Part shown: positions 1-64,000 of the stretch, piece by piece | Position numbering within the stretch: position 1 is the stretch's first letter | How the letters are laid out: each line of letters opens with the position of its first letter | Origin: Siccirubricoccus phaeus | GTDB lineage: Bacteria > Pseudomonadota > Alphaproteobacteria > Acetobacterales > Acetobacteraceae | DNA: 64,000 nt | Direction of reading: 5' to 3' | Assembly: GCF_008360935.1 (NCBI RefSeq) | Contig: NZ_SRXO01000006.1 | Location: forward strand, 186,001-250,000 | Notes under the pieces: model-generated | What the model saw: only the letters and a program-made list of their open reading frames with translations | Databases searched by the model: none | Told to the model about the DNA's origin: nothing | Made by a program: the position numbers and the translations under genes

Positions 1-2
1 CG

Positions 3-74
3 GACCGGTTTCGATTTCCGTTGCTGGACCCGCCCGGCCCCATGCCTTTGCTGCCCCATGCCGTTGCTGACTGA
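3..74 (+). CDS. possible 3' end of an upstream gene (partial)
   Basis: An open frame enters from the left edge and stops at TGA 72-74. It would overlap the start of the glgX-malQ gene by 17 bases, an arrangement common in this genome. Only about 23 residues are visible, so no family can be named. A glycogen or trehalose gene would fit the neighbour, but that is a guess. Confidence 0.3.
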   Translation, partial: DRFRFPLLDPPGPMPLLPHAVAD

Positions 75-3000
75 AGGGCGGCCGGAGCCGCTCGGTGTCA
101 CCGCCGATGCGCTGGGGGTGAACGTCGCCGTGGTGGCGCCTGCCGCCACCGCCGTCTTCTTCTGCCTGTTCGACCGGGCGGGGCAGGAGGAGCTGGCCCG
201 CCATCGCCTGCCCGCCCGCAGCGGCGAGGTCTGGCATGGCCATATCGCCGGCATCGGCCCCGGCGCCCGCTACGGGCTAAGGGCGGAGGGGCCATGGGAC
301 CCGGCGCATGGCCGGCGCTTCGACCCCGCCAAGCTGCTGCTGGACCCCTGGGCGCGGCGCATCGACCGGCCCTTCGCCTACCACCCTGACCTCGGCCGCT
401 TCGGCGCCGAGACGGCGCCGCTGATGCCGAAGGCGGTGGTGGTGGCCAGGGCGACGCCGGAGCCGGCCCCGCCACCCCGCCGCGGCCCCCGGGTGATCTA
501 CGAATTGCACGCCAGGGGCTTCACCCGGCTGCATCCGGAGATCCCGGAGGATGTCCGCGGCACCGTCGCGGCCCTCGGCCACCCTGCTGCCATCGCGCAT
601 CTCCAGCGGTTGGGGGTGACGCATGTGGAGCTGATGCCGCTCGCCGCGGGGATCGATGAGCGGCATCTGCCGCCGCTCGGCCTGCGGAATTACTGGAATT
701 ATAACCCGGTGGCGCTGCTCGCCCCCTGCCCGCGCCTGGCGCCGGGCGGCATGGCGGAAATCCGCGCCGCGGTCGCCGCGCTGCGGGAAGCGGGGATCGG
801 CGTGATCCTCGACATGGTGCTGAACCATAGCGGGGAGGGGGATGTGGCCGGCCCCACCCTTTCCCTGCGCGGCCTGGCCGACGCGGAATTCCACCGCCTG
901 CTGCCGGACGGCGCCTATGGCAATGACACGGGCTGCGGCAACACCATGGCGCTGGACCGGCCCTGGCCGCTGCGCCTCGCCATGGATGCGATGCGCCATT
1001 GGGTGGCGGAGACGGGCATCGAGGGCATCCGCCTCGACCTTGGCGTGACTCTGGGGCGGCGGCAGGAAGGGTTCGACCCCGCCGCGCCCCTGCTCTCCGC
1101 CATGCGGCAGGAGCCCTTGCTGCGCGACCGGCTCGTCATCGCCGAGCCCTGGGATATCGGCCCGGGCGGCTATCGGCTGGGCGAATTCCCCGCCGGCTGG
1201 GGCGAGTGGAATGACCGTTTCCGCGACGCGGTGCGGCGCTTCTGGCGCGGCGATGCCGGGATGGCCGGGGAGATCGCCACCCGCCTCGCCGGCTCCGCCG
1301 ACCTGTTCCGCAGCGGCAGGCGGGTGGCGGACAGCGTCAACTACATCACGGCGCATGACGGCTTCACCCTGGCCGATCTGGTCAGCTACGTGCATCGGCA
1401 CAACGCCGCGAATGGCGAGGACAACCGGGACGGCCATCCCGGCAACCACTCCTGGAACCATGGGGTGGAGGGCCCGACCGACGACCCCGCCATCCAGGCC
1501 AGGCGCCTCGCGGACCAGCGGGCGCTGCTGGCCACGCTGCTGGCGGCACGCGGCACGCCGCTGCTCGGCATGGGGGATGAGGCGGGGCGCAGCCAGCACG
1601 GCAACAACAACGCCTATGCGCAGGACAACGCGACCTCCTGGTTCGACTGGGCCGGGATGGACCAGGGGCTGTGCGATTTCGCTGCCCGGCTGGTGCGGGC
1701 CCGGCTGGACCACCCGGCGCTGACCGCCGGCACGGCGCTGACCGGCCAGGCGGTGGATGCCAGCTTCATCCCCGATGTCGCCTGGCGGCATCTGGATGGG
1801 CGGCCGAAGCAATCCGAGGATTGGGGCCGTACCCGGGCCGTGGTGGCGGTGTTCTACGCCGCCGGGGACCGGGTGGCGGTGGCGGTGCACGGGGCGGAGG
1901 AAGCGGCGGAGCTGGTGCTGCCGCCGCCCCGGCCGGGCCAGGGCTGGCGGCTGCTGGCCGACAGCGCCGACCCGGCGCGGGCAGGGCAGGTGACGGAAAG
2001 GCTGCCGATCGGCCCGCGCAGCGTGCTGCTGCTGGCGGAGGAGAAGCTGGCGCCGAAGGCGGCGGCCGAGCCCGCCCTGCTGCGCGAGCTGGCGCAGGCG
2101 GCCGGCATCGCGCCCGAATGGCATGGGCTGGATGGCCAGGCGCATCTGGTGCCGGAGGGCAGCCTGCGGGCCATCCTGGCGGCGCTCGGCCTGCCGGCGG
2201 AAAGCGCGGCGCAGGCGCGGGAGAGCCTGGCCCATCTGGCGGCGCCCCGCCCCCTGCCCGGGACCGCCAGCTTCCGCCTGGGCGAGGCGGCGACCCTGCC
2301 CTGCGGGGTGGCAGGCTGGTTGGTGCTGGCGCTGGAGGATGGCACCACCCGGCCCCTGGCGGTGACCGGTCCCTGGGAGCAGGCGCCCGGCCGGCAGCCG
2401 GTGCGGCGCGTGACCCTGCCGCCGCTGCCCCTCGGCCGGCATCTGGTCTTCCCGGAGGGCAGGCCGGAACTGGCCTGCACCGTCACCATCGCCCCGCCGG
2501 CGAGCTTCCTGCCGGAGGCGCTGGCGGCCGGCGGCCGCGGCTTCGGCGTCGCGGCGCAGCTCTATGCACTGCGGCGCCCAGGGGACCAAGGGGGCGATCA
2601 GGGGATCGGCGACTACACCGCCCTGGCGGAGGCGGCGCGGCGGGCGAAGGCGGCGGGGGCGATGCTGCTGGGCATTTCCCCGCCGCACGCCCTGCCGCCG
2701 CTGGAGCGCAGCCGGGCTAGCCCCTACCAGCCCTCCGACCGGCGCTTCCTGGAACCGGCTTTCATTGACCTGGGCGCCATCCCCTTCGGCCCGCAGCCGC
2801 CGGTGCTGCCGGAGGGGCCTCTGGTGGACTACCCCGCGGTATGGGAGGCGAAGCGGGCCGGGCTGCTGGCCGCCTGGCGGGCCTTCCCCGCCTCGCATCC
2901 CTGGCAGGTGGAGATGGCGGCCTTCCGCCAGGCGGGTGGGGCGGCGCTGGAAGGCTTCGCCGCCTTCAACGCCATCGCCGCCTGGCGCGGCAGCACGGAT

Positions 3001-4062
3001 GCCAGGACCTGGCCGGCGGAGTTCGCCCGCAGCGACGCGCCCGGTGTCGCCGGCTTCGTCGCCGCGCATCCGGAGGAGATCGGCTTCGAGATCTTCCAGC
3101 AATTCCTCGCCGACCGGCAGCTTGGCGAGGCGGCGCGGCAGGGCGCCGGGCTGTACCGCGACCTGGCGGTGGGGGCGGCGCCGGATGGCGCGGAATTGTG
3201 GTCCAGCGAGGCGCGCTTCCTCGCCGGCCTCTCCATCGGCGCACCGCCCGATGCCTTCGCGCCGGAAGGGCAGGTCTGGGGCATTCCGGCGCCGGACCCG
3301 GCGGACCAGGCCGGCTTCGCCGCGCTGCTGCGGGCCAATATGCGGCATGCCGCGGCGCTCAGGATCGATCATGTGCTGGGGCTGACGCGGCTCTTCCTGG
3401 TGCCGGACGGGGCGCGGGGCGGGGAGGGGGCCTATCTGCGCTACCCGTTGCAGGAAAGGCTGGCGGCGCTGGCGCTGGAAAGCCACCGGGCGCGCTGCCT
3501 GGTGGTGGGCGAGGATCTCGGCACCGTGCCGCCCGGGTTGCGGGCCGAGCTGGCGGCGGAGCGGGTGCTCTCCTACCGCGTGCTGTGGTTCGAGCGCGAG
3601 GGCGAGGAGTTCATCCCGCCGGCCCGCTGGCCGGCCTTGGCGGCCGCCTGCGTGGCGACGCACGACCTGCCGACGCTGCTCGGCTGGTGGAGCGGCGAGG
3701 ATCTGGCGGAGCGCGAGGCGCTGGGGCTGGGCGACATGGCGGCGGCCCGCGCCGGGCGGGAGGCGGAGCGCGCGGCGCTGCGCCGGCTGCTGGAGGCGGA
3801 AGGGCTGTGGCCCGCGGATGAGGCCGATCTGCCCGCCGCGATCCACGCCCTGGCGGCGCGTACGCCGGCCGCGCTGCTGCTGGTGCAGGCGGAGGATCTG
3901 GCCGGGGAGCGCGTGGCGGTGAACCTGCCCGGCACGGATTGGCAGCGGCCGAATTGGCGCCGGCGCCTGCCGGTGCCGGTGGAAGCGCTGTTCGCCTCGC
4001 CGCGGGCCCGGGCGATTCTGGATGCCGTGCGGCGGGAGCGGCCGCCGCTTTCGGCGGGGTGA
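58..4062 (+). CDS. glgX/malQ: fused glycogen debranching enzyme (GlgX) and 4-alpha-glucanotransferase (MalQ)
   Basis: 1334 residues, about the sum of two enzymes. Residues 1-100 look like a CBM48 domain. Residues 140-650 form a GH13 GlgX-type barrel with nucleophile D327 (EGIRLDL), acid E363 (IAEPWD) and the HD pair H433/D434 (ITAHDG). From about residue 660 a MalQ-type GH77 domain follows: GIGDY near 865, a second nucleophile D1104 (RIDH), acid E1152 (GEDLG) and H1202/D1203 (ATHDLPT). All catalytic residues of both halves appear intact. GlgX removes alpha-1,6 branches from phosphorylase-trimmed glycogen, and MalQ disproportionates the released maltodextrins, so the fusion joins consecutive steps. 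The ATG at 58 is the first good start; the ATG at 41 is out of frame. Acts in the cytoplasm. Confidence 0.93.
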   Translation: MPLLTEGRPEPLGVTADALGVNVAVVAPAATAVFFCLFDRAGQEELARHRLPARSGEVWHGHIAGIGPGARYGLRAEGPWDPAHGRRFDPAKLLLDPWARRIDRPFAYHPDLGRFGAETAPLMPKAVVVARATPEPAPPPRRGPRVIYELHARGFTRLHPEIPEDVRGTVAALGHPAAIAHLQRLGVTHVELMPLAAGIDERHLPPLGLRNYWNYNPVALLAPCPRLAPGGMAEIRAAVAALREAGIGVILDMVLNHSGEGDVAGPTLSLRGLADAEFHRLLPDGAYGNDTGCGNTMALDRPWPLRLAMDAMRHWVAETGIEGIRLDLGVTLGRRQEGFDPAAPLLSAMRQEPLLRDRLVIAEPWDIGPGGYRLGEFPAGWGEWNDRFRDAVRRFWRGDAGMAGEIATRLAGSADLFRSGRRVADSVNYITAHDGFTLADLVSYVHRHNAANGEDNRDGHPGNHSWNHGVEGPTDDPAIQARRLADQRALLATLLAARGTPLLGMGDEAGRSQHGNNNAYAQDNATSWFDWAGMDQGLCDFAARLVRARLDHPALTAGTALTGQAVDASFIPDVAWRHLDGRPKQSEDWGRTRAVVAVFYAAGDRVAVAVHGAEEAAELVLPPPRPGQGWRLLADSADPARAGQVTERLPIGPRSVLLLAEEKLAPKAAAEPALLRELAQAAGIAPEWHGLDGQAHLVPEGSLRAILAALGLPAESAAQARESLAHLAAPRPLPGTASFRLGEAATLPCGVAGWLVLALEDGTTRPLAVTGPWEQAPGRQPVRRVTLPPLPLGRHLVFPEGRPELACTVTIAPPASFLPEALAAGGRGFGVAAQLYALRRPGDQGGDQGIGDYTALAEAARRAKAAGAMLLGISPPHALPPLERSRASPYQPSDRRFLEPAFIDLGAIPFGPQPPVLPEGPLVDYPAVWEAKRAGLLAAWRAFPASHPWQVEMAAFRQAGGAALEGFAAFNAIAAWRGSTDARTWPAEFARSDAPGVAGFVAAHPEEIGFEIFQQFLADRQLGEAARQGAGLYRDLAVGAAPDGAELWSSEARFLAGLSIGAPPDAFAPEGQVWGIPAPDPADQAGFAALLRANMRHAAALRIDHVLGLTRLFLVPDGARGGEGAYLRYPLQERLAALALESHRARCLVVGEDLGTVPPGLRAELAAERVLSYRVLWFEREGEEFIPPARWPALAAACVATHDLPTLLGWWSGEDLAEREALGLGDMAAARAGREAERAALRRLLEAEGLWPADEADLPAAIHALAARTPAALLLVQAEDLAGERVAVNLPGTDWQRPNWRRRLPVPVEALFASPRARAILDAVRRERPPLSAG

Positions 4063-4154
4063 AGATCGGGGCTTTGCCCGTTGGCGGCAGTGCCGCCAAC
4101 CCCCCCGGCAGAGGCGCTGCCCTCCTGCACTCCCGCCGGGGACCGGAGCGGCCC

Positions 4155-4275
4155 CGGAGAGTCGGCAGGTTGAATCGCAAACTCCCACCGGGGTCCGGGG
4201 GGTGGTCCACCCCCCGGCGGGCTCCAGGGGCAGCGCCCCTGGCGGGGGTGCAGGGGGCAGCGCCCCCTGCCAAAA
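4155..4275. repeat. dispersed intergenic hairpin repeat, family A copy 1
   Basis: A GC-rich block of nested inverted repeats: ACCGGGGTCCGGGG followed by GGTGGTCCACC, then CCAGGGGCAGCGCCCCTGG and CAGGGGGCAGCGCCCCCTG hairpins. The same core recurs at about 12985, 24920 and 26908, always outside genes and in the same orientation. Here it fills the gap between glgX/malQ and ppc. Confidence 0.8.
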
Positions 4276-4306
4276 CCCTGGCGCCCGCCGCCTTCGCAGA
4301 TGCAAC

Positions 4307-7093
4307 ATGGCCCCCATGCCAGACAGCGCCCCCGACCCCCTGGAGGAGCTTCTCCTCCGCCTGCGCGAGGCCCGCGACGCCGCGGCGCAGGACCCTTTCG
4401 GCGATCCGGTCCTGCTCATCGCCCTGGCCATCAGCCGCCGGCTGGATGACGGTACGCTGGACCTGCCCAGGGTGGAGGAGATGGTGCAGCGCCTGGCGGA
4501 TTCCGCCGCCGCGGACCGGGCGAGGCGCCTCGCCCGCTACGTCTCGCTGGAGCAAGGCGTGCCCAGCCTGGATGCGCTGGCCGCCAGGCTGGTCCGGCCC
4601 GACCCGGATGACAGCCCCATCCCCTTCGCCCGCTACCGCGCCCTGGTGGAGCAGCCGCGCTTCGCCGCCGTCTTCACCGCCCACCCGACCTTTTCCTTGC
4701 CCTACGCCACCGCCGTCGCCCTGGCGGAGGCGGCGAGCGGCGCGCCGCTGCCGCCAGGGCTGGCGCATCGCCCGCCCGCCCCGACGCTGGAGGAGGAGTT
4801 CCGCCAGGCCAATGCGGCGATCCGCCGCGGCCGCGACGCGCTGGATGGCCTTTCCGCTGCCCTGCTGCGCGCGGCGCAGGGGGTGTGGCCCGACCGTTGG
4901 GCGCGGCTGGTGCCGCGGCCGGTGCTGCTCTCCACCTGGGTGGGCTACGACACGGATGGCCGCACCGATATCGGCTGGTGGGACACGCTGCGGCTGCGGC
5001 TGGTGATGAAGAAGCTGCAGCTCGAAAGGCTGGCCGGGCAGGTGGCGCCGCTCGGCGAATGCGCCACGCCGCTGCTGCTGCGGGTAGAGGGCGCGGTCGC
5101 CGCCGTCGCCGCGCAGATCGAGGCAGTGCCGGAGGCGCCAGAACCAGTAAAGGTGCAGCGCCTGGCTGCGCTGATGGTCGGCGAGAAGGCGGCGGCGCTG
5201 ACCTCCGTGGAGCCGCTGCTGACGCTGTTCGAGCAGGCGATCGCCAAGGCGCCGGACGATGCGGCGCGGCTGACGCTGGCGGTGGCGCGGGCCGGGCTGG
5301 TGGCGCATGGGCTGGCGCTGGCCCACACCCATATGCGGCTGAACGCGGCGCAGGTGCACAATGCCGCGCGGCAGCGGCTGGGCCTGACCATCTCCGCCGA
5401 GGATATGGCGCAGCGCCGCGGGTTGCTGGCCGCCATCAACGCCGCGCTGGCCGAGGTGGAAGCGCAGAAGGTGGATTACGGCGCGCTGCTCGGCGAGCCG
5501 GCGAGCGCGGTGCGGCTGATGCTGACCTGCGCGCAGATCACCAAGCATGTGGATGGCGACACGCCGATCCGCTTCCTCATCGCCGAGACGGAGACGGGCT
5601 ACACCCTGCTGGCGGCGCTGTGGCTGGCGCGGCGCTTCGGCGTCGACCATGCGGTGGAGCTCTCGCCGCTGTTCGAGACGGCGGAGGCGCTGGACCGCGG
5701 CGAGCGGGTGCTGGAGGAGGCGCTGCGCAGCCCGCATTACCGCGACTACCTTCGCAAGCATGGCCGTATCTGCCTGCAATTCGGCTATTCGGATTCCGGG
5801 CGATATGTCGGGCAACTCGCTGGCTCGTATCTCGCAGAGCGGCTGAAGCTGCGACTCGTAGAACTGCTGCGGCGGCACAAGCTGGACGGCATCGAGGTGG
5901 TGCTGTTCGACACCCATGGCGAAAGCGTCGGCCGCGGCGGCCATCCGGACAGCCTGGCGGATCGGCTGGCCTATCTCTCCCCACCGCTGGCGCGGGCGGC
6001 GCTGGACAAGGCCGGGCTGAAGCTGCGGGAGGAGACGGCCTTCCAGGGCGGCGATGGCTACCTGCTGTTCGGCACGCTGAAGCTGGCGGAGGCGACCATC
6101 GCCGGCATCGCCTGCCACGCCTTCACCCCGCCGGGTGAGGGCGACGACCCGGTTTATGCCGAGGCCGATTACGTCGCGGATTTCTTCGCAACGGTACGGC
6201 GGGAGATGCAGGCGCTGGTGGCGGACCCGGGCTATGCCGCGCTGCTCGGCGCCTTCGGGCCGGGGCTGCTGGACCGGACGGGCAGCCGCCCCGCGGTGCG
6301 GCAGAGCGACGGGATGGGCGGGGCGGTGCGGATCAGCCACCCCTCGCAGCTACGCGCCATTCCGAACAACGCCATCCTGCAGCAGCTCGGCTGGATGGCG
6401 AATTCCATGCATGGGCTGGGGGTGGCGGCCTCCGCCAACCCGGATGCCTTCGCCGATCTGCGGGCGCGCTCGCCCCGCTTCGCCCGGGCGATGCGGCTGG
6501 CGCAGCGGGCGGTGGCGTGCAGCGACCTCGGCGTGCTGCGGGCGGTGGTGGATACGCTGGACCCGGGCCCCTGGCTGGATAGGGCGGGGTTCACCAGGCG
6601 GCCGGGGCGGCGGGAGGAGTTGCTGGCGGTCGCCGATGCGGTGGAGAAGCTGGATCTGGACGCGCTGGTGCGGCGGCTGTTCCGGCGCTTGCAGGCGGAC
6701 CATCTGGCGCTGAAGGCGGCCTGGCCGGATCTGCCGGTGATGAATGACCGGCTGGTGCTGCTGCACGCGCTGCGCCTGGCGCTGATCCACCGCATCTGGC
6801 TGCTGGCGGCGGCGATCCCGGATTTCTCGCCGCGGCATGGGGCGACGCGGGAGGCGCTGGTGCTGCGGCTATTGCAGCTTGATGTGGAGCCGGCGCTGAA
6901 ATTGTTGGCGGAGGTGTTTCCCGCGGCGCCAGGCGAGGTGCTGGGGCTGGATTTCCACGAGCCGCCGGCGCCGCGGGAAGGGCTGAGCTATGCGGCGGAA
7001 CACGCGGCGCTGTTCGGGCCGATGGGGCGGTTGTTCGGGCTGGTGCGGGGGTGCGGGGCGGCGATTACGCATGAGGTGGGGGCGTTCGGTTGA
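4307..7093 (+). CDS. ppc: divergent phosphoenolpyruvate carboxylase family protein
   Basis: 928 residues, the usual length for bacterial PEPC, which carboxylates PEP to oxaloacetate. Recognisable PEPC blocks in order: TAHPT with H126, STWVGYDTDGR near 205, GYSDSGR with D496, THGESVGRGG with R543, FQGGDGYLLFG near 580, and LRAIPNNAILQQLGW near 683. Several family-invariant residues differ. The Lys of SDSxKDAG is Arg499, the FHGRGG loop reads FDTHGE, and the IPWxFxWTQxR block lacks the Trp and final Arg. The family assignment is firm, but classical PEPC activity is not assured. The ATG at 4307 is used because the frame extending upstream runs through repeat A1. A second ATG lies at 4316. Confidence 0.75.
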   Translation: MAPMPDSAPDPLEELLLRLREARDAAAQDPFGDPVLLIALAISRRLDDGTLDLPRVEEMVQRLADSAAADRARRLARYVSLEQGVPSLDALAARLVRPDPDDSPIPFARYRALVEQPRFAAVFTAHPTFSLPYATAVALAEAASGAPLPPGLAHRPPAPTLEEEFRQANAAIRRGRDALDGLSAALLRAAQGVWPDRWARLVPRPVLLSTWVGYDTDGRTDIGWWDTLRLRLVMKKLQLERLAGQVAPLGECATPLLLRVEGAVAAVAAQIEAVPEAPEPVKVQRLAALMVGEKAAALTSVEPLLTLFEQAIAKAPDDAARLTLAVARAGLVAHGLALAHTHMRLNAAQVHNAARQRLGLTISAEDMAQRRGLLAAINAALAEVEAQKVDYGALLGEPASAVRLMLTCAQITKHVDGDTPIRFLIAETETGYTLLAALWLARRFGVDHAVELSPLFETAEALDRGERVLEEALRSPHYRDYLRKHGRICLQFGYSDSGRYVGQLAGSYLAERLKLRLVELLRRHKLDGIEVVLFDTHGESVGRGGHPDSLADRLAYLSPPLARAALDKAGLKLREETAFQGGDGYLLFGTLKLAEATIAGIACHAFTPPGEGDDPVYAEADYVADFFATVRREMQALVADPGYAALLGAFGPGLLDRTGSRPAVRQSDGMGGAVRISHPSQLRAIPNNAILQQLGWMANSMHGLGVAASANPDAFADLRARSPRFARAMRLAQRAVACSDLGVLRAVVDTLDPGPWLDRAGFTRRPGRREELLAVADAVEKLDLDALVRRLFRRLQADHLALKAAWPDLPVMNDRLVLLHALRLALIHRIWLLAAAIPDFSPRHGATREALVLRLLQLDVEPALKLLAEVFPAAPGEVLGLDFHEPPAPREGLSYAAEHAALFGPMGRLFGLVRGCGAAITHEVGAFG

Positions 7094-7367
7094 AGCGCGA
7101 GCGCTGCGCCGTGCCTGCTTCAGTGGGAACGCTGTCCCGGTTGTGCTCTACTTGAGCAATGGCGAGTGCTTCGCCTTAGCTTCGGCGCCTGTTTTCCTGT
7201 GCGAAGCCTCTTCCAGAGACAGCAGCGACGGCAGCTGTGCTTGATACCGAGTTTGGCGAAACGAACGGGAAGTGTGATACCCTCTCCCGTCCAGCCTACG
7301 TCGAGTCGGTACAAACCTGCTATTTGAACGAGCGTCCAAGTCGAAGGAGCACGGCCGAGGTAATGCC
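7094..7367. other. gene-free left flank of the SIR2 island
   Basis: No convincing gene. Base composition falls from the very GC-rich ppc to mixed sequence here, marking the left edge of an AT-richer insertion. I see no integrase, att direct repeat or insertion-sequence end. The SIR2 promoter should lie here, but no clear -35/-10 pair stands out. Confidence 0.5.
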
Positions 7368-8771
7368 ATGACCGACGAAAAAACCGCGCCAGCTTCACAG
7401 AAATATGCTCGATATATCGAGGAAGTATCAGAGGATATTTCTGAAACGGTGAGAAGTATGGGATGCCAACCCATTCTCTTTGTTGGTAGCGGCCTCTCTA
7501 AGAGATACATGAATGCGCCGAATTGGGATGAGCTATTAGCTCACATAGCGGCGAGTTGTTCGGACATAAAAAAAGAACTGGGCTTTTATAAGCAGGCGTA
7601 CAGGACGGCACCGGCGATCGGGGAAGAGTTTGCTAGAATTTATCAGGAATGGGCGTGGGGAGCAGGGCGAAATGAGTTCCCGAAGACGTTGTTCGAGATT
7701 GGTGCAGATTCTCAGGTTTATCTTAAATTCAAAATATCTGAACACCTTCGCTCTGTAACTCCGCCAGCACCCGACAAACTCAACCGCGCTGCACATGGAG
7801 CAGAAATAGATTCTTTCGTCAATATAAGGCCACACGCGATTATAACCACAAATTATGACAGAATGCTAGAAATGCTCTTTCCGGAGCATGAACCTGTCAT
7901 AGGCCAAAAAATACTGAGAGGCCAACAATTTTCAATCGGAGAGATATTTAAAATACATGGTTGTGTAAGTAATGTAAATAGTCTTGTCATAATAGAAAGT
8001 GACTACCGTTCGTTTGAAAGGAAAAAGAAATTCCTGAGCGCAAAGCTTCTCACATTTTTCAACGAGCACCCTTTGTTGTTCGTCGGATATAGCGCGTCCG
8101 ATCCAAACATTAGGGCAATACTCGCAGATATAGATGAAGCCCTCCCAGAAAAAGGCGGAATTGTGCCGAATGTCTATATTCTCCAATGGAATCCTAGCCT
8201 AACGAACGACAGTTCTCCAGCGAAGGAAAGGGTCATAGCTACGGAGGATGACCGTACGATACGAGTCAAATTGATTGAGACGACAGATTTTTCTTGGGTA
8301 TTCGATGCGTTCGCCGCCAATCCAACCCTGAATAATGTAAGCCCTAGGGTGCTGCGCGCACTGCTTGCGCGCTCTTATCATCTCGTGCGACATGATATCC
8401 CCAGTATGCCTATACAGGCTGATTTTAAAACGCTCACCGATTCGGTTGCGGATTCTAATTCATTTGCGAAACTATTTGGTATTGCTTATATTGACGACTG
8501 GAGTGCCGCCTCTGCACATCACATTTATAGCCCGACTCAACTCGGGAAGCTGCTTGGTGGCAATGGATGGCATTTTGCAAACGAACTGTTAGAAAGAATG
8601 AAAAACGAAACAGGGGTTGATGTAAAAATATCAGACAATAGGTACCATAGGACCGAGATGGTCAACACAACTAAATTTCATAAATATTCAAAGGATGCTT
8701 TGAATTTGCTGGTGAAAGTGCGGGATGGTTCGCCTTACGAAGTGAAGATAGATGGTAAAAAGAGCCCATAG
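7368..8771 (+). CDS. SIR2-family protein, probable antiphage NADase
   Basis: 467 residues. SIR2 Rossmann motifs appear in order: GSGLS at 40-44, TTNYD at 160-164, KIHG with the likely catalytic H197, and GYSASDPN at 240-247. The order matches SIR2_2-type domains of defence proteins that degrade NAD during phage infection. Residues about 390-455 (YSPTQLGKLLGG, then ELLERM, then an aromatic TTKFHKYS segment) resemble the small winged-helix unit of phage KilA-C/antirepressor proteins and may sense phage or bind DNA (inference). The gene is strikingly AT-rich with A/T third positions, unlike every neighbour, so it is a likely recent acquisition. It is a single gene; the next gene is convergent. 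A weak GAGGT lies upstream of the ATG. The SIR2 fold is well supported and the defence role is inferred. Confidence 0.8.
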   Translation: MTDEKTAPASQKYARYIEEVSEDISETVRSMGCQPILFVGSGLSKRYMNAPNWDELLAHIAASCSDIKKELGFYKQAYRTAPAIGEEFARIYQEWAWGAGRNEFPKTLFEIGADSQVYLKFKISEHLRSVTPPAPDKLNRAAHGAEIDSFVNIRPHAIITTNYDRMLEMLFPEHEPVIGQKILRGQQFSIGEIFKIHGCVSNVNSLVIIESDYRSFERKKKFLSAKLLTFFNEHPLLFVGYSASDPNIRAILADIDEALPEKGGIVPNVYILQWNPSLTNDSSPAKERVIATEDDRTIRVKLIETTDFSWVFDAFAANPTLNNVSPRVLRALLARSYHLVRHDIPSMPIQADFKTLTDSVADSNSFAKLFGIAYIDDWSAASAHHIYSPTQLGKLLGGNGWHFANELLERMKNETGVDVKISDNRYHRTEMVNTTKFHKYSKDALNLLVKVRDGSPYEVKIDGKKSP

Positions 8772-8790
8772 ACGTAGAGCATTGCTATGC

Positions 8791-10254
8791 TCATGACCTC
8801 GTTTCCCACCCCACCCCCACAACCGCCACCACCCGCCGCCCCTGCCCATCCTCCCGCACCACCACCAGCCCCGCTTCCTCAATGAATCCCACCGCCCGCC
8901 GCGCCCGCCCTACGCTGCGCGTGCCATAGGCCCGGGCGATCGCCGCATCCCCCGGGCAGGGCGCCCCCGCCAGCGCCGCGGCTGCCAGTTTCAGGAACAC
9001 CCCCTGCAGCTCCTCCGGCAGCGCGGCGGCCATCCGCTCCGCCTCGGGCCATTCCTCCCGCGCCGCCACCTCCTCCGGCACCTCCGCCCGGCCCACCGCC
9101 AGCAGCCGGCGGAATTCGGCCAGCTCGGCCAATGGCCCGGGCAGCGCCGCGATCCGGCAGCGCACCAGGAAATCCTGGTACAGCACCGCCACCGGCCGGA
9201 ACGCCGCCGCCTCCTCCGCCAGCACCGCCCGCACCATCGCGGCCAGCGCCCGCCCCCGTTCCGCCAGCGCCTCCGCTGAAACCGGCGCGGCCGCCACCGG
9301 CGCCGCCGGCCGGGCGGCCGCCAATTGCGCCAGCAGATCCGGCGGGGGCGGCGCCGGCGCCCGCCGTGCCGGCCTAACCGCCTCCGTCACCGGCGGCGCC
9401 GCCAGGATCAGCGCCGCCGCATCCTCCACCGGCGCCGCCGGCAGCGGCGTCAGCTTCGGCCCCGCCCCGCGCGATTCCGTCTCCACCGCCCCCACCGCCA
9501 CCCGCACCGGCCGCCGGCTCAGCGCCGGGCCCAGCGCCATGAACTGCCCCCGTGCCAGGTCGCGGAACATCTCCGCCTGGCGCCGCTCCATCCCCAGCAG
9601 ATCGGCCGCCCGCGCCATGTCGATATCGAGGAAGGTCCGTCCCATCAGGAAGTTGGAGGCCTCGGCGGCGACGTTCTTCGCCAGCTTCGCCAGGCGCTGG
9701 GTGGCGATCACGCCCGCCAGCCCGCGCTTCCGCCCGCGGCACATCAGGTTGGTCATCGCTCCCAGCGAGGCCCGCCTTGCCTCCTCCCCCACCTCCACCG
9801 CGCCGGAGGGGGCGAAGAGCTGCGCCTCATCCACCACCACCAGCAGCGGCGTCCAGAACTCCCTTGGCGCATCGAACAGCCCGTTCAGGAAGGCCGCCGC
9901 CCGGCGCATCTGCCCCTCCGGGTCCAGCCCCTCCAGGTCCAGCACGACGGAGACCCGGTGCCGCCGCGCCCGGTCCCCGGCCAGCACCAGCCCGGCCTCG
10001 GTCTGCACCGCGGCGTCGATCACCAGATGCCCGAAGCGCTCGGCGAGCGAGGTGAAATCCCCCTCTGGATCGATCACCACCTGCTGCACCCAGGGCGCGC
10101 TGCGCTCCATCAGCCGGCGCAGCAGGTGGGACTTGCCGCAGCCGGAATTGCCCTGCACCAGCAGGCGGGTGGCCAGCAATTCCTCCAGATCTATCACCAC
10201 TGGCACCGCCGGCGCGCCGCCTTCCGCCGACCCCAGCTCGATCGCGACCGTCAT
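8791..10254 (-). CDS. HerA-like P-loop ATPase (DUF87)
   Basis: 487 residues. Walker A is GNSGCGKS with K41, Walker B is VVVDEAQ with D142/E143, and GRKRGLAGVIATQR follows as the sensor/arginine region typical of HerA/FtsK-type hexameric motors. A proline/alanine-rich linker near 285-340 leads to a C-terminal region with a likely winged helix (about 420-480). HerA-type ATPases translocate on DNA. Codon usage is that of the host. The gene faces the SIR2 gene tail to tail with 19 bases between stops, so the two are not one operon. The ATG at 10254 is chosen because the open frame further upstream runs antisense through cheZ. Confidence 0.8.
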   Translation of the reverse strand: MTVAIELGSAEGGAPAVPVVIDLEELLATRLLVQGNSGCGKSHLLRRLMERSAPWVQQVVIDPEGDFTSLAERFGHLVIDAAVQTEAGLVLAGDRARRHRVSVVLDLEGLDPEGQMRRAAAFLNGLFDAPREFWTPLLVVVDEAQLFAPSGAVEVGEEARRASLGAMTNLMCRGRKRGLAGVIATQRLAKLAKNVAAEASNFLMGRTFLDIDMARAADLLGMERRQAEMFRDLARGQFMALGPALSRRPVRVAVGAVETESRGAGPKLTPLPAAPVEDAAALILAAPPVTEAVRPARRAPAPPPPDLLAQLAAARPAAPVAAAPVSAEALAERGRALAAMVRAVLAEEAAAFRPVAVLYQDFLVRCRIAALPGPLAELAEFRRLLAVGRAEVPEEVAAREEWPEAERMAAALPEELQGVFLKLAAAALAGAPCPGDAAIARAYGTRSVGRARRAVGFIEEAGLVVVREDGQGRRVVAVVGVGWETRS

Positions 10255-10488
10255 CCAGCCCCTGCTGCCCCCATGGAGGGGGCCTCTACCCCGTCCGCGC
10301 CCGGGGGAAAAGCGCGGCGCCGGCCGATGTCGCGCCCGCCCGCTTCGCCAGCCCTCCGCCGCATGGCGCGGAGCAGCAGGCCAGGGACAACGCAGCCGCC
10401 GGGTCGGGGCAGCAAGGCATAACCCGGTCTTCACACTCTCCATGCCATGGGTAGCGGGCCTTGCCCGCACCCCTTTGGAGGCCGCCTG

Positions 10489-11106
10489 ATGCTGCTTGAG
10501 ACCCCCTCGCCGGCGCCGGACTCGCTGCGGGCCGGGCTGCGGGCGGAATTGCTCCCGATGTTCGAGGAATTGCGCAGCTTCCTCGACCGCCGCATTCAGG
10601 AGGTGAGCGCCGAGGTCGCGGCCACGGTCCAGCTTATGGATTTCTCCGAGGCCAACCTCTCCGGCCAGCTCAGCAAGATCCACGACCAGATCGTCAAGCT
10701 GGTCGCCATCCCCGCCGCCAACAGCCGCAACAGCGGGCTGGAGCTGGAAGCGGTGGTGCAGGCGACGGAGGCCGCCGCCAACACCATCATGGAAGCCGCC
10801 GAGGCGATCCAGGACTGGATCAGCAGCGGCAGCCACGACACCGCCTCGCTCCGCGCCCTCTCGGACAAGGTGAATTCGATCTTCGAGGCCTGCTCCTTCC
10901 AGGACGTCACCAGCCAGCGCATCCGCCGGGCCATCCAGCATCTGCAGCAGGTGGAGACCATGCTGGAGAGCATCGTCCCCGCCATCAGCGCCACCCCGGC
11001 GGAGCAGAAGCTGGAGGTGAAGGCGGTGCTGCACACCGTCTCCGAGGCGGCGCAGGCCAGCGCCGACCTCGACCAGGACGAGATCGACCGGCTGCTGAAT
11101 GGCTGA
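10489..11106 (+). CDS. cheZ: chemotaxis protein phosphatase CheZ
   Basis: 205 residues, mostly helical. The family signature SFQDVTSQRI carries D139 and Q143, matching E. coli CheZ D143/Q147, which dephosphorylate CheY-P. The C-terminal DQDEIDRLL resembles the CheY-binding tail of CheZ. The ATG at 10489 has GGAG 8 bases upstream; an earlier in-frame ATG at 10447 has no such site and adds residues unlike the family. No other chemotaxis gene is in the window. The gene is divergent from the HerA-like gene, with 234 bases between them. Confidence 0.88.
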   Translation: MLLETPSPAPDSLRAGLRAELLPMFEELRSFLDRRIQEVSAEVAATVQLMDFSEANLSGQLSKIHDQIVKLVAIPAANSRNSGLELEAVVQATEAAANTIMEAAEAIQDWISSGSHDTASLRALSDKVNSIFEACSFQDVTSQRIRRAIQHLQQVETMLESIVPAISATPAEQKLEVKAVLHTVSEAAQASADLDQDEIDRLLNG

Positions 11107-11513
11107 GGTGCTTGCCGCCGGCGATGCAGGGTGTCGGCCGGGCGCGCCGTGGCGGCAGAAACCGGGGCGGCGGCCCCTTCGAGGACAGAGCGGATGCCTG
11201 GCCCGATACGGCATTGGAGATCGCGGCGCCCTTTTTCAGGCCGAAGCGTTCATGCCCGGCCCGATGCGGCACCGGAGATCGCGGCGCCCGCTCTTTCAGG
11301 CCGAAGCGTTCATGCCTGACCCGATGCGGCGCCGGAGAGCGAGCCGCCTGGGCTTCCGGTGATAAGGCCCCTGCGCGGAGCCACCCATCCGCATGCTCCG
11401 CCGCCCGCCAGGGCCATCCGGGCGGCGGCCGGCGCCAGGCCGGCCAGGGGCGCCGGGTTGACAGCCTCTCCTGGGCCGCGGAGCCTTTCCCAAAGCATCT
11501 ATGGGGGGAAGCC
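11107..11513. other. 407-base gene-free stretch
   Basis: Open frames cross it but lack ribosome-binding sites and match no family. It contains a short tandem repeat (listed separately). GGGGGAAG near 11503 is the ribosome-binding site of the next gene. Confidence 0.6.
11188..11338. repeat. tandem repeat, period about 60 bp, about 2.5 copies
   Basis: CAGGCCGAAGCGTTCATGCC begins near 11238 and again 60 bases later. CCCGATGCGG recurs at 11260 and 11320, with a diverged CCCGATACGG at 11202. GAGATCGCGGCGCC is also repeated. The function is unknown. Confidence 0.85.
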
Positions 11514-11942
11514 ATGCCGTCCGCGCTCGAGGACCGTGAGGCCATAAGGGAGCTGCTGGCTGCCTATTGCTTCGCGCTGGATGAATGCCGCTTCGAGGAA
11601 TTCGGCGCCCTCTTCGCCGAGGATGCCGAATGGGGCCCGCAGCGCCTGCCGCAGAAGGCCCGCGGCCCGCGGGAGATCGCCGCGCTGGCCCGCTCCATCG
11701 TGCCGGTGGCGGGGGAGGGGCCGAAGCGCCGCCACCTCACCACCAACATCGTCATCGCGCTGGAAGGCGACCGCGCCCGGGTGAAATCCAACTTCCTGAT
11801 GGTACGGGAGAGCAAAACCGGCCCGCTGCTCGCCCTCGCCGGCACCTATGAGGATGAGCTGGTGCGCACCCCCTCCGGCTGGCGCTTCCGCCACCGCGAA
11901 ATCCACAACGACATCGCCGGCGAGCTGGGGCTGAAGCGATGA
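11514..11942 (+). CDS. SnoaL-like (NTF2 superfamily) protein
   Basis: 142 residues. The N-terminal helix EDREAIRELLAAYCFALD, followed by FGALFAEDAEW and ending in WRFRHREIHND, is the standard pattern of the SnoaL/NTF2 cone fold. This fold is used by small isomerases, hydrolases and non-catalytic domains, so the reaction cannot be stated. The ATG at 11514 follows GGGGGAAG. Its stop overlaps the next start (ATGA), so it is translationally coupled to a Bug binding protein. A role in the catabolism of that protein's ligand is plausible. Confidence 0.75.
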   Translation: MPSALEDREAIRELLAAYCFALDECRFEEFGALFAEDAEWGPQRLPQKARGPREIAALARSIVPVAGEGPKRRHLTTNIVIALEGDRARVKSNFLMVRESKTGPLLALAGTYEDELVRTPSGWRFRHREIHNDIAGELGLKR

Positions 11943-12901
11943 TTTGCCGCCGCGCCGCGCTGGCCTTGCCTTTCCTCCTCCCCGCCGCGGCGCGGGCGGA
12001 GGCGCGCTTCACCCGCCCCATAAGGCTGATCGCCCCCTTCGCCCCGGGCGCCACGGTGGACCTCATGGCCCGCGCCATGGCCGGCCCGCTGGGGGAGGGG
12101 CTGGGCCAGCCCGTGCTGGTGGAGAACCGCGCCGGCGCCGGCGGCAATGTCGGCATCGACGCCGTGGCCAAGGCGGCTAAGGACGGGCATGTGATCGGCC
12201 TCTGCACCCCCGGGCCGCTTTCCATCAACCCGCATCTGATGCCCAGCATGCCCTTCGACCCCGCCACCGAGATTGCCCCGGTCTGCCTGGTGGCGATCGG
12301 GCCCAATGTGCTGGCGGTGGCGAAGGAGCTGCCGGCGCGTGACGTGGCGGGGCTGGTGGCGCTGGCGAAGTCGCGGCCGGGACAGCTCAGCTACGGCTCC
12401 TCCGGCGTCGGCAGCACCAACCACCTGGCCGGCGCCGCCTTCGCCGCGGCGGCGGGGCTGGAGCTGGTGCATGTGCCCTATCGCGGCAATGCGGAGATGG
12501 CGAACGATCTGCTGGCCGGCCGGCTGGACATGGTGTTCTCCGGCCTGCCGCCCCTGGTGCCGCTGCTGCAGGCCGGCACGCTGCGGGCGCTGGCCATCAC
12601 CGGGCCGGTGCGGCTGCCCTCGCTGCCCGGGGTGCCGACGGTGGCGGAGGCGGGGCAGCCGGCGGCGGCGGCCATCATCTATTACGGGCTGGTGGCGCCG
12701 GGCGCCACGCCCGCCCCGGTGCTGGCGGCGCTGGCGGACTCCGCGCGGAAGGCGCTGGCGCGGCCGGAGATCCGCGCGGTGTTCGAGGGCTTTGGCACGC
12801 CGGCGCAGCCCTCCACGCCGGAGGAATTTGTGGCGCTGATCGCGGCGGAATCGGCGAAGTGGCGCAAGGTAATCCAGCAGTTCGACATCCGGGCGGGGTG
12901 A
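11939..12901 (+). CDS. Bug/TctC-type periplasmic solute-binding protein
   Basis: 320 residues. The signal peptide is about residues 1-20 (RRAALALPFLL, ending ARA). It is followed by PIRLIAPFAPGATVDLMAR and VENRAGAGGNVGIDAVAKA, signatures of the tripartite tricarboxylate transporter receptor family, which binds small carboxylates in the periplasm. No TctA/TctB membrane subunits are in the window, as is usual for these expanded receptor families. Co-transcribed with the SnoaL-like gene through an ATGA overlap. The ligand is unknown. Confidence 0.9.
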   Translation: MICRRAALALPFLLPAAARAEARFTRPIRLIAPFAPGATVDLMARAMAGPLGEGLGQPVLVENRAGAGGNVGIDAVAKAAKDGHVIGLCTPGPLSINPHLMPSMPFDPATEIAPVCLVAIGPNVLAVAKELPARDVAGLVALAKSRPGQLSYGSSGVGSTNHLAGAAFAAAAGLELVHVPYRGNAEMANDLLAGRLDMVFSGLPPLVPLLQAGTLRALAITGPVRLPSLPGVPTVAEAGQPAAAAIIYYGLVAPGATPAPVLAALADSARKALARPEIRAVFEGFGTPAQPSTPEEFVALIAAESAKWRKVIQQFDIRAG

Positions 12902-12984
12902 TCGGGGCTCCGCTCCCAGCAGGTGGTTCTCGCGGCCAGTGCCCGCGACCCTGCACCTCCGCCGGGGTGGATCGCCCCCGGACC

Positions 12985-13105
12985 TCGCCCCGAGTCTGCG
13001 GGTTCAAACCCCGGATCTGAAACTCTGACCGGGGTCCGGGGCCAGGTCCTGGCCCCGGCGGGGGTGCAGGGGGCAGCGCCCCCTGCCGGGGTCCAGGGGC
13101 AGAGC
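12985..13105. repeat. dispersed hairpin repeat, family A copy 2
   Basis: The core ACCGGGGTCCGGGG is followed by a CCAGG/CCTGG stem, then CAGGGGGCAGCGCCCCCTG and CCAGGGGCAGAGCCCCTGG hairpins. It lies between convergent genes (Bug receptor and MATE exporter), so it could also end transcription, although no T-tract follows. Confidence 0.8.
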
Positions 13106-13111
13106 CCCTGG

Positions 13112-14536
13112 CTATCCCCAACGTCCATCGCCCCGGAACCACACCCCGCCACCCACCAGCCCGCCGACCAACGCGCCGTAGATCACCAGCGCCACCGCCA
13201 GCGCCGCGAACACCCCCTGTAGCCCGGTGCCAAGCGAGATGGCGAGGAATCCCCCCGCCACCGCCACCACCAGCCGCAGGAACCCCGCCGCCAGCGGCCA
13301 GAGCAGCCGCCCCGCCCCCTGCGATGCGAAATACAGCGCCAGCCCCATGCCGAAGAAGCCATAGGTCGGTCCGACCAGCCGCAGATAGGCGCTGCCGGTG
13401 TCCAGCATCGCCGGGTCGGCGCCGAACAGCCCCAGCCAGGCGCGCGGCCAGATCGCCGCGGCGATGCCCACCGCCTCGCAGATCAGGAAGGCGATCCCCG
13501 CCCCGGTCATGGCGATGCGCAGCGCCCGCTGCCGCTGCCCGGCGCCGATATTGGTGCCCACCAGCGCCACCAGCGGCGCCCCGAGGCCGAAGACCAGCGG
13601 GATCAGCAGGTATTCCAGCCGGCTGCCGGTGCCGTAGCCGGCCACCGCATCGGTACCGCCGGCATGCGCCACCAGGGCGGTGGTCAGCGCCACCGTCGCC
13701 GTGGTCTGGAAGGTGCTGATGGAAGCGACGGCGCCGACCCGGAGGATGTCGCCGAACAGCCTGGCCTGCGGCTTCCCGCGGCGCGGCCGGGCGATGCTGC
13801 GCCCGGTGAACACCGCCCAGCCCAGCAGTCCCGCGGTGAGGGCGGAGGTGAGAACCACCGCCCAGCCGGCGCCCGCCACCCCCATCCCGGGGACCGGCCC
13901 CAGCCCGTAGATCAGCAGCGGCGAGAGCGGCAGCAGCAGCGCCACGCCGAGGATGATGGCGAAGGAGGGCAGCGCCATGTTGCCGGTGCCGCGCAGCACG
14001 CTGGCGAAGGCATTGCCCAGCCAGACCAGCACGGCGCCGGCGAAGACCACGTCCGAATAGGCGAGGGCGGCATCGAGCGCGCCCCCTTCGCCGCCCAGCG
14101 CGGCGTAGAATTCCCGGCCGAAGAGCAGGAAGAGCGCGCTGAAGAACAGCCCGAGCCCGCCATTGATGATGAGGGCGTGGGAGAAGAGGGAATCCGCATC
14201 CTCCCGCTTGTTGGCGCCCAGCGCCCGGGCGATGGCGGAGGAGATGCCGCCGCCGATCGCCCCGGCGGAGAGCATCTGCATCAGCATGTAGCCGGGGAAG
14301 ACCAGGGCCAGGCCGGCCAGCGCCTCGGTGCCGAGATGCGAGACCCACCAGGTTTCGATCAGCCCGACCGAGGCCTGGGCCAGCATGACCAGCGTATTCG
14401 GCCAGGCAAGGCGCAGCAGGGTGGCGAGGATCGGCCCTTCCAGCAGCCGGCGGGTGCGCGGGTTCATCGCGCTTTGCGTCGGCGCTGGCGGTGGTGATGG
14501 CGCCGGGGCGGTGCGGGCGGGGGCCAGGGCGTTCAT
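13112..14536 (-). CDS. MATE-family multidrug/cation antiporter
   Basis: 474 residues with about 12 hydrophobic segments. After a Pro/Ala-rich N-terminus, GPILATLLRLAWPNTLVMLAQ and the repeated AGLA/GTGNMA motifs of the two six-helix halves mark the MATE family, which exports drugs or metabolites in exchange for Na+ or H+. A second start (Met24, at 14467) would give a more typical N-terminus. It lies 98 bases downstream of the HxlR regulator on the same strand, a common regulator-exporter pairing. Confidence 0.88.
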   Translation of the reverse strand: MNALAPARTAPAPSPPPAPTQSAMNPRTRRLLEGPILATLLRLAWPNTLVMLAQASVGLIETWWVSHLGTEALAGLALVFPGYMLMQMLSAGAIGGGISSAIARALGANKREDADSLFSHALIINGGLGLFFSALFLLFGREFYAALGGEGGALDAALAYSDVVFAGAVLVWLGNAFASVLRGTGNMALPSFAIILGVALLLPLSPLLIYGLGPVPGMGVAGAGWAVVLTSALTAGLLGWAVFTGRSIARPRRGKPQARLFGDILRVGAVASISTFQTTATVALTTALVAHAGGTDAVAGYGTGSRLEYLLIPLVFGLGAPLVALVGTNIGAGQRQRALRIAMTGAGIAFLICEAVGIAAAIWPRAWLGLFGADPAMLDTGSAYLRLVGPTYGFFGMGLALYFASQGAGRLLWPLAAGFLRLVVAVAGGFLAISLGTGLQGVFAALAVALVIYGALVGGLVGGGVWFRGDGRWG

Positions 14537-14634
14537 GCGGCGGGTCCTTCGGGGGGCGCTGTCGGGGGCGGGGGCCGGCCGGGCCGGTGGGGTTGGGCCA
14601 GGCGAGGGGGCCAGATCGGGCCGGCGGGGTTGGG

Positions 14635-15348
14635 CTAGGCGAGAGGCGGCCGGGCGGCGCCAGCGGCCGCGGGACCGGCACCGGCAGTGCCAGCGGGGGC
14701 GGGATCGGCGGGGGTGGCGCCGGCACCCGCCGGGCCGGGGGCGGCGGCAGCGCCGCCGCTAGCGCCAGGGAGCGCGGGACCGACAGCGTCAGCGCCGGCA
14801 GGACCGGCAGCGGCGCCGACAGGCGCGGCGAGGGCAGGATCGGCCATATCGGCACCAGCGGCGCCGGTACGGGACCGGGCCAGGCGGCGATGGGTGGCGG
14901 CGCTGGCCGCCGGGCCAGGGGCAAGGCGGAAGGCGGGGCCGTCGATCGGCAGGCCGGTGGCGCGGTCCACCAGCACCGGCTCGGCCAAGGCGCCGCTCTC
15001 GGCATGCAGGATCTGCACGCTGGCGCCTTCCGGCGCGAAATGCCGGTTGCCCCAGGTGAGCAGCGCCAGCAGCACCTGGCGGAAATCCCGGCCGCGCGGG
15101 GTCAGCAGGTACTCGTGCCGGGGCGGGCGGTCCGAATAGGGCCGGCGTTCCAGCAGGCCGGCTTCCACCAGGGCGTTCAGCCGGCGCGTCAGCATGTTGG
15201 GGGCGATGCCGAGGCTCGCGCGGAATTCCTCGAAGCGGGTCATGCCGGCGAAGGCGTCCCGCAGAATGAGGATGCTCCACCATTCGCCGACCCGGTCCAG
15301 GCTGCGGGCGATGGGGCAGGGCATGGCGGCCAGGCGGGTGTGCTGCAT
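14635..15348 (-). CDS. HxlR-family transcriptional regulator with a long Ala/Gly/Pro tail
   Basis: 237 residues, against the usual 110-150. Residues 8-110 are a standard HxlR winged helix: CPIARSLDRVGEWWSILILRD, FEEFRASLGIAPNMLTRRL and YLLTPRGRDF. Such proteins often sense electrophiles or oxidants. From about residue 145 the protein becomes a low-complexity Ala/Gly/Pro chain of roughly 90 residues, probably disordered. It lies upstream of the MATE gene and likely controls it. A good inverted repeat sits just upstream (see 15366). Confidence 0.85.
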   Translation of the reverse strand: MQHTRLAAMPCPIARSLDRVGEWWSILILRDAFAGMTRFEEFRASLGIAPNMLTRRLNALVEAGLLERRPYSDRPPRHEYLLTPRGRDFRQVLLALLTWGNRHFAPEGASVQILHAESGALAEPVLVDRATGLPIDGPAFRLAPGPAASAATHRRLARSRTGAAGADMADPALAAPVGAAAGPAGADAVGPALPGASGGAAAAPGPAGAGATPADPAPAGTAGAGPAAAGAARPPLA

Positions 15349-15365
15349 GGGCGGAGGCTGAGGTA

Positions 15366-15388
15366 GTCACTATCATGATGCAAGTGAC
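15366..15388. promoter_or_regulatory. candidate HxlR operator
   Basis: A perfect inverted repeat GTCACT-N11-AGTGAC, 18 bases upstream of the HxlR start. HxlR proteins bind dyads of this size, and autoregulation is common in the family. TTGTCA on the minus strand lies next to it and could be a -35 element. Confidence 0.5.
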
Positions 15389-15850
15389 AAGCTTGCATAT
15401 CGCCGGCGGCGGTCATGCGGCAGGGGCGGGGCTGTGGGAGAAAGGGTCGGTCTCGGCCGGCTCGCCGCGCCTCTCGCCGGGCAATGTGAAGGCAGCCTGC
15501 CGGTCTCCCTCCCCCGCTGGCGGGGGGGTGGATGCACCGCGTCCAACGGGGAGCGGGTGGGACCGGCCGCGAGGTCTCACGGGGAGGCGGGGCCCTGGGA
15601 CCGGCGTCCCGCATCACCGCCACTGATGCTGCCGCCCCCACCCCGCCCCTCGCAAAGCGGGGGAGGGGATGGGGACCTCGGCGAGCGGCAGCTTCTCCCG
15701 AGCCCCGGCCAGACGCCAGGCCTCAAGCCCCCCCCGCCCGAAGAGCGCCGCCCAGCGCCTGGCGCGGCTTTGCCGCGTCAGGCTGTGCGAGGCCTCGTCA
15801 GAACGGCGACTCCAGGCCCCCAAGGCGCCGCGCGAGCGGCGCCTTGGGGA
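15389..15850. other. gene-free stretch upstream of the HxlR gene
   Basis: No credible gene. It holds a family B hairpin repeat (15505-15668). The remainder up to the 3' end of the unknown ORF at 15851 is unstructured GC-rich sequence. Confidence 0.55.
15505..15668. repeat. dispersed hairpin repeat, family B copy 1
   Basis: The left arm CTCCCTCCCCCGC (15505-15517) and the right arm GCGGGGGAGGGG (15657-15668) are inverted. Between them lies an imperfect palindrome TGGATGCACCGCGTCCA and a CCCCACCCCG block. Related elements lie at 22273 and 61977. Confidence 0.7.
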
Positions 15851-16171
15851 TTAAACGAATTGCCCCCGCAAAAACCCCAGCGCGGGCAGCGGGGTCCATT
15901 TGCGCGGCATGTCGCTGCGGCGGATCGGCGCGACGCTGTAATGCGGCAAGGGCTGCTTGGTACGGGTCAGGAAATCCGCATAGGCGCTGACCTGCTGCGC
16001 CCGCCAGTCCCGGTCCGCCAGGGCCGCGGCCCGGCTGCGAAAGACCTCCGCAAGGCGATGGGTGCGCCCGACCGTGGCATAAACGGCCCAGAGCGTGTCC
16101 TCGTCGCCGCCCCTGACGCTGACAAGGTCTCTCACAGGAGGAAGCTTCGCCAGCCTTCCCGCAGAGGTCAA
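15851..16171 (-). CDS. hypothetical protein, last gene of the MFS-ppk2 operon
   Basis: 106 residues from a TTG start whose TTGA overlaps the stop of the DUF2569 gene, the same coupling seen between its upstream neighbours. An alternative GTG at 16135 gives 94 residues. The protein is soluble, with a helical middle (VGRTHRLAEVFRSRAAALA, then QQVSAYADFLTRT) and a basic, Pro-rich C-terminus. I do not recognise the family. Confidence 0.5.
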   Translation of the reverse strand: MTSAGRLAKLPPVRDLVSVRGGDEDTLWAVYATVGRTHRLAEVFRSRAAALADRDWRAQQVSAYADFLTRTKQPLPHYSVAPIRRSDMPRKWTPLPALGFLRGQFV

Positions 16172-16617
16172 GCGCCGTATGTCGCCGCCACCCGCCGGGA
16201 TCGTTTCAGATAGAGCCACCAGAGCAGCACGAAGACGGCCGTCCGTGCCGTGTCCTTCAGCCCGTCCAGCAGCAGCGCCTGCGTCCCTTCCGGCGGCAGC
16301 CCGGCCAGCCCGGCCATCAGGAAGGGCGCGGCCAGCCGCCAGCCCAGCAGCGCCAGCAGGAAGCGCCGCGCCCGCGGCAGCGCCCCGGGCGAGACCCGCC
16401 ACAGCCCCACCCCGGTAACGATGGCGTAAAGATTGACCAGGATTTCCCCGCACACCACGGCCCAGAGCGCGAGCTCGAGCCGGGGGAACATCTCCAGCAC
16501 CGCCGGCGCCGGCCAGCCGGTGAGGTTGGCGGCGAGCGTTGCCAGCGGCATCAGCACCGTCAGCGTCAGGCAGAGGAAAAGCAGCCAGCCGCCGACGCCG
16601 CGCGGCGGCTCAGCCAT
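16168..16617 (-). CDS. DUF2569-like four-helix membrane protein
   Basis: 149 residues. The start GVGGWLLFLCLTLTVL is typical of DUF2569 proteins, and four hydrophobic segments follow, ending in a basic tail (YLKRSRR). The function is unknown. The ATG at 16617 overlaps the ppk2 stop by 8 bases, and its own stop overlaps the next TTG start, so it belongs to a tightly coupled four-gene operon. Confidence 0.75.
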   Translation of the reverse strand: MAEPPRGVGGWLLFLCLTLTVLMPLATLAANLTGWPAPAVLEMFPRLELALWAVVCGEILVNLYAIVTGVGLWRVSPGALPRARRFLLALLGWRLAAPFLMAGLAGLPPEGTQALLLDGLKDTARTAVFVLLWWLYLKRSRRVAATYGA

Positions 16618-17500
16618 CCTCGTCCAGCGCCTTCCGGGCCGCCGCCAGCGCCGACAGCTCGGCCGCGCCGGGCGTCGGGTAGTGCAGGTCCAGCCCCTCC
16701 AGCGTCGCCGCCAGGGCTTCCGCCACCACCAGCCGGGTGAACCATTTGTTGTCCGCCGGCACCACGTACCAGGGCGCCTCCGGCGTGGCGGTGGCACGGA
16801 TCGCCGCCTCATAGGCCGTCTGGTAATCCGCCCAATGGCGCCGCTCGGCGACGTCGCCGGCCTCGAATTTCCAGTGCTTCTCCGGCTCCTCGATCCGCTT
16901 CAGGAAGCGGCGGCGCTGCTCCTCCTTGCTCAGATGCAGGAAGAACTTCACCACCTTCACCCCCTGGCGGCCGAGATAGGCCTCGAACGCCGCGATATCG
17001 GCCAGCCGCTCCTGCCAGATCTGCTTGCCGCGTACCGCATCGGGCAGCTTCTGCCCGGCCAGGATCTCGGGGTGCACCCGCACCACCAGCACCTCCTCGT
17101 ACCAGGAGCGGTTGTGGATGCCGATCATGCCGCGGGCGGGCAGGGCGGTGACGTGGCGCCAGAGGAAATCATGGTCCCGCTCCAGGGTGCTGGGCGCCTT
17201 GAAGGCGGCGACGTGGCAGCCCTGCGGGTTCACCCCGCTGAACACATGCTTGACGGCGCTGTCCTTGCCCGCCGCGTCCATCGCCTGGAAGATGCAGAGC
17301 ACCGCCCAGCGGTCCTGGGCATAGAGCTTGTCCTGCATGGTGGAGAGGTACTCGACGCCCTCCTGCAGCAGCGCGGCGGCGGTGGGCTTGGCGAGGCTGT
17401 AGCCGGCGGTGTCGTCCGGGTCGTGCTCCTTCAGGCGGAAGCCCTTGCCCTGTTCCACCCGGTAGCGGGCGAGCAGCTTGCGGCGGGTCTTGGCGTCCAT
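16610..17500 (-). CDS. ppk2: PPK2-family polyphosphate:nucleotide phosphotransferase
   Basis: 296 residues. The Walker A-like FQAMDAAGKDS carries K79, followed by HVFSGVNPQG and RDHDFLWR. IGIHNRSWYEEVLVVRVHPE is the second signature and KFFLHLSKEEQRRRF the lid region. These are hallmarks of PPK2 enzymes, which use polyphosphate to phosphorylate nucleotides. PQG and HDFLWR suggest the class III group able to act on AMP and ADP. It starts in a TGATG overlap with the upstream MFS gene. Confidence 0.92.
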   Translation of the reverse strand: MDAKTRRKLLARYRVEQGKGFRLKEHDPDDTAGYSLAKPTAAALLQEGVEYLSTMQDKLYAQDRWAVLCIFQAMDAAGKDSAVKHVFSGVNPQGCHVAAFKAPSTLERDHDFLWRHVTALPARGMIGIHNRSWYEEVLVVRVHPEILAGQKLPDAVRGKQIWQERLADIAAFEAYLGRQGVKVVKFFLHLSKEEQRRRFLKRIEEPEKHWKFEAGDVAERRHWADYQTAYEAAIRATATPEAPWYVVPADNKWFTRLVVAEALAATLEGLDLHYPTPGAAELSALAAARKALDEDG

Positions 17501-18750
17501 CAGCGGCCTCGCAGGAGCCAGAGGAGGGTCAGCACCTGGCCGGCCAGGGTGACGCCGAGCGCCCAGCCATAGCCTGCCGGGTCCCAGCCGCCGGTCGCGG
17601 TGCGCGGCCAGAGGTCGAGGATCCAGCCGATCAGGTTCTGCAGCAGGAAGACGAGGGCCAGCATACTGCCATTCAACGCCGTCGCCACCCGCCCTGTCAG
17701 CTCCGGCGGGAAGCGCTGGGCGAGCGCCGCATAGGCCACCGGCCCGCAGGAGCCGACGCAGGCAAAGAGGAACCAGAGGAGGTGCAGCGCCAGCAGGTCG
17801 CGCGGCCCGGCGATCAGCAGCGCCTGCACCAGCATCATGGCGCCGAGGCCGAAGAAGGGCACCACCATCGGGTTGCGCCCGCGCGCCTGCAGCGCGGAGG
17901 CGACCTGGCCGCCGAGGAGCTGGCCGGTCATCATGCCGAGCGCATAGGTCAGCAGCACCTGGGCCCGCGGCAGGTCGCCAAGCCCGCCGACATCGCGCAG
18001 CCAGGGCCCGGCCCAGAGCCCCTGATAGGTGAAGACCAGGCCGGACAGCAGGGCGACGGCCGGCATGTGCCGCAGGAAGACGGGGTGGCGGAAGATGCGG
18101 CCGAATTCGCCGATCTCGACGCCGAGGCGCCGCCGCTGCGCCGGCTTCGCCCCCGGCGCCCGGTTGGGGACGGAAAGCAGGATCCAGAGCGAGACGGCGG
18201 CAGAGAGGCCCGCGAGCAGCAGGAAGACGTTGCGCCAGCCGAAGAAGGGCAGCGCCCATTGCACCGGCACCGTCGCCGCCAGCCCGCCGGCCGCGCCGAT
18301 GAAGACGCCGGCGCCGGTGATCGCGGCGATCCGCGCCGGCGGGTACCACTGCACATTGGCCTTGATGAGGCCGATGAGCGCGCCGGCGATGCCGATGCCG
18401 GTGACGAAGCGGGCAATGCCGAGCACGAAGGGGTCCGGCGCCAGGGCGCAGAGGGCGAAGCCCAGCGCCGCGACCAGCGCCAGCGCCGCCTGCACCCGCC
18501 GCGGCCCCCAGAGGTCGATGGCAAGGCCCAGGGGAAGCTGCGTCGCCGCATAGGCAAAGAAGAACACCGCGGCGAGGGCGCCGAGGCCGCTGGCGGAGAG
18601 GCCGAATTCCAGCGCCATGGCGGGCCCCACCGTGGCCACCACGCTGCGCGCCGCCTGGTTCATGAAGCTCATGCCCACGAAGGGCAGGACGATGCGGAGG
18701 AAGCGGTGGCGGATAGCTGGCACGGCACCACCCTGGATGATGGCGCTCAT
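17500..18750 (-). CDS. MFS transporter
   Basis: 416 residues, 12 predicted membrane segments. The loop 2-3 signature LAIDLWGPRR matches the MFS motif GxxxDRxGRR. ARFVTGIGIAGALIGLIKAN resembles the fourth-helix region of the nitrate/sugar-phosphate side of the superfamily. The substrate is unknown. It is first in the operon with ppk2, the DUF2569 gene and a small unknown gene. A metabolite/phosphate theme is possible but unproven. Confidence 0.88.
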   Translation of the reverse strand: MSAIIQGGAVPAIRHRFLRIVLPFVGMSFMNQAARSVVATVGPAMALEFGLSASGLGALAAVFFFAYAATQLPLGLAIDLWGPRRVQAALALVAALGFALCALAPDPFVLGIARFVTGIGIAGALIGLIKANVQWYPPARIAAITGAGVFIGAAGGLAATVPVQWALPFFGWRNVFLLLAGLSAAVSLWILLSVPNRAPGAKPAQRRRLGVEIGEFGRIFRHPVFLRHMPAVALLSGLVFTYQGLWAGPWLRDVGGLGDLPRAQVLLTYALGMMTGQLLGGQVASALQARGRNPMVVPFFGLGAMMLVQALLIAGPRDLLALHLLWFLFACVGSCGPVAYAALAQRFPPELTGRVATALNGSMLALVFLLQNLIGWILDLWPRTATGGWDPAGYGWALGVTLAGQVLTLLWLLRGR

Positions 18751-18798
18751 GCCAGGGGGCCGGCCGGCCTGCGGCAGCGCCCGCCGCGCCGCCCAGCC

Positions 18799-19032
18799 GC
18801 GGCAGGTGGGTGCTTAGCCCGTCCCGGCCGTCCCGTCGCGACGAGCGGGCGCTTCGCCCATCCCCGCCGCGCCGCCGCGGCAGGTGGGTGCTTCGTCCAT
18901 CCCCGCCGTCCCGTCGCGGCGAATGGGCGCTTCGCCCAGCCCGGCCATCCCACCGCGGCAGGCGGGCGCTTCACCAAATGCGGCCGGCCCGCCACGGCAA
19001 ATGGCCGCTCCACCCATCCCGACCGGCCCGCG
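18799..19032. repeat. 39-bp tandem repeat, six copies
   Basis: Copies begin at 18799, 18838, 18877, 18916, 18955 and 18994, exactly 39 bases apart. Typical units start GCGGCAGGTGGGTGCTTCG or GCGGCGAATGGGCGCTTCGC, and two unit types alternate. The period is a multiple of three and several frames on both strands stay open, but none has a ribosome-binding site. It lies between the MFS operon promoter side and the 3' end of the Bug receptor gene. Confidence 0.92.
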
Positions 19033-19044
19033 CGGCCGGCGGCA

Positions 19045-20304
19045 TCACACCGGCTCGAAGCGGGCATAGCGCAGCAGGGCGGCGTTCTTGGCGACATCGG
19101 CGGCGATATAGGCCTCGGTCGCGGCCAGGCTCTCCGTCACCGGCTCGCAGACCAGGGCGGTCAGGCGCTGCACCACGCTGGGATCGGCGAAGCCGGCCCG
19201 CAGCGCCTCATGCATGCGTTGCACGATCCCGTCCGGCACGCCGCGCGCCGCCCAGACCCCGTACCAGGAGGCGAATTCGAAGTCGGGCAGCCCGGTCTCG
19301 ATGGCCGTCGGCAGCTCCGGCGCCAGCGGCGTCCGTTCCCGCGAGGCGATCGCCAGCCCCCGGACATTGCCGGCGCGGGCGGGCTGCAGCAGGGCGAAGG
19401 CGCTGTCGAACATGAGCTGGATGCTGCCCGCCTGCAAGTCGGTCAGCGCGGGCGCGGTGCCGCGATAGGGGATGATCTCGATGCCGGCCTCGGTCGCGCG
19501 GTTGAAGGCGATGGCGGCGAGATGGCCGGACGCGCCGAGGGAGGAGACGCCGAAGCTCCAGTCCCGCGGCCGCGCCTTGGCCGCCGCCACCACCTCCGGC
19601 AGCGTCCGCTGCGGCCGCTTCGGGTCCATCACCAGCATGGCCGGCGCCCAGGCGGTGCGGGCCACCGGCCGGAAATCCGCCAGCGGGTCATAGCCCGGGG
19701 ATTTCAGCACCAGGTGCATCAGCACATGGGTGGAGGCGCTGCCGAGGATGGTGTAGCCATCCGCCGGCGCCTGCAGCACCGCGGCGGTGCCGACCACGCC
19801 ATTGCCGCCCGGCCGGTTCTCCACCACCACGCTCTGCCCCACCGCCTCGCCGATCTTCAGCGCGGCGAGGCGGGCCATGGCGTCCGTGGCGCCGCCCGGG
19901 GTGTAGGGCACGATCATGCGCAGCGGCCGGTTCGGCCAGGCGCCCTGGGCCCAGAGGGACGGCGCCGCGAGCGCTGCCCCGGCGCCCAGCCCCGCGGCCA
20001 GGGCGGCGCGGCGGGTGAGGCCGCCTTCCGCCCGATGCCCGGCCCCAGCGTGCTCAACTCCAGGGCGCCCGGTTCCGAGATGCCCGGCCTCAGGATGCTC
20101 GGCCCCAGGGCAACCCGCGCCGGGATGCCCCGTCCTGAGGTGTCCAGCCTCCGGCCGCCCGACCCGCCGGCGCCCTGCCTCAGCATGCCCTGCCTCAGCA
20201 TGCCCGGCCCCAGCATGCCCGACCCCAGCATGCCCAGCCTTCGGGCGCCCGTCCGGGACGCGCCCGCCGCCCTCCGGCCTGCCGCCGTTGCGCCGCGGGC
20301 TCAT
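19045..20304 (-). CDS. Bug/TctC-type binding protein with an N-terminal His/Gly pentapeptide-repeat extension
   Basis: 419 residues, about 90 longer than usual. Residues 95-419 are a normal Bug receptor: Tat-like signal LTRRAALAAGLGAGAALA, then RMIVPYTPGGATDAMARLA and VVENRPGGNGVVGTAAV. Before the signal lies a chain of five-residue units such as AGHAG, VGHAG, AGHAE, TGHPG and AEHPE (about residues 22-90), encoded by 15-bp tandem repeats. No alternative start codon lies between the repeats and the signal. The ATG at 20304 overlaps the stop of the upstream reductase gene (ATGA). The extension therefore appears to be translated, although it is unclear how the signal would then work. Confidence 0.8.
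   Translation of the reverse strand: MSPRRNGGRPEGGGRVPDGRPKAGHAGVGHAGAGHAEAGHAEAGRRRVGRPEAGHLRTGHPGAGCPGAEHPEAGHLGTGRPGVEHAGAGHRAEGGLTRRAALAAGLGAGAALAAPSLWAQGAWPNRPLRMIVPYTPGGATDAMARLAALKIGEAVGQSVVVENRPGGNGVVGTAAVLQAPADGYTILGSASTHVLMHLVLKSPGYDPLADFRPVARTAWAPAMLVMDPKRPQRTLPEVVAAAKARPRDWSFGVSSLGASGHLAAIAFNRATEAGIEIIPYRGTAPALTDLQAGSIQLMFDSAFALLQPARAGNVRGLAIASRERTPLAPELPTAIETGLPDFEFASWYGVWAARGVPDGIVQRMHEALRAGFADPSVVQRLTALVCEPVTESLAATEAYIAADVAKNAALLRYARFEPV
20035..20245. repeat. 15-bp tandem repeats inside the Bug receptor 5' end
   Basis: Variants of CCCGGCCCCAGCATG and GCCCTGCCTCAGCAT repeat with a 15-bp period, best preserved at 20180-20245. They encode the His/Gly-rich pentapeptide extension on the minus strand. 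Confidence 0.8.
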
Positions 20305-21458
20305 GCGCCCAGCTTCTCCCGGAAGGTGCTCGGCACCAGCTCCTTCACCTGCCGCGCGCGCTTTTCCAGCCAGTAGGATTGCGGCGGCGGCACCAGGGCG
20401 AATTCGGCATCGACGCCGAGCTTCTGCGCCGCATCCATCGGCCAGTTCGGGTTGTAGAGCAGCTCCCGCGCCAGAGCGATCAAATCGGCCTCGCCGCGCT
20501 GCAGGATGCCCTCCGCCTGGTCGGCATGGACGATGAGGCCGACCGCCATGGACATGATCTCCGCCTCCCGCCGCAGCTTCGCGGCATAGGGCACCTGGTA
20601 GCCATAGGTGATGGGCCCGGCCGAGACCACCGGCGCGCCGCGCATGCCGCCCGAGGAGCAGTCGATGACATCGACGCCCTTGGGCTTGAGGAGGCGCGCC
20701 AGCCTTACGCTCTGGTCCGGGTCCCAGCCGGCATCGTCATCCACCGAGAAGCGGACAAACAGCGGCTTTTCCGCCGGCCAATGGGCGCGGACGCTTTCCA
20801 CCACCTCGATGCAGAAGCGCATGCGGTTCAGCTCGGAGCCGCCGTAATCGTCATTGCGCCGGTTGCTGAAGGGCGAGAGGAATTGGTGGATGAGATAGCC
20901 ATGCGCGGCATGGACCTCCAGCACCTGGTAGCCGGCCGCGTTGGCGCGGCGCGCGGCCTGGCCCCAGCGCTCGATCACCGCCGGGATCTCGTCCCGCGTC
21001 AGCGCGCGTGGGGTGGGGTCGCTCTCCGGGCTGTTGATGGCGGAGGGGGCGACCAGCTCCCACCCCTCCCAATCCTCGATGCCCGGGCCGTTCACCAGCG
21101 GCCGGCCGCCCTCCCAGGGGCGGAAGCGGCGGGCCTTGCGGCCGGAATGCCCGATCTGCAGCCCGGCGACGGCGCCATGGGTGCGGATGAACTCGACGAT
21201 GCGCGCATGGCCCGGGATATGCCCATCCTCCCATATGCCCAGATCGCCGACGGTGCCGCAGCCGCGCCGCTCCACCTTGGTGCTCTCGACGATGACGAGG
21301 CCGGCGCCGCCGGCGGCATAGCGCCCGGCATTCATCAGGTGCCAATCGGTCGCGAAGCCCCGCACCGCGGCATATTGGTGCATGGGGGCCACCACCGCGC
21401 GGTTCTTCAGCGTCACGCCGCGCAATTCCATCGGGGTGAACAGCAGGGGCTGGGCCAT
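20301..21458 (-). CDS. Old Yellow Enzyme-family NADH:flavin oxidoreductase (YqjM-like)
   Basis: 385 residues. LLFTPMELRGVTLKNRAVVAPM is the FMN-barrel entry. LQIGHSGRKA, EVHAAHGYLIHQFLSPFSNRR with its HAAHGYL active-site stretch, and DLIALARELLYNPNWP near the C-terminus are diagnostic of YqjM-type ene-reductases. They reduce activated C=C bonds using FMN and NAD(P)H. The ATG at 21458 is chosen because GAGGAAA lies 6 bases upstream; an ATG at 21473 would add five residues. Its stop overlaps the Bug receptor start, suggesting joint uptake and reduction of a ligand. It is divergent from an SDR. Confidence 0.92.
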   Translation of the reverse strand: MAQPLLFTPMELRGVTLKNRAVVAPMHQYAAVRGFATDWHLMNAGRYAAGGAGLVIVESTKVERRGCGTVGDLGIWEDGHIPGHARIVEFIRTHGAVAGLQIGHSGRKARRFRPWEGGRPLVNGPGIEDWEGWELVAPSAINSPESDPTPRALTRDEIPAVIERWGQAARRANAAGYQVLEVHAAHGYLIHQFLSPFSNRRNDDYGGSELNRMRFCIEVVESVRAHWPAEKPLFVRFSVDDDAGWDPDQSVRLARLLKPKGVDVIDCSSGGMRGAPVVSAGPITYGYQVPYAAKLRREAEIMSMAVGLIVHADQAEGILQRGEADLIALARELLYNPNWPMDAAQKLGVDAEFALVPPPQSYWLEKRARQVKELVPSTFREKLGA

Positions 21459-21563
21459 GGGCGATTTCCTCATTTCGCGTCGGCGTCCATGCTACAGCGC
21501 AATGCGCCGGCGGGAACCCTGGCCTAGCCGTCTCGGTTCATAGCGGTGGCGAAGGAGGCCGGC

Positions 21564-22271
21564 ATGGCGGGGCAACAGCGTGTGGCGCTGGTCAGCGGAG
21601 GGGCACGCGGCATCGGCGCAGCCATCGCCGCAAGGCTGGCGGAGGGCGGCTGGCGAGTGGTGGTCGCCGACCGCGACGAGGCGCCGCCGCCGCCGGGCGG
21701 CCGCGCCGTGATGGCGGATGTGGCCGATGAAGGCGCGGTCGGCGCCCTGGTGCGGGGCATTCACGTGGAAGAAGGGCGGCTGGACGGGCTCGTCTGCAAT
21801 GCCGGCTTCATGCTGCGCAAGCCGCTCGGGGCGCTGACGCTCGGCGAATGGAACAGCGTGCTGGCGACCAACCTGACCAGCACCTTCCTGCTGGTGCGGG
21901 CGGCGGAGGCGATGCTGCGGGCGGCGCATGGCGCGGTGGTGACCATCGCCTCCACCCGTGCCCGGCAGTCGGAGCCGGATACCGAGAGCTACGCCGCCTC
22001 CAAGGGCGGGCTGGTGGCGCTCAGCCATGCGCTGGCGATCAGCCTGGGGCCGGATGTGCGGGTGAATTGCATCAGCCCGGGCTGGATCCACACCAGGGGC
22101 AGTGCGCCGCGGCCGGAGGACCATATCCAGCACCCGGCCGGGCGCGTCGGCCGGGTGGAGGATGTGGCGGCGCTGGCCGCCTGGCTGCTGGGGCCGGATT
22201 CGGGCTTCGTCACCGGCGGGGATTTCGTGGTGGATGGCGGGATGGTACGGAAGATGATCTACGCCGAGTAG
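21564..22271 (+). CDS. short-chain dehydrogenase/reductase
   Basis: 235 residues, a classical SDR. Cofactor motif SGGARGIG at 11-18, the NAG motif in VCNAGF, and the YxxxK catalytic pair in SYAASKGG, with a Ser upstream in [15 protein letters not shown] and [11 protein letters not shown] complete the pattern. It oxidises or reduces an alcohol/ketone with NAD(P); the substrate is unknown. The ATG at 21564 has AAGGAGG just upstream; a GTG at 21546 is a weaker alternative. Divergent from the OYE-type reductase. Confidence 0.9.
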
Positions 22272-22272
22272 G

Positions 22273-22455
22273 CGGTTTCCTTCCCCCGGCGGAGCGGGGA
22301 GGGGGTGCGGCTAGGCCGGCCGGCCGGGCGGCGATGCAGGGCACGGCGCCGCCAGTCCCGCAGCCACGGCCCGGCGGCCTCCATCTCTACGCCTCGCCGC
22401 AGGTCCCACCCCCACCCCAGCCCTCCCCCGCCAGCGAGGGAGGGAGGGCAGCCAT
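22273..22455. repeat. dispersed hairpin repeat, family B copy 2
   Basis: TTCCCCCGGCGGAGCGGGGA near the left end, and CCACCCCCACCCCAG followed by GCCCTCCCCCGCC and GAGGGAGGGAGGGC at the right end. It fills the gap between the convergent SDR and DUF882 genes. Confidence 0.65.
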
Positions 22456-23040
22456 TCACCAGCGCCGGGCCGGGCCGCAATCCAGATGCACGAAGCCGTC
22501 CCGCCGGTACAGCCCGACGCCGCCGACCTGCATCTCCGCCGCCAGCCGCGCCAGCGCGTAGCTGTCCCGCCCCGGCAGCCGTACATCCGCCGCCATGCCG
22601 GACATGTGCAGCGAGGCGCGGGAGACCCGCCGGCTCTGCCGCGCCTTGGCGGCATTGGTCTCCGGCGCGCGGTAGCCGCTGATCACCTGGTAGCCCTCGG
22701 TGGCGTCCAGCCGCTCCGCCATGGTGAACAGCACGTCGAACAGGCGCGGATCCATCGGCGTCGCCTCGTCCCGGGTGGGATCGCGCAGCACCCAGTTCAG
22801 CCTGTTCAGCGCCTCCCGGTCGTAGCGGCCATCCTGCCAGTAGATTCCGTCGAAGCTCTCATTCGTCACCATGCGCTGGATCGCCAGCCGCCGCGGCGCG
22901 CCGCCGGTGATGAGCTGGGCCATGGCCGCCGGCGGCAGCACCGAGGCGGCGGCAAGGCCCAGCGCCGCGCCCAGCAGGCCGCGCCGGTGCAGCAGGCCCT
23001 GCGCCTCTCCGGCGCAGCAGGGGCAACGCCACGCCCTCAC
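22456..23040 (-). CDS. DUF882/M15-like murein peptidase (YcbK type), exported
   Basis: 194 residues from a GTG overlapping the upstream stop (GTGA). The N-terminus has a Tat-like signal (LLHRRGLLGAALGLAAASVL, ending AMA). The zinc-site pattern SLHMSGMAADV (HxxxxxxD) with the later VHLDCG is that of the M15/DUF882 family. STRUCTURAL relatives cleave peptidoglycan peptides. It is co-transcribed with an L,D-transpeptidase, a conserved pairing in proteobacteria, so a role in murein remodelling in the periplasm is likely. Confidence 0.88.
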   Translation of the reverse strand: MRAWRCPCCAGEAQGLLHRRGLLGAALGLAAASVLPPAAMAQLITGGAPRRLAIQRMVTNESFDGIYWQDGRYDREALNRLNWVLRDPTRDEATPMDPRLFDVLFTMAERLDATEGYQVISGYRAPETNAAKARQSRRVSRASLHMSGMAADVRLPGRDSYALARLAAEMQVGGVGLYRRDGFVHLDCGPARRW

Positions 23041-24536
23041 CGCTGGGCGATCCGCGCGCGGGTGGAGTCCAGGGCCCGCAGATAGGCCTCGTCCAGTCCG
23101 TAGATATCCGGCCGCAGCGTCACCTCATCCCCCTCCACCACGGCGGTGCTGTAGTAGAGCCGTACCGGCAGGCTGCGCGGCGCGGTGACGTTGGTGGTCT
23201 GCCGGCCGTCCAGCACCCGCTGCACCCGCGCCCGGTCCCAGCCCGCCGCCCCTTGCAGCACGATGTCGAGCAGCTCCATCGGCCGCTCCAGCCGGATGCA
23301 GCCGGAGGAGAAGGCCCGGTCGGGGCGGCGGAAAAGGTGCCGGTCCGGCGTATCGTGCATGTAGATGTCCTCGGTGTTCGGCATCACGAATTTGATTCGG
23401 CCGAGGGCGTTCGCATCGCCCGCATCCTGCCGGATGAAGTACGGAAAGCGCTCCGGGTTCACGCTGCGCCAGTCGATCGTGGTCGGGTCGATCTCGACGC
23501 GCTGCCCCTCCACCATGCCGAAGACGCGAAAGCCCTTCTCCATCATCGCCCGCGGGTCGCGGCGGAAGCGCGGCAGCAGATCCTCCCGCGCATTGCGCAC
23601 CGGCACGCCCCAGGGCGGGTTGAACTGCACGCTGGTGAGGCGCACGCGCATCATCGGCGTGGCCCGCGCCGGCTTGCCGACGATGACGTTCATCGCCAGC
23701 AGGGTGCGGCCGGCCTCGATGACCGCCAGGCGCTGATGCGCGACATTCACCTCGATATGCCGCTCGCGCGGCTCGGCGGCGGCGGCGCGGCGCATGTCCA
23801 GCGCGACGCGGAGCTGGTTCACTTTGGCCTCGGCCGGGCGGTTCAGGGCGAGGAAGGTGAGGCGGCCGATGCGGCCATCCGGCTCCAGCCCCTCCGCCGC
23901 CTGGAAGCGCTTCACCGCGGCGACCAGCTCGGGGTCGTAGATGTCGCTGCCGGTCGCCGGCACCAGGGCGTCCGTGGCGGAGAGCCGGGCGCGCAGCGCC
24001 GGGACCCGGACCGGGTCGATGGCATCCGGCTCCAGCGTATCGCTGCCGGCGGGGACGCCCGGCCAGCCGCCGGCGGCGACCTGGGCCCGGGCGGCGGCCA
24101 GCGCCCGCTTCAGCGCCGCGGCTTCGGGCGGCAGCAGGGCAGCGCGGTCGATGAGGGCGGCCGGCTCGGGGCTCGCCGCCAGCTCGGCCAGCCAGGGGGC
24201 AAGCGGCAGGGCGGCGGTGTCGCGGCGGAGATCCGGGCGGTTGTGCAGGCCGGCGACCCGGCCATGCAGCAGATCGGCCAGCGCCTGGCCGGCGGCGCGC
24301 AGCAGCGCCGCCTGGAAGGCGGCGGGGTCGGCCTGGGCCTGGCTCTCCTCGGGGATGGCGTAGAGGCGCGGCTCCAGCCCGTCCTCCTCCAGCCGCCGCA
24401 GCCGCTCCGCCAGGCGGGACTGCGCTTCCGCGCGCGCCGCCAGGGGCAGGGCAGGGGCGGGTAGGGGATCGGCGAAAGCCGGGACGGCGGCGCCGATCAG
24501 GGCCAGGGCAAGGCCTAAGGCGGGAAATGTGCGCAC
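23037..24536 (-). CDS. L,D-transpeptidase, YcbB/LdtD type
   Basis: 499 residues. Signal peptide about 1-22 (LGLALALIGAAVPAFA). A peptidoglycan-binding unit follows (YDPELVAAVKRFQAAEGL then DGRIGRLTFLALN). The YkuD catalytic domain contains HDTPDRHLF and SSGCIRLERP with nucleophile C413. These enzymes form 3-3 cross-links between meso-diaminopimelate residues in peptidoglycan or attach proteins to it. The GTG at 24536 begins directly at the signal peptide. Its stop overlaps the GTG of the DUF882 gene. Confidence 0.93.
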   Translation of the reverse strand: MRTFPALGLALALIGAAVPAFADPLPAPALPLAARAEAQSRLAERLRRLEEDGLEPRLYAIPEESQAQADPAAFQAALLRAAGQALADLLHGRVAGLHNRPDLRRDTAALPLAPWLAELAASPEPAALIDRAALLPPEAAALKRALAAARAQVAAGGWPGVPAGSDTLEPDAIDPVRVPALRARLSATDALVPATGSDIYDPELVAAVKRFQAAEGLEPDGRIGRLTFLALNRPAEAKVNQLRVALDMRRAAAAEPRERHIEVNVAHQRLAVIEAGRTLLAMNVIVGKPARATPMMRVRLTSVQFNPPWGVPVRNAREDLLPRFRRDPRAMMEKGFRVFGMVEGQRVEIDPTTIDWRSVNPERFPYFIRQDAGDANALGRIKFVMPNTEDIYMHDTPDRHLFRRPDRAFSSGCIRLERPMELLDIVLQGAAGWDRARVQRVLDGRQTTNVTAPRSLPVRLYYSTAVVEGDEVTLRPDIYGLDEAYLRALDSTRARIAQR

Positions 24537-24709
24537 GCGACCTTGATACCGAAGCGGCGCAACAGCGCCAAGCTGGCGTTGCCGGGGCGGCCCTGGCGGG
24601 CGCGCGGCGTGGCCGGAATGCCGCGGCCTCGCCCCGGCGGGGAATCGGGGGTAGGAGGCAGGGCGCCGGCGCCGCGCCGCGGCCGCCGGCCAGCACGGAG
24701 GAGCACGCC

Positions 24710-24919
24710 ATGAAGCTGTCCGCACGCAACGTCATGCCGGGCAAGGTCGTCTCGGTCACCAAGGGGGCGACCACGGCGCATGTGAAGATCGAGGTGGCGG
24801 CCGGATTCGTCGTCACGGCCTCCATCACCAATGAGGCGGCGGAAGCGCTGGGACTCGAGGTGGGCAAGGCGGCAACGGCGATCGTGAAGGCATCGGACGT
24901 CATCGTCGGGGTGGATTAG
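24710..24919 (+). CDS. molbindin (Mop/TOBE domain) molybdate-binding protein
   Basis: 69 residues, a single Mop domain: SARNVMPGKVVSVTKGATTAHVKI, ASITNEAAEALGLEVGK and AIVKASDVIVGV match the family along its length. Molbindins store molybdate or tungstate as multimers in the cytoplasm. GGAGGAG lies 6 bases before the ATG. It is divergent from the L,D-transpeptidase and convergent with modD. Confidence 0.93.
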   Translation: MKLSARNVMPGKVVSVTKGATTAHVKIEVAAGFVVTASITNEAAEALGLEVGKAATAIVKASDVIVGVD

Positions 24920-25075
24920 GGGACGGGGCTCCGCCCCCCTGGACCCCCACCGGGGGTGGGCCCCCCGGATCCCGGCCCGAGCCAGCAGGTCGAACCGCAA
25001 AACCCACACCGGGGTCCGGGGAGGGGTCCCCTCCCCGGCGGGGGTTCGGGGGCAGCGCCCCCGATCTTCCCCTGG
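24920..25075. repeat. dispersed hairpin repeat, family A copy 3
   Basis: A CCCCCACCGGGGGTGGG palindrome, then CCGGGGTCCGGGG, GGGTCCCCTCCCC and a GGGGGCAGCGCCCCC hairpin. It lies between the convergent molbindin and modD genes and may also act as a bidirectional transcript end. Confidence 0.8.
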
Positions 25076-25095
25076 TTCCTTGATCCTTTCGGCGC

Positions 25096-25950
25096 TCAGC
25101 GATCCAGCGCCAGCATCGCCACGGCCACATCGGCCGGCGGCGCGGCATAGGGAAAGGAAGTGACCAGCAGATCCGCCCCGGCCGCCGCATAGGCGGCGGC
25201 ATTCGCCACATTCACCCCGCCCGTCGCCACCAGCAGCGGCCGGCGCGGCATGCCGGATATAGCGCGGGCCACGGCCGCCACATCCTCGGGCGGCAGCTTG
25301 TCGAGCTGCAGCGTATCCACGCCGGCATGGGCGAATTGCAAAGCGAGGTCGATGCCGTCCGCCTCCACCGCCACCTTGCGCTCCGGCTGCGCCGCGCGCA
25401 GCGCCGCCACCCAGAGATGCGGCGGGGTGCGGCCGAGGAAGGCGCGATGCTCCGGAAAGACCAGCAGGCTGTCCGAAAGCCCCAGCCGGTGCGCGATGCA
25501 GCCGCCGGCGGTGACGGCGCGCAGCATGATGTCCTTCGCCCCCGGCAGATGCTTGCGGGTGCAGGCCACGGCGATGCCCGGCCTGGCGCTGCGCGCCGCC
25601 TGCACCAGCGCATGCGCCCGGCTGGCGATGCCGGAGGCGATCTCCACCAGCACCTGCGCCACCTTCGCCGCGCGGTGCAGCGCGGCGGCCGGGCCGGTGG
25701 CGAACAGCAGATCGCCCCCCGCCTCCACCTGCGCGCCGCTCGCGGCATAGCGCCGCGTCTCCGCGCAGCCGGCAAGCTGGAACAGCCGCTCCGCCTCCTC
25801 GATGCAGGCGAGCGTCATGGTGCCGCGGGCGCGGAAGGCGAGGCGTCCGGGCCGCTCCCCGATGCCGAGCCCCGCCGTGGTCAGGTCGCCATAGGGCGCA
25901 TCCTCGGCCAGCAGGGCGGCGAGCCGCGCATCTGGCAGCGGGAAGTTCAC
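25096..25950 (-). CDS. modD: ModD, molybdenum-associated nicotinate-nucleotide pyrophosphorylase-like protein
   Basis: 284 residues. EDAPYGDLTT, TRKHLPGAKDIMLRAV, VEADGIDLALQF and VATGGVNVANAAAYAAAGAD are the QPRTase-fold signatures, in the form typical of ModD rather than NadC. The exact role of ModD is not settled; its genes occur within molybdate transport operons. The start is a GTG overlapping the modA stop (GTGA), so the two are coupled. Confidence 0.9.
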   Translation of the reverse strand: MNFPLPDARLAALLAEDAPYGDLTTAGLGIGERPGRLAFRARGTMTLACIEEAERLFQLAGCAETRRYAASGAQVEAGGDLLFATGPAAALHRAAKVAQVLVEIASGIASRAHALVQAARSARPGIAVACTRKHLPGAKDIMLRAVTAGGCIAHRLGLSDSLLVFPEHRAFLGRTPPHLWVAALRAAQPERKVAVEADGIDLALQFAHAGVDTLQLDKLPPEDVAAVARAISGMPRRPLLVATGGVNVANAAAYAAAGADLLVTSFPYAAPPADVAVAMLALDR

Positions 25951-26747
25951 GGGGCGCGGACCACGAAGCCGAAGCGCTGCCAGGTGCCGGCCGCGGCCGG
26001 CCCGGCGAGCCAGGCGAGCAGGGCGCGCGCCTGGGCGTCATTCGCCGCCCGGGTGGTGACGGCGAAGGGGTAGCTGACCGGCGGGTGGCTTTCCGCCGGG
26101 AAGGTGCCGAGCAGCTTCACCTTCTGGCTCGCCGCCGCATCCGTGGCGTAGACGATGCCGAGCGGCGCCTCGCCGCGCTCCACCAGCAGCATGCCGGCGC
26201 GCACCGATTCGGCGCGGGCGAGGCGGGGCTGCAGCGAGTCCCACTGGCCCATCCAGGTCAGCGCGGCGCGGGCATAGACGCCCACCGGCACATGCGCCGG
26301 GTCGCCCACCGCCAGCCGCCCCTGCGGGCCGAGCAGGGCGGCGAGATCCGTGCCGCGGCCGAGGGCGAGGGGCCGGGCCGGGCTGTCCGCCGGGGCGATC
26401 AGGGCAAGCGCGTTGCCGAGCGGGCTGACGCGGGTCTCCGGCACGATGAGCTTGCGCTCCGCGACATAGTCCATCCAGGGCTCGTCGGCGGAGAGGAAGA
26501 GATCGGCGGGCGCTCCCTGCTCGATCTGCCGGGCGAGGGTGGAGGAGGCGGCGAAGGAGAGGCGCAGCGGCCGATTGCCCGGCGCGGCGGCGCGCCAGGC
26601 GGGCTCCAGCGCCCGCAGCGCATCCTGCAGGGAGGCGGCGGCGAAGAGGGTGAGGGGCTGGTCGCTGCCCCCGGACGTCCCCTGGGCGCGGAGCGGGGCG
26701 GGGCAAAGAAGGGCCAGGGCGAGCAGGGCAAGCAGGCGGCGTCGCAT
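25947..26747 (-). CDS. modA: molybdate ABC transporter substrate-binding protein ModA
   Basis: 266 residues. Signal peptide about 1-22 (LLALLALALLCPAPLRA). LTLFAAASLQDALRAL, FSFAASSTLARQIEQGAPAD-like sequence and VYATDAAA follow the ModA pattern of oxyanion-contacting Ser and Tyr residues. It captures molybdate in the periplasm for ModBC. No modB or modC is in the window, although modD, molbindin and a modE-like gene are present. AAGGA lies before the ATG at 26747. Confidence 0.92.
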   Translation of the reverse strand: MRRRLLALLALALLCPAPLRAQGTSGGSDQPLTLFAAASLQDALRALEPAWRAAAPGNRPLRLSFAASSTLARQIEQGAPADLFLSADEPWMDYVAERKLIVPETRVSPLGNALALIAPADSPARPLALGRGTDLAALLGPQGRLAVGDPAHVPVGVYARAALTWMGQWDSLQPRLARAESVRAGMLLVERGEAPLGIVYATDAAASQKVKLLGTFPAESHPPVSYPFAVTTRAANDAQARALLAWLAGPAAAGTWQRFGFVVRAP

Positions 26748-26907
26748 GGGGGGATCCTTGCTGGCGTCCTTCGATATTGCCCGCCATTCACAGCGAAGAA
26801 AAGACCGGGCGGCGAGCGGCAAACCGGGCCGGAGCACGGGGCAGGGCCCCAGGAGCGCCAGCCTGTGGCGGGACGACCATGCCCCGCCGAAACTTCCCGC
26901 CCTGGCC

Positions 26908-27040
26908 CGGCTGGTTCAACCGTCGGGTCTGAAACCCACACCGGGGTCCGGGGACCGGTCCGGTCCCCGGCGGGGATCGAACGCATGCGTTCGATGGGGG
27001 CGGCGCCCCCTGCTGGGGTTCGGGGCCGAAGCCCCGACCT
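26908..27040. repeat. dispersed hairpin repeat, family A copy 4
   Basis: ACACCGGGGTCCGGGGACC, then a GGACCGGTCC palindrome and GGCGGCGCCCCCTG. This copy also carries the 20-base palindrome at 26976-26995. It lies between the modE-like and modA genes. Confidence 0.78.
26976..26995. repeat. perfect palindrome ATCGAACGCA/TGCGTTCGAT
   Basis: A 20-base palindrome without spacer, inside family A copy 4. It shares the ACGCA/TGCGT core with the palindromes at 34015 and 62054. Confidence 0.85.
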
Positions 27041-27392
27041 ACTCCGGCACCACGCCCTTCCCCGGTACCGGCCCCGCCGCCGCCTGCGCCGCCGCTTCCA
27101 CCTCCCGGTACCGGGCGATCAGCGCGTGGCCGGCCGAGGTCAGGTTGGCGCCGCCGCCCCGCTGCCCGCCCGGCGCCCGGGTGACGGCGGCGACGCCCAG
27201 CGCCGCGTCCAGCGCCTCCACCAGCCGCAGCGCGCGCGGGTAGGACATGCCGAGTTCCCGGGCCGCGGCCGCGATGGACCCGCTGCGGGCGATGGCTTCG
27301 AGCAAGGCAATCTTCCCTGGCCCGATTCGCCCCCCGGAGGCGAGATCGAGCCTCAGGCTGACCCTGGCGGCTGGCTGGGGTGAGGCACTCAT
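27039..27392 (-). CDS. modE: ModE-type (LysR-like HTH) molybdenum regulator without the TOBE domain
   Basis: 117 residues: GPGKIALLEAIARSGSIAAAAREL, then MSYPRALRLVEAL and GGGANLTSAG are the winged helix of ModE N-terminal domains. The molybdate-binding Mop/TOBE repeats of full-length ModE are absent, which is common in alphaproteobacteria. It probably controls the adjacent modA-modD genes. The ATG at 27392 gives the usual length; an upstream frame to 27554 is open but unlikely. Confidence 0.8.
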   Translation of the reverse strand: MSASPQPAARVSLRLDLASGGRIGPGKIALLEAIARSGSIAAAARELGMSYPRALRLVEALDAALGVAAVTRAPGGQRGGGANLTSAGHALIARYREVEAAAQAAAGPVPGKGVVPE

Positions 27393-27780
27393 GCCGGCAT
27401 TCAACCCTGCCTCGCCCGGGCTGTCAGCCGGAAGCGCGAGTCGCCCGGCCGAGGCCGGCGCCGAGGGGCGCCGCGGCGCCACGGCCGGCCGCGCGGCGTG
27501 GGTCCCCGGAGCGGGATCGGCTGAGCTTCGCTCACCCGTCCCGCTCCGGCTCATCGTGTGGTCGCGTGATTCAAGGTTTCGGTCGATTTGACCTCAGCCG
27601 ATCACGCTCCAGCCGCGCCGCTGGCGGCCGGCCGCGGCAGGCGAGCCCCGAAGAGGCTGCACCCGCACCGCCCTGGCCGCGCCGATATGGGTTTGCCCAT
27701 TGTCTGAACCGGCGATGCCCGGCCCGAGCCTCGTGTGCGGCCTCAGGCCGCGCGGGCCGGGGCTGGACGGGACGGGCCGG
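27393..27780. other. 388-base gene-free stretch
   Basis: No convincing gene on either strand. It contains a CGTGATTCA...GATCACGCTCCAG motif near 27565-27613 that recurs upstream of proS. No other structure is obvious. Confidence 0.5.
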
Positions 27781-28818
27781 CTAGTCCAGCGCGAAGCGCA
27801 CGCTCACCCGCGTGCCGCCGGGGCCGGAGGCATGTTCCACCGTCCCGCCGATCCCGGCCGAGAGCGCCTCGACGATCCGCCGCCCGAGCCCGGTGCCGCC
27901 CGGCTCGGCGCCGGTGGAGCCCACCCCCTCATCCTGCACCGCCATCTCCCCCCCCTCCGGCGTGGCCTGCAGCCGCACCCGAATGGGCCCCTGGCCGGAG
28001 TCCGGATAGGCGTATTTCATCGCATTGGTGACGAGCTCGGAGAGGATGACGCCGAGCGAGACGGCGCGGTCGGTCGGCACCACCAGCGGCTCCGCCTCCA
28101 GCGAGATGGCATGCGCATCCCCCGCCCGGCCGATCTCCTCGATCAGCCCCGCCAGGTAGTCGTGCAGCGCGACGCTCTGCACATCCTCCGAGGTGTAGAG
28201 GCGGCGATGCACCTGGGCGACGGCGGCGATGCGGTTGCGCATGGCGGCCAGCGCGGCGCGTGCGCCGGGGTCGGTCACGCTGCCTTCCTGCAGCCGGGCG
28301 AGGGAGCCGATGAGCTGCAGGCTGTTGGCGACGCGGTGATTCACCTCCCGCAGCAGCACGGCGCGCTGGCGGGCCAGGCTCTCCGCCCGGTCCCGCGCCT
28401 CCCGCACCGCGGCTTCGGCCCGGTAATGCGCGGCGCGCAGGGCGGCGCGGTCGATCGCCGCCTCGATGGCGGAGCGCAGCAGGACGAGGAAATCCTCCCC
28501 CGCCTCCTTGATGACGTAGTCCGAGGCGCCGGCGCGCAGCGCGGCAACGGCCAGCCTGCCGTCATCGGCCCCGGTGACGAAGATGACCGGCGGCGTCTCC
28601 GGCAGGGCGCGCAGCGAGGGCAGGATCTGAAGCCCGTCCGGCCCGGGCATGTAGTGGTCCAGGCAGATGCAGTCGAAGCCGCCGGCCCGGGCCAGGGCGA
28701 GGCCGGCCTCGCCATCCGGCGCGGTCTCCACCGCATAGCCGTGGCGCATCAGGTCCCGCTGCACCAGGCGGCGCAGCCCGGGCTCGTCATCGATGTAGAG
28801 GATGCGGTGGCCGGTCAT
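27781..28818 (-). CDS. response regulator-histidine kinase hybrid (REC + HWE/HisKA_2 kinase)
   Basis: 345 residues. Residues 4-120 are a receiver domain (ILYIDDEP, CLDHYMPGPDG, FVTGADD, ASDYVIKEA). Residues 155-230 carry LREVNHRVANSLQLIGSLARLQ, the phospho-accepting His of HWE/HisKA_2 kinases. The C-terminal ATPase has ILSELVTNAMKYAYP and GGTGLGRRIVEAL. Kinases of this kind often act in phosphorelays. It is third in an overlapping operon with a lone receiver and a CHASE3 kinase. Confidence 0.9.
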   Translation of the reverse strand: MTGHRILYIDDEPGLRRLVQRDLMRHGYAVETAPDGEAGLALARAGGFDCICLDHYMPGPDGLQILPSLRALPETPPVIFVTGADDGRLAVAALRAGASDYVIKEAGEDFLVLLRSAIEAAIDRAALRAAHYRAEAAVREARDRAESLARQRAVLLREVNHRVANSLQLIGSLARLQEGSVTDPGARAALAAMRNRIAAVAQVHRRLYTSEDVQSVALHDYLAGLIEEIGRAGDAHAISLEAEPLVVPTDRAVSLGVILSELVTNAMKYAYPDSGQGPIRVRLQATPEGGEMAVQDEGVGSTGAEPGGTGLGRRIVEALSAGIGGTVEHASGPGGTRVSVRFALD

Positions 28819-29249
28819 GTCGGGGGCGGCACCTGGATGACGGCAAGGAACAGGCCGAGCTGGCGCACCGCCTGGGCGAAGCTCTCGTAGTTCACCGGCT
28901 TGGTGATGTAGACGTTGCAGCCCAGCTCGTAGCCGCGGCGGATCTCCCGCTCGTCATCCGTGGTGGTGAGGACGATGACCGGGGCCGGGCGCAGCACCGG
29001 GTCGTCCTTGATCTTCGCCAGGATGTCGAAACCGCTCATATCCGGCAGGTTGAGGTCGAGCAGGACCAGCAGCGGCCGCTGCCCGCCATGGGAGGGGCCG
29101 AGCAGGTAGTCCAGCGCCGAGGTGCCATCGGCGAAATGCCGCACCTCATTGTACACGCCGGCACGCTTCAGGTTCTTCTCGATCAGCCGGGCATGCCCCT
29201 CGTCGTCCTCGATCATGACGATGGTCACGGCCAGAGGGACGGCATTCAT
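28815..29249 (-). CDS. single-domain response regulator (Rcp1-like)
   Basis: 144 residues, a receiver only. VTIVMIEDDEGHARLIEKNLKR is the acidic pocket, LLDLNLPDMSGF the phospho-Asp loop, LTTTDDE the Thr switch and YITKPVNYESF the conserved Lys. The long form with GPSHGGQRPLLVLLDLNLP is typical of receivers paired with phytochrome-type or CHASE3 kinases. It overlaps both neighbours by 4 bases and probably passes phosphate between them. Confidence 0.92.
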   Translation of the reverse strand: MNAVPLAVTIVMIEDDEGHARLIEKNLKRAGVYNEVRHFADGTSALDYLLGPSHGGQRPLLVLLDLNLPDMSGFDILAKIKDDPVLRPAPVIVLTTTDDEREIRRGYELGCNVYITKPVNYESFAQAVRQLGLFLAVIQVPPPT

Positions 29250-30748
29250 GCGTAATTCTCCTCGGAAGCGGCCGGCTCCGGGGCCAGGATGGCGGGCAGG
29301 ATGACACGGAAGCGCGAGCCTTGGCCTGGGGTGGATTGCAGCGAAACCTCGCCGCCCAGCCGTCGGGCCAGGGCCCGCACATGGGCGAGGCCGATGCCCT
29401 CCCCCTTCTGGTCCTGCCGGCCGGAACGGCGGAACAATTCGAAGACCCGGGCATGGTCGCGCGGGTCGATGCCGCGGCCATTGTCGGCGACCTCGATCTC
29501 GATCCTCGTCCCTCGGCGCTCTGCGGTAATTGTGATGCGGCCGGGCCGCGCGGGGTCCAGGTATTTCACTGCGTTGTCGATCAAATTTCCGAGTATCTGT
29601 TCGAGTGCCAGCCGGTCGGTGACGAGGGCGGGCAGGCTGGGCTGCCGCTCCACCGTGGCGCCCGCCTCCTCGAGCTGGTGCTGCATGGTGGCCAGCAGCG
29701 CATCGAGCAGCGCCGCCAGCTCCACCCGCTCCGGCTTCAGGGCGCGGCGGCCTTCCCGGGAAAGGCGGAGGATGGCGTTGATCAGCCGGTCCATCCGCTC
29801 GGTGGAGCTGCGGATGAAGCGGATCGCCTCCGGCACCTCCTCGGTGACCGCCGCCTGGATGGCCGGGGTCAGCAGCGCCGGCGCCTCCTGCTGCAGCCGC
29901 TCCACCAGGCCGCGCAGCTCGCCGAGGCTCGTTTCCAGTTCTGCGGTGAAGCCCATGACGTTGACCAGCGGCGCCCGGAGGTCGTGCGAGACGATATAGG
30001 CGAAGCGCTGGATCTCCGCATTGGCCGCGGCCAGGGAGGCGGTGCGTTCGGCGACCCGCGCCTCCAGCCCCTCATTCGCCACGCGGGTGGCGGCCTCGGC
30101 CCGCTCCAGCGCCCGCAGGTAGCGGTGGCTGATCAGCCCGGCGCCGAAGGTGACGGCGAACATCAGGGCGAGGGCGAGGGCGGCGCCGGCCAGCAGCGCC
30201 CGGCCGGATCGCTCCACCGCCGCGGTGCGGGCGGCGAGGCGCCCGGCGCTGCGGGTCTCGAGGGCGGCCAGCTCGGCGCGGACGTCTTGCATGCTGGCCT
30301 GGCCGAGGCCGCTCCGCACCGCGGCGAGCGCCGCCTCGCGGTTCCCGGTTTCGGCGAGGGCGATGGTATGCGCCAGCTCGTCGAGCTTCCGCTGCGCATT
30401 CCGGGCGAGCGCCTCGACCGGGCCGGCGAGGCCGCCATCGGCGATGACCTGCCGGGCGAGGTCCGGCAGCGCCTCGGGCAGGGCGGCGACCGCCGCCTCA
30501 TAGGGGGCGAGGTAGCTGCGGTCGCCGGTCAGGAGGTAGCCGCGCTGGCCGGTTTCGGCGTCCTGCATGAGGGAGAGGACGCGGACCGAGGCGAGGCGGA
30601 CATTCTGCGTGGCGGTCACCGCCTGGCTGAAGCCGCGGGAGCTTTCGACCAGCCAGACGAGGCCGACCCCGACCGCCAGCAGGGCGGCGAAGCCGACCGC
30701 CATCAGGAGGAGGGTTACGCGGCCGAAGGTGGTCCTGGTGAGGGGCAA
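29246..30748 (-). CDS. CHASE3-domain sensor histidine kinase
   Basis: 500 residues. Membrane segment about 10-33, a periplasmic CHASE3 domain (LMQDAETGQRGYLLTGD near 60-75), second membrane segment about 183-205, and a coiled coil (ANEGLEARVAERTASLAAANAE). The dimerisation box YIVSHDLRAPLVNVMGF has H255. The ATPase boxes are LIDNAVKYL, VADNGRGID and GEGIGLAHVRALARRLGG. It is first of three overlapping signalling genes. The signal is unknown. Confidence 0.93.
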   Translation of the reverse strand: MPLTRTTFGRVTLLLMAVGFAALLAVGVGLVWLVESSRGFSQAVTATQNVRLASVRVLSLMQDAETGQRGYLLTGDRSYLAPYEAAVAALPEALPDLARQVIADGGLAGPVEALARNAQRKLDELAHTIALAETGNREAALAAVRSGLGQASMQDVRAELAALETRSAGRLAARTAAVERSGRALLAGAALALALMFAVTFGAGLISHRYLRALERAEAATRVANEGLEARVAERTASLAAANAEIQRFAYIVSHDLRAPLVNVMGFTAELETSLGELRGLVERLQQEAPALLTPAIQAAVTEEVPEAIRFIRSSTERMDRLINAILRLSREGRRALKPERVELAALLDALLATMQHQLEEAGATVERQPSLPALVTDRLALEQILGNLIDNAVKYLDPARPGRITITAERRGTRIEIEVADNGRGIDPRDHARVFELFRRSGRQDQKGEGIGLAHVRALARRLGGEVSLQSTPGQGSRFRVILPAILAPEPAASEENYA

Positions 30749-31606
30749 GCCGGTCTCGCACGGTATCCGCCACCGCTACCGGCTCCGGCCGCCGAGGGCA
30801 AGCGAGACCGGCGGGAGGGGCGGGCGGCGATCGGCGGCGGGAAAGCCGGCGGATGGCGGGCCTGTCGGATAATTTTACAGACCGAGCCAGGCGGGACGCG
30901 GGTCGGGTTGAAGAGTCCGTGAAATCAGGTCTTTGCCAAATTAGCATGATCGTTGTAAGGTTGCATTCTATTGCCGAATCGTCACATGCTGCCCAGCCGA
31001 TGGCCTGACCGCGGCGCCCGCCGGAGTTCCGGCGGACGGGGCGGACAGGCGGGGCGGACAGGCGACCGCCGGAGACACGGGCCGGATACCGCGGCGCCAC
31101 CGGCTACGTCCTGGCTCTGCTGAACACCACGGAGGGGCTGACCTCCAACACCCGGAGCGATGGCGGCTGCTGCGGCCCATGACGACCCCTTCGCCATCCT
31201 CGCCGGGGGCGGCGCCACCTTTCCCGGCACCGTGGTCGGCGATTACGGGCTCGACATGGCCGGTTCATCGGCGACCTCGCCGCCGGAGAGTCCGCCACCA
31301 TCACCTCTGCCTATGTCCTTGGCGACGATATCGAGGAGGTGGTGGTCACCCCCGGCGCCGGAGCCGATGAGCGCCGCGCTGCTCGGCGCGGGGCTGCTCG
31401 GCCTCGCCGGGGCTGCGGCGCCGCGCGGGCCGGGCCTGGGCGGAGGAGCCTGGGCGCGGGCGCGGCGGCCGGCCTCCGGGCCCGCGGGAAAGGCCGGCGC
31501 CTGGGGAGGGACGCCGTCCGGCCCCCCGGGCCCAGCCGCCGCTTCGCCTTCCCCGCGCCGCCGTCTATGCTGCCGGCCGGAACGCAGCCGGGGAGGAGAG
31601 GCGGGG
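30749..31606. other. long gap with no intact gene
   Basis: The left part (about 30860-30990) is relatively AT-rich and may hold promoters. The middle carries the PEP-CTERM remnant listed separately. The right end has GGGAGGAG before the E1 gene. No intact gene is seen. Confidence 0.6.
31090..31440 (+). pseudogene. remnant of a PEP-CTERM sorting-domain protein
   Basis: Three frames together read like one exported protein. First GYVLALLNTTEGLTSNT, then DDPFAILAGGGATFPGTVV from about 31178, then GDLAAGESATITSAYVLGDD in another frame from about 31269. Finally APEPMSAALLGAGLLGLAGA from about 31358 is in the earlier frame. The last segment is a good PEP-CTERM tail (PEP, a hydrophobic helix, then basic residues soon after). 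At least two frameshifts and a stop separate the parts, so the gene is broken or contains sequencing errors. Confidence 0.5.
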
Positions 31607-33997
31607 ATGACGCTGGAACGGCCGGTGCAGTTACTGCAACCGGGTGAGGAGGCGGAGCAGCTCCCCCTGCTCCATGCGCTGGAGCGGAAGCTGCTCTGGC
31701 TTTCCGCCTGGATGATCCACCATGCGAACCATGTCCGCCCCAGCCGGGACGGGCTGAAGGTGGGCGGCCACCAGGCCTCCTGCGCCTCCGTCATCTCCAT
31801 CATGGCGGCGCTCTATTTCGAGATGCTGAAGCCGGAGGACCGGCTGGCGGTGAAGCCGCATGCCGGGCCGGTGTTCCACGCGGTGAACTACCTGTTCGGC
31901 CGGCAGGACCGGGCGAAGCTGGAGACGCTGCGGCAATTCCGCGGCATCCAGCCCTATCCCAGCCGGGTGAAGGACGGGGTGGAGGTGGATTTCTCCACCG
32001 GCTCCGTCGGCCTCGGCGTGGCGCTGACCAGCTTCGGCAGCCTGGTGCAGGATTACGTGAAGCTGCACGGGCTGGGGCGGCCGGAGATCCCCGCCGGGCG
32101 GCATATCGCGATCGTCGGCGACGCCGAGCTGGACGAGGGCAATATCTACGAGGCCCTGCTGGAAGGCTGGAAGCACGACATCCGCAATGTCTGGTGGATC
32201 ATCGACTACAACCGCCAGAGCCTGGACAGCGTGGTGCAGGACCGGCTGTTCGGCCGGATCGAGGGGCTGTTCCGCGACATGGGGTGGAACGTCGTCACCC
32301 TGAAATACGGCCGCAAGCTGCAGGCGGCCTTCGCGCGGGAGGGCGGGGAATCGCTCCGCCGCTGGATCGACGATTGCCCGAACAGCCTCTACTCCGCGCT
32401 GACCTTCCAGGGCGGCGCCGCCTGGCGGGCGGCGCTGCTGACCGATCTGGGGCGCGAGGAGGGGATCAGGGCGATCATCGACCCGCTCTCCGATGAGGAA
32501 CTCGGCGCGCTGATGACCAATCTCGGCGGGCATGACGTGGCGACCCTGCTGGAGGCGTTCCGCGCCCAGGATGCCGCCGGCGACCAGCCGACCTGCTTCA
32601 TCGCCTACACCATCAAGGGCATGGGCCTGCCCTTCGCCGGGCACAAGGACAACCATGCCGGGCTGATGAGCAAGGAGCAGATGGCCGGCTTCAAGGCGGA
32701 GATGAACATCCGCGACGGCCAAGAATGGGACCGCTTCGAGGGGCTGGGGATTCCCGAGGCCCGGCTGCAGGCCTTCCTCGACGGCGTGCCCTTCGCCCGG
32801 CCCCTGGCGCCGGAAGGGCGGCGGCTGGCGGCGCCGGCAGTGCCGGTGCCCGGCGAGGCCAGCTTCCCGCGGCCGCGCGTGCCCGCGGGGCGGAAGCTCT
32901 CCACCCAGGCGGCCTTCGGCGAGGTGCTGGCGGAGCTGGGGCGCGGGCAGGGTGAGGCGGCGGCGATCGCCCGGCGCATCGTCACCACCAGCCCGGATGT
33001 GACGGTCTCGACCAATCTCGGCCCCTGGGTGAACCGCCGCGGCGTCTTCGACCGGCACAAGAAGAACGACGTGTTCCGCGACGCCAAGCTGGCCAGCGCG
33101 CAGCGCTGGGGGATGTCACCGGAAGGGCAGCATATCGAGCTGGGGATCGCCGAGCAGAACCTGTTCCTGCTGCTCTCGGCGCTGGGGCTGGCGCATGATC
33201 TGTATGGCGCGCGGCTGCTGCCGGTGGGGACGGTGTATGACCCCTTCGTCAATCGCGGCCTCGATGCGCTGATCTATGCCTGCTACCAGGATGCGCGCTT
33301 CATGCTGGTGAGCACGCCGTCCGGCATCACCCTGGCGCCGGAGGGCGGGCAGCACCAATCGGTGAACACCCCGCTGATCGGCATGGCGCAGGACCGGCTG
33401 GCGAGTTTCGAGCCGGCTTTCGCGGATGAGCTGAGCATCCTGATGCGCTGGGGCTTCGAGCATATGCAGAAGCCGGAGGGCAGCGCCGTCTGGCTGCGGC
33501 TTTCCACCCGCGGGCTGGAGCAGCCGGAGCGCGAACTGGACCCGGCCGCGGTGATCGCGGGCGCGCATTGGCTGGTGCCGCCGGCGCCGGGGGCGCGGAT
33601 CGCGCTGGGCTATCAGGGCCCGGTGGCGCCGGAGGCGATGGCCGCCTTCGAGGAATTGCGCAGCGAGGAGCCCGGGGCGGGGCTGCTGGCCATCACCAGC
33701 CCGGACCGGCTGCATGCGGAATGGCTGGCCTCGCGGCGGAAGGCGCGGCAGGGCTTCGGGGCGCCGAGCCATATCGAGACGCTGCTGGCGCCGATGGCCC
33801 CCGGTTCCGCCCTGGTGACGGTGCTGGATGGCCACCCGGCGGCGCATGCCTGGCTGGGCGCCGTGCGTGGCCAGCGCGTGGTGCCGCTGGGCGTGGACCA
33901 TTTCGGCCAGGCCGGCGACATTCCCGACCTCTATCGGGAGTACGGCCTGGACAGCGACGCCATCCTGGACGCCTGCGCGCAGGCCCTGCTCGGCTAG
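31607..33997 (+). CDS. AceE/transketolase-like thiamine-diphosphate enzyme (homodimeric E1 type)
   Basis: 796 residues. The ThDP/Mg motif is GDAELDEGNIYEAL (G171) ending WWIIDYNRQSLD, as in homodimeric pyruvate dehydrogenase E1 (AceE). HHANHVRPSRDGLKVGGHQASCAS and YTIKGMGLPFAGHKDNHAGL are further E1/transketolase signatures. GIAEQNLFLLLSALGLA is the transketolase pyrimidine-binding stretch. It is about 90 residues shorter than E. coli AceE, and no E2 or E3 gene is nearby, so the true 2-oxo-acid or ketose substrate is open. The ATG at 31607 follows GGAGGAG. The longer upstream frame runs through the PEP-CTERM remnant. Confidence 0.85.
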   Translation: MTLERPVQLLQPGEEAEQLPLLHALERKLLWLSAWMIHHANHVRPSRDGLKVGGHQASCASVISIMAALYFEMLKPEDRLAVKPHAGPVFHAVNYLFGRQDRAKLETLRQFRGIQPYPSRVKDGVEVDFSTGSVGLGVALTSFGSLVQDYVKLHGLGRPEIPAGRHIAIVGDAELDEGNIYEALLEGWKHDIRNVWWIIDYNRQSLDSVVQDRLFGRIEGLFRDMGWNVVTLKYGRKLQAAFAREGGESLRRWIDDCPNSLYSALTFQGGAAWRAALLTDLGREEGIRAIIDPLSDEELGALMTNLGGHDVATLLEAFRAQDAAGDQPTCFIAYTIKGMGLPFAGHKDNHAGLMSKEQMAGFKAEMNIRDGQEWDRFEGLGIPEARLQAFLDGVPFARPLAPEGRRLAAPAVPVPGEASFPRPRVPAGRKLSTQAAFGEVLAELGRGQGEAAAIARRIVTTSPDVTVSTNLGPWVNRRGVFDRHKKNDVFRDAKLASAQRWGMSPEGQHIELGIAEQNLFLLLSALGLAHDLYGARLLPVGTVYDPFVNRGLDALIYACYQDARFMLVSTPSGITLAPEGGQHQSVNTPLIGMAQDRLASFEPAFADELSILMRWGFEHMQKPEGSAVWLRLSTRGLEQPERELDPAAVIAGAHWLVPPAPGARIALGYQGPVAPEAMAAFEELRSEEPGAGLLAITSPDRLHAEWLASRRKARQGFGAPSHIETLLAPMAPGSALVTVLDGHPAAHAWLGAVRGQRVVPLGVDHFGQAGDIPDLYREYGLDSDAILDACAQALLG

Positions 33998-34014
33998 GCT
34001 CACGGGTGCCAAGG

Positions 34015-34035
34015 GTTGGACGCATTGCGTCCAAC
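34015..34035. repeat. perfect palindrome GTTGGACGCA-T-TGCGTCCAAC
   Basis: 10-base arms around one base, 18 bases after the E1 stop. The same core recurs at 62054-62070. It could form a hairpin in RNA, but no T-tract follows. Confidence 0.85.
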
Positions 34036-34282
34036 TGGCCTTTGGCGAGTGAGTTTGCGGGAGGGGGGGCGGCCCGCTGCAACCAGAGCCGTCCCTGGGG
34101 ACAGAAGCGGGGAGTTCAGCGGAAGCGAAGGCCCGGGCGCCGGCGGGCGCGAAGGCCGGGGCCTCGCGGGCCAGGGAAGGAAACCGCCACGGCGACGGAA
34201 CCGCGCGCGGCGGCGCCCCGCCGCCTTTCAAACCGGCCGCCGCTGCGCTACACGCGCCCTCTTGCATGCGCGGGCTGGCGGC

Positions 34283-34367
34283 GCGGGCGTGGTGGAACTG
34301 GCAGACACGCTGGATTTAGGTTCCAGTGGCGCAAGCCGTGGGGGTTCAAATCCCTCCGCCCGCACCA
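34283..34367 (+). tRNA. tRNA-Leu (UAG)
   Basis: 85 bases including encoded CCA. The acceptor GCGGGCG pairs with CGCCCGC, and the T arm GGGGGTTCAAATCCCTC is intact. The anticodon stem CTGGA/TCCAG encloses TTTAGGT with anticodon TAG. A long variable arm (TGGCGCAAGCCG) marks a class II tRNA. Confidence 0.95.
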
Positions 34368-34405
34368 GCAGGGCCAGCCCGTTTTCAGGATTGGGTGGAA
34401 CGAAG

Positions 34406-36244
34406 ATGCAGGTGACCGAGGTCGCGAACGAAGGACTCAAGCGGGGCTTCAAGGTGGTGGTGCCCGCGGGGGACATCGCGGCCCAGCGCGACAAACGCCT
34501 GGCCGAGCTCGGCCGCGACCTGCGCCTGCCCGGCTTCCGCCCCGGCAAGGTGCCGCCGAAGGTGGTGCAGCAGCGCTACGGCCAGGCGGTGCTGAGCGAG
34601 GTGCTGGAGCAGTCGGTGAGCAAGGCCACCGACCAGATCGTGACCGATCGCGGCCTGCGCCCGGCGCTGCAGCCGAAGATCGAGCTGGTGAATTTCGCCC
34701 CGGATGCCGACCTGGAATTCCAGGTGGATCTGGAGCTGATGCCGGAGATCCCGCTGCCGGATTTCGCCGCCATCAGCCTGGAGCGGCTGAAGGCCGCGCC
34801 GGACGAGGCGGAGGTGGAGAAGACGCTGGAGCAGATCGCCAGCCGCAACCGCAGCCTGGAAGAGGTGGCGGAGAGCCGCCCGGCGGTGCAGGGCGACATC
34901 CTGGTCTGCGATTTCGTCGGGCGGCTGGCGCCGGAGCCGGCGAACCGGCTGCGCAACCCGGGCGGCGCCGCCGCCCCGGGCGCGGCGGAAGGCGCGCTGC
35001 CGGAGCATTGGGTGCCGCAGATGAAGGCCAGGCTGGAGGTGGTCGGGCGCGGCGAGGGCAGCATCGATATCCGCCTGCATGGCGAGGAAGCGCTGAGCAA
35101 TCAGGTGCTGAATTTCGACGCGCTGCGGGAGATTCCGGCCCAGCCGGGCAGCACCTGGCAGGCCTCGGCGCGGATCACCCTGGTGGGCGGCAGCACGGAG
35201 GGGCTGCGGAGCCTCGCGCTCCGCATCCGTGGCGGCAAGGCCGATGGCGGCTCGCTCGACATCGTCGGCGGCGAGAATCTGGTGGCGGCGCTGGCCGGGG
35301 GCGGGACCGCCTCTGCCCGGGTGGAGGCGACGCTGCAGCGGGAGGAGACGGCTGCGGTGAGCACCGGCTTGGTCCTGGCCAGCACCGGGCCCTTCGACCT
35401 CACGCTCCGCATCGCCGAGGCGAAGCTGGCGGAGCCGGGCAGCGCGACCGGGGAGGGCGAGGCCTTCCCCGGCGGCAGCGCCACCGACGCGCCGATCGAG
35501 GTGGCCGGCCCCGGCTTCATCCCGGGCTTCAGCGAGCAGCTCGAAGGGCTAGCGCCGGGCGAGACGCGGACCATCGCCGTGACCTTCCCGGCCGAATACG
35601 GCTCCCGCAATCTGGCCGGCAAGGCGGCCACCTTCGAGGTGACGGCCAAGGGGCTGAAGAAGGCGGTGCTGCCGGCGATCGACGACGCCTTCGCCGCCAC
35701 CCTCGGCTTCGAGAGCCTGGAGAAGCTGAAGGAGGCGATCCGCGGCCAGCTCCAGGGCGAGTTCGACAGCCTCTCCCGCATGAAGGTGAAGCGGGCGCTG
35801 CTGGACGGGCTCGCGGCCCAGGCCAGCTTCCCGGTGCCGGAGGGCATGGTGGAGCAGGAATTCGCCCAGATCTGGCAGCGGATCGAGGCCGATCTGAAGG
35901 CCGGCCGGGCGGATGAGGAGGATAAGGGCAAGGATGAGGCGGCGCTGAAGGCCGAGTATCGTGGCATCGCGGAGCGCCGCATCCGCCTCGGCCTGCTGCT
36001 GTCCGAGATCGGCCGGACCAACAACATTACCGTGACGAATGAGGAATTGTCCCGCGCCATGCGCCAGGAAGCGGCGCGCTATCCGGGGCAGGAGCAGCAG
36101 GTGATGGAGTTCTTCCGCAAGAACCCGCAGGCGGCGGAGAACCTTCGCGCCCCCATCTTCGAGGAGAAGGTGGTGGATTTCATGCTGGAATTGGCCCAGG
36201 TGACGGATCGCACCGTGCCGCCGGCGGCGCTGACCGCCGCCTGA
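34406..36244 (+). CDS. tig: trigger factor with a large jelly-roll-like insertion in its PPIase domain
   Basis: 612 residues, against about 430-450 normally. Residues 1-110 are the ribosome-binding domain with the signature GFRPGKVP near 47-54. The PPIase domain begins at about 155 ([11 protein letters not shown]169), breaks off at about 174, and resumes at 352 with [21 protein letters not shown] and [21 protein letters not shown]. The C-terminal chaperone domain (375-612) is complete. The 175-residue insert reads NRLRNPGG (180), LPEHW (W202), [29 protein letters not shown] (W251) and [12 protein letters not shown] (F330), the pattern of phage-tail/CBM-type jelly rolls. The frame is intact throughout and codon use is host-like. 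The ATG at 34406 lies after tRNA-Leu. Confidence 0.93.
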
Positions 36245-36506
36245 TGCCCCCGGGGGCGAGGCGGCCGGTCCGGCGCCGCCCGTCCTTTCCCCGGGGCGGG
36301 CTCCGCCGAATGGGGGGCTTCCGCCCCCGGTGGGGCTCGCCCACATTAAGATTCCCGGGATAGGTTTCGGGCATGGTCCAGGTCGGATAGGTCGCCAGGG
36401 TGACCTTCCCCCGGGGCAGCCCGCCAGGAAGCCCGACCGGGACAGGCCGAAGGGGCGGCTGGCCGGCATCGCGCAGGCCCCGCCCGGTGGAGTGAAAGGC
36501 ACGATC

Positions 36507-37151
36507 ATGCGGGACCGCGATCCGGTCGAAGTCTACAACAACACCCTGGTGCCCATGGTCGTCGAGCAGACGGCCCGCGGCGAACGGGCCTTCGACATCT
36601 ATTCCCGCCTGCTGAAGGAGCGGATCATCTTCCTCACCGGGCCGGTCTTCGACCAGGTCTCGGCGCTGATCTGCGCCCAGCTGCTGTTCCTGGAATCGGA
36701 GAACCCGAACAAGGACATCGCCTTCTACATCAACAGCCCGGGCGGCGTGGTCTCGGCCGGCCTCGCGATGTACGACACGATGCAGTATATCCGTTCCCCG
36801 GTCAGCACGGTCTGCATCGGCCAGGCGGCCTCCATGGGCTCCCTGCTGCTGACGGCCGGGGAGAAGGGCAAGCGCTTCGCCCTGCCGAACAGCCGGATCA
36901 TGGTGCACCAGCCCTCCGGCGGCGCCCAGGGCCAGGCCACGGATATCGAAATCCAGGCCCGCGAGATCCTGAAGCTGCGCGAGAAGCTGAACCTGATCTA
37001 TGTGCGGCACACGGGTCAGCCCCTCGAGGCGATCCAGGCAAAGCTCGAGCGTGACACCTATATGTCGGCCGAGGAGGCCCGGGATTTCGGCCTGGTGGAC
37101 CAGGTGGTGGATCAGCGCCCGCCCGCCCCCGGTGCCGAGGCGAAGAGCTGA
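36507..37151 (+). CDS. clpP: ATP-dependent Clp protease proteolytic subunit ClpP
   Basis: 214 residues, normal length. The catalytic triad is S109 (GQAASMGS), H134 (MVHQPSGG) and D183 ([10 protein letters not shown]). [21 protein letters not shown] is the oligomer/substrate region. It forms the 14-subunit barrel that degrades proteins fed by ClpX, encoded next. The order tig-clpP-clpX-lon is classical. The ATG at 36507 starts just before [20 protein letters not shown], the canonical N-terminus. Confidence 0.97.
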
Positions 37152-37362
37152 CCCCCGCCCTGCCCCGCGGCACGGCGCATGGCCGGGGGCGGAACCCGCC
37201 CCCGCACGGCTCGTTGCGGCCGAGGCCGACTGCCGCGGAATGCTTCCCCCTCGATGACAAGGGGGCTACAGTCGATCGAACCAGCCCCCCCTGGCTATGG
37301 GGGGAGGGGGCCCCGGATGCGCCTGCCGGCGTCTCCGGCCACCCCATTCAGGCGGAGTGCCC

Positions 37363-38619
<1,257 letters not shown>

Positions 38620-38631
38620 GTTGGCGTGGCG

Positions 38632-38660
38632 GCCCCGGCGGTGCCGCGCGCTGCCGGGGC
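38632..38660 (+). terminator. hairpin downstream of clpX
   Basis: GCCCCGGC and GCCGGGGC pair around a 13-base loop, 12 bases after the clpX stop. There is no proper T-tract (CTTGTGG follows), so termination may be weak. Confidence 0.35.
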
Positions 38661-38672
38661 TTGTGGCCCCCA

Positions 38673-38734
38673 GGCTTGTCCCATCTGGGCTTGTCCCATC
38701 TGGGCTTGTTGTGGGGTGCCGCGCTGCCCATTTG
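38673..38734 (+). promoter_or_regulatory. direct repeats and candidate sigma-32 promoter of lon
   Basis: GGCTTGTCCCATCTG is repeated with a 15-bp period (38673, 38688) plus a third partial copy at 38703. CTTGTT (38705-38710) and CCCATTTG (38727-38734), 16 bases apart, resemble the alphaproteobacterial heat-shock promoter (CTTGAA, then CCCCATNT). lon is a classical heat-shock gene, which fits. Confidence 0.5.
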
Positions 38735-38811
38735 CATTGCATGCCCGTGACGCGGGGGGCGTGCCTCGATAGGGCGTCTTCCGCGTCGACTGTCCTTTCG
38801 TGAGGTCCATC

Positions 38812-41226
38812 ATGGCGGATAAGCCAGAAACACTCCGCGGCGAATTGTTCCCCGTTCTGCCGCTCCGGGACATCGTCGTCTTTCCCCATATGATCGTACC
38901 GCTCTTCGTCGGGCGGGAGAAATCCGTGCGCGCCCTGGAGGCGGTGATGCGGGAGGACAAGCAGATCCTCCTCGTCGCCCAGAAGAACGCGGCGCAGGAC
39001 GACCCGGCGGCGGAGGATCTCTACCAGGTCGGCACCGTCTCCACGGTGCTGCAGCTCCTCAAGCTGCCGGACGGCACGGTGAAGGTGCTGGTCGAGGGCG
39101 GCCGCCGCGCCCGCATCGTCGCCTTCAAGGAGACGGAGAGCCATTTCGAAGCCTACGCCACCACGATCGAGGAAGCCGCGCCGCCGGCCGCCGAGACCGA
39201 GGCGCTGGCCCGCACCGTGGTCGGCCAGTTCGAGCAGTACATCAAGCTGAACAAGAAGATCGCGCCGGAGGTGCTGGTCTCGATCAACCAGATCGACGAC
39301 CCGACCAAGCTGGCCGATACCGTCGCCGCGCATCTCTCCCTGAAGATTCCCGAGAAGCAGGAGCTGCTGGAGACCCCCTCCACCACCGGCCGGCTCGAGC
39401 GCGTCTTCGCGCATATGGAATCCGAGATCGGCGTGCTGCAGGTGGAGAAGCGCATCCGCAACCGCGTCAAGCGGCAGATGGAGAAGACGCAGCGCGAGTA
39501 CTACCTGAACGAGCAGCTCAAGGCGATCCAGAAGGAGCTGGGCGAGGGCGAGGACGGCAAGGATGAGAGCGCCGAGATCGAGGCGCGCATCAAGGCCACC
39601 AAGCTCTCCAAGGAAGCCCGCGAGAAGGCGATGGCGGAGCTGAAGAAGCTTCGTACCATGTCGCCGATGAGCGCCGAGTCGACGGTGGTGCGCAACTACC
39701 TCGACTGGATGCTCTCCATCCCGTGGAAGAAGCGCAGCAAGGTCCGCAACGACATCGTCGAGGCGGAGAAGGTGCTGGACGCCGACCATTATGGCCTGGA
39801 CAAGGTCAAGGAGCGGATCATCGAGTATCTGGCGGTGCAGAGCCGCTCGCCGAAGATCAAGGGTCCGATCCTCTGCCTCGTCGGCCCGCCCGGCGTCGGC
39901 AAGACCTCGCTCGGCAAGTCCATCGCCAAGGCCACCGGCCGCAATTTCGTCCGCATGTCGCTGGGCGGCGTGCGGGACGAGGCGGAGGTACGCGGCCACC
40001 GGCGGACCTATATCGGCTCCATGCCGGGCAAGGTCATCCAGGGGATGAAGAAGGCGAAGACCTCCAACCCGCTCTTCCTGTTGGACGAGATCGACAAGCT
40101 CGGCGCGGATTGGCGCGGCGACCCGTCCTCCGCCCTGCTGGAGGTGCTGGATCCGGAGCAGAACGCGACCTTCAACGACCATTATCTGGAAGTCGATTAC
40201 GACCTCTCGGACGTGATGTTCGTGACGACCGCCAACAGCCTGCGCATGCCGCAGCCGCTGCTGGACCGCATGGAGATCATCCGCATCCCCGGCTACACCG
40301 AGGATGAGAAGGTTGAGATCGCCAAGCGCCACCTGATCCCGAAGCAGACCGAAGCCAACGGGCTGAAGCCGGGCGAGTGGAGCGTCTCCGACGAGGCGCT
40401 GCGCGACCTGGTGCGCTACTACACGCGCGAGGCCGGCGTCCGGAACCTGGAGCGCGAGATCGGCGGCCTTGCCCGCAAGGCGGTGCGCGAGATCGTCTCC
40501 AAGAAGGCGAAGAAGGTCGCGATCACCGTCAAGACCCTCGAGAAATTCGCCGGCGTGCGGAAGTTCCGCTACGGCGAGGCCGAGGCGGAGGACATGGTGG
40601 GCGTCGTCACCGGCCTCGCCTGGACCGAGGTGGGCGGGGAGATCCTGACCATCGAGAGCGTGACGGTGCCCGGCAAGGGCAAGGTGCAGACCACCGGCAA
40701 GCTCGGCGATGTCATGCAGGAAAGCGTCTCCGCCGCGATGTCCTATGTCCGCTCCCGCGCGACCAGCTTCGGCCTGAAGCCGACGCTGTTCGACCGGCGC
40801 GACATCCATGTGCATGTGCCGGAGGGGGCGACCCCGAAGGACGGCCCGAGCGCGGGCATCGCCATGGCGACCAGCATCGTCTCCGTCCTCACCGGCATTC
40901 CGGTGCGGAAGGATGTGGCGATGACGGGCGAGATCACGCTGCGCGGCCGGGTGCTGCCCATCGGCGGGTTGAAGGAGAAGCTGCTGGCGGCGCTGCGCGC
41001 CGGCATCACCACCGTCTTCATCCCTAAGGAGAATGAGAAGGACCTGGCCGAGATCCCGGACAATGTAAAGAAGGGGCTCTCCATCCACCCCGTCTCCCAC
41101 GTGGATGAGGTGATCGGCACGGCGCTGGTGCGGAAGCCCGAAGCCATCGAGTGGACAGAACCGCCGGAAGCACCGACTCCGATCCCGGCGGATGGCGAGG
41201 CGCCGGCGGCAGTACGGCCACACTGA
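38812..41226 (+). CDS. lon: ATP-dependent protease Lon
   Basis: 804 residues, normal. The N-terminal LON domain is [20 protein letters not shown]. The ATPase has Walker A GPPGVGKT and Walker [11 protein letters not shown]. The protease dyad is S680 (DGPSAGIAM) and K723 (GGLKEK). It degrades misfolded and regulatory proteins in the cytoplasm. The ATG at 38812 is preferred over the GTG at 38800 because [20 protein letters not shown] matches the family start. A heat-shock-like promoter lies upstream. Confidence 0.98.
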
Positions 41227-41238
41227 AGCGCGTAAGGC

Positions 41239-41271
41239 GAAGGCCGGGCGAAAGCCCGGCCTTCAGCGTTT
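41239..41271 (+). terminator. Rho-independent terminator of lon
   Basis: An 11-bp perfect stem GAAGGCCGGGC/GCCCGGCCTTC with a GAAA tetraloop (41239-41264), followed by AGCGTTT. It starts 13 bases after the lon stop. Confidence 0.85.
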
Positions 41272-41331
41272 CCAGCCCCCCTGAACTGGCAGAAAATGGC
41301 GGATAACCGCCGCGAATCGGGGCACGCGCGA

Positions 41332-41361
41332 TTGACGCGCGAGAATCCTGGCCCCTACAGT
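41332..41361 (+). promoter_or_regulatory. candidate sigma-70 promoter of hup
   Basis: TTGACG (41332-41337) and TACAGT (41356-41361), 18 bases apart, lie about 70 bases upstream of the hup ATG and directly after the lon terminator. Confidence 0.6.
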
Positions 41362-41428
41362 CGCCGCAGGTTTCTGGTCCGGAATCCTCCGGTCGGGTGA
41401 AGTGTGACCTCAGGGAAGGGGGAACTGC

Positions 41429-41704
41429 ATGGCGAACAAACAGGATCTGGTGGCGATCATCGCCGAGACCGGCGACCTCCCCAAGGCGAAGGCCGGGGAG
41501 GTGCTGGATGCGGTCTTCGAGGCGATCACCAAGTCGCTGAAGAAGAAGCAGGATGTGCGGCTGGTCGGCTTCGGCACCTTCAGCACCAGCAAGCGCAAGG
41601 CCGGCAAGGGCCGCAACCCGCGCACCGGCGAGGAGATCAAGATCCCCGCCACCACCACCGTCCGCTTCAAGGCCGGCAAGGGCCTGAAGGACGCGGTGAA
41701 CTGA
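41429..41704 (+). CDS. hup: DNA-binding protein HU
   Basis: 91 residues, full length. NKQDLVAIIAE, LVGFGTFSTSKRKAGKGRNP (the DNA-clasping beta arm with GRNPRTGEEIKIPA) and VRFKAGKGLKDAVN are diagnostic of HU beta-type nucleoid proteins. It bends and compacts DNA as a dimer. GGAAGGGGG lies upstream of the ATG. The lon-hup order is widely conserved. Confidence 0.97.
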   Translation: MANKQDLVAIIAETGDLPKAKAGEVLDAVFEAITKSLKKKQDVRLVGFGTFSTSKRKAGKGRNPRTGEEIKIPATTTVRFKAGKGLKDAVN

Positions 41705-41731
41705 AGGCAGGCGCGGACCGGGAACCGCGTT

Positions 41732-41759
41732 CCGGCCGGGGACCGGGCCGGGGCTTTTT
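41732..41759 (+). terminator. probable terminator of hup
   Basis: The stem CCGGCC/GGCCGG with an 8-base loop is followed by GGGCTTTTT, 28 bases after the hup stop. Confidence 0.55.
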
Positions 41760-41826
41760 CAGGGGGCTGGCGGCAACGCCGGCCCTTTTCTTTTTGCCCG
41801 GCCGCGCCATGCTGCGGCGGCGGCAG

Positions 41827-41898
41827 GGGCGCTTAGCTCAGCGGTAGAGCGCTTCGTTTACACCGAAGATGCCGGGGGTTCGAATCCCTCAGCGCCCA
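41827..41898 (+). tRNA. tRNA-Val (UAC)
   Basis: The acceptor GGGCGCT pairs with AGCGCCC. The D arm GCTCAGCGGTAGAGC and T arm GGGGGTTCGAATCCCTC are intact. The anticodon stem CTTCG/CGAAG encloses TTTACAC with anticodon TAC. CCA is not encoded (ATTCC follows). Confidence 0.95.
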
Positions 41899-41968
41899 TT
41901 CCCGCAACCCGCATGCAATGCGGTTGACAGCCCGGGTGGCGGGCCCTATTCCCCCCGCCACGCCGCAA

Positions 41969-42045
<77 letters not shown>

Positions 42046-42339
42046 CGCGGCGGGCCCGTTGGAGGCCCGTCGGCAACGGCTTTTACAAAGCATCACCGTT
42101 CGGGCCCTGGGCCAGCGGGGCCGTGGCGGCAGCGGCCTCCTTTGCCGTTCCTTCATCTTTCGGCGCAGAATCTTCATTGCGGCCCTGGGATAGGCCGGTT
42201 ACCCCCTATGGCCAGTGGCGCGGGGGGCGGCTAATGTCCGGCCGCGTTGCGCTGCGGCAGAACCGCCGCGCGGCGCGCCGAGGGTGCGGCCTCGCGCCCC
42301 CGGGGCCCCGCTGGGGCGCCAAGAAGGGCGGAGCACCGT

Positions 42340-42708
42340 ATGACCCAGCCGCTGCTGGCAGAATACTTCCCGATCCTCGTCTTCCTCGCCATCGCCGGCG
42401 GCATCGCCCTGGCCATGGTGGGCGGCAGCCTGCTGCTGGCGCGGCAGAAGCCGAATGCCGAGAAGCTCTCGGCCTATGAATGCGGCTTCGAGCCCTTCGA
42501 CGACACCCGCCGGCGCTTCGACGTGCGCTTCTACCTGGTGGCGATCCTGTTCATCATCTTCGACCTGGAAGTGGCCTTCCTCTTCCCCTGGGCGGTCTCG
42601 CTCGGCGGGATCGGCTGGTTCGGCTTCCTCTCGATGATCGCCTTCCTCGGCGTGCTGACCGTCGGCTTCATCTACGAATGGCGCAAGGGCGCCCTGGACT
42701 GGGAGTGA
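42340..42708 (+). CDS. nuoA: NADH-quinone oxidoreductase subunit A
   Basis: 122 residues, three membrane helices. [20 protein letters not shown] (starting at 47) is the conserved loop near the quinone site, and [11 protein letters not shown] follows. First gene of the complex I operon, which couples NADH oxidation to proton pumping in the inner membrane. The ATG follows GGCGGAG. The roughly 290-base gap after tRNA-Asp should contain the operon promoter. Confidence 0.97.
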
Positions 42709-42751
42709 GGCGACGCCGCCCGGCCCAGCCGCCGCCCGACCGGAGAGACGC

Positions 42752-43336
42752 ATGAGCGGAAATACTGAAAGTGCCGCGCGCCAGGGCGCGCCGGACATGC
42801 TGGCCTGGAACCGCGAGCACCTGCCGCCGGGCGCGGCGCAGGATGCGGTGGTAAAGGGCATTACCGGCGAGATCGAGGATAAGGGCTTCGTCGTCGCCAA
42901 CCTCGACAAGATCGTCAATTGGGCGCGCACCGGCAGCCTCTGGCCGATGACCTTCGGCCTCGCCTGCTGCGCCGTGCCGATGATCCACGCCTATATGGCG
43001 CGCTACGACCTCGACCGCTTCGGCATCATCCCGCGCGGCTCGCCGCGGCAGTCGGATGTGATGATCGTGGCCGGCACGCTGACCAACAAGATGGCTCCCG
43101 CCCTGCGCAAGGTCTACGACCAGATGAGCGAGCCGCGCTGGGTGATTTCCATGGGTAGCTGCGCCAATGGCGGCGGCTACTACCACTACTCCTACAGCGT
43201 GGTGCGCGGCTGCGACCGCATCGTGCCGGTGGATGTCTATGTGCCGGGCTGCCCGCCGACGGCGGAGGGGCTGGTCTACGGCATCCTGCAGTTGCAGAAG
43301 AAGATCCGGCGGACGGGGACCATCCTGCGTGGCTGA
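42752..43336 (+). CDS. nuoB: NADH-quinone oxidoreductase subunit B
   Basis: 194 residues. The tandem cysteines C72/C73 in GLACCAVPM, with those in [10 protein letters not shown] and [11 protein letters not shown], ligate cluster N2, the last iron-sulfur centre before quinone. The first 40 residues are a variable alphaproteobacterial-style extension. It sits in the peripheral arm next to NuoD. It overlaps nuoC by 8 bases. Confidence 0.98.
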
Positions 43337-43973
43337 CATCGCTCAACTGGCCGATCAGGTCGCTGCCGCCTTCCCGCGGGAAAGCGTCAGCCTGGAGCGC
43401 GGCGCGGAGCTGGTGCTGCGACTGCGGCGGGAGGCGCTGCCGGAGGCGATGCTGACGCTGCGCGACGATCCGCGCTTCGCCTTCGAGCAGTGCATGGATA
43501 TCTGCGGCACGGATTGGCCGGAGAAGCCGGAGCGCTTCGAGGTGGTGTACAACCTCCTCAGCCTCGCGCTGAACCAGCGCCTTCGCGTGGTGGTCAGCAC
43601 GGATGCGGCGACGCCGGTGCCCTCGGTCGCCAGCGTCTGGCCGAGCGCCACCTGGTATGAGCGCGAGGCCTGGGACATGTACGGCATCGTCTTCGCCGGC
43701 CAGACCGATCTCCGCCGCCTGCTGACGGATTACGGCTTCGAGGGCCATCCGCTGCGCAAGGACTTCCCGCTGACCGGCTATGTCGAGGTGCGCTACGACG
43801 AGGAGCGCAAGCAGGTGGTCTATGAGCCGGTGGCGCTGACCCAGGATTTCCGCAACTTCGACTTCCTCAGCCCTTGGGAGGCGCTGACGACGCTGCCGGG
43901 CGATGAGAAGGTGCATCTGAACCGCCTGGAGACGCCGAAGCCGTCCCAGGCGGATGAGGGGGCCAAGCCATGA
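43329..43973 (+). CDS. nuoC: NADH-quinone oxidoreductase subunit C
   Basis: 214 residues from a GTG that overlaps nuoB. The 30-kDa subunit signature [19 protein letters not shown], then [20 protein letters not shown], is clear. It is a peripheral-arm scaffold subunit. It is separate from NuoD, unlike the fused NuoCD of enterobacteria. The C-terminal Lys/Pro tail is variable. Confidence 0.97.
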
Positions 43974-45250
43974 GCAGTTCTTCCGCCATGGCCTCCGAGG
44001 CGGGGCCGCTTTCCGTCGCCGCCGATCCGCGCCAGGTCGCCTCCGCCACCGGGGCGGAGGAGGCAACGCGTACGGTGGAGGTGGACAGCCACACCATCAA
44101 TTTCGGCCCGCAGCACCCGGCGGCGCATGGCGTGCTGCGCCTCATCCTGGAGATGAAGGGCGAGGTGGTGGAGCGCGCCGATCCGCATATCGGCCTGCTG
44201 CATCGCGGCACCGAGAAGCTGATCGAGTACAAGACCTATCTCCAGGCGCTGCCCTATATGGACCGGCTGGACTATGTCTCGCCGATGTCCATGGAGCACA
44301 GCTTCGCCCTGGCGGTGGAGAAGCTGCTGCGGATCGAGGACCAGATCCCCGAGCGGGCGCGGGTGATCCGCACCATGTTCGCGGAGCTGACGCGCATCCT
44401 GAACCACCTGCTGAACATCACCACCTATGCGCTGGATTGCGGCGCCATCACTCCCTCTCTCTGGGGCTTCGAGCAGCGCGAGCATCTGCTGGAATTCTAC
44501 GAGGCGGTGGGCGGCAGCCATTACCATGTGAATTATTTCCGCGCCGGCGGCGTGGCGAAGGATCTGCCGGCGGGGCTCACCGACCGCATCGCCGGCTGGT
44601 GCGAGCAATTCCCGAAATTCGTGGATGAGCTGGAATCGCTGCTCTCCGGGAACCGCATCTTCAAGCAGCGCACCGTGGACATCGGGGTGATGAGCGCGGA
44701 GCAGGCGATGGCCTGGGGCTTCTCCGGCCCCTGCATCCGCGCTTCCGGCCTGCCCTGGGATCTGCGCAAGGCGCAGCCCTATGAGATCTACGCCGACCTC
44801 GATTTCGAGATCCCGGTCGGCCGCCATGGCGACTGCTATGACCGCTATCTGGTGCGGATGCAGGAGATGCGGCAGAGCCTGCGCATCGTCCAGCAATGCC
44901 TGGCGCGGCTGAAGCCCGGCCCGGTGAAGATCCAGGACAACAAGATCGCGCCGCCGAAGCGGGGTGAGATGAAGCGCTCCATGGAAAGCCTGATCCACCA
45001 CTTCAAGCTCTACACCGAGGGCTATCACGTGCCGGAGGGTGCGACCTATACGGTGACCGAGGCGCCGAAGGGCGAGTTCGGCGTGTACATGGTGGCGGAC
45101 GGGACCAACCGGCCCTATCGCTGCAAGATCCGCGCCCCGGGCTTCGCCCATCTGCAGGCCATGGAGGCGCTCTCCAAGGGCCATATGCTGGCCGATGCGG
45201 TGGCGATCATCGGCTCGCTCGACATCGTCTTCGGGGAGATCGACCGGTGA
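43970..45250 (+). CDS. nuoD: NADH-quinone oxidoreductase subunit D
   Basis: 426 residues. [19 protein letters not shown] and [20 protein letters not shown] are the 49-kDa subunit signatures lining the quinone pocket; CEIYADLDF-like and [19 protein letters not shown] complete the [NiFe]-hydrogenase-derived fold. The first 30 residues are variable. It overlaps nuoC by 4 bases and nuoE by 4. Confidence 0.98.
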
Positions 45251-45864
45251 GTGAAGAGGTCGTGCAGCCGGAGAGCTTCGCCTTCGACGCGGAGAGCGAG
45301 GCGCAGATCGAGAAGATCCTCAAGCGCTACCCGCCGGGCAAGCAGGCCAGCGCCGTCATCCCACTGCTCTATGTGGTGCAGCGGCAGATGAAGCGCGTGA
45401 CGGGCAGCGCCTGGGTCCCGGTGAAGGGCATGGATGCGGTGGCGGCGCGGCTCGGCATGGCGCCGATGCGGGTCTATGAGGTCGGCACCTTCTACTTCAT
45501 GTTCAACATGAAGCCGATCGGCACCTACCATCTGCAGATCTGCGGCACCACGCCCTGCTGGCTGCGCGGCTCCGACGAGGTGCTGCGGGCCTGCAAGGAT
45601 GCGGCGCATGTCTCCGGCTATGGCCAGACCAGCGAGGACGGGATGTTCACGCTGAGCGAGGTGGAGTGCATGGGCGCCTGCGTGAACGCGCCGATGCTCT
45701 GCGTCGACGATGATTACTACGAGGATCTGGACTACGAGAGCACGGTGAAGCTGATCGAGGCGCTCCGGCGCGGCGAGCGGCCGAAGCCGGGTTCCGTGAT
45801 CGGGCGGCAGACCAGCGCGCCGGAAGGCGGGCCGCTGACGCTGACCGACGTGCCGGGGGAGTGA
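45247..45864 (+). CDS. nuoE: NADH-quinone oxidoreductase subunit E
   Basis: 205 residues from a GTG overlapping nuoD. The [2Fe-2S] cluster N1a ligands are in [15 protein letters not shown] and [30 protein letters not shown] is the 24-kDa subunit start. It is part of the NADH dehydrogenase module with NuoF and NuoG. Confidence 0.97.
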
Positions 45865-45868
45865 GGCG

Positions 45869-47182
45869 ATGGCGCTGACCGACAAGGACCGCATCTTCAC
45901 CAACCTCTATGGCCTGCATGACTGGCGGCTGGAGGCGGCGCGCCGGCGCGGCCATTGGGACGGCACCAAGGCGCTGATCGAGAAGGGCCGCGACTGGATC
46001 ATCGAGGAGGTGAAGAATTCCGGCCTCCGCGGGCGTGGTGGCGCGGGCTTTCCCACCGGCCTGAAATGGTCCTTCATGCCGAAGCAGAGCGATGGGCGGC
46101 CGCACTACCTCGTCGTGAATTCCGACGAGTCGGAGCCCGGCACCTGCAAGGACCGCGACATATTGCGGCATGACCCGCATACGCTGGTGGAGGGCTGCCT
46201 CATCGCCGGCGTCGCGATGGGCGCGCATGCCGGCTACATCTATGTGCGCGGCGAATACTACAACGAGCATCTGGTGCTGCAGGCGGCGATCGACGAGGCC
46301 TATGCGGCGGGGCTGCTCGGGCCGAATGCCTGCGGCAGCGGCTGGGATTTCGACCTCTACGTCCATCGTGGCGCCGGCGCCTATATCTGCGGCGAGGAAA
46401 CGGCGCTGATCGAGAGCCTGGAGGGCAAGAAGGGAATGCCGCGGCTGAAGCCGCCCTTCCCGGCGGCCGTCGGGCTCTATGGCTGCCCCTCCACGGTGAA
46501 CAATGTCGAGACCATCGCGGTGGTGCCGACCATCCTCCGCCGCGGCGCCGCCTGGTTCGCCGGCTTCGGCCGGCCGAAGAACAGCGGCACCAAGATCTTC
46601 TGCATCCAGGGCCATGTGAACAAGCCCTGCAATGTGGAGGAGGAGATGAGCATCCCGCTGAAGGAGCTCATCGAGCGGCATGCCGGCGGGGTGCGCGGCG
46701 GCTGGGACAATTTGCTGGCGGTGATCCCCGGCGGCTCCTCCACGCCGATGATCCCGAAGAAGATCTGCGACGACGTGCTGATGGATTTCGACGCGCTGCG
46801 CGAGCACCGCACCGGCCTCGGCACCGCCGCGGTGATCGTGATGGACAAATCCACCGATCTCATCAAGGCGATCGCGCGGCTGGCCGCCTTCTACAAGCAT
46901 GAGAGCTGCGGCCAGTGCACCCCTTGCCGCGAGGGCATGGGCTGGCAGAAGCGTCTGATGGACCGGATGGTCGAGGGCCGCGCGGAGGTCGAGGAGATCG
47001 ACGTGCTGGAGCAGGTGACGCGGCAGATCGAGGGCCACACCATCTGCGCCCTCGCTGATGGCGGCGTCTGGCCGGTGCAGGGCCTCATCCGGCATTTCCG
47101 CCCGCTGATGGAAGAACGCATTGCCGCCTACAAGGCGTCGAAGGGCTCGCCCGCCCCGACGCTGCCCATGGCGGCGGAGTAG
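45869..47182 (+). CDS. nuoF: NADH-quinone oxidoreductase subunit F
   Basis: 437 residues. [20 protein letters not shown] and [15 protein letters not shown] bind FMN and [19 protein letters not shown] supplies the cysteines of cluster N3. It takes two electrons from NADH. Starts four bases after nuoE. Confidence 0.98.
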
Positions 47183-47188
47183 GCGCGC

Positions 47189-49213
47189 ATGGCGAAGGTC
47201 ACGGTCGATGGCATCGAGGTGGAGGTGCCGAACGGCGTCTCCGTCCTGCAGGCCTGCGAGGCGGCGGGGAAGGAGATCCCGCGCTTCTGCTACCATGAAC
47301 GCCTCTCCGTTGCCGGCAATTGCCGGATGTGCCTGGTGGAGGTGGAGAAGGCGCCGAAGCCCATCGCCTCCTGCGCCTATCCGGTGGCCGATGGCATGAA
47401 GGTCTTCACCGACAGCGAGATGGTCCGCCGCGGCCGCCGCGGGGTGATGGAATTCCTGCTCATCAACCACCCGCTGGACTGCCCGATCTGCGACCAGGGC
47501 GGTGAGTGCGACCTGCAGGACCAGGCGATGGCCTATGGCCTCGACCGCAGCCGCTACATGGAGGAGAAGCGGGCGGTCAAGGACAAGTATATGGGGCCGC
47601 TGGTCAAGACGATCATGACCCGCTGCATCCAATGTACCCGCTGCGTCCGCTTCGCCACGGAAGTGGCCGGGGTGCCGGAGCTCGGCGCGACCAATCGCGG
47701 CGAGAACATGGAAATCGGCACCTATGTCGAGAAGGCGCTGACCACCGAGCTCTCCGGCAACCTCATCGATATCTGCCCGGTCGGTGCGCTGACCTCGCGG
47801 CCCTATGCCTTCGTCTCGCGGCCCTGGGAGCTGCGGAAGACGGACAGCATCGATGTGCTGGACGCGACCGGGACGAATATCCGCGTCGATACGCGCTCGG
47901 GCGAGGTGCTGCGCATCCTGCCGCGCACCAATGACGACGTGAATGAGGAGTGGATGGCCGATCGCGGCCGCTTCGCCTTTGACGGGCTGAAGCGCCGGCG
48001 GCTGGACCGCCCCTGGATCCGCAAGAATGGCAAGCTGCAGCCGGCGAGCTGGGCCGAGGCCTTCGCCGCCATCGCCGCGAAGCTGAAGGGCGTGCCAGGC
48101 GAGAAGATCGGCGCCGTGGCCGGGCCGCTGGTGGATGCCGAGGCGGCGCTGGCGCTGCGCGACCTGATGGCGGCGCTGGGCAGCAGGAACCTCGAATGCC
48201 GCACCGATGGCGCGGCGGTGGATGCCTCGCGGCGGGATTTCTACACCTTCAACACCGGCATCGCCGGCATCGAGGAGGCGGATGCGCTGCTGATCATCGG
48301 CGCCAATCCGCGCATCGAGGCGCCGGTGATCAATGCGCGCATCAGGAAGCGCGCGGTGGCGGGCGGCTTCCCGATCGGCTTCGTCGGGCCGCGCGGCCTC
48401 GACCTCACCTATGGCCATGACTGGCTGGGGGAGGGGGGCGTGACCTTGCGCGCCCTGGCCGCCGGCACGCATCGCTTCAACGAGCTGCTGCGGGTGGCGA
48501 AGAAGCCGATGCTGATCCTCGGCCGCGGCGCGCTGGCGCGGGCGGATGGCGAGGCGGTGCTGGCCGCCGCCTGGAAGATCGCCGCCGGGAACAACATGCT
48601 GCAGCCGGAGTGGCACGGCTTCAACCTGCTGCACCATTTCGGCGGCCAGGTGGCGCCGCTGGATCTCGGCTTCACCGGCGGCCTGGCGGTGGGGCTGGAG
48701 GTGCTGTGGCTGCTGGGGGCGGAGCCGCCGGCGCTGCCGGAGGGCGCCTTCGTCATCTACCAGGGGCATCATGGCGAGGCGGCCGCGGGCCGCGCCGATG
48801 TGATCCTTCCCGGCGCTGCCTATACCGAAAAGGACGCCACCTGGGTGAATACCGAGGGGCGGGTGCAGCATGGCCGGCTGGCGGTCTATCCGCCGGGCGA
48901 GGCGCGGGAGGATTGGAAGATCCTCCGCGCGCTATCCGAGCTGCTCGGCCACCGCCTGCCTTACGACACGCTGGATGCGCTGCGGGCGAAGCTGGCGGAG
49001 GCGAATCCGGTTTTCGCCGGCCACGGCTTCGTGCCGCATGGCTGCGCCGACACCAGCGGACCGACCGGCGATCCGACGGCGGTGAGCGATGCGCCCTTCG
49101 CGCTGGCGGTGACGAATTACTGGCAGGCGGATCCCATCAGCCGCGCCTCCGCCACCATGGCGGAATGCGCGCGGGTCTATGGCGCGCCGCAAGCGCGGCT
49201 GGCGGCGGAGTAG
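47189..49213 (+). CDS. nuoG: NADH-quinone oxidoreductase subunit G
   Basis: 674 residues, typical alphaproteobacterial length. An N-terminal ferredoxin domain with RFCYHERLSVAGNCRMCLVE (cluster N1b), CPICDQGGECDLQDQ and RCIQCTRCVRF (clusters N5 and N4), then a molybdopterin-oxidoreductase-like domain from about 220. It carries electrons from NuoF towards NuoI. Six bases separate it from nuoF. Confidence 0.97.
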   Translation: MAKVTVDGIEVEVPNGVSVLQACEAAGKEIPRFCYHERLSVAGNCRMCLVEVEKAPKPIASCAYPVADGMKVFTDSEMVRRGRRGVMEFLLINHPLDCPICDQGGECDLQDQAMAYGLDRSRYMEEKRAVKDKYMGPLVKTIMTRCIQCTRCVRFATEVAGVPELGATNRGENMEIGTYVEKALTTELSGNLIDICPVGALTSRPYAFVSRPWELRKTDSIDVLDATGTNIRVDTRSGEVLRILPRTNDDVNEEWMADRGRFAFDGLKRRRLDRPWIRKNGKLQPASWAEAFAAIAAKLKGVPGEKIGAVAGPLVDAEAALALRDLMAALGSRNLECRTDGAAVDASRRDFYTFNTGIAGIEEADALLIIGANPRIEAPVINARIRKRAVAGGFPIGFVGPRGLDLTYGHDWLGEGGVTLRALAAGTHRFNELLRVAKKPMLILGRGALARADGEAVLAAAWKIAAGNNMLQPEWHGFNLLHHFGGQVAPLDLGFTGGLAVGLEVLWLLGAEPPALPEGAFVIYQGHHGEAAAGRADVILPGAAYTEKDATWVNTEGRVQHGRLAVYPPGEAREDWKILRALSELLGHRLPYDTLDALRAKLAEANPVFAGHGFVPHGCADTSGPTGDPTAVSDAPFALAVTNYWQADPISRASATMAECARVYGAPQARLAAE

Positions 49214-49219
49214 GCGGCG

Positions 49220-50230
49220 ATGGACGGCTTCCTTTCCACGCCCATCGGCATCCTGGCCATCACCATCGCGCAGACCCTGGCGCTGCTGGTGCCGGTGCTG
49301 ATCGCCGTGGCCTACCTCACGCTGGCGGAGCGCAAGGTGTTGGCCGCCATGCAGTTGCGGAAGGGCCCCAATGTGGTCGGCCCCTTCGGCCTGCTGCAGC
49401 CCTTCGCCGATGCGCTGAAGATGCTGATGAAGGAGACCATCGTGCCCTCCGGCGCGAACCGGTTCCTCTTCATCCTGGCGCCCATGCTGCTCTTCATGCT
49501 GGCCATGCTGGCCTGGGCGGTGATCCCGGTGAATGACGGCTGGGCGATCGCCGACATCAATGTCGGGGTGCTCTACCTTTTCGCCATCTCCTCGCTCGGC
49601 GTCTACGGCATCATCATCGCCGGCTGGGCGTCCAACTCGAAATACGCCTTCCTCGGCGCGCTGCGCTCGGCGGCGCAGATGGTCAGCTACGAAGTCTCCA
49701 TGGGCTTCGTCATCGTCACCGTGCTGCTTTGCGTCGGCTCCCTGAACCTCTCCGAGGTGGTGCGGGCGCAGCAGAATGTGTGGTTCTTCATCCCGCTCTT
49801 CCCGATGTTCGTCATCTTCTTCATCTCCATCCTGGCGGAGACGAACCGGGCGCCCTTCGACCTGCCGGAGGGCGAGAGCGAGCTGGTGGCGGGGTTCTTC
49901 GTCGAATACAGCTCGATGACCTTCGCCCTCTTCTTCCTCGGCGAATACGCCAACATGATCCTGATGTCGGCGCTGACCACCATCCTGTTCCTCGGCGGCT
50001 GGCTGCCGCCGGTGGCGGTGGAGCCCTTCACCTGGATCCCCGGGCCGATCTGGTTCGCGCTGAAGATCTGCCTCTGCCTCTTCGTCTTCATCTGGGTGCG
50101 GGCGACCTTCCCGCGCTACCGCTACGACCAGCTCATGCGCCTCGGCTGGAAGGTGTTCCTGCCCTTCAGCCTGGTCTGGCTCGTCATCACCGCTGCCGTC
50201 CTGAAGCTGACCGGCTGGCTGCCGGCCTGA
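49220..50230 (+). CDS. nuoH: NADH-quinone oxidoreductase subunit H
   Basis: 336 residues, eight membrane helices. [20 protein letters not shown] and [20 protein letters not shown] are the invariant loops that form the quinone entry and link it to the membrane arm. Confidence 0.98.
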
Positions 50231-50238
50231 GGGGAAAA

Positions 50239-50727
50239 ATGGCTACGCTCGATCGCCTTGCCCGCGGCCTGCTGCTCTCGGAGCTCGTCTCCGGCATGGC
50301 CCTGACCTTGAAGTACTTCTTCAGGCCGAAGGTCACCATCAACTACCCCTATGAGAAGGGGCCGCTCTCGCCGCGGTTCAAGGGGGAGCACGCGCTGCGC
50401 CGCTATCCGAACGGGGAGGAGCGCTGCATCGCCTGCAAATTGTGCGAGGCGATCTGCCCCGCCCAGGCCATCACCATCGAGGCCGAGCCGCGCGAGGATG
50501 GCAGCCGCCGCACCACGCGCTACGACATCGACATGGTGAAATGCATCTATTGCGGCATGTGCGAGGAAGCCTGCCCGGTGGACGCCATCGTCGAGGGACC
50601 GAACTTCGAATTCTCCACCGAGACGCGGGAGGAGCTGCTTTACGACAAGCAGAAGCTGCTCTCCAACGGCGACAGGTGGGAGCCGGAGATCGCCCGGCGC
50701 CTCGAACTCGACGCCCCCTATCGCTGA
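50239..50727 (+). CDS. nuoI: NADH-quinone oxidoreductase subunit I
   Basis: 162 residues. Two ferredoxin motifs, [12 protein letters not shown] and [12 protein letters not shown], bind clusters N6a and N6b. An amphipathic N-terminal helix ([18 protein letters not shown]) sits on the membrane. Starts eight bases after nuoH. Confidence 0.98.
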
Positions 50728-50739
50728 GGCGGGACGACC

Positions 50740-51426
50740 ATGATCGCTGCTCTCGCCTTCTACCTCTTCGCCGCCATCCTCATCGCCTCCGCGGTGATGG
50801 TGGTGACGGCGCGGAATCCCGTGCACAGCGTGCTCTTCCTGATCCTCGCCTTCTTCAACGCTGCGGCGCTCTTCCTGATCGCCGGGGCGGAGTTCCTGGC
50901 GATGATCCTGGTCATCGTCTATGTCGGCGCCGTCGCAGTGCTGTTCCTTTTCGTCGTCATGATGCTGGATATCGACTTCGCCCGGCTGCGCGAGGGGTTC
51001 CAGCGCTACGCGCCGATCGGCGCCATCATCGGCGGCATATTGTTCCTGGAGCTGCTGCTGGTGCTGAGCGGCTGGTCCTTCGCCGACCAGGCGGATGATT
51101 TGCGCCTCTCGCCCAACCCGGGCGCCAGCGTCACCAATGCCGCGGCGCTCGGCCGCATCCTCTATACGGATTACGTCTATCTCTTCCAGCTTGCCGGGCT
51201 GATCCTGCTGGTGGCGATGATCGGCGCCATCGTGCTGACGCATCGGGAGAGGGCGGGAACGAAACGGCAGGACATCGCCGTGCAGGTCGCCCGCAGCGGT
51301 TCCGTGGTGCTGGAAGAAGTGCCCGTCGGCGCCGGCATCAAGGCCCTCGGCATCCGCCGCCCGCCGGAGCCGGAGGCCGAGCCGCCCAAGGTGACCCACG
51401 ACGCGCACCATGGGGGGCATCACTGA
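50740..51426 (+). CDS. nuoJ: NADH-quinone oxidoreductase subunit J
   Basis: 228 residues, five membrane helices. [20 protein letters not shown] and [20 protein letters not shown] (with the pi-bulge helix) are typical. The His-rich end (HDAHHGGHH) is a variable tail. Confidence 0.97.
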
Positions 51427-51427
51427 G

Positions 51428-51736
51428 ATGACGATCGGCCTCGCCCATTACCTGACCGTCAGCGCCATCCTGCTGGTCCTCGGCATCTTCGGCATCTTCC
51501 TCAACCGGAAGAACGTCATTGTCATCCTGATGAGCGTGGAGCTCATCCTGCTCTCGGTGAACCTGAATTTCGTCGCCTTCTCCGCCTTCCTGGACGATCT
51601 GGCGGGGCAGGTCTTCGCCATGTTCGTCCTGACCGTCGCCGCGGCGGAAGCCGCGATCGGCCTCGCCATCGTCGTCATCTACTTCCGCAACCGCGGGAGC
51701 ATCGAGGTCGAGGACATCTCGACCCTGAAGGGCTAG
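51428..51736 (+). CDS. nuoK: NADH-quinone oxidoreductase subunit K
   Basis: 102 residues, three membrane helices. [20 protein letters not shown] carries the conserved membrane Glu, and [20 protein letters not shown] is the second signature. The ATG at 51428 follows the nuoJ stop directly (TGAGATG). Confidence 0.97.
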
Positions 51737-51741
51737 GGGGC

Positions 51742-53652
51742 ATGTTCGTCGGCGCCATCTTCTTCCCCCTGCTCGGGGCCTGTATCAGCGGCTTCCTCGG
51801 CCGCTGGATCGGCGACAAGGCTGCGCAATGGTCCACCGTCATCTGCATGGTGCTGGCGGCCATCTGCGGCAGCCTCGCCTTCGGCCAGGTCGCGCTCTCC
51901 GGCCATCCGGTGACGGTGGAGATCGTCACCTGGATGGATGTCGGCGGCCTAGAATTCGCCTGGGCGCTGCGCTACGACACGCTGGCGGCTGTCATGGTGG
52001 CCATGGTCACCTTCATCTCGACGCTGATCCACCTCTACTCGGTGGGTTACATGTCGCATGACGAGACGCCGTCGCGCTTCTTCGCCTATCTCTCCCTCTT
52101 CACCTTCATGATGCTGATGCTGGTGACGGCGGACAACCTCGCCCAGCTCTTCTTCGGCTGGGAGGGCGTCGGCCTCGCGAGCTATCTCCTCATCGGCTAC
52201 TGGTACGATAGGGAGAGCGCGAATCGCGCGGCGATGAAGGCCTTCATCGTGAACCGCGTCGGCGATGTCTCCTTCATGCTGGGCGTGGCGCTGACCTTCT
52301 ACGTCTTCGGCAGCATCGAATTCGACACCATCTTCGCCGCCGTGCCGCAGCATCTGGAGGACCGCTTCGGCGGCATCCCGGCGCTGGAGCTGATCGGCGT
52401 GCTGCTCTTCATCGGCGCCTGCGGCAAGTCTGCCCAGCTCGGCCTGCACACCTGGCTGCCGGATGCGATGGAGGGCCCGACGCCGGTCTCTGCCCTCATC
52501 CATGCCGCTACCATGGTGACGGCGGGTGTCTTCCTCGTCTGCCGCATGTCGCCGGTCTTCGAATACGCGCCGACGGCGCTCGCCGTCGTCACCGTGGTCG
52601 GCGCCTCCACCGCGCTCTTCGCCGCGACCATCGGCTGCGTGCAGAACGACATCAAGCGGGTGATCGCCTATTCCACCTGCTCGCAGCTCGGCTACATGTT
52701 CTTCGCCGCCGGCGTCGGCGCCTATCAGGTGGCGATGTTCCACCTCTTCACCCATGCCTTCTTCAAGGCCCTGCTCTTCCTCGGCGCCGGCAGCGTGATC
52801 CACGCCATGTCGGATGAGCAGGACATCCGGAAGATGGGCGGCATCTGGAGCAAGATCCCGATCACCTATGCGGTGATGTGGATCGGCAATTTGGCGCTGG
52901 CCGGCATCCCCTTCTTCGCCGGCTACTATTCCAAGGACGCCATCCTGGAAGCCGCCTTCGCCAGCCATAGCGGCGTCGGGATGTATGCCTTCCTCTGCGG
53001 CATGATCGCCGCCTTCCTCACCGCCTTCTACTCCTGGCGGCTGCTCATCCTCACCTTCCATGGCGCCCCACGGGCGGACCACCACACCATGGAGCATGTG
53101 CATGAGAGCCCGGCGGTGATGCTCATCCCGCTGCTGCTGCTGGCGGTGGGCGCGGTGCTGACCGGCTATATCTTCGCGCCGCTCTTCATCGGCGAGCACG
53201 AGCATGGCTTCTGGCACGGCGCCATCCTCAACGCGGAGCACAACCACATCCTGCACGCCATGCATGAGGTGCCGGCCTGGGTGCCCCTGGCGCCGACGGT
53301 GATGGGCATCGGCGGCATCGCGCTGGCCTATGTCTTCTACATGCTGGCGCCAGGCATCCCCGGCCGGCTCGCCACCGCCTTCCGTGGCCTCTACCTGTTC
53401 CTGCTGAACAAGTGGTATTTCGACGAGCTCTACGACGCCATCTTCGTTCGCCCGGCGCGCCGCCTTGCCATGGTGTTCTGGAAGACCGGCGATGCGCAGA
53501 TCATCGACGGCATGCCGAACGGCGCCGCCAGCCTTGCCGTCGGCGTCGCCCGCGGCGCGGTCCGCATCCAGACCGGGCGGGTGGCGAACTACGCCTTCGC
53601 GATGATCATCGGCCTGGTCGTCTTCGTCTCCCTCTTCCTGATCGGGCGCTGA
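51742..53652 (+). CDS. nuoL: NADH-quinone oxidoreductase subunit L
   Basis: 636 residues, an antiporter-like subunit with about 16 membrane helices. [40 protein letters not shown] and the lateral helix near the C-terminus are clear. It is the distal proton-pumping subunit. Five bases follow nuoK. Confidence 0.98.
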
Positions 53653-53654
53653 GC

Positions 53655-55166
53655 ATGAACGCCGCTGGTTTCCCGCTGCTCTCGCTCCTCACCTTCCTGC
53701 CGCTGGCAGGGGCGGCCATCATCCTCTTCGTGCGCGGGGAGGAGGCGGTGGTTGCCCGCAACGCCCGCTGGACGGCGCTGTGGACCAGCCTGCTGGTCTT
53801 CTTCCTCAGCCTCATTCTCTGGGTGAAGTTCGACACCTCCTCCGCCGGCTTCCAGTTCGAGGAGAAGCTGAGCTGGCTGCCGGAATTCGGCGTCGGCTAC
53901 CATATGGGCGTGGACGGCATCTCCGTCCTCTTCGTCCTGCTCTCCACCGCCCTGACGCCGCTCTGCATCCTCGCCTCCTGGGAGGCGATCGAGACGCGCG
54001 TCCGCGAATACATGGTCGCCTTCCTCATCCTCGAAACGATGATGGTCGGCATGTTCGCCGCGCTCGACTTCATCATCTTCTACGTGTTCTTCGAGGCGGT
54101 GCTGATCCCGATGTTCCTCATCATCGGGGTCTGGGGCGGGCCGCGGCGGGTCTATGCCGCCTTCAAATTCTTCCTCTACACCCTGCTCGGCAGCGTGCTG
54201 ATGCTGCTGGCCATCCTCTACCTCTGGTACAATGCCGGCACCACGGACATCCCGGAGCTGTTCGAGTACCAGGTGCCGCGCGCGGCCCAGACCTGGATCT
54301 TCTTTGCCTTCCTCGCCTCCTTCGCGGTGAAGGTGCCGATGTGGCCGGTGCATACCTGGCTGCCGGATGCGCATGTGGAGGCGCCGACCGCCGGCTCCGT
54401 CATCCTGGCGGGGGTGCTGCTGAAGATGGGGGCCTATGGCTTCCTGCGCTTCTCGCTGCCGCTGCTGCCGGAAGCCTCGGTGCAATTCGCGCCGCTGATC
54501 TTCGTGCTGTCGGTCGTCGCGGTGGTCTACACCTCGCTGGTGGCGCTGGCGCAGGAGGATATGAAGAAGCTCATCGCCTATTCCTCCGTGGCGCATATGG
54601 GCATCGTCACCATCGGCATCTTCACCATCAACGCCCAGGGCCTGTCCGGCGCGCTCTTCACCATGCTGGCGCATGGCGTCGTCTCCGGCGCGCTCTTCCT
54701 CTGCGTCGGCGTGTTGTATGACCGCGTCCATAGCCGGGATATCCTGCGCTATGGCGGCGTGGCGAAGATCATGCCCTCCTACGCCATGGTCTTCATGCTC
54801 TTCACCATGGCCTCGGTCGGGCTGCCGGGCACCGCCAATTTCGTCGGCGAGTTCCTCGTCATCGTCGGCGCCTGGCGGATCAACCCCTGGGTCGCCTTCG
54901 GCGGCGCGCTCGGCATGGTGCTGGGCGCGGCCTATATGCTGTACCTCTATCGCCGCGTGATCTTCGGAAAGCTGACCAAGCCGGATTTGCGGGCGCTGCT
55001 CGACCTTTCGCCGCGGGAATATGCGGTCTTCGCACCGCTCATCCTGCTGGCCTTGTGGATGGGCGTCTATCCGCAGCCTTTCCTGGATTTCTTCGAAGCC
55101 TCCGTCGCTGCCCTGGTGCAGCGGCATGAGGCGGCGATGAGTGTCAGCCGCCTGGCGGGGATGTAA
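53655..55166 (+). CDS. nuoM: NADH-quinone oxidoreductase subunit M
   Basis: 503 residues. [18 protein letters not shown] and [20 protein letters not shown] are the antiporter-like signatures, with the proton-channel Glu and Lys residues. The ATG at 53655 begins two bases after the nuoL stop. Confidence 0.98.
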
Positions 55167-55170
55167 GCGC

Positions 55171-56592
55171 ATGACCTGGACCCTTGCCCTGCCGGAGCTG
55201 GTGCTGGCCATTGCCGGCCTCGTCATCCTCGTCGCCGGCGTGCTGCCGAAGCAGGAGACCTTCTTCCCCGTCAGCATGGCCTGCATCGGTTCGCTGCTGC
55301 TCGCCGCCGTGCTGGTGCTGGGCCAGCCGGAGGGCACGGCGCTCGGCGGCCATTACGTGGCGGATGATTTCAGCGGCTTCATGAAGCTGCTGGCGATCGG
55401 CGGTGCCGCCATCGGCATCCTCCTCTCGCTCGACTACAACACGAAGGAAGGGCTGGGGCGCTTCGAATTCCCCCTGCTCATGCTGCTCGCCACCATCGGC
55501 ATGATGGTGATGATTTCGGCGAATGATTTGCTCTCCCTCTATCTGGGGCTGGAGCTGCTCTCCCTGCCGCTCTACGTCATCGCCGCCTTCAACCGGGACA
55601 GCGCCCGCTCCGCCGAAGCAGGGCTGAAGTATTTCGTTCTCGGCGCCCTCGCCTCCGGCCTGCTGCTCTATGGCAGCTCGCTGGTCTATGGCTTCGCCGG
55701 CACCACCAATTTCGACCGGCTGGCGGATGCCTTCTCGGCCGATAGCGGCGTTACCGCGGGCGTCGTGGTCGGCATCGTCTTCGTCATCGCCGGCCTCGCC
55801 TTCAAGGTTTCGGCCGTGCCCTTCCATATGTGGACGCCGGACGTGTACGAAGGCGCGCCGACGCCGGTGACCGCCTTCTTCGCCGCCGCGCCCAAGGTCG
55901 CCGCCATCGCCCTGCTGGCCCGCGTGCTGGTCGGGCCCTTCGGCGACCTGGCGGGGCAGTGGCAGCAGGTCATCACCCTGGTCTCGCTCGGCTCCATGAC
56001 CCTCGGTGGCTTCGCCGCCATCGGCCAGCGCAACATCAAGCGGCTGATGGCCTATTCCTCCATCGGCCATGTCGGCTATGCGCTGATGGGCTTGGCCGTC
56101 GCCAATGACGTCGGGCTGCGCGGGCTGCTGGTCTATATGGCCATCTACGTCGCGATGAATCTCGGCACCTTCGCCGTGCTCATCGCCATGCGCCGCAAGG
56201 GCCGCGCGGTGGAGCAGGTGGAGGATCTCGCGGGGCTCGGCCGCACGGATCTCGGCACCGCCGTCTGGATGGCGGTCTTCATGTTCTCCATGGCCGGCAT
56301 CCCGCCGCTCGCCGGCTTCTTCGGCAAGCTTTACGTCTTCCTCGCCGCGGTGCAGGCGGGCTTCTGGACCCTCGCCGTGGTCGGCGTGCTGACCAGCGTG
56401 GTCTCCGCCTATTACTACCTGCGCATCGTGAAGGTGATGTTCTTCGATGCGCCCGCCGGCGCGCTGGATCCGGCGCCCGCCAGCCTGACCGTGGTGATGG
56501 CGGCCTCCGGCCTCTTCACCCTGTTCTTCGTCCTCTGGCCGGCGCCGCTGCTGGCCGCGGCCCAGGCGGCCGCGGCGGCGCTGCTCGGCTGA
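55171..56592 (+). CDS. nuoN: NADH-quinone oxidoreductase subunit N
   Basis: 473 residues. [20 protein letters not shown] and [20 protein letters not shown] are the third antiporter-like subunit motifs. It closes the 14-gene nuo set, with no genes inserted between subunits. Confidence 0.98.
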
Positions 56593-56645
56593 CCGCGCCG
56601 CCGCCAGGCCGGGGCGCGCCTTTCTGGCGGCTGCCCTTCTGGCGT

Positions 56646-57344
56646 GTGGAGGTGCATGCCGAGCTCGGCAGCACCGCCACCCTGCTGCGGGAAAGGGCGG
56701 AGGCGGGGGAGGCGGAAGGGCTGGCCATCCTCGCCCGGGAACAGACCGCGGGGCGGGGGCGGGAAGGCCGGCCCTGGCGGTCGCCGCCGGGCAATCTCTA
56801 TCTCTCGGCCCTTTTGCGGCCTGCCGTCCCCGCGCGGCAGGCGCCGCAATGGGCGCTGCTCGCCGCCGTGGCCCTGGCGGAGGCGGCGGCGGAGCTCGAT
56901 GCCGAACCCGCCTCGCTCCGGCTGAAATGGCCGAACGACCTGCTCCGCCATGGCGCCAAATGCGCCGGCATCCTCACCGAGACCGCCCTGGCGCCGGACG
57001 GCACCCTCGCCTGGCTGGCCTATGGCATCGGGGTCAATCTGCGCCACGCGCCGAGCCTGGCGGACCGCCCCACCGCCTGCCTGGCGACCACCGCCACGCC
57101 GGAGGAATTCGCCCCTTGCCTGCTCGCCCGGCTGCTGCACTGGCGCGGCACCATGCTGGCCGAGGGCTTCGCCCCCATCCGCGCCGCATGGCTGCGGCGC
57201 GGCCCGGAACCAGGTGCCAAGTTGACCCTGACCGCCGGCCCGGTTACTGCCGGCGCCTTCGCTGGCCTCGCCGAGGATGGTGCGCTGCTGCTGGAGTCCG
57301 GCGGCACGCGCCACCGGATCCTGGCGGGCGAGGTGGGAGGATAA
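56646..57344 (+). CDS. birA: biotin--[acetyl-CoA-carboxylase] ligase
   Basis: 232 residues from a [16 protein letters not shown] binds biotinyl-AMP, LKWPNDLL is the catalytic core and CAGILTE follows. It attaches biotin to carboxylase carrier protein and lacks the N-terminal repressor HTH of E. coli BirA. Reading continues without a stop upstream to 56589, adding a plausible [10 protein letters not shown] strand, and a CTG at 56589 would overlap the nuoN stop (CTGA), so the true start may be upstream. Position after nuoN is conserved in alphaproteobacteria. Confidence 0.9.
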
Positions 57345-57352
57345 CGAAACCC

Positions 57353-58150
57353 ATGCTGCTCGCGATCGATGCGGGGAACACCAATGTCGTCTTCGCCGTG
57401 CATGACGGCACGGAATGGCGCGGCCGCTGGCGCATCGCGACGGAGGCCGGCCGCACCTCGGACGAATACGCCGTTTGGCTGCTCGCCCTGCTGCAATATG
57501 CGGGGCTGAAGCCGGCCGAGATCGACCGCTGCGCCATCGGCACGGTGGTGCCCGCGGCGCTCTACAACCTCCGCCGCCTGTCGCGCGAATGGTTCAGCGT
57601 GGAGCCGCTGATCGCCCGCTCCACCGTCGAATGGGGCTTCGAGATCCGGGTGGACCGGCCGCAGGAGGTGGGCGCGGACCGGCTGCTGAACTCCCTTGCC
57701 TCCCATCACCATTACAAGGGGCCGCTCATCGTCATCGATTTCGGCACCGCCACCACCTTCGACGTGGTCGGGGAGGATGGCGCCTATCTCGGCGGCGTCA
57801 TCGCGCCCGGCATCAACCTTTCCATCGAATCCCTGCACAAGGCGGCGGCGCGACTGCCGCGCATCGGCATCGGCCGGCCGCAGGCGGTGGTGGGGCGGGA
57901 CACCGTCGCCGCCATGCAATCCGGCATCTATTGGGGCTATGTCGGCCTCATCGAGGGCATCGTACGGCGCATCCAGGCCGAGCAGGAGGCGCATCTGAAG
58001 ATCGTCGCGACCGGCGGCTTGGCCCCGCTCATCGCCGAAGGGACGGAGGTGATCGAGATCGTCGATCCCGATATCACGCTGGAAGGGCTGCGCCTGTTGG
58101 CGGAACGCAACCCCACCCCCATCTTGAGTCGGACCCAGGCAAGGGATTGA
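57353..58150 (+). CDS. coaX: type III pantothenate kinase
   Basis: 265 residues. [15 protein letters not shown] (phosphate loop), [13 protein letters not shown] and [12 protein letters not shown] are the ASKHA-fold signatures of CoaX. It phosphorylates pantothenate in the first step of CoA synthesis and is resistant to CoA feedback. Starts nine bases after birA. Confidence 0.97.
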
Positions 58151-58240
58151 GGCGGCGGGGGCGGCAGAAGCGGCCGTCTGCGCTATACTCGTCCCCGTGC
58201 CACCCGGATCCTGCGGCAGCCGACACCAGAAGATGAGGGA

Positions 58241-59911
58241 ATGAACGATTTTTTGCCCGCGGCCCTACCCGACGCCGCCGACGACCTGGCCTTCATCCCC
58301 CTTGGCGGTACCGGCGAGATCGGGATGAATCTCAACGTCTACCGCTGCGACGGCAGGTTGCTGGCGGTGGATTGCGGCATCGGCTTCGGCGGGCCGGAGC
58401 ATCCGGAGGTGGAGGTGATGGTCCCGGACCCCGCCTGGCTGGCGGAGCGGCGGGAGAGGCTGGAAGGCCTCGTCATCACCCATGCGCATGAGGACCATGT
58501 CGGGGCCGTTGCGCATCTCTGGCCGCAATTCCGCTGCCCGATCTATGCCGGCCCTTTCGTCTCCGCCGTGCTGCGGCGGAAGCTGGGCGAGGCAGGGCTG
58601 CTGGGCGAGGCGAAGATCCATACTATCCCGCTGGGCGGCCGCTTCCGCCTCGGGCCCTTCGATCTCGAATTCCTCCGCGTCGCGCATTCGGTGCCCGAGG
58701 CGCAGGCGCTGGCCATCCGCACGCGGCACGGCCTCGTCGTCCATACCGGCGATTGGAAGCTGGACCCGGACCCGCTGATCGGCGGCCCGACCGATGAGGC
58801 TGCCTTCGCCCGGCTGGGCGAGGAGGGCGTGCTTGCCATGGTCTGCGACTCGACCAATGCGCTGGTCGAGGGCCATTCCGGCTCCGAGGCCGAGGTGCGG
58901 CGGAACCTCACCGCCATCATCCGCGGGCTGCGCGGCCGCGTCGCCGTCACCTGCTTCGCCACCAATGTCGCGCGCGTCGAGAGCATCGCCCGGGCGGCGG
59001 AGGCGGCGGGGCGGCAGGTCTCGCTCTTCGGCCGAAGCCTGCGCAATGCGGAGGCGGCGGCGCGGGAATGCGGCTACCTCACCGGCCTGCCGGAATTCGT
59101 GGCGGAGGAGGCGGCGGGCTTCATCCCGGATGACAACCTCCTCATCATCTGCACCGGCTCCCAGGGGGAGCCGCGCTCGGCGCTGGCGAAGATCGCCGCC
59201 GACACCCATCCGAGCATCGCGCTGGGGGAGGGGGATACGGTCATCTTCTCCTCCCGCATGATTCCCGGGAATGAGCGCGGCATCCTGCTGTTGCAGGACC
59301 AGCTCGCCCGCCGCGGCTGCCGGGTGATGACGGCCGACGATCATATGGTGCATGTCTCCGGCCACCCGGCGCGGGATGAGCTGAAGCGGCTCTACCAGCT
59401 CGTGAAGCCGAAATACGCCGTGCCGGTGCATGGCGAATGGCGGCACCTCTCGGAACATGCGGCGCTGGCCAAGTCGCTGCAGGCCACGCCGGTGCTGGTG
59501 GAGGATGGCGACGTCCTCCGCCTCGCCCCCGGCCGGCCGGAGGTGGTGGAGGGCGTGCCCACCGGCCGGCTGGCGGTGGACAATGGCCGATTGCTGCCGC
59601 TCTCCGGCGGGGTGCTGGCGGCGCGCAAGCGCATGCTGTTCAACGGCGTCGTCATGGCCTCCTTCGCTGTCGATGCCGGGGGGCGGGTGATCGGCCAGCC
59701 CCAGATCTCCGCCCCCGGCCTGTTCGATGGCGAGACGCCTGAATCGGCCCAGCTCGCCGCCGATCTGGCCCGGGCGGTGGGGGAGCTGCCCAGCGCCCTG
59801 AGGCGGGAGGATGACGCCCTGCGCGAAGCCGCCCGCAGCGTGCTGCGCAAGGCGGTCGGCCGGCGGCTGCGCAAGCGGCCCAATGTGGAAGTCCATTTGT
59901 TGCGGATCTAG
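58241..59911 (+). CDS. rnj: ribonuclease J
   Basis: 556 residues. The metallo-beta-lactamase motif THAHEDHVG has H81, H83, D85 and H86. The beta-CASP domain follows (CDSTNALVEGHSGSE, ICTGSQGEPRSAL, HVSGHPARDELKRLYQLVKP). RNase J combines 5'-exonuclease and endonuclease action in RNA decay and rRNA maturation. A TATACT at 58194 could be the -10 of its own promoter, but no matching -35 is visible. Confidence 0.96.
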   Translation: MNDFLPAALPDAADDLAFIPLGGTGEIGMNLNVYRCDGRLLAVDCGIGFGGPEHPEVEVMVPDPAWLAERRERLEGLVITHAHEDHVGAVAHLWPQFRCPIYAGPFVSAVLRRKLGEAGLLGEAKIHTIPLGGRFRLGPFDLEFLRVAHSVPEAQALAIRTRHGLVVHTGDWKLDPDPLIGGPTDEAAFARLGEEGVLAMVCDSTNALVEGHSGSEAEVRRNLTAIIRGLRGRVAVTCFATNVARVESIARAAEAAGRQVSLFGRSLRNAEAAARECGYLTGLPEFVAEEAAGFIPDDNLLIICTGSQGEPRSALAKIAADTHPSIALGEGDTVIFSSRMIPGNERGILLLQDQLARRGCRVMTADDHMVHVSGHPARDELKRLYQLVKPKYAVPVHGEWRHLSEHAALAKSLQATPVLVEDGDVLRLAPGRPEVVEGVPTGRLAVDNGRLLPLSGGVLAARKRMLFNGVVMASFAVDAGGRVIGQPQISAPGLFDGETPESAQLAADLARAVGELPSALRREDDALREAARSVLRKAVGRRLRKRPNVEVHLLRI

Positions 59912-59917
59912 CGGCCC

Positions 59918-60178
59918 ATGGGCTGGTTCAACGGCGTTGTCGTCTATTTCCTGATCTGGTGGCTGACGCTTTTCGCCATCCTGCCCATCGGCACCGCGCC
60001 GCGGGCGGAGGGCGACGCCGCCGGCGGCTGGCGCGGCCTGCCGGAGCGGCCACGACTCCTGATGAAGGTGGGGCTGACGACGTTGGTGGCGGCGGTGATC
60101 TTCGCCGGGGCCTATGCGTTGATCGCCAGTGACTGGCTGAGCTTCCGCAGCGGCTGGTTAGCTCTGCCTGAAAAATGA
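59918..60178 (+). CDS. DUF1467 family membrane protein
   Basis: 86 residues with two membrane helices (FNGVVVYFLIWWLTLFAILP and VGLTTLVAAVIFAGAYALI). The family is small, alphaproteobacterial and of unknown function; genes of this family commonly lie between rnj and proS. Six bases follow rnj. Confidence 0.9.
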   Translation: MGWFNGVVVYFLIWWLTLFAILPIGTAPRAEGDAAGGWRGLPERPRLLMKVGLTTLVAAVIFAGAYALIASDWLSFRSGWLALPEK

Positions 60179-60269
60179 GCGACTTTCCGGGGATTGTCCC
60201 GGATGTCGCCTTCTGTTGTTGCAGGCACTGTCTGAACGCCGTTTTTTTTGGCGATGGCGGCAGCCTTTG

Positions 60270-60396
60270 GCATTGTGCGGTGTTGTGGGTCCGCGCCACC
60301 ATGCCTGCAGGAAGAGGGTTGGTCCTCTTCCTGCCGTGTGACTGGCGTTTCCTCCCTAAACTCGGGCCGTGCCCTGACGGGCGCGGCCCTTTTTTT
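60270..60396 (+). ncRNA. candidate small RNA upstream of proS
   Basis: Two hairpins in tandem: an 11-bp perfect stem GCAGGAAGAGG/CCTCTTCCTGC (60307-60334, loop GTTGGT) and a terminator (60364-60396). Single-stranded TTTCCTCCCTAAA between them contains an anti-Shine-Dalgarno CCTCC, a feature of alphaproteobacterial trans-acting sRNAs. The 5' end is unknown. It might instead be the 3' untranslated region of the rnj operon. Confidence 0.45.
60364..60396 (+). terminator. strong Rho-independent terminator
   Basis: The stem GGGCCGTGCCC/GGGCGCGGCCC (one G-T pair) has a TGAC loop and is followed by seven T's (60390-60396). It is the best terminator in the window. Confidence 0.9.
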
Positions 60397-60587
60397 CGTC
60401 TAGCGGATGGACGGCCGACCGCCAAGCAATTTCCGCCAAGGCAGAGCCGGGTGGCGTGTTCGATTATTCCCATGCCTGAGCAATGGTCATCGGCGCGGCT
60501 TGGGCTGCCCCCGGGCTGCCGCATCGCCCTGGCCGTTCCCACCGGGGGCGCCGCAAGCTAGTGTCCGCCGCCACCCATGTCCGACCG

Positions 60588-60636
60588 CGTGATTCACGCT
60601 TGCGGCCGCCCCGGCCCGCGCGATCACGCTCCAGTC
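60588..60636. promoter_or_regulatory. CGTGATTCACG motif upstream of proS
   Basis: GCGTGATTCACGC (a palindrome around one T, containing a GANTC methylation site), then GATCACGCTCCAG 25 bases on. The same pair occurs near 27565. It ends about 17 bases before the proS start. Confidence 0.4.
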
Positions 60637-60652
60637 TTCCCAGGAGCCCGCC

Positions 60653-61963
60653 TTGCGCCTCTCCCGCGCCTTCCTGCCGACCCTGAAGGAAACCCCGGCG
60701 GAGGCGCAGATCGCCTCCCACCGCCTCATGCTGCGGGCCGGGATGGTCCGGCAGACCAGTGCCGGCATCTATGCCTGGCTGCCGCTGGGCTGGCGCGTGC
60801 TGCAGAAGGTGGCGCAGATCGTCCGCGAGGAGCAGGACGCCACCGGCGCCCAGGAAATCCTGATGCCGACGATCCAGACCGCGGATCTCTGGCGCCAATC
60901 CGGCCGCTACGACGCCTATGGCCCGGAAATGCTCCGCCTGAAGGACCGGCACGAGCGGGAGATGCTCTACGGCCCGACCAATGAGGAAATGGTCACCGAG
61001 ATCTTCAAGGGCTATGCGAAGAGCTACCGCGACCTGCCGCGCAACCTCTACCACATCCAGTGGAAATTCCGGGACGAGGTGCGCCCCCGCTTCGGCGTGA
61101 TGCGCGGCCGCGAATTCCTGATGAAGGACGCCTATTCCTTCGACCTGGACCATGACGGCGCGGTGCGCAGCTACCGGCAGATGTTCGTCGCCTATCTGCG
61201 CACCTTCGCGCGCATGGGGCTGAAGGCGATTCCGATGCAGGCCGATACCGGCCCGATCGGCGGCAACCTCTCCCATGAATTCCTGATCCTGGCGGAGACC
61301 GGCGAGAGCCAGGTCTTCCTGCACAAGGACCTGCTGGAGTTCGACGTGCTGTCCCAGCCGGTGGACTATGGCGGCGATCTCTCGCCCATCGTCGATTTCT
61401 GGACCAGCCGCTACGCCGCCACCGATGAGAAGCACGATCTGGCGGCCTGGGCGGCGATCCCCGAGGCGCAGCGCGTCTCCGCGCGGGGGATCGAGATCGG
61501 CCACATCTTCCATTTCGGCACCAGGTACAGCGCGCCGATGGGGCTTTCGGTCTCTGGCCCGGATGGCAAGCCGGTGGTGCCGGAGATGGGCAGCTACGGC
61601 ATCGGCGTCTCGCGCCTGGTCGGCGCCATCATCGAGGCGAATCACGACGAGGCCGGCATACGCTGGCCCGAAGCGGTGGCGCCCTTCAAGCTGGCGGTGC
61701 TGAACCTGAAGCAGGGCGATGCCGGTACCGATGCGCTGGCGGCCAGGTTCTACGACGCCTTCGCCCCCGACGCCGTCTATGACGACCGCGAGGAACGGGC
61801 CGGTGTGAAATTCGCCGATGCCGACCTCATGGGCTACCCCTGGCAGGCCGTCATCGGCCCGCGCGGCGCCGCCGCCGGCAAGGTGGAGCTGAAGCGCCGC
61901 GCCACCGGGGAGCGGGTGGAGCTTTCCGTGGATGACGCCATCGCCCGGGTGAAGGCGGGTTGA
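60653..61963 (+). CDS. proS: prolyl-tRNA synthetase (short, editing-domain-less form)
   Basis: 436 residues from a TTG start with CAGGAG upstream. [60 protein letters not shown] and the final motif [16 protein letters not shown] are class II ProRS signatures. The roughly 180-residue editing insertion of E. coli ProS is absent, as normal for alphaproteobacteria. It charges tRNA-Pro. Confidence 0.97.
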
Positions 61964-61976
61964 TGACGGGCCACGT

Positions 61977-62095
61977 CTCCCTCCCCCGCCCTGCGGAGGG
62001 GGGCCGGGGTGGGGGTGCGTTCGCCCCGACGCCTGGCAACGCCCCCACCCCGCTGGACGCAGTGCGTCCAACCCCCCGTGGAGCGGGGGAGGGAG
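61977..62095. repeat. dispersed nested-palindrome repeat, family B copy 3
   Basis: Outer arms CTCCCTCCCCCGC (61977-61989) and GCGGGGGAGGGAG (62083-62095) are a perfect 13-base inverted repeat. Inner arms CGGGGTGGGGG (62005) and CCCCCACCCCG (to 62052) are also perfect. A further palindrome lies at 62054. It fills the proS-lolC gap and is the best preserved copy. Confidence 0.85.
62054..62070. repeat. palindrome TGGACGCA-G-TGCGTCCA
   Basis: The same core as the palindrome at 34015, here inside family B copy 3. Confidence 0.85.
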
Positions 62096-62102
62096 GCGCC
62101 TG

Positions 62103-63356
62103 ATGTTCAACGCCTTCGAACGCGCCGTCGCCTTCCGCTATCTCCGCGCGCGGAAGGGGGAGCGCTTCGTCTCCGTCATCGCCATCTTCTCCCTGGTCGG
62201 CATCGCGCTGGGCGTCGCCACGCTGATCATCGTGATGAGCGTGATGAACGGCTTCCGGCAGGAGCTGCTGGGGCGGATCCTGGGCCTGAATGGCCATCTC
62301 GGCGTCTTCTCCGTCGATGGCAGGCCGCTGTCCGACTATGACGAGATCACCGCGGCCATCCGCCGCGTCCCTGGCGTGACCGCGGCCAACCCCATCATCG
62401 AAGGCCAGGTCCTGCTGACCAGCGAGGCGGGTGGCGCCGCCGGCGGGCTGGCGCGCGGCATCAAGCCGGAGGATCTCCGCGCCAAGGGCATCATCGCCAA
62501 CAACATCCGCCGCGGCAGCCTGGAGGAATTTGCCGGTGACGATGTCGTCGTCATCGGCACCGGCCTGGCCAACCGCATGCGCATCACGGTCGGCGACCGC
62601 CTCTCGCTGGTTTCGCCGCAAGGCCGCGCCACCGTCTTCGGCACCGTGCCGCGCGTCCGCGCCTATCGCGTCATCGCCACCTTCAATGTCGGCATGAACG
62701 AGTACGACAGCAGCTTCGTCTTCATGCCCATGGAGGCGGCGCAGCTCTACTTCCAGACCGGCAACGCCGCGACCCAGATAGAGGTCTTCGCCCAGGACCC
62801 GACCCGCATCCGCGCCCTGAACTTCGAGATCCGCCGCGCCCTCGGCCAGCACCCGGTGCGCATCGTCGATTGGCAGGATGCGAACAGCAGCTTCTTCAAT
62901 GCGGTGCAGGTGGAACGGAACGTGATGTTCCTGATCCTGACCCTCATCATCATCGTCGCCGCCTTCAACATCATCTCCAGCCTCATCATGCTGGTGAAGG
63001 ACAAGGGGCGGGACATCGCCATCCTGCGCACCATGGGGGCGACGCGGGGCAATGTGCTGCGCATCTTCCTGCTCTGCGGCGCCTCCATCGGCTTTGCCGG
63101 GACGCTGATCGGCTTCGCCCTGGGCCTCGCCTTCTGCATGAACATCGAGCATATCCGCCAGGGTCTGCAGGCGCTGACGGGAACGGAGCTGTTCAGCCCG
63201 GAGGTCTATTTCCTCTCCCAGCTTCCGGCGGTGGTCGACCCGAATGAGGTGATGCAGGTGGTCGGCATGGGCCTCGGCCTCTCCCTGCTGGCAACCATCT
63301 ACCCGAGCTGGCGCGCGGCGCGGCTGGATCCGGTCGAGGCGCTGCGGAATGAGTGA
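62103..63356 (+). CDS. lolC: lipoprotein-releasing ABC transporter permease (LolC/E)
   Basis: 417 residues, four membrane helices: one N-terminal ([20 protein letters not shown]), a large periplasmic domain, then three ([20 protein letters not shown] and two more). [20 protein letters not shown] is the coupling loop. With LolD it detaches lipoproteins from the inner membrane for LolA. It overlaps lolD by 8 bases. Confidence 0.95.
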
Positions 63357-64000
63357 ATCTGCGCTGCGCCTGGCGGGGGTGGAACGGCGCTACCGCACCG
63401 AGGCAGGGGAACTGCCCGTGCTGGTCGGCGCGGAGCTGGCGCTGGAGGCGGGGGAGATCGTCGCCCTCGTCGCGCCTTCCGGCACCGGCAAATCCACCCT
63501 GCTGCATCTGGCCGGGCTGCTGGAACGGCCGGATGCCGGCGAGGTGTTCGTCGGCGGCCGCGCCGCCGGCACGCTGTCCGATGACGGGCGCACGGCGATC
63601 CGCCGCACCACCATCGGCTTCGTCTATCAGTTCCATCACCTGCTGCCGGAATTCACCGCCGAGGAAAATGTGGTGCTGCCGCAGATGGCGGCCGGCACGC
63701 CCCACGGTCAGGCGCAAGAGCGGGCGCGGGCGCTGCTCGCCGGCTTCGGCCTGACGGGGCGGGAGCATCACCGGCCGGGCCGGCTTTCCGGTGGCGAGCA
63801 GCAGCGCGTGGCCATCGCCCGGGCGCTGGCGAACGCCCCGCGCATCCTGCTGGCGGATGAGCCGACCGGCAATCTGGACGTCGCCACCTCCGACCTCGTC
63901 TTCGCCGAGCTGCTGGAAGCGGTGCGGGGCCAGGGCGTGGCGGCGCTGATCGCCACGCACAACCCGGCCCTCGCGGCGCGGATGGATCGGGTTGTGACGC
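63349..64000 (+). CDS. lolD: lipoprotein-releasing ABC transporter ATPase LolD (partial, runs off the window)
   Basis: 217 residues visible. Walker A is APSGTGKS (the usual first Gly is Ala), signature [15 protein letters not shown], Walker [13 protein letters not shown] and switch His in ATHNP. It powers the LolC/E permease. Only the last few residues should lie beyond position 64000. Confidence 0.95.

Follow-up and report, generated by a model that had tools for sequence, protein, structure and literature searches.

A predicted beta-sandwich related to phage tail proteins, inserted in the FKBP domain of trigger factor in Siccirubricoccus phaeus and other Acetobacteraceae

The trigger factor (TF) of Siccirubricoccus phaeus carries a real and unexpected addition, a domain of 177 residues that interrupts a beta-hairpin of the FKBP prolyl-isomerase domain and is homologous to tail proteins of phages. 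TF is a highly conserved and very general ribosome-bound chaperone of bacteria, whose three-domain plan is usually taken as fixed. The insertion, its homology, its predicted fold, its patchy recurrence in the family and the constraint on its fold are all computational results. A domain common to viral structural proteins thus sits in the core machinery of the cell, and its gain or loss is visible at one site. The domain was most likely acquired once, and we propose, tentatively, that it may serve as an additional arm for client proteins.

The analysis started from a stretch of 64,000 nucleotides of contig NZ_SRXO01000006.1 (assembly GCF_008360935.1), referred to as the window. The tig frame has no internal stop and its translation gives 612 residues, so that the intact frame reported in the initial annotation was confirmed, and an NCBIfam scan assigned the product to tig with an E-value of 2.5e-118. 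Pfam recognised the N and C domains, and FKBP_C was matched at residues 348-413 only, i.e. in the later part of that domain. GFRPGK in the N domain, which we take to be the ribosome-binding signature (GFRxGK), is retained, and the IPGF motif together with one tyrosine and one phenylalanine, conserved residues of the FKBP catalytic site, aligns with the counterparts in E. coli TF (1w26). By every sequence feature tested, the window protein is a trigger factor, and the part outside the insert appears intact; the genome to which the window belongs gave a single TF match. A tRNA-Leu lies just upstream of tig (34283-34367), and the reading frames that follow were recognised by eye as what are presumably clpP, clpX and lon. 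A tig gene beside clpP, clpX and lon is in its usual housekeeping position. Farther along the window, tRNA-Val (41827-41898) and tRNA-Asp (41969-42045) are encoded. The features are compiled in Table 1.

Table 1. Features of the tig gene and its product in the window, together with one second TF from another genome, whose positions are those of its own locus.
Feature	Residues	Position	Strand	Basis
tig, trigger factor with inserted domain	1-612	34406-36244	+	ORF, Pfam, NCBIfam
Trigger_N, ribosome-binding N domain	1-144	34406-34837	+	Pfam, E 3.7e-37
GFRPGK	43-48	34532-34549	+	Translation; aligned to E. coli GFRKGK
FKBP domain, first part, to DFVGRL	about 150-174	34853-34927	+	Model strands 150-153 and 164-174
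Insert, phage-tail-type beta-sandwich (predicted)	175-351	34928-35458	+	Alignment, viral profile, AlphaFold2, Foldseek
FKBP domain, remainder, from EAFPGG, including the flap	352-436	35459-35713	+	FKBP_C match 348-413; model strands
IPGF, aligned to E. coli residues 195-198, retained	372-375	35519-35530	+	Alignment to 1w26
Trigger_C, C domain	437-595	35714-36190	+	Pfam, E 6.5e-39
Second TF of L150		5650-7620		

The insert is flanked by DFVGRL and EAFPGG, which agrees with the interruption of the prolyl-isomerase domain between DFVG and EAFPGG that had been noted initially, and related TFs without it have 2-11 residues at this site in the alignment. In the comparison with E. coli TF (1w26), the matched stretches join at residue 170, which lies in the hairpin bounded by DFTG and EEFEGG. 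The flap that forms the FKBP active-site loop had been described as separated by the insert, which turned out to be wrong: the flap, which we take to be a region of 17 residues downstream of the insert, is uninterrupted, and it is an earlier beta-hairpin of the FKBP domain that is split. In E. coli TF, proline substitutions at Arg193, Met194 and Ile195 are reported to lower the foldase activity significantly (PMC6166725). The codon use of the insert, initially called host-like, is so in GC3 (0.927 as opposed to 0.929 in the flanks) but not in its mean synonymous codon fit, which at -1.100 lies below the range of -1.027 to -0.720 of 114 segments of equal length, these segments having been cut from lon, clpX and the tig flanks, i.e. 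from the reference itself, which favours them.

Of 397 Acetobacteraceae genomes sampled, at least 28, from 8 of 102 genera, encode a full-length canonical TF with the insert, always at this single site; 372 of the genomes gave any TF match, and 28 is a minimum. The spread over eight genera bears out the earlier statement that the insertion is not very recent. Both other genomes sampled from the genus of the window carry an insert at this position, 79% and 58% identical to that of the window, and in four genera every listed member carries it (g1, 3 of 3; g29, 3 of 3; g126, 13 of 13; g6, 1 of 1). In a collection of named organisms, of which the best 80 loci were read, 17 had a long TF reading frame, and three loci (L081, L085 and L127) were matched over the insert without having a usable frame. 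Named isolates with the insert are Neoroseomonas marina, N. alba, N. eburnea, N. lacus and N. soli, Roseomonas aerilata DSM 19363, Roseomonas sp. E05 and Roseomonas sp. HF4. Relatives without the domain have either 2 residues or a loop of 4-11 residues at the site, and clades with long forms also contain loop forms. A profile search, with at most nine candidates scored per genome, found the domain in any protein in 77 of the 397 family genomes, while a class-wide sample searched with the same limit of nine candidates had it in 2 of 385 genomes, one of them that of the window. In this sample, the domain is rare outside the Acetobacteraceae.

The structure of the insert was predicted with AlphaFold2. 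Modelled alone with 55 aligned TF and viral domains, it consists of strands nearly throughout (pLDDT 90, pTM 0.84), and it is again rich in strands in the model of the full-length TF, which was based on 37 rows (pLDDT 86.8, pTM 0.57). The full model has weaker linkers at residues 181-190 and 341-350 (block pLDDT 54 and 60, respectively), and because of its low pTM it leaves the orientation of the insert open. Foldseek gave 97 matches in the PDB at E up to 0.001, and the 50 that were listed include many carbohydrate-binding modules (CBM16, CBM22 and CBM4; E about 1e-6 to 1e-4) as well as phage tailspikes, with an identity of 10-16% and a query TM of about 0.4-0.6. The search of predicted viral proteins gave 327 matches at E up to 0.001, and several of the 50 listed are named tail proteins. 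The insert is therefore a confident prediction of a beta-sandwich, nearest to CBM4/16/22 modules and phage tail proteins. The jelly-roll of phage-tail or carbohydrate-binding type named in the initial annotation is thus supported by AlphaFold2, Foldseek and the sequence homology to tail proteins described below; both checks set beforehand came out in its favour, with a jelly-roll-like fold predicted and related TFs having no alignable sequence at the site.

At the sequence level, the window insert had no match in Pfam (up to E 1), PHROGs or NCBIfam, and an assignment to a known family was therefore rejected. Across 28 inserts, the family scans gave weak matches of single members only (best E 0.0015), a profile search of PDB sequences yielded nothing meaningful (best E 0.47), and the window insert searched directly in a phage collection had no match up to E 1, while the related insert L046 reached Azospirillum phage Cd at E 0.01 only. 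The firm phage link of the window insert thus runs via prophage-type copies and viral contigs and not via the direct search. Prophage-type proteins of related genomes share the domain, and one of them, L062, has 44% identity to gp49 of Azospirillum phage Cd, an annotated tail protein (E 4e-27). When the phage copy served as query, relatives were encoded by 236 of the 249 pattern matches in viral contigs. Of these, the best 80 were kept, and with 11 more obtained via L062 they formed a set of 91 viral domains, from 75 of which, with no TF among them, a profile was built. This profile recovers the window TF (E 1.8e-12) and, counting near-copies and one second-type TF, 45 of the 46 TF rows that bear the insert, with that of L045 missed. 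It matched none of 1000 shuffled inserts, none of the 291 other reading frames of the window and none of the 89 other TF rows, of which 5 are failed ORF calls. When eight host proteins other than TF were scanned, five matched tail or baseplate PHROGs, one matched only a family of unknown function and two matched nothing. In a genome of the same genus (L066, 895-2025), a protein matching the baseplate wedge family PHROG 203 carries the domain fused to its end.

The origin of the TF-borne domains was addressed with a domain tree of 122 rows, consisting of 25 canonical TFs, 8 divergent second TFs, 52 prophage-type and 37 viral copies, with near-copies and some viral rows omitted, in which the TF-borne rows need two label changes. 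The free tree placed the TF rows L004 and L033 with prophage copies with 96% support; a tree with all 33 TF rows together is better than the free tree by 64.6 lnL and had been missed by the quick search. The two sets also differ at conserved positions of the profile: glutamate at column 157 is present in 88 of 89 phage rows as opposed to 2 of 31 TF rows, glutamine at column 155 in 82 of 89 as opposed to 0 of 32, where 20 TF rows and none of the 89 phage rows have arginine, and an aromatic residue at column 69 in 75 of 89 as opposed to 0 of 33. Since the TF-borne domains group together and share the loss of phage-type residues, a single domestication is favoured, with the caveat that TF and phage rows are unlike in their letter composition, which can help TF rows to group. 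This suggests one domestication followed by allele exchange and loss. Repeated independent captures from phages are not favoured as the main history, as the TF-borne domains group together.

The history of the tig genes was followed separately in their flanks. A total of 135 TF loci were aligned and 24 dropped before tree construction, 7 of them as fragments or failed ORFs and the other 17 as near-copies or as close relatives. In the resulting flank tree of 111 rows, computed without the insert, the long state requires 11 changes, at least 7 of which are forced by strongly supported branches, and 10 changes are needed when one second-type TF is removed (110 rows). Constraining the 29 long rows of the latter tree to one clade costs 849 lnL (p-AU 4.8e-19), and a single clade of long tig genes was thus rejected. 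R. aerilata, with the long form, and Roseomonas sp. KE2513, with a loop of 11 residues, are sisters in the flank tree (branches of 0.005 and 0.007), and in most segments on either side of the insert their DNA has 90-100% identity. In the pair L034 and L035 (genus g17), the flanks are 96% and the inserts 35% identical, with abrupt borders of DNA identity. Other pairs are graded, such as that of the window, with 79% identity in the insert and 94% in the flanks, as expected from fast divergence without exchange. The loops of KE2513, R. nepalensis and SXEYE001 resemble each other, which would fit an exchange between two alleles better than separate deletions. We infer that a long allele and an allele with a loop of 2-11 residues have been kept, lost and exchanged among tig genes. 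The frequent absence of the domain in close relatives indicates that it is dispensable.

While the insert diverges fast, its fold is under constraint in most of the pairs tested. For the insert, 10 of 14 pairs have a dN/dS of 0.07-0.40 and the other 4 one of 0.7-0.96, values that are rough near saturation. The ratio amounts to 0.27 in the window pair, with 0.15 in the flanks, and to 0.074 in the pair L046/L050, with 0.049 in the flanks. In addition, inserts were evolved in simulations without constraint to the observed identity, in 200 runs per directed pair, and scored with the viral profile. None of the 200 simulations retained the score of the partner in 11 of 12 directed pairs, and unconstrained drift is rejected for most pairs; from L034 to L045, 2 of 200 reached it, the profile score of L045 being 2.1. 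The tig insert of L045 (2023-2487) looks decayed, with almost no match to the viral profile though its frame is open. The constraint would also fit a domain that must stay folded and is otherwise useless, and by itself it does not show a function.

According to the mechanism proposed here, a phage-tail-type beta-sandwich would have entered the FKBP hairpin of TF in an ancestral member of the Roseomonas group of the Acetobacteraceae, most likely once, after which the long and the loop allele would have been kept, lost and exchanged between tig genes, and the domain would have lost its phage-type residues and diverged quickly while retaining its fold. As the best explanation for its presence, held with slightly less than even confidence, the domain may act as an extra arm on flexible linkers that docks or shields clients near the prolyl-isomerase part. 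TF encounters nascent chains, and the linkers that carry the domain are weakly predicted. Docking is proposed by analogy with SlyD, whose chaperone domain interrupts a different loop of the FKBP fold. The main rival, a possible reading to which we give a lower probability, is a tolerated passenger that happened to land in a permissive hairpin, remains folded since a misfolded segment would do harm in so abundant a chaperone, and disappears through deletion or replacement with a short allele. The loop alleles in the same clades as long ones, the near-identical flanks of R. aerilata and KE2513, the four pairs with high dN/dS and the decayed insert of L045 are consistent with such a passenger, whereas the presence in every listed member of four genera, the insert dN/dS of L046/L050 near that of its flanks and the clearly highest conservation of the domain in two of the six second-TF pairs described below argue against it. 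The natural pair R. aerilata DSM 19363 and Roseomonas sp. KE2513, with near-identical backgrounds, makes the effect of the added arm on client choice directly testable.

Improbable, in our assessment, is a role in the interaction with phages, in which the domain would bind or poison the tail proteins of infecting phages during their synthesis and an arms race would produce a fast-changing surface. Such a role would agree with the relatedness of the domain to tail proteins from phages and from prophage-type loci within the same family, and with its fast divergence at a retained fold; however, the residues conserved in phages have been lost, and a non-TF copy was counted by eye in 6 of 28 genomes with long tig (7 with one weak, unconfirmed match), which gives no clear link at nine or fewer candidates scored per genome. 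Still less probable is a ligand sensor that binds a sugar or another small ligand and couples TF activity to it. The top Foldseek matches are carbohydrate-binding modules, and tryptophan at profile column 8 is found in 25 TF rows, but the former are similar at the level of fold only, and TF is cytoplasmic. Furthermore, of six columns that are mostly aromatic in phages, columns 8 and 31 stay so in TF rows (share 0.93 and 0.79), while the share drops at columns 64 (0.52), 50 (0.42), and 69 and 161 (0), and the loss of near-invariant phage residues in the TF copies weakens a carbohydrate-binding reading. An artefact of assembly or ORF calling, already discounted in the initial annotation, is ruled out by the recurrence of the same insertion in at least 28 of 397 genomes, among them those of the same genus, and in named isolates, with nothing found in its favour.

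Divergent second TFs with the domain at the corresponding place were examined in nine genomes (L150, L151, L152, L153, L293, L297, L304, L309 and L311), and a tenth genome (G176) gave a second-TF match. A Pfam scan of eight of them at E up to 0.01 recognised Trigger_N and/or Trigger_C, with the matches of L297 and L311 falling short of the curated cut-off, and gave no FKBP_C match in any; the ribosome signature was recognisable by eye in two of the eight (L150 and L152). In a comparison of six pairs of second TFs, conservation is clearly highest in the domain in two (61% as opposed to 45 and 44%, and 53% as opposed to 36 and 48%) and not clearly so in the other four. These proteins may not inform on the role of the domain in the housekeeping TF. 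Genes with RTX repeats and a Hint domain adjoin second TFs in two genomes (L318, 10708-12951; L320, 6244-9171), their products being possible dedicated clients. Sulfotransferase-like genes adjoin second TFs at three loci, two of which belong to one genus (L323, 7902-8747; L151, 7484-8329; L317, 11685-12482), with weak Pfam matches, one below the cut-off. A neighbouring gene common to all second-TF loci was searched for and not found. An extended scenario, which we consider unlikely as a whole, would have the domain domesticated once as a fast-evolving arm for client recognition, become an exchangeable cassette at one codon position and seed second TFs that gave up the prolyl isomerase and mostly the ribosome signature, kept the arm and serve dedicated clients, perhaps the secreted RTX proteins beside two of them.

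A literature search of titles and the beginnings of abstracts, with few subscription journals covered, brought up no description of a domain of this kind in a TF. Compared with E. coli TF (1w26), the window TF has the same three domains, ribosome signature, IPGF motif and flap region, and adds the domain of 177 residues, which is placed in the hairpin directly following the position of E. coli residue 170. The beta-sandwich of tail proteins, e.g. Azospirillum phage Cd gp49 and proteins with PHROG 5939 matches, belongs to the same sequence family as the insert. In these copies, the domain is located inside a longer structural protein and has near-invariant glutamine, glutamate and aromatic residues, which are missing in most TF copies; at the glutamate, glutamine and aromatic sites, the window TF has alanine, lysine and arginine, respectively. 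CBM4, CBM16 and CBM22 have the predicted fold in common with the insert according to Foldseek, at the low identity given above, and the window insert has no Pfam or NCBIfam match. Plastid Tig2, reported to be a truncated TF (PMC11731035), also has an altered domain make-up, but there domains were lost and not gained. A parallel to a docking arm would be SlyD, whose inserted domain is unrelated to that of the window TF and which has no ribosome-binding domain. In SlyD the insert lies in the flap, whereas in the window TF it lies in an earlier hairpin and leaves the flap uninterrupted. The extra chaperone domain of SlyD is reported to be inserted in a loop of the FKBP prolyl isomerase by long linkers, and grafting such chaperone domains into FKBP12 to have greatly raised its folding activity (PMC11013033). 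If docking holds, the window TF would work like a two-domain foldase of the SlyD type without being one.
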